Part shown: positions 1 through 30,374 of the stretch, one piece after another
How positions within the stretch are numbered: position 1 is the stretch's first letter
How the letters are laid out: each line of letters opens with the position of its first letter
DNA from: a bacterium
Lineage (GTDB): Bacteria > CG2-30-53-67 > CG2-30-70-394
Direction of reading: 5' to 3'
Assembly: GCA_024278555.1 (NCBI GenBank)
Contig: JAJRSX010000028.1
Span: 1 to 30,374 of the forward strand
DNA: 30,374 nucleotides
Translations under genes and position numbers: made by a program
Notes under the pieces: generated by a model
Databases searched by the model: none
Told to the model about the DNA's origin: nothing
What the model saw: the letters and a program-made list of their open reading frames with translations, nothing else

Positions 1-240
1 AAGGGAAAGAACCTGATGAAGGCGGTGGAGCTGGGGCTCACCCAGTTCAGCGACCGCCTCGACCCGGCCGAGGAGGAGCGGATCGACGCGGCCCTCGCCG
101 CCCTCCGGGAGGCGATCAGCGCCGAGGAGAGCGCCGAGGCGATCAACGGGGCCTACAGGCAGGTGGACGCAGCGACCACCCGGCTGGCCGGCATCATGTA
201 CGAGGAGGCGGTCAAGCGCGGCGCCGAGGCCGGGGGGTAA
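1..240 (+). CDS. Hsp70-family chaperone, C-terminal fragment (5' end outside window)
   Basis: The reading frame is open from base 1 (KGKNL...) to TAA at 238-240, so only the last 79 residues are visible. They are a charged, alanine-rich helical stretch (PAEEERIDAALAALREAI, then ATTRLAGIMYEEAVKR) that resembles the helical lid at the end of DnaK/HscA-type chaperones. The lid closes over bound unfolded peptide. The ATG at 16 has a purine-rich stretch before it, but the homology-like pattern continues upstream of it, so I treat the gene as truncated by the window edge. There is no EEVD-like tail, as is usual for bacterial members. A small separate helical protein starting at 16 is the alternative. 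The family assignment is moderate because the nucleotide-binding domain is not in view. Confidence 0.55.
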   Translation, partial: KGKNLMKAVELGLTQFSDRLDPAEEERIDAALAALREAISAEESAEAINGAYRQVDAATTRLAGIMYEEAVKRGAEAGG

Positions 241-259
241 CGGGCGGCTGCACCGCCCG
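241..259 (+). terminator. Hairpin directly after the Hsp70 stop
   Basis: A 7-bp perfect stem (CGGGCGG / CCGCCCG) with a 5-nt loop starts on the base after the stop codon. No T-run follows, so it is at best a weak terminator or a 3'-end stabilising structure. Confidence 0.35.
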
Positions 260-293
260 CCACCCCTCGGCCTGCCGCGCCTTCGGCGCGCTT

Positions 294-360
294 CGCGAGC
301 GGGAGCCCGCTCCTACCCTCTGCTGAATCCGTGTGGACCGCGGGCATGGCCCGCTCCTAC
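294..360 (-). repeat. Two REP-like palindromes headed GTAGGAGCGGGC
   Basis: Read on the minus strand, two units begin with the same GTAGGAGCGGG: one from 316 to 294 and one from 360 to 339. The shared 11 nt lie at 306-316 and 350-360, 44 nt apart and in the same orientation. Each unit folds back (GAGCGGG-AGC-CCGCTC in the first, GCGGGC-CAT-GCCCGC in the second). Short GTAG-headed palindromes of this kind are the REP elements mobilised by RAYT (REP-associated tyrosine) transposases, common in Pseudomonas, Xanthomonas and relatives. The TAG of the downstream unit's GTAG is also the pilY1 stop codon (357-359). Confidence 0.7.
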
Positions 361-3300
361 TGCACCTGGCGCCAGAAGAAGCGGTCCACCGGCGGGACGC
401 TGGCGGCTGCGCCGTTACCGGCGGTCCCCACCTGCACCACCCCTCCGTCGATGGTGGCGCCGTAGAGGGCGTCGTTCTGGATGTGAAGGGTGGCGCGGAC
501 ATTGCCCGCCCCGGCGATGGTACCGGCCACGGTCGGCGCGCCGGCGAGGCCATTCACCGCGTTGCCCACGTCGTAGGCGCGCAGACTCCCCACCGTCGCC
601 CCCACGGCTGGCAGGTCCTGGGTCGGATCATCGGACTCCACCGTCCCCACCACCGTACCGAGATAGAGGACCGTGCCGCTGAGGACCGGTGACGAAAAGA
701 CCTTCTCTCCCGCCGGCAGGATCTCCTCGAAGAGGACCTCGCCCACCCCCTGGCCCGCGTCGGCGTGGTGGAAGCCCGCCTTCACCGCGATCAGCTTGTG
801 GAGGTGGGCGGCATCCGCCGGCGCCCAGTCGGCGCCGCCGGTGCCGAAGAAGAGGACCACCTCGCCGCCGTTCACCGCCACCGCCGGCGAGGTGGCAATA
901 GGATCGTCGTTGCCGGCGTTGTAGAGGGGGGTGACCGGACCGTACGGGTTCTCACCGGTGGCCGCGTTGAACTGCCAGAGGCGGCCGTTGTTGTCGCCCA
1001 CGAAGACCCAGTCGGCAAAGCCGTCGCTGTTCGCGTCCACCGAGGTGAGGGCGCCGGGGATGTCGTTCACCGAGCGCAGGTAGTTGGCGTGGAACTCCCA
1101 CAGCTTCTCGCCATTATCCAGACGGAAGGCGTAGACCCGCACCCCGCCGAGCCAGTTGCCCGGCACCGCGTAGCCGGTGGCGACGTACGCCACGTAGGTC
1201 GCCTCAGGCGGGTTGGTGTTGAGGAAGACGCGGCTGATCGCCGTCTTGTAGGCATGGCCCATCTGCACCGACTCCTCGATGCCGTCACCGTCGGCGTCGG
1301 TGTCCGCCACCTCGATGAGGTATGGGCTGCCCCAGCCGACCTCCGGCAACCGGATGTCGGTCGCCTCCCAGAGGAGCTGCGGGGTCGCCGGATCGGAGAC
1401 GTCCATGGCGAAGATCGACTTGCCGCCGTACCCCTCGGCGCCCACCAGCACCGTGCGCGGCTCGGGGGTGCCGTCGCCATCGTAGTCAATCTGCACGTCG
1501 GTCACCGTGGGAGATGCGTCGACCCCGGCATAGTCCACGGGAGAGAGGGGGTCGGTGCGGTCGTTCTGCAGCCGTTTGAGGAGCTCCCCCGGGATGAAGC
1601 CCCAGAGCTCGGCGCCAGAGCCGGCGTCGAGGGCGGCGGTGTTCTGGTGGCCGGCGTCGATCGCCTCCAGGATGCCGTCGAGGGTCCCGATGTAGGCGAC
1701 CCGCTGGCGGGTGTCACCGCCGGGGATCGCGGCGTTCGTCGGCCCGATGATCGCCGCCGCCGAGTGCTCGATGGCCCCGAGACGGTTGGTCATGTCGGCG
1801 TAGTGGGCCGGGTTGGCCGGGTCGGCGCCGATGAAGTCTTTGCCGCGCACCCGGTTGATCACCTGCCGCTCCGGGTTGTCGTCCGCGTCCACCGGGTCGG
1901 TCATCGCCAGATAGGGGGCGAGGAGGTGGGCGTTAGCAAAGGTAAAGGGGGTCTTCGCCGGCTGGTCCGGCCCGCCGTTGAGGCCGAGGCCGTCGGAGAT
2001 CACCCCGCCGGTGTTGGTGAAGAGGGTGCGAGCGTCCGCCGCCGGCACGGCGGTGGCCGCATCCCACAGCGCCGCCCCCCCCGGCGCGGTGGCGTCATAG
2101 GCACGCAGGTGGCCGCGCCACGCCGGGTAGTCGAAGGAGCCGGCGAGGAGCAGGTTGTCTTTGTCGACGATCGGCGCGGAGCGGGAAAACTCGGTGTTGT
2201 TCACCGTGAACTGGAGGTTGAAGAGGGTGTTGAGGACGTAACGCACCGCCGCCGCGTTCTTCCAACCACACGCCGAGTTGTCGCCGCACGAGGTGGTGAC
2301 CGTCTGCTGGATCGCCCCGGGAGGTGCGATCTGGACCGTGGGGGAGGCGCCGCCGCAGTTGTTGGCGAAGGAGCCGGAGGCGACCGAGCGCGCATCGATC
2401 TCCAGACTGTCGGAGCCGTTGTTGTACTTGTACTTCTTCATCTTCTGGTCGGAGTCCCCCTTGGTCCAGGCGAAGTCCACCGACTCGATGTTGATCGCGG
2501 TGAGGCCGAGGTTGCGCAGGACGACCCCCTCCACCCGGTCGCCGCTCACCACCGCCGCACCGGAAAAGTCGATCTCGAAGCTCCCGTCGGCGGAGGTGAC
2601 CGTACTCGGCTTCGCCTGCCCGCTCGTGTCAAAGGTGATGCCGAGCGACTTGCCGCCGTTGTAGTTCACCGTGAAGGTGGTCGACTGTTTTTTCTGGAGA
2701 TCCTTCTTCCACTCGAGGCGGACGTTGTCGCTCCCCCCAGCGGCGATCTGGTAGCTGGAGGTGCAGCCGCCCCCTGCCGGCGGTGTCACCGCCTCCAGGG
2801 GCAGACCAGGCCCATTGTAAAAGTCCACCAGGATATCCTGATCCCAGACACGTACCACGTTCGGGGTGGTGATCCCATCGGAGCGGCGGACACGAATCTC
2901 GGTGACGGTGATCACCCCACCGGAGATGTTGTTGAAGGCGATGTTGCTGATCGTCGAGCCGGAGATCGTGGCGCCGGAGAAGTCGAGCTGGAGGGTGGTC
3001 CCCACCGCCACGTCGTTGCCGTCGAAATGGAGGTTGCCGGCGTAGGAGGTAAAGGGGGCGCCGGTGGCGTCGGTGCCGCTCACGGTGATGTCGAACATGG
3101 TGCCGGCCAACGGCGGGGAGTCGAACTGGATCGACCACATGTGGGTCCCAGCCGGCCCCGGGATACCGCCTCCGCCGCCTCCGCCGCCGAGGACTGAGGT
3201 CGCACACGCCTTGTCCCCATAGCTGTGGCCACCGAGGTAGACCACATACCCCTTGGTGGCGTCACCGTCGGTGTAGCCGCCCACGTAGTAGTCCCACTGG

Positions 3301-4439
3301 TCCCGATCCTTGTTGGTGGCGAGGTTGAGACCGTTGGCGTCGTCGTAGGCGAAGCGGGTGACGGTGGCGTTGTAAGAGGCATTCTTGGTCGGGACGGGGG
3401 TGTAGCCGCCCTTCTTGTTGTACGGCTCCGCCGGTGGGCCGCTCACATCCTGCGCCTTCACAAACGGGCGCCAGTTGTGCAGGTGGCCGCCGGTGGGGAC
3501 AAACTGGAGGTTACCGGTCTGGGCGAAGGGGGAGGCGGCGCCGTCGTAGTGCATCTTCGTGGCGTCCATGGTGCCGCCGTTGTGGCCGATGCCCACATCG
3601 GTGAGGAAGTGGCCGTAGGGGGAGTGCTCGAAAACCTCGATGGAGGCGCACTCCGCGAACATCGAGTTCCCCGCCTCCAGGAAGGTCCGCACCTTCTGGG
3701 TGATCTCATCGGCGTCGATGATGCCGTTGCCGTTGTTGTCCGCGTCGTATGGTGCCTTTTCCAGGCCGGCCCAGTGGGGCGCCCACAGCAGCGAGAAGGG
3801 ATCGTTGGGTCGCTGGAGGATGCCGTCACGGATCTGATTCGGGGTCACCACCTCGTAGGCGTCGCCACAGATGTTGGCGAGGACCAGGTAGGAGGCGAGG
3901 ATCTTCACCGCGTTACCCGAGGTGGTCGACTCGGTGTCGTTCATCAGGGCGATCTTCGGCGGCGTACCGGAGAGGGTACGCTGGACATTGGCGGAGAAGG
4001 CGACCTTGGCCTCGTGGATGTTCACCTGGTTCCACGCCGCGTCCTGCAACACCACCATCGCCTTGGCGACATCCGCGGCATCGATGACCCACGGCCCGCC
4101 GGTGTAGTTGATGAAGTTGGTGACCCCGGGGATCGGCGTGGTGCCGCCGCCGTGGCCCAGCTCCTCCACCACCGGGTTGGTGGCGATGTCGAAGATGGTG
4201 AGGTCGACCGCCGAGGAGGTCGTCTTGGTGGAGTCGATGATCCAGTGGACCGTCACCCCGTTGGCCAGGAGCTCCCACACCAGCCCGTACGCCTCGAAGA
4301 GCCCCTGGTCCGCCTCCGGCTGGTACGGGTTGTCCATGGGGATGATCCACGAACCGGCGGGGAAGTTGTGCTCCACCGCCTGTACCGGCACGGCGGCGAG
4401 GAGGAGGGCAACGAGTGAGATGAGCGATTTACGACACAT
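357..4439 (-). CDS. pilY1: PilY1-type type IV pilus tip/assembly protein
   Basis: This 1360-residue exported protein starts with a clear signal peptide (residues 1-21, ending VQA). A GGAGG ribosome site precedes the ATG. From about residue 748 to the end it matches the PilY1 beta-propeller: repeated short strands with GSPYLIEV-, VFVGDNNGRLWQ- and YLGTVVGTVES-like blades. Calcium-loop sequences include DYDGDGTPEP (near 985), DTDADGDGIEES and DANSDGFADW; PilY1 calcium binding controls pilus extension and retraction. The N-terminal third carries another EF-hand-like loop near 231-245 (DADNNGNGIIDADE). It does not show the DxSxS MIDAS motif of the usual von Willebrand A domain. A G8 linker lies near 417-424. 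Two related beta domains containing DFSGA follow in the middle. It is the last gene of the minor-pilin operon, 87 nt after pilX, and its stop lies in a REP element. Confidence 0.85.
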   Translation of the reverse strand: MCRKSLISLVALLLAAVPVQAVEHNFPAGSWIIPMDNPYQPEADQGLFEAYGLVWELLANGVTVHWIIDSTKTTSSAVDLTIFDIATNPVVEELGHGGGTTPIPGVTNFINYTGGPWVIDAADVAKAMVVLQDAAWNQVNIHEAKVAFSANVQRTLSGTPPKIALMNDTESTTSGNAVKILASYLVLANICGDAYEVVTPNQIRDGILQRPNDPFSLLWAPHWAGLEKAPYDADNNGNGIIDADEITQKVRTFLEAGNSMFAECASIEVFEHSPYGHFLTDVGIGHNGGTMDATKMHYDGAASPFAQTGNLQFVPTGGHLHNWRPFVKAQDVSGPPAEPYNKKGGYTPVPTKNASYNATVTRFAYDDANGLNLATNKDRDQWDYYVGGYTDGDATKGYVVYLGGHSYGDKACATSVLGGGGGGGGIPGPAGTHMWSIQFDSPPLAGTMFDITVSGTDATGAPFTSYAGNLHFDGNDVAVGTTLQLDFSGATISGSTISNIAFNNISGGVITVTEIRVRRSDGITTPNVVRVWDQDILVDFYNGPGLPLEAVTPPAGGGCTSSYQIAAGGSDNVRLEWKKDLQKKQSTTFTVNYNGGKSLGITFDTSGQAKPSTVTSADGSFEIDFSGAAVVSGDRVEGVVLRNLGLTAINIESVDFAWTKGDSDQKMKKYKYNNGSDSLEIDARSVASGSFANNCGGASPTVQIAPPGAIQQTVTTSCGDNSACGWKNAAAVRYVLNTLFNLQFTVNNTEFSRSAPIVDKDNLLLAGSFDYPAWRGHLRAYDATAPGGAALWDAATAVPAADARTLFTNTGGVISDGLGLNGGPDQPAKTPFTFANAHLLAPYLAMTDPVDADDNPERQVINRVRGKDFIGADPANPAHYADMTNRLGAIEHSAAAIIGPTNAAIPGGDTRQRVAYIGTLDGILEAIDAGHQNTAALDAGSGAELWGFIPGELLKRLQNDRTDPLSPVDYAGVDASPTVTDVQIDYDGDGTPEPRTVLVGAEGYGGKSIFAMDVSDPATPQLLWEATDIRLPEVGWGSPYLIEVADTDADGDGIEESVQMGHAYKTAISRVFLNTNPPEATYVAYVATGYAVPGNWLGGVRVYAFRLDNGEKLWEFHANYLRSVNDIPGALTSVDANSDGFADWVFVGDNNGRLWQFNAATGENPYGPVTPLYNAGNDDPIATSPAVAVNGGEVVLFFGTGGADWAPADAAHLHKLIAVKAGFHHADAGQGVGEVLFEEILPAGEKVFSSPVLSGTVLYLGTVVGTVESDDPTQDLPAVGATVGSLRAYDVGNAVNGLAGAPTVAGTIAGAGNVRATLHIQNDALYGATIDGGVVQVGTAGNGAAASVPPVDRFFWRQVQ

Positions 4440-4526
4440 GGTGGCCTCCAGACCGGGATGGCTCAGGGTGCGGTAACCCGAAGGTGGACCTTCTGAACCG
4501 AGGCGGTGGCGGTGTTGGGGGTTGGG

Positions 4527-5098
4527 TTACTGGATGGTGTTGGTGACCGCGAGGTTGACGTTTTGCGCCGCGGCGGTGGCGTTGGTGTTGCCCGCGTCGA
4601 CGTTCTCCTGCGCGTAGGCGGCGTTGGCGGCGGAACGGAAGTAGCCCGCCTCCAGCTCCACCTGTGCCTGGTAGGGCGGCGGGTTGGTGGGGTTGGGGTC
4701 GGTGTAGCCGTAGGCGCGCACCAGGATGATGCCGTTGGCGTCGACGTTCAGATTGCCGTCGCCGTCATCGTCGTCGATGAATTCGTATCGGTAGTAGACG
4801 TTGCCCATCCCCGCCATCTGCACCGCGGTGAGGGCGGGCGCCGGGTTGAGGAGCAGGTTGCCCCACCCCCCCCCACCGGCTGCTGGATCATCACCCCCCG
4901 CCCCGCCTCCAGCCCCGCCTCGGCGGCGATCAGGAGCTGCTTGTGGAGGGCGTCGTTGAAGGCGACCTTGGTCCCGCTGCGGGTCTCGGTCAGGGCCGCG
5001 ATGCCGAGGACGCTGAGGGAGACAAGGAGCAAGAGGGTGGTCACCAGACTGGCGCCGCGCTCCCCCCAGGCGGCCGCTCTCGAATCGGCTGATTGCAT
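4527..5098 (-). pseudogene. pilX: PilX-like minor pilin, reading frame broken at a G9 tract
   Basis: The first frame begins at ATG 5098 with AAGGAG spaced 6 nt upstream. It encodes a PilX-type N-terminus: GERGASLVTTLLLLVSLSVLG, a long hydrophobic helix, then ETRSGTKVAFNDALHKQLLIAAEAGLEAG. It reaches a run of nine G (plus-strand C at 4866-4874) and runs into unrelated arginine/serine-rich sequence. The rest continues in another frame to TAA at 4527 (GNLLLNPAPALTAVQMAGMGNVYYRYEF, then acidic DDDDGDGN). One extra G, or two fewer, joins the halves into a protein of about 190 residues, normal for PilX. This could be a true frameshift, slippage-driven on/off switching, or a sequencing or assembly error in the homopolymer. 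Family role: minor pilin of the tip priming complex, located between pilW and pilY1 as usual. Confidence 0.75.
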
Positions 5099-5113
5099 CA
5101 CGAGCTCCTTTGG

Positions 5114-6052
5114 CTACAGGGCGTTGCGCACGCCCACCACGTTGGAGAAGGCGATCTGGTATGGGTTGCCGTCGCGCTGCTCGGTAAGGGACCTCCCCCC
5201 AAGCTGGATACGCACCGCGGTCACCTCGCCGGCGGCGAGGTTGGCCGGCGCCACCTGGCTGACAAAGGTGGAGGAGCCGGCCACCGAGTAGGTGAGCTGC
5301 ATGCTTGTCACCCCTTCGCCGATCACCTCGGGGGTGCCGCCGTTTTCTTGGCGCATGAGCCGCGGCCGGGTCGGTGCCGCCTCCGAGGGCTGGGTAGCGC
5401 CGTCGCCGAGGTAGTAGACAACCTCACGCAGCAGGGCGAGGTGGGCAACGCCGCCGCCATAGACGCGGTCGGGGAGAGAGTCGTTGCCCAGATCGTTGGC
5501 CACCTTGCGGACACTCACCTGGTACGCCCCGGCCACACCGGCGACAGCGCTCACCATCAGCGACTCGGCCCAACCGTTGCGGTAGCCGGTGGCGAGGATC
5601 ACCGGCACCCAGGTCGTGGAGTCGGCAGGGTTGATGGCCACCGGGTCGAGGTCGTCGCTGCCGTCGTTGTCGAGGTCGAGGTCGGCGATCTGGACGGTCC
5701 CGGGGACGATCTCCTGGGCCGGCTGATCGCCCACCCCGTAGCGGAGGGTGAGCGCGTCGGTGCCGTCGATAATCCCGTCGCCCGCCACCGCGTTGTTGTC
5801 GTCCGGGGTGAGGAGGTAGAGGTCCACGTCCTGCTGGGTGAGATAGCCGGCGGCACGCACCTCCCGGGCCATGAAATCGAGACCAAAGCGGACGTTGTCG
5901 TCCGCCTCGCCCATGGCCTGCTGGCGGTCGAAGGCGACCTGCTGGGTGTGGAAGGTGGCCATGGAGCCACCCACCACCATCAGACCGAGGGTCATGGCGA
6001 CCATCAGCTCGATGAGGGTGAATCCCGCCTCCGCCGAGAAATGGCGATCCAT
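5114..6052 (-). CDS. pilW: PilW-type minor pilin
   Basis: This 312-residue prepilin has leader MDRHFSAEAG followed by FTLIELMVAMTLGLMVVGG, the classic class III signal cut by the prepilin peptidase PilD between G10 and F11, with Glu at +5 of the mature pilin. I chose ATG 6052 because GGAGG lies 5-7 nt upstream and it gives a normal short leader; a longer frame to 6118 would add an implausible leader. The body is typical of PilW (DRQQAMGEADDNVRFGLDFMAREVRAAGY), then acidic turns (DLDLDNDGSDDLD). It ends 15 nt before the pilX start. It acts in the inner membrane and at the pilus tip, priming type IV pilus assembly with FimT/U, PilV, PilX and PilY1. Confidence 0.88.
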   Translation of the reverse strand: MDRHFSAEAGFTLIELMVAMTLGLMVVGGSMATFHTQQVAFDRQQAMGEADDNVRFGLDFMAREVRAAGYLTQQDVDLYLLTPDDNNAVAGDGIIDGTDALTLRYGVGDQPAQEIVPGTVQIADLDLDNDGSDDLDPVAINPADSTTWVPVILATGYRNGWAESLMVSAVAGVAGAYQVSVRKVANDLGNDSLPDRVYGGGVAHLALLREVVYYLGDGATQPSEAAPTRPRLMRQENGGTPEVIGEGVTSMQLTYSVAGSSTFVSQVAPANLAAGEVTAVRIQLGGRSLTEQRDGNPYQIAFSNVVGVRNAL

Positions 6053-6063
6053 CGTTGCCTCCT

Positions 6064-6519
6064 TCATAGCTGCCCCGCGAGGTAGGTGGTGAGGGCGACC
6101 GTGTGACCACCGCTCCACCCCACCGACACGGTGACCTTGTTCATTTGGGTGAGGGGGTCGAACTGCACCGCGCCCACCGTGGGGTTGGCACTGGGGCCGA
6201 GGGCGGTCGACACCGCCTGCTGCCAGGTCGCCACCGCCGCCTGGGGGAGCTGAAAGACGCCGTTGACGAAGTTCGCCGGGGTGCGGGCGTAATTGTTCAG
6301 GGTCTCGAACATCTCCATGGCGAAGTGGCTCGCGGTGCCGTAGCTCTCGTTGTAGCTGTGGCCACGCAGACCGAGCATCTGCATCCGCGAGACAGCCAAG
6401 ATGCCGAAGGCGAAGATCGCCACGGAGATCATCACCTCGATGAGGGTGAAGCCGCGCTCGCCGCGCGCCCTCCGCCGCACCGGGCCCACCGATTGAGAGA
6501 GTGCGTTAGCTCCAGACAT
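6064..6519 (-). CDS. pilV: PilV-type minor pilin
   Basis: This 151-residue prepilin has a basic leader ending RRRARGERG and the core FTLIEVMISVAIFAFGILAVS, so prepilin peptidase should cut G|F with Glu at +5. The following AVSRMQMLGLRGHSYNESYGTASHFAMEM is typical of PilV. AAGGGGA stands 5-6 nt upstream of the ATG. The start overlaps the end of the preceding fimT-like gene by 14 nt, and pilW begins 11 nt after its stop, so the genes are surely co-transcribed. It is a minor subunit of the type IV pilus priming complex. Confidence 0.88.
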   Translation of the reverse strand: MSGANALSQSVGPVRRRARGERGFTLIEVMISVAIFAFGILAVSRMQMLGLRGHSYNESYGTASHFAMEMFETLNNYARTPANFVNGVFQLPQAAVATWQQAVSTALGPSANPTVGAVQFDPLTQMNKVTVSVGWSGGHTVALTTYLAGQL

Positions 6520-7111
6520 CGTTAGTCCCCTTCTTCAGCTTCCAGAGGCGCGCCCGGCCGGTAGCCGCGCGCACGGTGATCGCGGCCATCCGCGCATCCG
6601 CGCCGCTGAGGCCGTTGGTGATGTAGACCTCCTTCGGCACCCCGACGCCGGTGTCATTGCTGCAGCGGCCGCGGCCGTTGAAGCGCAGGCCGTCGGCGAG
6701 GCTGCCCGGCCCCACCGCACCGCTGGCGTTGGCACCGGGCGGGGCGATGACCCCGGCGTTGAAACCAAACGCCACCCCACCCCCGAGGCGACCGGTGGCC
6801 TTGATCTCCGGCACCTGACCCGCGACCGGCGCATCCACCGCGCCATTGCTGTTGTAATCGACCCACACCACGTAGGTGTTGTTCACCCGGTCGAAGCTCA
6901 CCCGGCACTCGCGCCCCTCGGTAATCGCCCGCTGGCGGGCGAGCTGGAGCTCCCCGAGCAGCGACCTGGAGGCATCCTCCATGTGAGAGCCGGTCGCCCC
7001 GGTCTCCACCGAGGAGGCAAAGGCGGTCATCAGTATCGACATGAGCGCCATGGTGACCATCACCTCCACCAGGCTCGCGCCGCGTTCTCTACTCTGTGCC
7101 TGTCTCATCAT
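6506..7111 (-). CDS. fimT: FimT/FimU (GspH-like) minor pilin
   Basis: This 201-residue prepilin has leader MMRQAQSRERG and the helix ASLVEVMVTMALMSILMTAFASS. Cleavage would be G|A rather than the usual G|F, with Glu kept at mature position 5. The GspH/FimT domain follows (SLLGELQLARQRAITEGRECRVSF), then WVDYNSNGAVD and a C-terminal beta region. Two in-frame ATG codons sit together at the start; GAGGTG is the ribosome site. As first gene of the pil operon it carries the sigma-54-like promoter 20 nt upstream. FimT versus FimU cannot be separated from sequence alone; FimT of some species binds DNA during natural transformation. Confidence 0.8.
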   Translation of the reverse strand: MMRQAQSRERGASLVEVMVTMALMSILMTAFASSVETGATGSHMEDASRSLLGELQLARQRAITEGRECRVSFDRVNNTYVVWVDYNSNGAVDAPVAGQVPEIKATGRLGGGVAFGFNAGVIAPPGANASGAVGPGSLADGLRFNGRGRCSNDTGVGVPKEVYITNGLSGADARMAAITVRAATGRARLWKLKKGTNDVWS

Positions 7112-7130
7112 CGCTCACCTCTGTCGCCCA

Positions 7131-7150
7131 TTTAGCAACTCCGATGCCAA
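7131..7150 (-). promoter_or_regulatory. Sigma-54-like -24/-12 promoter for the minor-pilin operon
   Basis: The minus strand reads TTGGCATCGGAGTTGCTAAA. GG and GC are separated by exactly 10 nt, and the pattern TGGCA-N6-TTGC fits the RpoN consensus with one departure (CAT for CAC). Predicted initiation about 12 nt downstream gives a very short leader holding only the ribosome site of fimT. RpoN control of pilin genes is known in Pseudomonas (pilA). No activator site was identified in 7151-7328. Confidence 0.5.
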
Positions 7151-7328
7151 CACTGCGTCCGGCTAACCCCTTGCGGTCGTTACAGGCGGGAACCGGCACT
7201 CGCCGGCCGATTCCACACCCCCTACCCACCTGGGTAAGCCCGGTTCACACCCATCGATCCCCTATTCATCGGTAGTTGGGTCGTCCGACCTTGATCCCAC
7301 CGCGCGACCTCGGAGGAGTCATTGGCGA

Positions 7329-7916
7329 GTGGCGGCCTCCGCCCCGGCGCACTACGCTATCCGCGCCATGGGCGCGCTCCATCCCGACCGCTGCTGCCTC
7401 CTAGTCATTGACGTCCAGGAGGCCTTCCTCCCGGCGATCCACCAGATCGACCGGGTAGAGGCGAACCTGCGGGGGCTGCTCCACATGGGGCGCCGCCACG
7501 GCCTGCCGGTGGTAGCCACCGAGCAGTACCCCAAGGGGCTCGGCCCCACCCTCCCCGCCCTCGCCGCGGAGATCGACCCCTTCAAGCCGTTTGCCAAGAC
7601 CCACTTCGACGCCTGTCGCGAGCCCGGTTTTCTACCGCTGATCCACGCCACCGGCGCCACCCAGATCATTGCCGCCGGGGTGGAGAGCCACGTCTGCGTC
7701 CAGCAGACCTGCCGGTCGCTCGCCCGGCGCGGCTACCACCTCCACGTGGTCGCCGACGCCTGCTCCTCGCGCACCCCGGAGAACCACGCCATCGGCCTCG
7801 GGCTGATGCGCGAGGCGGGGATCTCGATCACCTCCACCGAGGCCATCCTCATGGAGCTCCTCGGCGAGGCGCGCGGCGAGCTCTTCAAGGAGACCCTCGC
7901 CTTTCTCAAGGGGTGA
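7329..7916 (+). CDS. Isochorismatase-fold hydrolase (nicotinamidase-like)
   Basis: This 195-residue cysteine hydrolase of the isochorismatase superfamily carries the triad Asp28 (LLVIDVQEAF), Lys90 (FKPFAKTHFDA) and Cys123 (AAGVESHVCVQQT), with the cis-peptide region GVE just before the Cys. I took GTG 7329 as start because GGAGGAG lies about 11 nt upstream; ATG 7368 lacks a ribosome site. Members hydrolyse nicotinamide, ureidoacrylate, isochorismate and similar amides or ethers; substrate cannot be fixed from motifs. Its stop overlaps the larB start region (TGATGATG), so the two are co-translated. Because LarB uses nicotinic acid adenine dinucleotide, a nicotinamide-to-nicotinate role would make sense, but that is inference. 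Confidence 0.82.
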   Translation: MAASAPAHYAIRAMGALHPDRCCLLVIDVQEAFLPAIHQIDRVEANLRGLLHMGRRHGLPVVATEQYPKGLGPTLPALAAEIDPFKPFAKTHFDACREPGFLPLIHATGATQIIAAGVESHVCVQQTCRSLARRGYHLHVVADACSSRTPENHAIGLGLMREAGISITSTEAILMELLGEARGELFKETLAFLKG

Positions 7917-7918
7917 TG

Positions 7919-8722
7919 ATGGACGCGGAGGCGGTGCGGGCGCTCCTGGAGCAGGTGGCCGCGGGGGCGACCTCGGTAGAGGCGGCCCTCACCTCCCTCC
8001 GCCATTTGCCGTACGAGCCGCTCGCCGAGGGCGGCATTACCTATGCCCGCCTCGACCACCACCGCGCCCTGCGCCAGGGGATCGGCGAGGTGGTCTACTG
8101 TGCGGGCAAGGGACCGGCGCAGGTGGCGGCGATCGCCGCCCGGATTGTCGAGCAGAGCGGCCGGCTGCTGGCCACCCGCGCCACCCCCGAGGACTTCGCG
8201 GCGGTGGCCGAGCGGCTGCCCGCGGCGCAGCACCACGAACAGGCCCGGGCGATCACCGTGGGCGAGGCGAAGGCGGGCGTCGGCGAGATCTGCCTGCTGA
8301 CCGCCGGTACCGCCGACCTGCCGGTGGCGGAGGAGGCGCGGGTGGTGGCCGAGTGGCTCGGATCGCGCGTCACCCCCCTCTACGACGTCGGGGTCGCCGG
8401 CCTCCACCGGCTGCTGGCCCAGCTGCCGCAGCTCGCCGACGCCCGGGTGGTGGTGGCGGTGGCGGGGATGGACGGGGTCCTGCCGACTGTCGCCGCCGGC
8501 CTCGGCGATCAGCCGCTTGTCGCGGTCCCCACCTCCACCGGCTACGGCGCCAACTTCGGCGGCATCGCGCCGCTCCTCACCATGCTCAACGCCTGTGCTC
8601 CGGGGGTCGGGGTGGTGAACATCGACAACGGCTTCGGCGCCGCCTGCCTGGCCCACCGGATCAACCTGTTGGGGGAGACGACCACAGACAACGAACGGCG
8701 AGCCCCAAATGGACACGAATAG
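7919..8722 (+). CDS. larB: LarB, nickel-pincer cofactor biosynthesis carboxylase/hydrolase
   Basis: This 267-residue protein has a LarB-specific N-terminus and a PurE/AIR-carboxylase-like C-terminal half (ICLLTAGTADLPVAEEA, DVGVAGLHRLL, VAGMDGVLPTVAAGL, VPTSTGYGANFGG, NIDNGFGAA). LarB carboxylates the pyridinium ring of nicotinic acid adenine dinucleotide and hydrolyses its phosphoanhydride, starting synthesis of the pincer cofactor. AAGGGG sits 5 nt before ATG 7919; ATG 7916 and GTG 7913 are in-frame alternatives. The conserved protein seems to end near AHRINLLGE. The last 15 or so residues (TTTDNERRAPNGHE) are encoded by sequence that looks like the adjoining intergenic repeats, so the tail may have been added when they arrived. 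Confidence 0.88.
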   Translation: MDAEAVRALLEQVAAGATSVEAALTSLRHLPYEPLAEGGITYARLDHHRALRQGIGEVVYCAGKGPAQVAAIAARIVEQSGRLLATRATPEDFAAVAERLPAAQHHEQARAITVGEAKAGVGEICLLTAGTADLPVAEEARVVAEWLGSRVTPLYDVGVAGLHRLLAQLPQLADARVVVAVAGMDGVLPTVAAGLGDQPLVAVPTSTGYGANFGGIAPLLTMLNACAPGVGVVNIDNGFGAACLAHRINLLGETTTDNERRAPNGHE

Positions 8723-8882
8723 ACGCACAAAGTTGGACGTCACCGGAGGCCGACCGGGGGACATCTTCGGCCTGGAAGGCCAAGCCCGCGCAGAGGCGCG
8801 GAGAGGTGCGGATTCGTTATCGGGGCGTCTCCGGCATAGGAACAGGGTTCTGGTGTCGCTGGGAAGGTGGGCCATTGCCCTA

Positions 8883-9341
8883 ACTGCCTATCCCCTTAGC
8901 TCATGACGGACGGCGTACTTCATTCTGAGAACAACAGGTTGAGCATGGCGAGTGACACGGCATCCACCCGCATAGGGGGGAGGCGTTTTCATGTACGACA
9001 TCTCACTCTTCCTCGATCGGGAAATGGACAACTCCTCGAAGGGGAAAGTCACCACAGAGACACAGAGGGCACAGAGAACTACATCAGAAAACAACGCGAT
9101 ATTGTGCCGTCCTCTTTCACGGCAACCCCGTGGCAATCCATTGTGAGGCCAAAGAGGAGGAAAGCACCTTTCCTTATGCAGTTCTCTGTGTCCTCTGTGT
9201 CTCTGTGGTGAAATCGCCTTCCATGCTTGCGCCGTGATCACCTCGTGAGTCCCTCGACCCTGTTGGCGGTATCTCCTCCCCCTGAAATTTTGCCCTCTTT
9301 CCGATTGCCCTTTTCCAGTCATGAGCTAAGGGGATAGGCGT
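8883..9341. mobile_element. Putative MITE with 22-bp terminal inverted repeats and 9-bp target duplication
   Basis: A perfect 22-bp inverted repeat lies at 8886-8907 (GCCTATCCCCTTAGC...) and 9318-9339. It is flanked directly by identical 9-mers ATTGCCCTA at 8874-8882 and 9342-9350. Terminal repeats plus short direct repeats are the signature of a transposed element. At about 459 bp with no coding sequence, it fits a non-autonomous MITE needing a transposase in trans. It sits inside the outer 8769/9488 inverted repeat. The parent insertion sequence family is not identified; several families make 9-bp duplications. Confidence 0.65.
9050..9210. repeat. Inner inverted repeat of CACAGAG-type sequence
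   Basis: Arms of 35 nt at 9050-9084 (CACCACAGAGACACAGAGG...) and 9176-9210 are inverted copies with two mismatches, separated by a 91-nt unique centre. Weaker similarity (GAAGG) extends outward. CACCACAGAGACACAGAGG-like sequences are frequent dispersed repeats in environmental genomes. This unit lies wholly within the putative MITE. Confidence 0.75.
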
Positions 9342-9521
9342 ATTGCCCTATGTTCCACGCGACCCTGCAATACGAACACCGCGACCCGGGGCAACATCCA
9401 CAAACTCCTCGCACCTCGCGCCGCTGTGGCCCCAACCCATCACCCCTCTGCGTCTCCGCGCCTCTGCGCGAGCCCGGCCTTCCAGGCCCAACCGAAACCC
9501 TTTTCTTCCGACGGTGACGCC

Positions 9522-10712
9522 ATGTCCCTAGACGCCTACCTCGACTGCGCCGCCGGGATCTGCGGCAACATGGTGCTCGGCGCCTGCCTCGACGCCGGGG
9601 TGGAGGAGGCGGCGCTGCGTGGGGTGTTGGCCTCCCTCGGTCTCGACGGCTGGGAGCTCATGGTCGAGCGGACCACCCGCGGCGGCGTGGCGTGTACCCA
9701 CGCCCGGGCCACCTGCACACCCTCCCACGACCACCGCCACCTCGCCGACTGTCTGGCGATCATCGCTCGCGCCGCCCTGCCCGCACCGGTGGCGACCCGT
9801 GCCACGGCCGTGTTTACCCGGCTGGCCGAGGCGGAGGCGGCGGTCCACGGGGTCGCGGTCGAGGCGGTCCACTTTCACGAGGTGGGGGCGGTGGACGCCC
9901 TCATCGACATCGTCGGAAGCTGCTGGGCACTGCACACGCTTGGTGTCGAGCGCATCACCCACTCGCCGGTCAACGTGGGCGACGGCTGGGTCACCTGCGC
10001 CCACGGCCGCCTGCCGGTGCCGCCGCCGGCGGTGGAGCGGCTCCTGGTGGGCCGGCCGGTGTGTCGCGGCGTCCCCGGGGTGGCGGAGGCAGGAGAGCTC
10101 ACCACCCCCACCGGGGCCGCCCTCCTTTCCGCCCTCGCAACCCCCGCACCAGCGGCCGCGACCCACACGGTGGCGCGCACCGGCTACGGCGGCGGCGATC
10201 GGGATCAGACCGGCTTTGCCAACTGCCTCCGTCTCTCCCTCCTCGCCCCTGAACCCACCGGCCGGGAGCGGGTGGTGGAGCTGGTCTGCGACCTCGATGA
10301 CCTCCACCCGGAGTGCTACCCGGAGGTGGCCTTCGCCGTTCACGCCGCCGGTGGCCTCGACACAACCCTGGCGCCGATCACCACCAAACACGGCCGCCCC
10401 GCCACCCGCCTCACCGCCCTCGCCCCACCCGCCGTTGCCGCCGCGGTAGAGGCGACCCTCTTTTGCCACACCACGACCTTCGGGGTGCGTCGGCGGGAGG
10501 TCACCCGCACGGTCCTGGCCCGCCGCTTCGTGGAGGTCGCGACGCCGTACGGCACGGTGCGCGTCAAGGAGGGGTGGCGCGGAGGCGAGCGGCTCCAGGC
10601 CACCCCCGAGTACGGCGACTGCGCCGCGGCAGCCGCGCAACACCGGGTGGCGACCCGGGAGGTCTACCGGGCCGCCCTGGCCGCCATTGGGCCGCCCGGG
10701 GAGGCGCCATGA
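9522..10712 (+). CDS. larC: LarC, nickel insertion protein for the pincer cofactor
   Basis: This 396-residue protein begins MSLDAYLDCAAGICGNMVLGACLDAGV, the LarC N-terminal signature; the usual SGDM is CGNM here. It includes VEAVHFHEVGAVDALIDIVG, ELTTPTGAALLSALA, TGYGGGDRD, ELVCDLDDLHPE and the typical end PEYGDC...TREVYRAAL. LarC uses CTP to insert nickel into the pincer dithio-cofactor, completing the group used by lactate racemase-type enzymes. I chose ATG 9522 because the LarC homology starts there; no good ribosome site is visible. In Lactiplantibacillus plantarum LarC is made by joining two frames, whereas here it is one frame. larA and larE are not in the window. The stop overlaps the next gene (ATGA). 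Confidence 0.87.
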   Translation: MSLDAYLDCAAGICGNMVLGACLDAGVEEAALRGVLASLGLDGWELMVERTTRGGVACTHARATCTPSHDHRHLADCLAIIARAALPAPVATRATAVFTRLAEAEAAVHGVAVEAVHFHEVGAVDALIDIVGSCWALHTLGVERITHSPVNVGDGWVTCAHGRLPVPPPAVERLLVGRPVCRGVPGVAEAGELTTPTGAALLSALATPAPAAATHTVARTGYGGGDRDQTGFANCLRLSLLAPEPTGRERVVELVCDLDDLHPECYPEVAFAVHAAGGLDTTLAPITTKHGRPATRLTALAPPAVAAAVEATLFCHTTTFGVRRREVTRTVLARRFVEVATPYGTVRVKEGWRGGERLQATPEYGDCAAAAAQHRVATREVYRAALAAIGPPGEAP

Positions 10713-11293
10713 CCCCGTGGCTCCTGCCGACCACCGGCGCCTTCATCGGCTGGCTCACCAATAAGGTCGCCCTCACCCTCCTCTTCCGGCCGCGCGAGCC
10801 GGTGGCCATCGGCCCGTGGCGTCTGCAGGGGATCATCCCCGCCCGCCGCGAACGGCTCGCCGCCGCCATCGCCCGGGCGGTCCAGCGCGACCTCCTCTCC
10901 GAAACCCAGATCGCCCAGCTCATCGCCGAGATCGATCTAAGGGGTGAGGTAGAACGGGCGGTGGAACGGGCCATCGACCAGCGCATCGACAGCCGCCGCA
11001 TCGAGGGGGTGCCGGTGGTGGGACGGGTGAGCCGCCGCTTCTACGACGAGCTGAAACGGCGGGTGATGGCGGCGGTGGCGAGCCGCGCCCGGGACTACCA
11101 GCAACGGGTCGCCCACCGGATCGCCACCCGCGTCGACGTGGAGGCGCTGGTCCGCGCCCGGGTGGAGGCGATGGAGACGACCCAGGTGGAGGCGCTGCTC
11201 CTCGACCTCCTGCGCCACGAGTTCCGCTACCTCGAGTGGATGGGTGCGCTCCTCGGGGCGGCGATCGGGGCGCTCCAGCTCCTCTTGCTCTGA
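10709..11293 (+). CDS. DUF445-family membrane protein, short form
   Basis: This 194-residue protein starts at the ATG overlapping the larC stop (ATGA, 10709-10712). It has an N-terminal hydrophobic helix (PTTGAFIGWLTNKVALTLLF) containing the GWLTNK motif typical of DUF445/YheB-type proteins. The next line of the family, FRPREPVAIGPWRLQGIIPARR, follows. A long charged helical middle comes after (about residues 45-165), and a C-terminal membrane helix (YLEWMGALLGAAIGALQLLLL). The function of DUF445 is unknown. Tight coupling to larC suggests only shared expression. It is the last gene of the plus-strand group and faces qmoC. Confidence 0.78.
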   Translation: MTPWLLPTTGAFIGWLTNKVALTLLFRPREPVAIGPWRLQGIIPARRERLAAAIARAVQRDLLSETQIAQLIAEIDLRGEVERAVERAIDQRIDSRRIEGVPVVGRVSRRFYDELKRRVMAAVASRARDYQQRVAHRIATRVDVEALVRARVEAMETTQVEALLLDLLRHEFRYLEWMGALLGAAIGALQLLLL

Positions 11294-11303
11294 ATCGGCG
11301 ACG

Positions 11304-11341
11304 AAAAAAGAGGCGCCCCGGCCGGTAGGCCGGGGCGCCTC
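11304..11341 (-). terminator. Rho-independent terminator of qmoC
   Basis: A 14-bp perfect GC-rich stem (GAGGCGCCCCGGCC, 11310-11323 with 11328-11341, loop GGTA) is followed on the minus strand by six T (A-run 11304-11309). It begins 4 nt after the qmoC stop. No T-run follows on the plus strand, so it mainly serves the qmo transcript. Confidence 0.9.
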
Positions 11342-11345
11342 TCCC

Positions 11346-13022
11346 CTACTCGTCCTTCGCCTCTTCCTCGGCGGGGGGCGCCGGCGGGGCGGGCGGCTTG
11401 GCGCCACCCGGTACGCCGCCGAACATCGGCGGCGGCGGCGTGCCACCAATCTTGGAACCACCCGGCGCCGGGGGCGGCGGCGAGCCGCCGATCGTTGACC
11501 CACCGGCGGGCGGCGGCGGACTCCCGCCGATCTTGGAGCCACCCGCAGGCGGCGGCGGACTGCCGCCAATCTTGCTGCCACCACCCGGAGGCGGGGGCGG
11601 GGTGCCACCGATGCCCCCGCCGCCGCCCAGGGGCGAGGAGGGGGGCGGGCCACCGCCGATCTTGCTGCCGCCGCCCAGGGGCGAGGAGGGCGGTGCACCA
11701 CCACCGATCTTGGACCCCCCAAACATGGAGGGGGGCGCACCGCCACCGATCTTCGAGCCACCGCCGAGGGGCGAACCACCGCCGCCAAGGGGGGAGGTGG
11801 CAGCGGGACCACCGGCCGCGGCAGGTGCGGCGGCCTCCTCCTCTTCCTCCTCCTCCTCGACCTCCTCCGGCGGCTCCTCAGGCGGCCCCGGCAGGACCAC
11901 CGCGACCTCCTCCGCCGCGTACATCTTCTCATGCACCATCGCCGCGGTGCGGTAGAAGAGGTGGGCGAACTTCGAGTACGGCATGTAGCCGAGAAGCATG
12001 AAGATGAGGCAGAGGTGGATAAAGTAGGTGGGGTAGGCGATCCCGGCCGCGCCCGACAGGCGGGTGAGCTCGGTGAGGGTCCCGGTCACCGCCACCGCGG
12101 TGAGGAGCCCGAGGAAGAGCCAGTCGAAGTAGCTGGAGGGAAGGTTATTGCGCTCCTCCGGCCCCTTCTCGAAACGGCGCGCCACCAGGCGGGCACACCC
12201 ATAGAGGAGAAGGACGGCGCTGACGTTGCCGAGGATCTTGACCGGATCGTACAGGGGAAGGGGGGTGAGGCGATCGAAGAGGTAGTAGTAGAGGGTCACC
12301 AGGGTGGTGGTGGCGAAGGCGCCGAGGAAGCCGTAGAGCATCGGCAGGTGGCCGTAGTACCGCTTTCCCTCGACCGAACACTTGCGAAACTGGGTATGGG
12401 AGAGGATCTCCTTGCCGGTCAAGACGGCCGCCTCCGCCATCGTTCGTCTGGGGGACTCCCCGGCGCGGTGGGCGGAGATGCCGGTCCAGTAGCGGCGCAT
12501 CCCCATCAGGCCGGCAATAAAGCCGAAGAAGGAGACCGGGATGTAGAGGTACTCCAAAATGTGGATGGAGAAGAGCTTCGAGTAGACGATCTCCCCCTCG
12601 GGGATGTGCAGGTGGCCCTCGATCCCGAGGGCCACCAACAGGATGACCGCCGGGATCGCGAAGAGGAGCGGCAGGTACTTGGCGTCGTTAAAGAGGCGGG
12701 CGAAGGGGCGAGGCCAGGCAAAGTGGGTGATGGTGTAGTCACGCACCGCCGACAGGAGCTCGCCCGGCTTGGCGCCGCGTGGGCAGTAGGAGGAGCAGTC
12801 GCGACAGTTGTGGCAGACCCACACCAGCGGGTCGGAGACCAGCTTCTCCTTCATCCCCCACTGGGCGTGGATCATCTCCGGCCGCGGGAAGGGGCGATCG
12901 TCGGTGGAGATCGGGCAGACCACCGAACAGGTGGCGCACTGGTAGCAGCTCTTCAGATTTTCGCCGCCGAACGCCTTGAGGCTGCGAATGAATTCGAGAT
13001 CCGGTGCGACGGGAGTCGACAT
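11346..13022 (-). CDS. qmoC: QmoC, membrane subunit of the quinone-interacting oxidoreductase, with a long repeat tail
   Basis: This 558-residue protein begins with an HdrC-like iron-sulfur domain holding two CxxCxxCxxxCP sites (Cys26/29/32/36 and 70/73/76/80). A haem-b membrane domain follows, with hydrophobic segments near 117-133, 150-175, 228-248, 262-280, 301-316 and 322-346. QmoC passes electrons between the quinone pool and QmoAB, the partner of APS reductase. Usual QmoC ends soon after the last membrane helix (about 385-400 residues). Here about 180 residues follow: an acidic stretch (EEPPEEVEEEEEEEE), then eight GGSKIGG-like repeats with proline linkers, ending AEEEAKDE. I chose ATG 13022 with AGGTG upstream; GTG 13031 is an alternative. 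It starts 58 nt after the qmoB stop. Confidence 0.92.
   Translation of the reverse strand: MSTPVAPDLEFIRSLKAFGGENLKSCYQCATCSVVCPISTDDRPFPRPEMIHAQWGMKEKLVSDPLVWVCHNCRDCSSYCPRGAKPGELLSAVRDYTITHFAWPRPFARLFNDAKYLPLLFAIPAVILLVALGIEGHLHIPEGEIVYSKLFSIHILEYLYIPVSFFGFIAGLMGMRRYWTGISAHRAGESPRRTMAEAAVLTGKEILSHTQFRKCSVEGKRYYGHLPMLYGFLGAFATTTLVTLYYYLFDRLTPLPLYDPVKILGNVSAVLLLYGCARLVARRFEKGPEERNNLPSSYFDWLFLGLLTAVAVTGTLTELTRLSGAAGIAYPTYFIHLCLIFMLLGYMPYSKFAHLFYRTAAMVHEKMYAAEEVAVVLPGPPEEPPEEVEEEEEEEEAAAPAAAGGPAATSPLGGGGSPLGGGSKIGGGAPPSMFGGSKIGGGAPPSSPLGGGSKIGGGPPPSSPLGGGGGIGGTPPPPPGGGSKIGGSPPPPAGGSKIGGSPPPPAGGSTIGGSPPPPAPGGSKIGGTPPPPMFGGVPGGAKPPAPPAPPAEEEAKDE
11400..11830 (-). repeat. Coding tandem repeat GGSKIGG(S/G)PPPP in the qmoC tail
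   Basis: Eight units can be read in the qmoC frame: six with SKIGG, one STIGG and one GGIGG. The first units are joined by APPSMF / APPSSPL / PPPSSPL and the later ones by SPPPPA or TPPPPMF. The late units are 13 residues (39 bp) and nearly identical, which suggests recent unit duplication. The frame is intact throughout and is followed at once by the qmo terminator. Confidence 0.85.
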
Positions 13023-13080
13023 GGTAGGCACCTACGAGGCAGTGGTGATCGAATAGGGGGAGACCGCGGTCGACGCGGGG

Positions 13081-15246
13081 CTAGAAGCCCTTGAAGGGGT
13101 TGGGGCCGATCTTGTTGATGTGCTTGACGAACCCCTTCACGATCTCGGGGAAGCGCTGGTACTCGGAGATCGGGAACTCGATGTACTGGACCCGCTCCGC
13201 CTCCAGACCGAGGCGATCGAGGGTCTCCTGAATCTTCCCGAGGCGCTCCACCGCCAGCTCCGAGCCGCGAATCATGTGGCACTGGTAGTTATCGCCGTGC
13301 TTGCAGCCCAGCAGCATGACGCCGTCGAAGCCGCCGGAGAGGGAGTCGGCGATCCACACCTGGTTGATCGCGCCGAGGCAGCGCACCGGCACGAAGCGCA
13401 CCTGGACGTCGTACTGGAGCCGCTTCACCCCCGCCATATCAATGGCCGGGTAGGCGTCGTTCTCGCACATGAAGGCGAGGAAGCGCAGCTTGCCGGAGTC
13501 TTCACTCGGGATGTCGATGGCACGAATCTGCGACGAGGTGCCGTCGATGGAGTAGTTCTGGAAGTTGATGACCCGCTCGGGGCACGCCCCCATGCAGATG
13601 CCGCAGCGGCGGCACCGGTTAATGTTGAGCTGCGGGAAGCCCTTCTCATCCTCGTTGAGGGTGCCGAAGGGGCACTCCTCGGTACACCGCTTGCATGCGG
13701 TACACCGATCGAGACCGAAGTCTGGATAGGTGGGGTCCATCGCTCGCGGCAGGGCGGCGATGCCGGTACGGGCGTACTCGATCGCCTGGATCGCCTTCAT
13801 GGCCGCGCCGCCGCCGTCGATATAGGCGTTGGCGATGTCCATCGGCGCCCGCACGGTGCCGGCGGCGAAGATGCCGGTACGCCGGGTCTCGTACGGGAAG
13901 CAGATGAAGTGGGAGTCGGGGAAGCCGTACTTGAGGTCCGGCAGGGCCGCTCCCTGGCGGTACTCGAGGGCGAGGATGTCGTTCTCCAGGGTCGACGGCA
14001 CGATGCCGGTGGCCAGGACCACGAGGTCGACCTCAACGGTGATCGGCCCCCCAAGCAGCGTCTCCTCCGCGGTCACCGACACCTGGTTGGCGCCCACCGG
14101 CTTCACCTCGGTGACGTTGCCCTTGGTGAGGAAGACCCCCTCATCCTCCTGCATCGCCTTGTAGAAATACTCCTGATGGCCGGGGGTCCGCATGTCGCGA
14201 TAGAAGACAAAGGCACGCCCGTTGACCGGGTCGGCCTCGCGCACGTACGCCGCCTGCTTCAGAGAGGTGGCGCAGCAGCTCGACGAGCAGTAGGGCAGAT
14301 GGTCCGGATCCCGCGAGCCGGCGCACAGGACGAAGGCGACCGAGGTCGCCGGCCGGCCGTCGGAGGGGCGGACGATCTTGCCGCTCTTGGCCATCGCCTC
14401 GAAGGTGTCGGAGCTGACCACGTTGGGGGAGGCGCCGAAACCGAGGTGGTCGAGCTTCGCGGCGTCGTAGGAGGAGGCGCCGGTGGCGAGGACCACCGAG
14501 CCCACCTGCATCGCCACCTCGTCGCCGTCGCGCTTCACCAGGGCGGTAAAGAGGCCGGGCTGGCCGGAGATCTTCACCACCTCCGAGGAGGTCATCACCT
14601 CGATGTTGGGCTGCGCCTTGACCTCCCCCTCCTTGCGCGCCAGGTCGGGCTCGCTGAGCTCGGCGTACGGCTGCCGCTGGGGGAGCTGGCGGTGGAGGGT
14701 GCGCAGGTAGCCGCCGAGCTCCGCCTCCTTCTCCACCAGAACCACCTTGTGGCCCGCCTTTGCCGCCTCGATCGCCGCCTGCATGCCGGTGGCGCCGGCG
14801 CCGATCACCAGGAGGGTGTCGTACACCTCCTGGGTCACCGACGACTCGGGGATCGAGCTCTTGCTGTTCTTGACCAGCCCCATGCGCAGGTAGTCCTGCG
14901 CCAGGGCGTCGGTCTCCTCGTCGTTGGGGGTGTGGCACCACGCCACCTGCTCGCGCAGGTTCACCCGATCGAGGACGACATCGTCGCCGAAGGCGAAGAC
15001 ATCCTGGTTCACCCGCCCCGAACAGGCGGCGATGACCACCCGGTTGACACCCTCGCCGTCGATGTCATCGCGGATGACCTTCACCCCCTCGTCACTACAG
15101 AGGAAGGCGTTGGTCTTGCAGGTCGACGACTTCGGATCGCCGTTGGCGATCTTCTCGAGGGCCTCGATATCGAGGGCGTCACCGAGGCCGCATCCCGTGC
15201 AGATGTAGGTGCCGAGCTTCGGCTCGGCGGCGGTATCGTTGGCCAC
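13081..15246 (-). CDS. qmoB: QmoB, HdrA-like flavoprotein with C-terminal MvhD-like domain
   Basis: This 721-residue protein has an N-terminal CTGCGL segment and a flavin-binding domain with LLVIGAGATGMQAAIEAAKAG from about residue 143. HdrA-type motifs follow (LCAGSRDPDHLPYCSSSCC). A two-cluster ferredoxin domain has CTACKRCTEECP near 515 and CRRCGICMGACP near 542. A final domain (FLAFMCENDAYPAID, VRFVPVRCLGAINQ, GVMLLGCKHGDNYQC) resembles MvhD/FrhD electron-transfer subunits. QmoAB is the cytoplasmic part linking APS reductase to QmoC. I chose GTG 15246 because AAGGAG is 6 nt upstream; the upstream TTG is directly against the ribosome site. It begins 2 nt after the qmoA stop. Confidence 0.93.
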   Translation of the reverse strand: MANDTAAEPKLGTYICTGCGLGDALDIEALEKIANGDPKSSTCKTNAFLCSDEGVKVIRDDIDGEGVNRVVIAACSGRVNQDVFAFGDDVVLDRVNLREQVAWCHTPNDEETDALAQDYLRMGLVKNSKSSIPESSVTQEVYDTLLVIGAGATGMQAAIEAAKAGHKVVLVEKEAELGGYLRTLHRQLPQRQPYAELSEPDLARKEGEVKAQPNIEVMTSSEVVKISGQPGLFTALVKRDGDEVAMQVGSVVLATGASSYDAAKLDHLGFGASPNVVSSDTFEAMAKSGKIVRPSDGRPATSVAFVLCAGSRDPDHLPYCSSSCCATSLKQAAYVREADPVNGRAFVFYRDMRTPGHQEYFYKAMQEDEGVFLTKGNVTEVKPVGANQVSVTAEETLLGGPITVEVDLVVLATGIVPSTLENDILALEYRQGAALPDLKYGFPDSHFICFPYETRRTGIFAAGTVRAPMDIANAYIDGGGAAMKAIQAIEYARTGIAALPRAMDPTYPDFGLDRCTACKRCTEECPFGTLNEDEKGFPQLNINRCRRCGICMGACPERVINFQNYSIDGTSSQIRAIDIPSEDSGKLRFLAFMCENDAYPAIDMAGVKRLQYDVQVRFVPVRCLGAINQVWIADSLSGGFDGVMLLGCKHGDNYQCHMIRGSELAVERLGKIQETLDRLGLEAERVQYIEFPISEYQRFPEIVKGFVKHINKIGPNPFKGF

Positions 15247-15248
15247 GT

Positions 15249-16517
15249 TCAACTCCTTGCGACGAGCTGGTGAATCGAGTGGAGGGCGGCAGCGGTCGCG
15301 TCACGGGTGGAGGTGGTGACATCCACCGGCGCACGCGCGCAACCCACCGGGAAAATCCCCGCATCGGAAAGCGGCGTCATCACGAAGCCGTCCTCATCGT
15401 GCTCCAGCGACCCGGCGAGCGGATCACCCAGCAGGGAAGGCTGCATCCCGGTGGCCAGGACCACGATATCCGCCACCCGATGGACCTTCTTCCCGGAGAC
15501 CGCGTCCTCGGCGGTCACCACCAGGTACTGACCGTCGGTGCTCGGCTCGATCTTGGCCACCTTACCCTTGATGAGCTCAATCCCCGCCTCCTTGGCGGTG
15601 GTGAAAAAGTCTTCGTAACGGCCGGGGGTACGGATATCGATATAGAAATCGGTAACCTCCGCGTCCGGATACTGCTCCTTGAGCAGCAGCCCCTCCTTGA
15701 GGGAGGCCATGCAGCAGATCGAGGAGCAGAACTGGAGGTGGTTCTCGTCACGGGAACCGGCACAGTGAACGAATACCACCCGCTTCGGCAGCTTGCCGTC
15801 CGATGGGCGGAGAATCTTGCCCGCGGTCGGTCCGCTCTCCGCCGCCATCCGTTCGAAGGTGACGTTGTTGACGATGTTTGGATGGGTGCCAAAGCCGAGG
15901 TTATCCATCCGGCTCGCGTCGTACGGACGCCAACCGGTGGCGACGATGATCGCCCCCACCTTGAGCTCCTTATCCTGCGCCTGCTGGGCGAGGTCGATGG
16001 CGTCGTACTGGCACTTCTCCACGCACTTGCTGCACGAGCTCCCCTGGCACGCCGCCATGTCGACGGCGAACTTCATCGGAAAGGCCATGTCGTGGGGAAG
16101 GTAGATCGCCTTCGTCTTTGTCAGGCCGTAATTGAAGTCGTCCCCCCGATCCTCCGGGCACACCTCAACGCACTCGCCACAGGCGGTGCACCGCTGGTTT
16201 ACATAGCGCGGCTCCTGGCGCATGGAGACGGTGTAGTCGCCTGGACCACCGGAGATCTTGGTCACCTCCGCGAGGGTGTGGACGGTGACGTCCGGGTTCT
16301 GCTTGATTCGCCGGAGGTTGATCTCGAAGCCGCAGTACGGCGGACAGAGCTTGGGGAAGTATTTCCCCAGGCGAATTGCCCGGCCGCCGAGATATGCCTC
16401 CTTCTCGACAATGATGACCCGATGTCCGGCCTCGGCCGCCTCGTTGGCGGCGGTGAGGCCGGCGATGCCTCCCCCGATCACCAGGATCGGGAGGGCGTCA
16501 CTGGTCGCGGTTGCCAT
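15249..16517 (-). CDS. qmoA: QmoA, HdrA-like flavoprotein
   Basis: This 422-residue protein begins with a dinucleotide-binding fold (ILVIGGGIAGLTAANEAAEAG, residues 11-31; then VEKEAYLGGRA). It has iron-sulfur sites CTACGECVEVCP (Cys110/113/116/120) and CQGSSCSKCVEKC (157/162/165/169). HdrA-type motifs follow: VIVATGWRPYD, HCAGSRDENHLQFCSSICC and a closing flavin-fold segment PVGCARAPVDVTTS. Length agrees with QmoA of sulfate reducers and lineage-II sulfur oxidisers. GGGAGAG precedes the ATG. It is the first gene of the qmo transcript, with its own promoter about 100 nt upstream and separated from aprA by a terminator hairpin. Confidence 0.93.
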   Translation of the reverse strand: MATATSDALPILVIGGGIAGLTAANEAAEAGHRVIIVEKEAYLGGRAIRLGKYFPKLCPPYCGFEINLRRIKQNPDVTVHTLAEVTKISGGPGDYTVSMRQEPRYVNQRCTACGECVEVCPEDRGDDFNYGLTKTKAIYLPHDMAFPMKFAVDMAACQGSSCSKCVEKCQYDAIDLAQQAQDKELKVGAIIVATGWRPYDASRMDNLGFGTHPNIVNNVTFERMAAESGPTAGKILRPSDGKLPKRVVFVHCAGSRDENHLQFCSSICCMASLKEGLLLKEQYPDAEVTDFYIDIRTPGRYEDFFTTAKEAGIELIKGKVAKIEPSTDGQYLVVTAEDAVSGKKVHRVADIVVLATGMQPSLLGDPLAGSLEHDEDGFVMTPLSDAGIFPVGCARAPVDVTTSTRDATAAALHSIHQLVARS

Positions 16518-16617
16518 AGGTCTCTCCCAGTGCGCGTGTAGTGGTACGGGAATTTGGCGCCGCCGTCACCCGAAACAAGTCTCCCTGTCGGGGGGGTGCT
16601 ACCAAACGGGGCGGGGG

Positions 16618-16646
16618 ATTATACGTGGGACGGCCGCCGCCTTCAA
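16618..16646 (-). promoter_or_regulatory. Sigma-70-type promoter of qmoABC
   Basis: Minus-strand -35 TTGAAG (16641-16646) and a perfect -10 TATAAT (16618-16623) are separated by exactly 17 nt. Transcription would start near 16611, leaving a leader of about 95 nt before qmoA. Upstream, at 16682-16693, is the 12-mer CCCCACTCTATA, which also overlaps the apr -10 region. Confidence 0.75.
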
Positions 16647-16915
16647 CGGTTTCTTGTATGCGTTCCCGCATAAAGAAAAGATATAGAGTGGGGTATCACG
16701 GCAACCGCACGGATGCCCCCTCGGACCACACCATCGCGACCCGATTCAGGGATATCTCACTGCTCATGGCCAGCTTGGATTAATCCCTCCCTTTACAGTA
16801 TCTGAACGCGGAAGGGCGCACCCTACGGTGTGGAATCCCACCGGCTCCCCCGCGCGCGGCCTGTCCACGGTGGTCTCCAACCTTCGTACTCTTCGTGGTC
16901 TTGCCCCTTCGGAGC

Positions 16916-16954
16916 AAACAAAAGGGGCCCCCGCGGCAACGCCGCGGGGGCCCC
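16916..16954 (-). terminator. Terminator hairpin after aprA
   Basis: A 14-bp perfect stem (GGGGCCCCCGCGGC, 16924-16937 with 16941-16954, loop AAC) begins 25 nt after the aprA stop and is followed on the minus strand by TTTTGTTTG. It should end or attenuate the aprBA transcript. The rest of the 16518-16979 gap holds the qmo promoter. Around 16880-16905 there is a CTTCGTACTCTTCGTGG stretch resembling common dispersed intergenic repeats. I see no gene in the gap. Confidence 0.8.
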
Positions 16955-16979
16955 CAACCCTGCAAGGTCTGCTCGAAGA

Positions 16980-18929
16980 TCAACCCTTCGAGACGAGGTC
17001 CTTGTGCTCACGGTTGAAGCACTGCCAATCACCGGTCTTCGGGTCGAAGCGGGAGTTGACGAAGACCTTCCAGTTCTGCTCGTCGAGCTGCGGGAAGTCC
17101 GCCCGGTAGAAGAAGCCCGGGTAGCGGGTCTCCTGGCGGTGGTAGATGTGCCGCAGGTGGGCCTCGGCGGTCCAGATGCGGTGGTAGTTCTCCCAGCAGC
17201 GGAGGAGATCATGGAGGTCCTTCGCCCCCATCTTCATGGAGTCCTCCTTGAGCATGGTGAGGAGCTCCAGGCCACGCTCCATCATCTTGGCGCTGGTGAT
17301 GTACCAGGTCGCCACGCCGCCCACATACTCGTCCATGATCTTGTTCAGACGGAACATGAGCATCCGCGGACGGATGTAGTGCGGGTTGATGTAGGGATCG
17401 GTGGTGAAATCCTTGTGATCCTCGTAGTTCTTGAACGGCAGGTAGATCTCCGCGGCGAGCTGCTCCTTGTCGACGGTGATCGTCGGCTTGAAGTCGGCGT
17501 GGTTCTTGCACCACTTGACCGCGTTCTTGCCGGCCATCCGCCCCTCGGCGTGGGAGCCGGAGGAGAACTTGTGGCCGGAGGCGCCGACGCCGTCACCGGC
17601 GGTGAACAGCCCCATGACCGTGGTCATCCGGTTGTAGGTGACGCCGTTGTCCTTGACCTGCCACTCCTCCGGGGCGAGGTCGGCGGGGCCGCCGGTCCAG
17701 ATGCCGCAGCAGCCGGAGTGGGAGCCGAGGAGATACGGCTCGGTCGGCATCAGCTCGGAGGGAGACTCCTCCGGCTTGATGTTCATGCCCGCCCAGAGGC
17801 CGGCCTGGCCGATGCACATGTCGAGGAAGTCCTCCCACGCCTCGGCCTCGAGGTGCTTGATCTGCTTCTCGTCCATCGTCTTGGACAGCTCGGCCAGCGC
17901 CGTGGGGGTATCCATGTAGATGGGGCCGAAGCCGTTGCGCATCTCATGCATCATGAGGTGGTTACGCAGGCAGGTAGCGGGCACCGCCGAGAGGCCGTAG
18001 GGCGGGTAGTCCTTCAGCATCTCCGCGTTCTTCACCATGTAGTTCTCGCCGTAGGCGTTGAGGGCCTTCGACTTGAAGAGGAGGAACCAGGCACCCACCG
18101 GGCCGTAGCCGTCCTTGAAGCGGGCGGGCACGAAGCGGTTCTCCATCATGGTGAGCTCGGCGCCCACCTGGGTCGCCATGGCGTAGGTGGAGCCGGCGTT
18201 CCACACCGGGTACCAAGCGCGGCCCATGCCCTCACCGGTGGAGCGGGGGCGGAAGATGTTCACCGCGCCGCCGCAGGCGATCATGATGGCGTTCGCGCGG
18301 ATGATGTAGATCTTGTTCTCACGCACGGAGAAGCCCACCGCGCCGGCGATCCGGTTGTCCTCGGCCTCGTCGAGGAGGAGCTTCACGATGAAGCAGCGCT
18401 CGATGATGTTGTCCATCCCCAGGGCCTTCTTCGCGGCCTCGGCGACGATCGGCTTGTAGGACTCGCCGTTGATCATGATCTGCCACTTACCGGAGCGCAC
18501 CGGCTGGCCGCCGTCACGCAGGGACTTGCCCTCGTCCCCCGGCTGCTTCCAGACCGGCAGCCCCCACTCCTCAAAGAGCTTCACCGAGTCGTCCACGTGG
18601 CGGCCGACGTCGTAGATGAGGTCGTCGCGGACGATCCCCATGAGGTCGTTGGCGACCATCCGGACATAGTCGGAGGGGCTCTGCTCGCCGAGGTAGGTAT
18701 TGATCGCCGAAAGCCCCTGCGCCACCGCGCCGGAGCGGTCTAGTGCCGCCTTGTCGCAGAGGAGGATGCGGACGTCGTCGCCCGCCCACCGCTTCGCCTC
18801 GTAGGCGGCACCGCAAGCGGCCATGCCGCCGCCGACGATCAGGAAATCGGTCTCAAGCTCCTCGATGACCGGGTTCTTGCAGAAGTGCGACTCGCACAAG
18901 TCGTGTACAGACACTGCCTCATCAGCCAT
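16980..18929 (-). CDS. aprA: Adenylylsulfate (APS) reductase alpha subunit, AprA
   Basis: This 649-residue FAD protein begins with the flavin fold (DFLIVGGGMAACGAAYEAKRW, from residue 28). Family sequences follow throughout: DRSGAVAQGLSAINTYLG, GGAVNIFRPRS, ENRFVPARFKDGYGPVGAWFL, SHSGCCGIWTGGPAD, TVMGLFTAGDGVGASGHKFSSGSHAEGR, and a C-terminal RHIYHRQETRYPGFFYRADFP. AprA carries the site where sulfite adds to FAD and is converted to APS plus AMP, or the reverse. Length matches the family (about 620-660). AAGGA lies 8 nt before the ATG. It follows aprB by 74 nt. Direction of catalysis (sulfur oxidation or sulfate reduction) cannot be read from the sequence. Confidence 0.96.
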   Translation of the reverse strand: MADEAVSVHDLCESHFCKNPVIEELETDFLIVGGGMAACGAAYEAKRWAGDDVRILLCDKAALDRSGAVAQGLSAINTYLGEQSPSDYVRMVANDLMGIVRDDLIYDVGRHVDDSVKLFEEWGLPVWKQPGDEGKSLRDGGQPVRSGKWQIMINGESYKPIVAEAAKKALGMDNIIERCFIVKLLLDEAEDNRIAGAVGFSVRENKIYIIRANAIMIACGGAVNIFRPRSTGEGMGRAWYPVWNAGSTYAMATQVGAELTMMENRFVPARFKDGYGPVGAWFLLFKSKALNAYGENYMVKNAEMLKDYPPYGLSAVPATCLRNHLMMHEMRNGFGPIYMDTPTALAELSKTMDEKQIKHLEAEAWEDFLDMCIGQAGLWAGMNIKPEESPSELMPTEPYLLGSHSGCCGIWTGGPADLAPEEWQVKDNGVTYNRMTTVMGLFTAGDGVGASGHKFSSGSHAEGRMAGKNAVKWCKNHADFKPTITVDKEQLAAEIYLPFKNYEDHKDFTTDPYINPHYIRPRMLMFRLNKIMDEYVGGVATWYITSAKMMERGLELLTMLKEDSMKMGAKDLHDLLRCWENYHRIWTAEAHLRHIYHRQETRYPGFFYRADFPQLDEQNWKVFVNSRFDPKTGDWQCFNREHKDLVSKG

Positions 18930-19003
18930 GGGTCATTCCTTCCCTTGGTACGGGTGTTGGTGATTTGTGTAGTTACTGCCGAACGCCGTCTCTCGCCGAG
19001 CCC

Positions 19004-19429
19004 TTAGTAGGTGGCGGGGAGGCTCTCACCGGCCTCGGTAAAGAAACACTCGTCGTCGATGCTGCCGGGCTCGGGGAGGCCGCCGTACGGATCGATGGAG
19101 CCCTCGGCGGTGGTGCGGATCGGGAACTTGAACCGCTTGGTCTCACCGCTGCGGAACTTGATGGTCCACATGATGGAGTCGGAAGAGCGCATCGGGATGA
19201 CCTGGCCGCCGAGGGGGACGATGTCCGCATAGGCGCGCGCCTCGATCGCCTGCTGCGGGCAGATCTTGACGCAGGAGTAGCACTCCCAGCAGTTGTCGGG
19301 CTCCTGGTTCAGGGCCTTGCTCATGCTCAGGTCCAGCTTCATCAGGTCGTGCGGGCAGATGTACATGCACGCCGTCTTGTCCTGGCCCTTACAGCCATCG
19401 CACTTCTCGGTCATTACGAAGGTAGGCAT
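19004..19429 (-). CDS. aprB: Adenylylsulfate (APS) reductase beta subunit, AprB
   Basis: This 141-residue iron-sulfur subunit carries two [4Fe-4S] sites: CDGCKGQDKTACMYICP (Cys10/13/21/25) and CWECYSCVKICP (Cys47/50/53/57). The irregular first motif, with a longer insertion, is the AprB hallmark. The C-terminal tail (TTAEGSIDPYGG...GESLPATY) wraps around AprA in the known structures. I chose ATG 19429, which has AAGGAG 7-8 nt upstream; a longer frame to 19570 has no support and would cover the leader. AprB carries electrons between AprA's FAD and QmoABC. It is the first gene of the apr transcript, with a leader of about 150 nt. Confidence 0.96.
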   Translation of the reverse strand: MPTFVMTEKCDGCKGQDKTACMYICPHDLMKLDLSMSKALNQEPDNCWECYSCVKICPQQAIEARAYADIVPLGGQVIPMRSSDSIMWTIKFRSGETKRFKFPIRTTAEGSIDPYGGLPEPGSIDDECFFTEAGESLPATY

Positions 19430-19590
19430 CTGGCTCTCCTTGCGTTGGGGTTGCGCGGTTAGGTTGCGAACGATAGAGACATGGCCGAGAGGTCCCGACC
19501 GGACTGCGCTCGTCAGCTTGCCTACAACCGCGGCCCACGGTATTCCTGAGACCGTGTCGCCATACGACACCCTGACGAGCGGCGGGGGAG

Positions 19591-19617
19591 GTTATAGAGT
19601 GGGGCGGACGGCGTCAA
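19591..19617 (-). promoter_or_regulatory. Sigma-70-type promoter of aprBA
   Basis: Minus-strand -35 TTGACG (19612-19617) and -10 TATAAC (19591-19596) are separated by 15 nt, slightly short. The -35 overlaps the stop codon of the LpdD-like gene. The leader to aprB is about 155 nt. It holds a small hairpin (GTGTCG/CGACAC, 19555-19570) and a 9-bp inverted pair (GCTCGTCAG at 19508-19516, CTGACGAGC at 19572-19580), possibly regulatory. Confidence 0.55.
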
Positions 19618-20036
19618 GCCGTTTTCGACTCTACCGAGCCATCGGCAGGGGCCGATCCGACGCCGGTGATCCACTCGGCCGCCTCCGCCGCCACCTCCCC
19701 GCACAGGGAGACAGCGGTGTCGATTTCCCCCCTCGTAGCCCCCGGATAGTGGATGCCCGCGCCTACCACCACCCGTCCCCGGCCGGCCTTTGCCAGCCGC
19801 CGGGCCGTTGCCAGCGCCACCCCCTCCTCCCGGTGGCCCGGGGCGGTAAGGACCGAACCACTCGCCCGGCCGCTCGCCGCATCCCACACCCCGAGGGCGC
19901 AGGCGCCGAGGTGGGGTTCGCCGCCGGTGAGCACCACCAGCCAGTCCCCGCCCACCGTGCGCACCTCGATGGAGACGGCGATACGACCATCTCGGGCGTC
20001 GGCGCAAAACGAAGGGGAGAGGGGGGAAGGATGCAT
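19614..20036 (-). CDS. LpdD-like (prenylated-flavin-chaperone-like) small protein
   Basis: This 140-residue cytoplasmic protein has the pattern SIEVRTVGGDWLVVLTGGEPHLGACALG, then GSVLTAPGHREEGVALATARRLAKAGRGRVVVGAGIHYPGATRGEIDTAV. I recognise this as the small GGE-PHIGAV / LTLPGH / VVSAGIH family grouped with LpdD, the third subunit-like protein of some UbiD-type decarboxylases, with a fold like proteasome-assembly chaperones. No ubiD or ubiX is visible in this window. I chose ATG 20036 because upstream codons lie in an inverted repeat. It ends inside the apr promoter and is oriented with aprBA-qmoABC, so read-through is possible. Its link to sulfur metabolism is unknown. Confidence 0.6.
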   Translation of the reverse strand: MHPSPLSPSFCADARDGRIAVSIEVRTVGGDWLVVLTGGEPHLGACALGVWDAASGRASGSVLTAPGHREEGVALATARRLAKAGRGRVVVGAGIHYPGATRGEIDTAVSLCGEVAAEAAEWITGVGSAPADGSVESKTA

Positions 20037-20037
20037 G

Positions 20038-20170
20038 GGGCTCTCAGCTTTCAGCGGCAAGTTGTCTCCTGCCAAGCAAAACCCTGGCGGGGCGGCCGTT
20101 GCAAGCCCCTCCTCTCCGCCACACCACCGGCGCCACTTTCTGAAAGCTGTTCGCTGAAAGCTGAAAGCCC
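20038..20170. repeat. Short inverted-repeat element (GCTGAAAGCTGAAAGCCC ends)
   Basis: Arms of 19 nt at 20038-20056 and 20152-20170 are inverted copies with one mismatch. The right arm is preceded by a further CTGAAAG. CTGAAAGCTGAAAGC repeats are common between genes in environmental bacteria. The 133-bp unit fills most of the divergent gap between the LpdD-like gene and the radical SAM gene, and no clear promoter is seen for either. Confidence 0.65.
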
Positions 20171-20239
20171 ATACTACGGCTCAGAGTCGGTGAACCCACC
20201 AGAGCCCCCGCCGGTACCCTATCTCCCGGATCTACCTCC

Positions 20240-20860
20240 ATGCCTACTTCTCCCACCACCGGCGAGATCGCCTACCGGATCGACGCCGCCCTCTACCTCA
20301 ACCTCACCAACGCCTGCACCCTCCACTGTCGCTTCTGCCCGAAGCACAACGGCGACTGGGAGGTAAAGGGCCACGGGCTGGAGCTCGACCGCGGCCCCAC
20401 CTTCGAGCAGGTGGTGGCGGCGATCAGCGACCTGACCCCCTTTCGCGAGGTGGTCTTCTGCGGCTTGGGCGAGCCGACCCTCCGCCTCGGGCTGATGCTG
20501 CGCGTGGCTCGCTGGCTGAAGGAGCACGAGGTAACGCGGGTACGTCTCAACACCGACGGCCTCGCCAACCTCATCCACCACCGCGACACCACGGAGGAGA
20601 TGGCGGGGCTCATCGACGCGGTCTCGGTGAGCCTCAACGCCCAGGACGAGGCGACCTACATCCGCCACTGCGCCCCGTCTCGCCCCGGCGCCTACGCCGC
20701 CTGCAAGGGGTTCATCCGCGCCGCCACCGCCCACATCCCGGAGGTGGTGGCCACCGCCCTGGACGGCCTGGATGGCGTCGACGTGGAGGCGTGCCGCCGG
20801 ATCGCCGAGACCGACCTCGGGGCCCGATTCCGCCGCCGGGTCTACGGCAAGGTGGGGTAG
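20240..20860 (+). CDS. TatD-linked radical SAM protein
   Basis: This 206-residue protein has the radical SAM cluster motif CTLHCRFC (CxxxCxxC, residues 27-34) after YLNLTNA. Next come the SAM-binding GLGEPTLR and RLNTDGLANL. The family matches the TatD-family-associated radical SAM proteins (short, about 200 residues, ending near the REVYG/RRVYG region). The exact reaction is unknown. No tatD gene is next to it here. There is no strong ribosome site before the ATG, and its promoter may lie in the repeat element upstream. The 181-nt gap after it (20861-21041) holds purine-rich and pyrimidine-rich tracts and a hairpin but no gene. Confidence 0.82.
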   Translation: MPTSPTTGEIAYRIDAALYLNLTNACTLHCRFCPKHNGDWEVKGHGLELDRGPTFEQVVAAISDLTPFREVVFCGLGEPTLRLGLMLRVARWLKEHEVTRVRLNTDGLANLIHHRDTTEEMAGLIDAVSVSLNAQDEATYIRHCAPSRPGAYAACKGFIRAATAHIPEVVATALDGLDGVDVEACRRIAETDLGARFRRRVYGKVG

Positions 20861-21001
20861 GACGCGCCGGGCCCGTCCTGGGGGTGAGGGATGGGGGATG
20901 GACAGCCCTGCGGGCGGATGAATGTATCGATGGCAAGCTCCCCACGAAACAGATCGCTGGCGGCAGAGCGGCCAACCTCCCCCTCATTCCCCATCCCCGA
21001 A

Positions 21002-21020
21002 GGGGGCGCACAGCGCCCCC
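21002..21020 (+). terminator. GC hairpin between the radical SAM and ABM genes
   Basis: A perfect 8-bp stem (GGGGGCGC / GCGCCCCC) with loop ACA lies 21 nt before the next start codon. It has no T-run, so it may be a weak terminator or part of the leader of the next gene. Confidence 0.35.
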
Positions 21021-21041
21021 CCACCTGCTAGCCTCCCGCCC

Positions 21042-21353
21042 ATGATTACCGTCGGCATGAACTACCGCATCCTCCCGGGCAAGGAGCAGGTCTTTGAGGT
21101 CGCCTTCCGCTCGGTCCTCAAGGCGATGGCAGCGTGCGACGGCCACACCGAGTCACACCTGTGGCAGGACGTGGACGCGCCGGGCTCCTACCTCATCACC
21201 TCCGAGTGGAACGATTCGACCGCCTACGAGGCGTTCGTCCACTCGGAGCAGTTCGCCAAGATCGCCAACTGGGGCAAGGAGCAGGTCCTCGCCGGGCGCC
21301 CGCGCCACTGGATCCATGAGCACCCCGACGACGGCCGACCCACCGCGGGCTAG
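21042..21353 (+). CDS. ABM-domain protein (antibiotic biosynthesis monooxygenase-like)
   Basis: This 103-residue single-domain protein of the dimeric alpha/beta-barrel type contains MITVGMNYRILPGKEQVFEV, then SHLWQDVDAPGSYLITSEWNDSTAYEAFVHSEQF, the usual ABM strand-helix pattern with a central EW. Members include quinol or haem monooxygenases and many of unknown role. I chose ATG 21042 because the domain begins exactly there; the sequence before it is repeat-like. Its last 38 nt overlap the start of the AarF-like gene in another frame, so the two are probably translationally coupled. A link to quinone chemistry with the UbiB-like neighbour is tempting but unproven. Confidence 0.75.
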   Translation: MITVGMNYRILPGKEQVFEVAFRSVLKAMAACDGHTESHLWQDVDAPGSYLITSEWNDSTAYEAFVHSEQFAKIANWGKEQVLAGRPRHWIHEHPDDGRPTAG

Positions 21354-23019
21354 ACCGGCGCGGCTGGCGGTCCTCCGGCGGGCGGCGGCGATCCTCCTTG
21401 CCGCCGCGCCGTTCTTGTGGGGGTTCGCCCGCGACCTCCACGCCCTCCTCCTCTTCGGGCCGCCGCGGCGCCTCTCAGAGGCGGCCCACCGGCAACGCGC
21501 CGCGCGCCTGACCCGGCGCATCGCCGCCCTTGGCCCCACCTTCATCAAGCTCACCCAGGTCATCGCCACCCGCGCCGACCTGGTGCCGCCGATCTACCTG
21601 GAGGCCCTGGCCACCCTCCACGACGAGGTGCCGCCGGAGCCTCCCGGGGCGATCGCCGCGGCCCTGGCGCGCGCCTACGGTAAGCCGCCGGAGGCGCTCT
21701 TCGAGCGGTTCGACCACCAGCCCCTGGCCGCCGCCTCCATCGCCCAGGTCCACCGCGCCGACTACCGCGGTATGGAGGTGGCGGTAAAGGTGGTCCGGCC
21801 GGAGGTCCGCTCCCAGGTGGCCAACGACCTGGCGATCCTCGACCACCTGGTGCCGCTCCTCCGCCACCTCTTCCCCCACCCCCACCTCGAATCCCTGGAG
21901 ACGGTGGTCGGCGAGTTTGCCCACACCATCTTCGACGAGATGGAGATGACCCACGAGGCGGCAAACATCGCCCGCTTCCACCAACTCTTCGACGGCCGCG
22001 ATGGGGTGGTCATCCCGGAGGTGGTGGCCGAGCTCACCCTCCCCACGGTCCTCGTCACCCGCTACTACGAGGGGATCCCGATCAACCAGATCGACCGCCT
22101 GGAGCGGGCGGGGATGGACGTGGAGGCGCTCATCCACCGGCTGGTGCGCCTCTACGCCGAGCAGGTGATCATCCATGGCTGGTTCCACGCCGACCCGCAC
22201 CCGGGGAACATCCTCGTCGACCCGCAGGGGAGGCTCGTGCTCCTCGACTTCGGCCTGGTGGTGGAGCTCGACGACCAGGTGCGCCTCGGCATCACCCGCC
22301 TGCTGCTGGCCGCCGTGCGCCAGGACTTCGACGGTGTGGTCGCCGCCTACCACCGCCTCGGGGTCATCCGCGACGAGGCGAACACCGCCCTGTTGCAGCA
22401 CGCGGCGCAGCGCATGTACCACGTCCTCAACCGCGACGATCTCACCGCCCGGCGGGTCTCCGAAATCGCCAACGAGGTCCTCTCCACCTTCTACGACTTC
22501 CCCTTTCGCCTGCCGCCGGAGCTCGTCTACTTCTTCAAGACCGCCACCCTGGTAGAGGGGCTGGGGACGGCGTGGAAGCCCAACTACAACGGCGTGCGCG
22601 ACATCATGCCGGTGATCCGCAAGCTGATGCGGGAGGAGAACCTCGGGATCAAACGGACGCTCCGCGAGCTGGTCGACGAGGAGGCCGACGGCCTCAAGCA
22701 CCTCTACTGCTCCATGCAGCGGGTCATGGACCGTGCCGACCGTGACGAGCTGCGCGTCCACATCCACCCCAGGAGCGCCCACGAACAGGAGAAGATCTTC
22801 CTGGCGGTGGTGCGCCGCGGCCTGATCGGCTTTGCAGCGCTTCTGTGGGGCGGCGGCGCCTGGCTCGCCTACGCCCTCCACCCGGAGCGCGGCCTCCCGT
22901 GGATCTCCCTTACCGCCTCGATCGGCCTGCTCCTCTGGGCCACCGGCCGCCCCCTGAGCCGTCCCCCCGACTGGATCGGCCTCGGCCGCGTGCCGCACCG
23001 CAAGCCGCCGCCACGGTAG
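21316..23019 (+). CDS. AarF/UbiB-family atypical kinase/ATPase, membrane protein
   Basis: This 567-residue ABC1/ADCK/UbiB-family protein has a hydrophobic N-terminal segment (AVLRRAAAILLAAAPFLWGF) and the region corresponding to the KxGQ motif as FIKLTQ (residues 76-81). It has the alanine-rich loop AAASIAQVHRA, the lysine VAVKVV, HADPHPGNILVD and DFGLVVELDD. Two closing membrane helices follow (GLIGFAALLWGGGAWLAYAL and SLTASIGLLLWATG). Members are needed for ubiquinone biosynthesis and bind ATP. I chose ATG 21316; it overlaps the ABM gene by 38 nt. The G-to-T change in KxGQ is unusual, as that motif limits kinase activity in the family. Whether this is UbiB itself or a paralogue cannot be decided here. 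Confidence 0.88.
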   Translation: MSTPTTADPPRARPARLAVLRRAAAILLAAAPFLWGFARDLHALLLFGPPRRLSEAAHRQRAARLTRRIAALGPTFIKLTQVIATRADLVPPIYLEALATLHDEVPPEPPGAIAAALARAYGKPPEALFERFDHQPLAAASIAQVHRADYRGMEVAVKVVRPEVRSQVANDLAILDHLVPLLRHLFPHPHLESLETVVGEFAHTIFDEMEMTHEAANIARFHQLFDGRDGVVIPEVVAELTLPTVLVTRYYEGIPINQIDRLERAGMDVEALIHRLVRLYAEQVIIHGWFHADPHPGNILVDPQGRLVLLDFGLVVELDDQVRLGITRLLLAAVRQDFDGVVAAYHRLGVIRDEANTALLQHAAQRMYHVLNRDDLTARRVSEIANEVLSTFYDFPFRLPPELVYFFKTATLVEGLGTAWKPNYNGVRDIMPVIRKLMREENLGIKRTLRELVDEEADGLKHLYCSMQRVMDRADRDELRVHIHPRSAHEQEKIFLAVVRRGLIGFAALLWGGGAWLAYALHPERGLPWISLTASIGLLLWATGRPLSRPPDWIGLGRVPHRKPPPR

Positions 23020-23071
23020 CCCGGAGCCTGTCGGCCATCCTATTTGATCCACCCCGACAATCGCCGATGAG

Positions 23072-24100
23072 GTGGAGACCTCTCTCTCCATCGATCCCGT
23101 GTCCCCCCCCACCACCCCCCTCGACGCCGTCCTCGACCTCACCTCGACGACCACCCAGGCCGAGCTCGACACCGCCGTCGTCCGCCTCGCCACCGCCCTC
23201 GTCGGCGCCGAGGCGACCACCCTCTACACCCTCTTCCACCCGGAGGGCGGCACCGTAGACGACCCCGAGGCGCCGACGGCGTGGCTACGGGAGCTCCCGG
23301 ACGGCGACGAGCGGCCGATCACCGCCCTCCCCCACGGCACCGCCGCCGCGGCCACCGGCGCCCCCGTTGACCTTCCCCTCCCGGAGGGCGGCGTCGAGGT
23401 GGCCTACCCGATCCCCGGCGACCACACCCCCTCGGGCCTCCTCACCGCCCGCTTCGCGAACCCGCCGCACGACGCCGCCGAGCGCCTCACCCCGCTCCTC
23501 ACCGCCTACCACCACCACCGGCGCCTGCTGCTTGCCCTCGAGCACGACGCCCTCACCGGCCTGCGCAACCGGCAGACCTTCGATCGGCAGATCTGGGAGG
23601 TGATCCGCGCCGCCGGCCGCCCCAGCCGCAGGCGCGACGAACGCGGCGGCACCATCTGCTTCGCGATGCTCGACATCGACCACTTCAAGCGGGTGAACGA
23701 CACCTTCGGCCACCTCTACGGCGACGAGGTCCTCCTCCTCTTCTCCCGCCTCATCAACCGAACCTTCCGCCAGTCCGACCTCACCTTCCGCTACGGCGGC
23801 GAGGAGTTCTGCGTCGTCCTCTTCGGGGTGACCCAGGAGGTGGCGGCGCAGGTCCTCGACCGCTTTCACACCGCCGTGGCCCAACACCCCTTCCCCCAGG
23901 TGGGGCAGCAGACCGTCTCCATCGGCTACACCCAGGTGCGCCCCGACGACCAGCCGGGCGAGCTCATCGGCCGCTCCGATCGCGCCCTCTACTACGCCAA
24001 GGAGCACGGCCGGAACCAGATCCGCGCCTACGAGCAGCTCCTCGCCGACGGCGAGCTGGCCGAGGAGAGCACCGTGGTCGGCGGCGTCGAGCTCTTCTGA
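23072..24100 (+). CDS. Diguanylate cyclase, GAF-like sensor plus GGDEF domain
   Basis: This 342-residue protein has an N-terminal part (about 15-150) that looks like a degenerate GAF sensor (AVVRLATALVGAEATTLYTLF, VEVAYPIPGDHTPSGLLTARF). The C-terminal GGDEF domain begins HDALTGLRNRQTFDRQ, contains DIDHFKRVNDTFGHLYGDEVL and has an active-site GGEEF (242-246). The feedback site RQSD (233-236) lies exactly five residues before it, so cyclic di-GMP product inhibition is expected. There is no membrane segment, so it is cytoplasmic. GTG 23072 is the best available start, but its ribosome site (GAGG) is too close, so the start is uncertain. Convergent with gcvH. Confidence 0.87.
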   Translation: METSLSIDPVSPPTTPLDAVLDLTSTTTQAELDTAVVRLATALVGAEATTLYTLFHPEGGTVDDPEAPTAWLRELPDGDERPITALPHGTAAAATGAPVDLPLPEGGVEVAYPIPGDHTPSGLLTARFANPPHDAAERLTPLLTAYHHHRRLLLALEHDALTGLRNRQTFDRQIWEVIRAAGRPSRRRDERGGTICFAMLDIDHFKRVNDTFGHLYGDEVLLLFSRLINRTFRQSDLTFRYGGEEFCVVLFGVTQEVAAQVLDRFHTAVAQHPFPQVGQQTVSIGYTQVRPDDQPGELIGRSDRALYYAKEHGRNQIRAYEQLLADGELAEESTVVGGVELF

Positions 24101-24124
24101 GCCGAGCGCCCGAAGCGGCCAGCC

Positions 24125-24517
24125 CTATCCCTCCTCACTCTCCAGGTGGACGCGGTAGCTCTCCGCGGTGAGGAGCTTCGAGTACTGCGACGGCACCGCC
24201 ATCTCCATGCGCACCAGCCACCCCTCGTCGAAGGGCGACTCGTTCACCCGCTCCGGCCGCTGCTCCACCAGCTCGTTCACCGCCACCACCTTGCCGGTCA
24301 CCGGCGAGTAGACCGGCGCGGTCGCCTTGGTCGACTCCACCTCGGCGAGCTCGCTGCCCGACTCGTACTCCTCCCCCACCGCGGGGAGCTCCACGTAGAC
24401 CACGTCACCGAGGGAGTCCTGGGCGTAGTCGGTGATCCCCATGGTGACCGTGCCGTCCTCCTCCTTGCGGCACCACTCGTGCTCTTTGGTGTATTTGATG
24501 CCCTCGGGGACGTTCAT
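24125..24517 (-). CDS. gcvH: Glycine cleavage system H protein
   Basis: This 130-residue lipoyl-carrier protein has YTKEHEWCRKEEDGTVTMGITDYAQDSLGDVVYVELP and the lipoylation site ELAEVESTKATAPVY with Lys64. It ends with NESPFDEGWLVRMEM. GcvH shuttles the methylamine intermediate between the P, T and L proteins of glycine cleavage. Length is standard. GAGGAG lies about 6 nt before ATG 24517. No gcvT or gcvP is nearby. In sulfur oxidisers with the sHdr pathway, GcvH-like LbpA proteins serve instead, but no shdr genes are visible here and the sequence reads as ordinary GcvH. Confidence 0.9.
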   Translation of the reverse strand: MNVPEGIKYTKEHEWCRKEEDGTVTMGITDYAQDSLGDVVYVELPAVGEEYESGSELAEVESTKATAPVYSPVTGKVVAVNELVEQRPERVNESPFDEGWLVRMEMAVPSQYSKLLTAESYRVHLESEEG

Positions 24518-24676
24518 CGAGGCTCCTCTACAACAGATGGATAATAACGGGGGGCGGGAAAAAACGGGGCGCGGAGGATACCAGCCTCCACCCGGCCGCC
24601 GCCAGCGGACAGGTAGACAGCGACATACGGCGCACGCCGTTCCGCACCGCGACGGTGACGCTCGCCCGGCAAAAAC

Positions 24677-24751
24677 GGCCACCCGGCGGAAAAAAGGGGA
24701 CAGGACCCTTTTCAGAAAAGGGTCCTGTCCCCTTTTTTCCGCCGGGTGGCC
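24677..24751. repeat. Perfect 36-bp hairpin at the end of the S8 peptidase gene
   Basis: Left arm 24677-24712 and right arm 24716-24751 are perfect inverted copies with a 3-nt loop (CAG). The arms contain AAAAAAGGGGACAGGACCC, a type of sequence frequent as dispersed repeats in environmental bacteria. The S8 peptidase reads through the whole right arm and stops with TGA at 24712-24714, in the loop. T-rich sequence lies within the arms, so it may also act as a terminator. The remaining 24518-24676 gap shows no gene. Confidence 0.9.
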
Positions 24752-26187
24752 ACCACCACCAGGGGCAAGAGCAGAAGCAGCGCCGCCGGCCACGCCGCAC
24801 CCGGGGCCACCGGCCCGGCCGCCTGGCAGCCGCCCCCACCGCCTCCCGAGGTACAGCCGGGGTTGTTGTCGCAGGCGTTGCCGATGCCGTCACCGTCGCA
24901 GTCGCCTTGGTCGGCGTTGGCGGTACTCGGGCAGTTGTCGCTGGCGTCGGCGATCCCGTCGCCGTCGGAGTCGACCACGCCGCTGGTGGTGAAAAGCTTC
25001 GCCAGGTTGAGACTCCCGGAGGTTGCGCAGCGGCCGGAAAGGGCGGTGGTCACGTCTACCGCCGCCAGGAGGCGGGCGCGGACCTGGGCAACGGTGAGGC
25101 TCGGCTCGGCCGCCAGCAGCAGCGCCGCCGCGCCGGAGACCAGGGCGGTGGACTGGGAGGTGCCGGTGAGGAGGTGGTACGCCCCCACGAGGTTCGGATC
25201 CCCGGTGGAGAGCAGCGCCGTGCCCGGGGCGGCGAGGTCGACGGCACCGGCGCCCCAGTTGAAGTAGTCGCTATTGAAGGCGCCGCCGTCGTAGGCGGTG
25301 ACCGAGATCAGGTTGCTGTTCGTGCAGCTCGCCGGGTACTCGGCATCGTCGGGAACGCCGCTGTCGATGTCGCGGCCACTGCCGTTGCTGAGGCTCGCCG
25401 TGTTCCCCGCCGCCGCCACGACGATCACGCCGTTTTGCTCGGCATAGTCCACCGCCTCGCAGAGGGTTAGCTGCCCCTGGCCGGTGGCGCCGAAGGAGGC
25501 GTTGATCACCTCGGCGCCCGCGTTCACCGCCGCGGTGATCCCGTCGGCGACGTCCGCCACCGTACCTATGCCGTCACTCAGCACCTTCACCGGCAAGAGA
25601 TTCACCTGCCAGCTCACTCCGGCGATGCCGATCCCGTTGTTCCCCACCGCGCCGATGAGGCCGGCGATGTGGGTCCCGTGGGACTGGCTCGTGTCGTCGT
25701 CCTGGGCCGATCCATTGCCGGTGAGGTCGATTCCGGGCAGGTCGAGGTTGGCGGCAAGGTCCGGGTGGTCGAGGTCGACCCCCGAATCGAGGACCGCGAC
25801 CACCACTGTGGCGTCGCCGGTGGTGGTCTCCCAGGCGGTCGTGGCGTGGATCTGCTGGAGGTAGGTCTGCTCGAAAAATCGCGGGTCGTCCGGTACCGCC
25901 TGGCTCCGCACCTCTCCGTTCGCCTCGCAGTAACGCACCCCGACAAGCGGCGCGATCGCCGCGCACGCGGCCGCCACCGTCTCCCCGGCAACGAGGGGGA
26001 CGACATGGACGCTCCCGTGGAGGAGGTCACGGACACAGGTAAAACCCGCCGCCTGCAAAGTGGCGTGGAGGGTCTCGGCGGCGACCCCCGGCTCCGCCCC
26101 CACGAGGAGCTCGGTGGCCACGGCGGGCCGGGCCACGGCGACGGTCGCGAGAAGGGCGACCGCGAGAACAGAGAAAAGACGGTTCAC
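24712..26187 (-). CDS. Exported subtilisin-like serine peptidase (S8) with C-terminal anchor
   Basis: This 491-residue protein has a signal peptide (MNRLFSVLAVALLATVAVARPAVA) and an inhibitor-like propeptide (about 25-95). The S8 domain has Asp134 (VAVLDSGVDLDHPDL), His170 (SHGTHIAGLIGA), oxyanion Asn262 (VVAAAGNTAS) and Ser344 (TGTSQSTALVSG; the usual GTSMA is GTSQS). Next come calcium-binding thrombospondin-3-like repeats (DSDGDGIADASDNCP, DCDGDGIGNACD). A G6-Cys linker, a membrane helix and RRKK then end the core, resembling the Cys-containing CTERM sorting tails cut by intramembrane proteases. The last residues GDRTLF come from the 36-bp hairpin. GTG 26187 overlaps the M23 stop (GTGA), so the genes are co-translated. 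Confidence 0.9.
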   Translation of the reverse strand: MNRLFSVLAVALLATVAVARPAVATELLVGAEPGVAAETLHATLQAAGFTCVRDLLHGSVHVVPLVAGETVAAACAAIAPLVGVRYCEANGEVRSQAVPDDPRFFEQTYLQQIHATTAWETTTGDATVVVAVLDSGVDLDHPDLAANLDLPGIDLTGNGSAQDDDTSQSHGTHIAGLIGAVGNNGIGIAGVSWQVNLLPVKVLSDGIGTVADVADGITAAVNAGAEVINASFGATGQGQLTLCEAVDYAEQNGVIVVAAAGNTASLSNGSGRDIDSGVPDDAEYPASCTNSNLISVTAYDGGAFNSDYFNWGAGAVDLAAPGTALLSTGDPNLVGAYHLLTGTSQSTALVSGAAALLLAAEPSLTVAQVRARLLAAVDVTTALSGRCATSGSLNLAKLFTTSGVVDSDGDGIADASDNCPSTANADQGDCDGDGIGNACDNNPGCTSGGGGGGCQAAGPVAPGAAWPAALLLLLPLVVVATRRKKGDRTLF

Positions 26188-28163
26188 GACGCAGCAGGCT
26201 CCAGATGGAACGGGATGGTGGTGGGGGAGGCGCGGTTCCCTGCCTTGTCGGCGACCACCACGGTGAGGGTATGGTCGCCCGGCGCCACCCCCTTTGGCCA
26301 GGCGAGGCGCAGCCAGTGGCGGTCCGGGTCGTACTCGAAGGCGATGGGGGCACCGTCGAGGGCCACCGTGCAGCCCCCCTCGTCCACCCCCTCGCCGCGC
26401 TCCCGCACCGCCACGTAGCCACGCGCCGGGAGGTTGCGAAGGGTGGCGCCCGCCGCCGGCCGGCTGGCAACGACCCGGGGCACCCACCGGTCCTCGAACA
26501 CCGCCACCGTGGCGAGGGCCCGAATCCCGGCGGCCAGGGTGTGAGAGCCCGCCTCCCAGTGGCCGCCGATGTAGCGCCAGCGGCGCGCCGCCGGCGACCA
26601 ACGGTAGAGGCCCAGGGGCCTCCCGTCGGCGACCTCCGGCAGGGTGAAGGTGGTGGTGGCGGCTCGCTCCAGGACCCGCCCGGCCGGGGTGAGGGCGACC
26701 GGGCCGGCGCGCAGGGGGAGCCCCTCGGCCCCCGGCAGCCGCACCCGCGCCACCCCGAGGCCGAGGGGGGCGAAGGCGCCGCCGGCGGGGAAGTCGACCC
26801 CGAACGAGCCGAGGCGGTGGTGCGCCGGTCGCCCCGGGAGGACCCAGCGCAGGGCGGTGGCTAGGCGGCCGCCGCCGGCCACCGCCACCCGCGCCACCCG
26901 CCCCCCCGGTTCGAGGGGGACGACCCCGAGCCAGCCGGCCGCCAGCCGCTCCAGGGGGAGGGGCCGGAGCGCGCCGGCGTCGATCGCCAGGCGCGCCTCC
27001 GGCGCCGTGTCCGAGGGGGGCAGGCGGAGGACGAGGGCGCGGTCGACCTGGGTGAGGCTCGCCTCCCCCTCCCCCACCACCGCCCCGGCGGCGACCGGTG
27101 CGGCCTGGTTGGCGACCACGAAGGGGACGGTGGCGACGGTCTCCGAGCCGGCCACATCTCCGGCCCGCACGGTGAGCTGGTGGCGGCCGTCGGCGAGGGC
27201 GGTGGTGTCGAGGATGCCGTCGCCGGTCGCCGCCAGCAGGTCGTTGCCCGCCTCCCGGTAGAGCTTGTAGAGGAAGTGGAGTGGCGCGAGCGCCGAGCCG
27301 GGGAGGTCGTAGAGGAGGCCCGAAAAGGGGACGCGGGAGAAGCGGAGGCGGTCGAAGCGCAGCCTATAGAGGGGATGGCCCTCCACCTCGGTGGCGATCT
27401 CGTAGAGGCCGCACCGGTTGTCCGAGGTGAAGCGGTCGTCCGCCTCCACCTCCACCCTGACGCGGCCGGCGAGGCGGACCACCGTCGCCCCGTCGCCGCC
27501 GAGGGGGGTGGTGCGACCGGCGAAGTCGCCGTCGACCCGGCCGGTGGCGTCCGCCGGCAGCCAGCGGACCCGGTGGACCGCCGGCGGGTGGCGGTCGGCA
27601 AGGGCGGCCAGGGCGGGGAGAGGGTTGACCGGCTCGCCGGCGGGATCGCGCAGCTCGAAGTGGAGGTGGGGAAGCCCCGCCCCCGACTCCCCCGAGTCGG
27701 CGATGTGCTCCCCGGCCGCCACCCGCACGGTGGCGTTGAGATGCACCTCGCCCGGGTAGCGGCCGTGCGCCCGCCGGGCGCGAGCCACCGCCTCGACCAC
27801 CGCCGGCAAAGCGAACTGCTGCAGGTGGCCGTAGACCGTCACCCAGCCGCCCGGGTGCTCCAGGTAGAGGGCGTTGCCGTAGCCGCGCCGGTTGACCCGC
27901 ACCCGCACCACCCGGCCGGCGGCCGCGGCCACCACCTTCAGGCCGTTGCGGCCGCCGGTACGCAGGTCGATGCCGGTGTGCAGGTGGCCCTCACGGAACT
28001 CGCCGACGGTGGCCGACAGGCCGCGGTTGTCGGGCAGGGGACAAAGGAGCCGCGGCAGGGGAGCAGCGGTGGCAACGACCGCGGCGAGGCAGATGGTCAC
28101 CGCCACCAGCCACCACCACCCTCCCACGACCGGGAGAGATAGCACCGGTGCGCCGGGGCTCAC
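26184..28163 (-). CDS. Exported M23 (LytM-type) metallopeptidase with beta-rich C-terminal region
   Basis: This 659-residue protein has an N-terminal hydrophobic segment (VVGGWWWLVAVTICLAAVVATAAP). The M23 domain at about 45-180 keeps all zinc and catalytic residues: His62 and Asp66 (HLHTGIDL), His113 (VTVYGHLQQF) and His166/His168 (GLPHLHFEL). About 480 residues follow that appear to be immunoglobulin-like beta domains (GRHQLTVRAGDVAGSETVATVPF; DHTLTVVVADKAGN near the end). M23 peptidases cut peptidoglycan cross-bridges in the periplasm or outside the cell. The GTG start overlaps the nuclease stop, and its own stop overlaps the S8 start. Target (own wall remodelling or foreign cells) is unknown. 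Confidence 0.9.
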   Translation of the reverse strand: MSPGAPVLSLPVVGGWWWLVAVTICLAAVVATAAPLPRLLCPLPDNRGLSATVGEFREGHLHTGIDLRTGGRNGLKVVAAAAGRVVRVRVNRRGYGNALYLEHPGGWVTVYGHLQQFALPAVVEAVARARRAHGRYPGEVHLNATVRVAAGEHIADSGESGAGLPHLHFELRDPAGEPVNPLPALAALADRHPPAVHRVRWLPADATGRVDGDFAGRTTPLGGDGATVVRLAGRVRVEVEADDRFTSDNRCGLYEIATEVEGHPLYRLRFDRLRFSRVPFSGLLYDLPGSALAPLHFLYKLYREAGNDLLAATGDGILDTTALADGRHQLTVRAGDVAGSETVATVPFVVANQAAPVAAGAVVGEGEASLTQVDRALVLRLPPSDTAPEARLAIDAGALRPLPLERLAAGWLGVVPLEPGGRVARVAVAGGGRLATALRWVLPGRPAHHRLGSFGVDFPAGGAFAPLGLGVARVRLPGAEGLPLRAGPVALTPAGRVLERAATTTFTLPEVADGRPLGLYRWSPAARRWRYIGGHWEAGSHTLAAGIRALATVAVFEDRWVPRVVASRPAAGATLRNLPARGYVAVRERGEGVDEGGCTVALDGAPIAFEYDPDRHWLRLAWPKGVAPGDHTLTVVVADKAGNRASPTTIPFHLEPAAS

Positions 28164-28753
28164 CGCCGCCGTCCCTGGGACGGCCGCCGCACCGGCCCCT
28201 GCCCCTCTTTCGCCAAACGATCGGCATACGCCACCAGCTCCCGGCCGAGGGCGGCGTCATCGATCTCTACCGACACCTCGTGGTTGTAGCGCAGGGCCGA
28301 CTGGGTCCAGTTGTGCGAGCCCACAAAGCAGAGGTGGCCATCGACCACCGCAAACTTGCCGTGGGAGCGGCGGCGCGGCGAGTCGAAGAGGGTGGTAACC
28401 CCGGCATCACGCAGGAGCTTCGCGGTGTTGTGGTTGATCACCGCCACCTCCCGCCCGCGCCCCCTGGCGGTCTCCAGGACAACGCGAACCCGGACACCGC
28501 GGCGCACCGCCGCCCCCAGCCGCCGCACCATGGCCCGTGCCCGATTGGTGGGCGGGCCGTCCGCCTTGAAGAGGAACATCCCCACCACCACCTCCTCACG
28601 GGCCCCGTCGATCGCCGCCGCGAGGGCCGGTTCGAAGGCCCCATCCACAAGCAGGGTGGCCCCGGCGGCCCCTCCCGGGGCCAGGAGCAGAAGCAGGGCG
28701 ACGGCCAGCGCCCACCGCGCCACCACACCGCTCACCATGGGTCGAGCGGCCAT
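28160..28753 (-). CDS. Exported phospholipase D-like nuclease (single HKD motif)
   Basis: This 197-residue protein has a signal peptide or N-terminal anchor (about 10-31, WALAVALLLLLAPGGAAG). One HKD motif is complete: His131, Lys133, Asp138, then GSHNWTQ (145-151). Short single-motif members such as Nuc work as dimers and cut DNA, while some act on phospholipids. I chose ATG 28753 (AGGCGG upstream); GTG 28762 and ATG 28738 are alternatives. It begins 12 nt after the ssb stop and its own stop overlaps the M23 start by 4 nt (GTGA). The basic C-terminus (RRPSQGRRR) may bind nucleic acid. Confidence 0.85.
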   Translation of the reverse strand: MAARPMVSGVVARWALAVALLLLLAPGGAAGATLLVDGAFEPALAAAIDGAREEVVVGMFLFKADGPPTNRARAMVRRLGAAVRRGVRVRVVLETARGRGREVAVINHNTAKLLRDAGVTTLFDSPRRRSHGKFAVVDGHLCFVGSHNWTQSALRYNHEVSVEIDDAALGRELVAYADRLAKEGQGPVRRPSQGRRR

Positions 28754-28765
28754 CCGCCGCACCGC

Positions 28766-29227
28766 CTAGAAGGGGATGTCGTCGTCATCAAACCCCTTGC
28801 CGCCCGCCGGCGCCGGGCTCTCCACCGGGGCGAAGCCGCCGCCCGAGGCGGCACCGCCCGAGGCGGCAGCGCGACCACCGCCGCTGTTCGCCCCCTCGCG
28901 GCCCCCAAGCATGATCATGTTTTCGATGACGATCTCGGTCGTGTAGCGGTCGTTGCCGTCCTGCCCCTGCCACTTCCGGGTCTGCAACCTTCCTTCGACA
29001 AAGACCTTGCGCCCCTTGGCGAGGTACTGGCTGCAAATCTCGGCGAGCCTTCCCCAGGCGACGACCCTGTGCCACTCGGTCCTCTCCTGCGGATTTCCCT
29101 CCCCATCCTTCCAGGTGGAGCTGGTCGCCACGGAGAAGTTGCACACCGCCTTGCCGGCGTTGGTATAGCGGACCTCCGGATCCTGCCCCAGGTTGCCAAT
29201 TAGCTGCACTCGATTCAGAGAACGCAT
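28766..29227 (-). CDS. ssb: Single-stranded DNA-binding protein
   Basis: This 153-residue SSB has an N-terminal OB fold ([68 protein letters not shown]). A Gly/Ala-rich linker (about 113-144) follows and then the acidic tip DDDDIPF, which recruits partner proteins in replication and repair. Length and architecture are standard for a housekeeping tetrameric SSB. GAGG lies 8 nt before the ATG. It leads a tight group with three exported hydrolases, an unexpected set of neighbours. No clear promoter was identified upstream. Confidence 0.95.
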
Positions 29228-29271
29228 GGAGATAACCTCAACTAGAAAGGTGGGGATGAAAACGGAAGGCC

Positions 29272-29424
29272 AGGAGTCTGTCGGACTTTGGCGATCGTGA
29301 CGAGGGGAAGCGGGCTCGAGTCCGGATCATGACTCGCTTAAGAAGGATGGCGGGACTATGCGACGAAGAGCGGGGCGCGATCCGCTTCCACGCAGTAGAT
29401 CGGGCCAAAGTTCGACAGGCTCCT
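29272..29424. repeat. Inverted-repeat element with 20-bp ends
   Basis: Ends at 29272-29291 (AGGAGTCTGTCGGACTTTGG) and 29405-29424 are inverted copies with two mismatches. Weaker inverted similarity (GGAAGCGG / CCGCTTCC) continues inside, so the 153-bp unit could fold into one long imperfect hairpin. It has no coding content and fills most of the ssb-vapB gap; it looks like a decayed MITE. No target duplication was found. Confidence 0.6.
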
Positions 29425-29490
29425 AGGGTAAAGGGGTGGAGGGGGGTGCGGAAGGGGCAAATGGGAGCGGTTGCCGGCATGCCGGAAGGC

Positions 29491-29520
29491 ACGTATCATT
29501 TTCATACGAATACGTATTAT
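29491..29520 (+). promoter_or_regulatory. Candidate operator of the toxin-antitoxin pair
   Basis: Just before the antitoxin gene the sequence ACGTATCATTTTCATACG contains the inverted pair CGTAT/ATACG, followed at once by the 8-bp palindrome ATACGTAT. This AT-rich patch stands out from the GC-rich surroundings. Ribbon-helix-helix antitoxins typically bind such repeats to repress their own operon. Confidence 0.45.
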
Positions 29521-29530
29521 GGAGCCATCC

Positions 29531-29752
29531 ATGAAGAAAAAACTTACGGTAACCATCGACGAAGACCTCATTCCCCAGGCCAAGCAGTTCGCACGCCAGC
29601 GGCGCGTCTCTCTGTCCCAGCTCATCGAAACCGCCTTACGCCGGATGGGTACAGGCGAGACGTCATCCTTTTCCAGCCGCTGGAAGGGACGGTTCCAGCC
29701 GGCGGAGCACGAGGATGAACGGTACCGGGCGTTGGCACAGAAGTACCTGTAG
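29531..29752 (+). CDS. Ribbon-helix-helix-type antitoxin (DUF6364-like)
   Basis: This 73-residue protein begins MKKKLTVTIDEDLIPQAKQFARQRRVSLSQLIETALRRM, a ribbon-helix-helix DNA-binding domain with the SLSQLIE turn. An acidic and aromatic tail (FSSRWKGRFQPAEHEDERYRALAQKYL) follows that would block the toxin. GGAG lies 6 nt before ATG 29531; ATG 29519 would add MEPS. It sits 18 nt before a PIN-domain gene, the standard antitoxin-toxin order. AT-richer codon use at its start suggests recent transfer. Confidence 0.82.
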   Translation: MKKKLTVTIDEDLIPQAKQFARQRRVSLSQLIETALRRMGTGETSSFSSRWKGRFQPAEHEDERYRALAQKYL

Positions 29753-29770
29753 GCGTCTCGGAACAAGACC

Positions 29771-30187
29771 ATGGTTCTCCTCATCGACACCGACGTCCTG
29801 ATCGACTTTGCCCTTGATCGGCAGCCTCATTCCACGGAGGCAAGTGAGCTCCTCGACTGGGTTGAGCAGCGGGCTGACCCCGCTTTCGTTGCCTGGCACA
29901 CCCTCTCCAACTTTTACTACCTTGTCGCCCCGAAACACGGTTACAGGTCGACGCGCGACTTCCTTGTCGACCTGACCCGCTTCGTCCAGGTCGCCCCCAC
30001 CACCACCGAAAGTCTGCGCTATGCGGCGCAACTGCCGATGCGCGATTTCGAAGACGCCCTCCAGGTCGCCGCCGCCGTAGCGTGCCACGCCGAGGTCATC
30101 GCCACACGCAACCTCCGCGACTACGCCCGCTCCCCGGTCCGCGCCCGCAAGCCGAGCACCATTCTCCAGGAGCTCCAATCTTCGTAG
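29771..30187 (+). CDS. vapC: VapC-like PIN-domain ribonuclease toxin
   Basis: This 138-residue PIN protein has acidic residues at IDTD (Asp6, Asp8), DFEDALQ (Asp92, Asp95) and the ATRN-RDYA segment. The usual central acidic residue is replaced by the HTLSNFYY pattern found in one PIN subfamily (COG5573-like). VapC toxins cut tRNA or rRNA in a magnesium-dependent way unless bound by antitoxin. Length is normal. The frame is intact, so the module may be active. Its TAG stop lies in the left arm of the 26-bp hairpin shared with argJ. Confidence 0.85.
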   Translation: MVLLIDTDVLIDFALDRQPHSTEASELLDWVEQRADPAFVAWHTLSNFYYLVAPKHGYRSTRDFLVDLTRFVQVAPTTTESLRYAAQLPMRDFEDALQVAAAVACHAEVIATRNLRDYARSPVRARKPSTILQELQSS

Positions 30188-30240
30188 ATTTTTTCCTCCG
30201 GCCCGCTCCTGTCGGGAGCGGGCCGGAGGAAAAAATCTAC
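30184..30240. terminator. Bidirectional terminator shared by vapC and argJ
   Basis: A 26-bp perfect inverted repeat (30184-30209 with 30215-30240, loop TGTCG) has six T on the outer side of one arm and six A on the other, so it ends transcription from both directions. Both arms begin with GTAG on their own strand; those TAGs are the stop codons of vapC (30185-30187) and argJ (30237-30239). The inner part CCCGCTCC/GGAGCGGG resembles the REP core near pilY1. Confidence 0.9.
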
Positions 30241-30374
30241 GTCCGGTACTCGGCGTTGATCCGCACGTAGTCAAAGGAGAGGTCGCAGGTCCAGTAGGTG
30301 GCACTCGCCTCCCCCTGGCCGAGGTCGAGGCGGAGGGTGAGCTCGCGCTGGCGCATCAGCGCCGCCGCCTCGTC
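30237..30374 (-). CDS. argJ: Glutamate N-acetyltransferase / ornithine acetyltransferase ArgJ, C-terminal end (truncated by window)
   Basis: The minus strand from the window edge reads DEAAALMRQRELTLRLDLGQG, then EASATYWTCDLSFDYVRINAEYRT and a stop. The ending CDLSFDYVRINAEYRT is the near-invariant C-terminus of ArgJ, which moves the acetyl group from N-acetylornithine to glutamate in arginine synthesis. Only 45 residues are visible; the catalytic Thr and the rest are outside. It is convergent with vapC. Confidence 0.92.
   Translation of the reverse strand, partial: DEAAALMRQRELTLRLDLGQGEASATYWTCDLSFDYVRINAEYRT

Follow-up and report, generated by a model that had tools for sequence, protein, structure and literature searches.

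The QmoC protein encoded in the window (the whole 30,374-nucleotide stretch of DNA analysed here, contig C207 of a 3.06-Mb genome) is an otherwise ordinary full-length QmoC that carries an additional C-terminal tail of 189 residues with eight GGSKIGG-like motifs. Among the genomes sampled, the GGSKIGG block is restricted to this genus. Comparison of two species shows that its protein sequence is under purifying selection, and we put forward, tentatively, the idea that the tail tethers a soluble partner of the Qmo/APS-reductase step in a flexible, multivalent way.

Genetic context and identity of qmoC

QmoC is the quinone-side subunit of QmoABC, which exchanges electrons with APS reductase. The qmoC frame of the window is uninterrupted from 13031 to a TAG at 11346-11348, and the gene is the last of an operon that reads aprB-aprA-qmoA-qmoB-qmoC in one direction on the minus strand. 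The identification as QmoC, which an earlier note had made from the letters alone, was confirmed by the NCBIfam qmoC model (NF038018), aligned end to end (1-360 of 360) with residues 10-367 at 421.6 bits against a cut-off of 300. The genes of the operon are as follows.

19004..19570, minus strand: aprB, true start probably internal, as the model begins at residue 48 (TIGR02060, 210.1 bits)
16980..18929, minus strand: aprA (TIGR02061, 968.1 bits)
15249..16517, minus strand: qmoA, HdrA-like (open reading frame and profile search)
13081..15252, minus strand: qmoB, HdrA-like (HdrA2 family, 427.9 bits)
11346..13031, minus strand: qmoC, 561 aa, with the C-terminal repeat tail (NF038018, 421.6 bits)
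11916..13031, minus strand: QmoC core, an HdrC-like domain for two [4Fe-4S] clusters and a NarI-like six-helix membrane domain (AlphaFold, fold matches)

The core has the features expected of the family. Both cysteine sets (C29, C32, C35, C39 and C73, C76, C79, C83) were invariant among 34 sequences, as were histidines 228, 339 and 357, which bear on the haem b content and quinone reaction expected of a QmoC. Residues 1-105 matched the HdrC fold (Z 10.7), and the best solved fold for the membrane part was NarI, the nitrate reductase gamma subunit (Z 11.7 over 188 residues at 6.3 A, residues 129-382 of the model on NarI 1-225). NarI has one membrane helix fewer than QmoC and no repeat tail. The window protein thus resembles other members of NF038018 in its full-length match, cysteine sets, NarI-like membrane part and aprBA-qmoABC operon, and differs from them in its predicted disordered repeat tail.

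Two other features of the operon region were observed. A 462-bp gap (16518-16979) separates aprA and qmoA inside the operon, and a small gene directly upstream of aprB (19614-20075, minus strand) matches the Pfam family PAC_bac and resembles bacterial proteasome-assembly chaperones. Elsewhere in the window, an AIR-carboxylase-like (LarB-like) gene lies near a gene for a nickel insertion protein (LarC) (7913-8722 and 9426-10712, plus strand), a proximity that suggests nickel-pincer cofactor synthesis. A small gene and the PIN-like gene after it (29471-30187, plus strand) have, from the translations only, the look of a toxin-antitoxin pair.

Architecture of the tail

As the qmoC model covers residues 10-367 from end to end, residues 373-561 are an addition to the protein. 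The earlier note had placed the outer end of the tail correctly at 11349; its inner end was 15 bp short of the boundary at 11915. The acidic, E-rich stretch, the eight GGSKIGG-like repeats and the acidic tip that it described were all found.

11349-11915, minus strand: tail proper, residues 373-561, 189 aa, beyond the qmoC model match
11811..11915, minus strand: acidic stretch, residues 373-407, net charge -14
11397..11810, minus strand: Gly/Pro-rich repeat block, residues 408-545, eight GG..IGG units, net charge +7
11742..11762, minus strand: unit 1, GGSKIGG
11700..11720, minus strand: unit 2, GGSKIGG
11652..11672, minus strand: unit 3, GGSKIGG
11604..11624, minus strand: unit 4, GGGGIGG (degenerate)
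11562..11582, minus strand: unit 5, GGSKIGG
11523..11543, minus strand: unit 6, GGSKIGG
11484..11504, minus strand: unit 7, GGSTIGG
11442..11462, minus strand: unit 8, GGSKIGG
11349..11396, minus strand: Pro-rich acidic tip, residues 546-561, charge -4, ending PPAEEEAKDE
11307..11344, minus strand: intrinsic terminator hairpin and T-run directly after the qmoC stop (folding)

Six of the eight units are exactly GGSKIGG, and successive units lie 14, 16, 16, 14, 13, 13 and 14 residues apart on linkers of glycine and proline. When the residues of the repeat block were shuffled 10,000 times, the mean number of units was 0.12 and the maximum 3, compared with the eight observed. The motif accounts for six of the seven lysines and all eight isoleucines of the block. 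Glycine and proline make up 52% of the tail, its net charge is -11 and local GC is about 68-70%. Binding of metal, one of the roles suggested earlier, is unlikely, as there is neither histidine nor cysteine in the tail.

The terminator reported to follow the stop at once is a 17-bp hairpin with a T-run that starts 1 nt past the stop codon (-39.2 kcal/mol, z -5.9). It was missed by a scan for consensus terminators, probably because the stem absorbs part of the T-run, and is revealed by folding.

Predicted structure and topology

An AlphaFold model was built with 34 homologues; a single-sequence model was poor and was discarded. In the core, most 10-residue blocks had pLDDT values above 90, with six helices at 117-138, 156-188, 224-252, 263-288, 300-326 and 329-352. 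Past residue 400 the pLDDT was mostly 33-48 with no structure, and the charge-hydropathy index of the tail was borderline. The tail is therefore predicted to be intrinsically disordered, as had been supposed.

With six helices, the tail would emerge on the same side of the membrane as the N-terminal ferredoxin domain, for which contact with QmoAB implies a cytoplasmic position. The loops of that side contain 10, 4 and 3 lysine and arginine residues, compared with 1, 2 and 1 on the other side, and the C-terminus of NarI, to which the fold alignment extends, is cytoplasmic. From this charge bias and the NarI-like fold, we predict a cytoplasmic location for the tail.

Distribution among other QmoC proteins

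QmoC was present in 123 of 395 genomes of one large phylum, and 38 of 386 genomes sampled from across Bacteria gave 41 QmoC-like matches. About 160 other QmoC proteins lacked a GGSKIGG tail, including those of six examined genomes from another family within the class that contains this genus; for most of the 123 genomes the judgement came from frame length, and the C-terminal sequence was read in a subset. The longest stop-to-stop QmoC frame outside the genus encodes 477 aa, so no other sampled QmoC can carry a tail of this size. Counted from the conserved SKFAH, 204 residues follow in the window protein and 187 in that of the congener described below. Other QmoC proteins have 16-82 residues past this point where they were read, and otherwise at most about 100 extra as bounded by frame length. 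Most of the C-termini read end 16-40 residues after SKFAH, and those of the six same-class genomes after 16-17.

Longer and mostly acidic tails were found after SKFAH at L012 (82 residues), L053 (69), L063 (58) and L078 (46). The extensions of L012 and L053 (genomes G013 and G064, of another lineage) share with the window protein an acidic, low-complexity composition, but they are Glu/Ser-rich, about 50-60 residues long, and lack repeats and GGSKIGG. The acidic part of the tail could accordingly be a larger form of a recurring feature.

Within its own genome, the back-translated motif occurs in qmoC only, and a search with the tail gave matches elsewhere only at E > 0.1. Against the 386 diverse genomes the tail gave weak low-complexity matches, and those that were read lacked the motif. 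No match was found in the PDB or Pfam, nor among plasmids, although in the latter search the BLAST low-complexity filter may hide some. In those parts of the literature reached by a text search for SKIGG, nothing on a QmoC tail system was found. A likeness of the motif to the C-terminus of QmoB (NKIGPNPFKGF) is three residues long and was treated as chance.

Conservation between two species

The congener, Nitrospirae bacterium CG2_30_70_394 (L031; sequence identical to contig C121 of G001), brings the comparison to two species in all. Its QmoC is 543 aa long, 88% identical to the window protein in the core, and has the same layout: seven perfect GGSKIGG units spaced 14, 16, 15, 15, 13 and 13 residues apart (range 13-16 in both species), a closing acidic tip and, after the stop, a terminator hairpin. 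No stop precedes the repeats. As the tail is common to both species, misassembly and a recent loss of the stop codon are both discounted as its source, and the earlier view that the extension is genuinely coded, in a frame open to its stop and terminator, is upheld. The expectation that copy number changes was likewise borne out, with eight units in one species and seven in the other.

Between the species, dN was 0.077 and dS 0.43 in the core, and dN 0.10 and dS 1.15 (synonymous sites near saturation) in the repeat block, with 89% amino-acid identity in an alignment that is ambiguous outside the anchored block and favours identity. The acidic part had a dN of 0.20 and was 63% identical. As more than one register is possible when the repeats are aligned, the selection test was repeated on a 45-codon block of three units fixed by an SMFGG landmark. 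In this block 42 of 45 residues were identical, and third positions took 19 of the 26 base changes; when changes of the same kinds were placed at random, 29 +/- 2 residues stayed identical, with a maximum of 37 over 5000 trials. The serine of the motif was kept across switches between TCN and AGC codons (unit 1 TCG versus AGC, unit 3 AGC versus TCG), and a TCG/AGC switch takes more than one base substitution.

Units were also compared with each other. Within one gene, synonymous divergence between units was 0.50-0.57 per site (pS 0.57 among the motif units of the window) and amino-acid-changing divergence 0.09-0.14, which indicates that the units are old and that their protein sequence has been held by selection. 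The description of the units as near-identical 39-bp repeats therefore did not survive: Tandem Repeats Finder gave 75-78% matches, and the strong divergence of units at synonymous sites led us to reject slippage of near-identical units. These comparisons show that the protein sequence of the tail is under purifying selection. Linkers were as constrained as motifs in the repeat block (pN 0.084 versus 0.105), so the test does not single out the motif. The near confinement of lysine and isoleucine to the motif suggests selection on it rather than on overall composition.

Physiological setting

dsrA is present in both genomes. The DsrL of CG2_30_70_394 belongs to group DsrL-1B, every DsrL-1 coexists with an oxidative-type rDsrA, and the physiology of CG2_30_70_394 has been called unclear (PMC7596348). 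This association of DsrL-1B with oxidative-type rDsrA suggests that the Qmo complex may run here in the sulfite-oxidising direction.

The genome of the window has a dsrA-dsrB-(DsrL-like)-dsrA cluster (L088, G000:C162:8000-27900), in which a single dsrB and the DsrL-like gene lie between two dsrA genes on the minus strand (9623-10873 and 14436-15647) that share 87% identity. Partial matches in the congener (G001 contigs C53, C178 and C42) suggest the same doubled dsrA, split by assembly. Each species also has two ATP sulfurylase genes (L111-L114; G000 contigs C1 and C143, G001 contigs C102 and C160).

Possible functions of the tail

We favour, tentatively, a function as a multivalent flexible tether, because the chain is disordered by prediction, a motif recurs every 13-16 residues, the tail faces the cytoplasm in our predicted topology and the partner AprAB is soluble. 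One bacterial genus would have added a long disordered cytoplasmic tail to QmoC, in which the membrane-proximal acidic stretch would serve as spacer. The seven or eight GGSKIGG motifs farther out, set 13-16 residues from one another on flexible Gly/Pro linkers, would each bind a soluble partner weakly; we infer that the motif is the binding site, and candidate partners are AprAB, Sat or a soluble Dsr protein. Several partners could thereby be kept near the membrane complex, with sulfite or APS and electrons passed on locally. The layout recalls the multivalent linker proteins EPYC1 and CsoS2, which have a regularly repeated short motif in a disordered chain. The comparison is one of working principle only and comes from layout alone; the QmoC tail, unlike these proteins, is a chain fused to a respiratory membrane subunit. 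Of the roles proposed in the earlier note, a tether or scaffold is the most plausible by this layout, yet no obvious matching addition was seen on the Qmo and Apr proteins of the window. AprA, AprB, QmoA and QmoB each carry a net negative charge, which makes no more than a loose match to the basic repeats, and two of the eight units are degenerate, which we count against docking.

It is also possible, if on balance doubtful, that the turnover of repeats in a genome of high GC produced a low-complexity tail, which is kept only for bulk properties (flexibility, charge pattern, solubility or crowding near the membrane), with motifs that bind nothing specific. The glycine and proline content, the local GC, the equal constraint on linkers and motifs, the limited conservation of the acidic part and the acidic tails of other composition on QmoC of other lineages are all consistent with such an origin. 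Lysine and isoleucine, however, whose codons are rich in A and T, occur almost only in the motif, and nearly every unit in either species retains them; many more residues of the anchored block are retained than expected, and the motif is found nowhere else in the genome. Self-association, in which repeats of neighbouring QmoC proteins stick together and cluster Qmo complexes in the membrane, seems improbable to us. Short, evenly spaced motifs on flexible linkers of a membrane protein would suit it, and the opposite charges of acidic stretch and repeat block would permit head-to-tail contacts, but these features fit partner binding equally. We consider binding of lipid head groups or nucleic acid through regularly spaced lysines very unlikely: each unit contributes one lysine and the repeat block is net positive, but one lysine per 14 residues is sparse, acidic segments flank the block and the whole tail is negatively charged. 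That the tail is no part of the working protein, whether cleaved off or an artefact of assembly, is scarcely credible given that frame, tail, stop and terminator are common to two genomes of different species and that the protein sequence is under purifying selection.

For sulfate reduction, and for the pathway in reverse, it is not settled how QmoABC and APS reductase meet or whether a third protein is involved, and the tail offers a way to address this. The more specific proposal, that a lineage-specific multivalent scaffold tail recruits APS reductase, ATP sulfurylase or sulfite reductase to the membrane, we regard as rather unlikely; if true, it would represent a membrane-anchored sulfur-oxidation assembly organised through a repeat tail and not through a separate scaffold protein. 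A conserved tail with multiple sites could be used as bait for whatever is brought to the Qmo complex.
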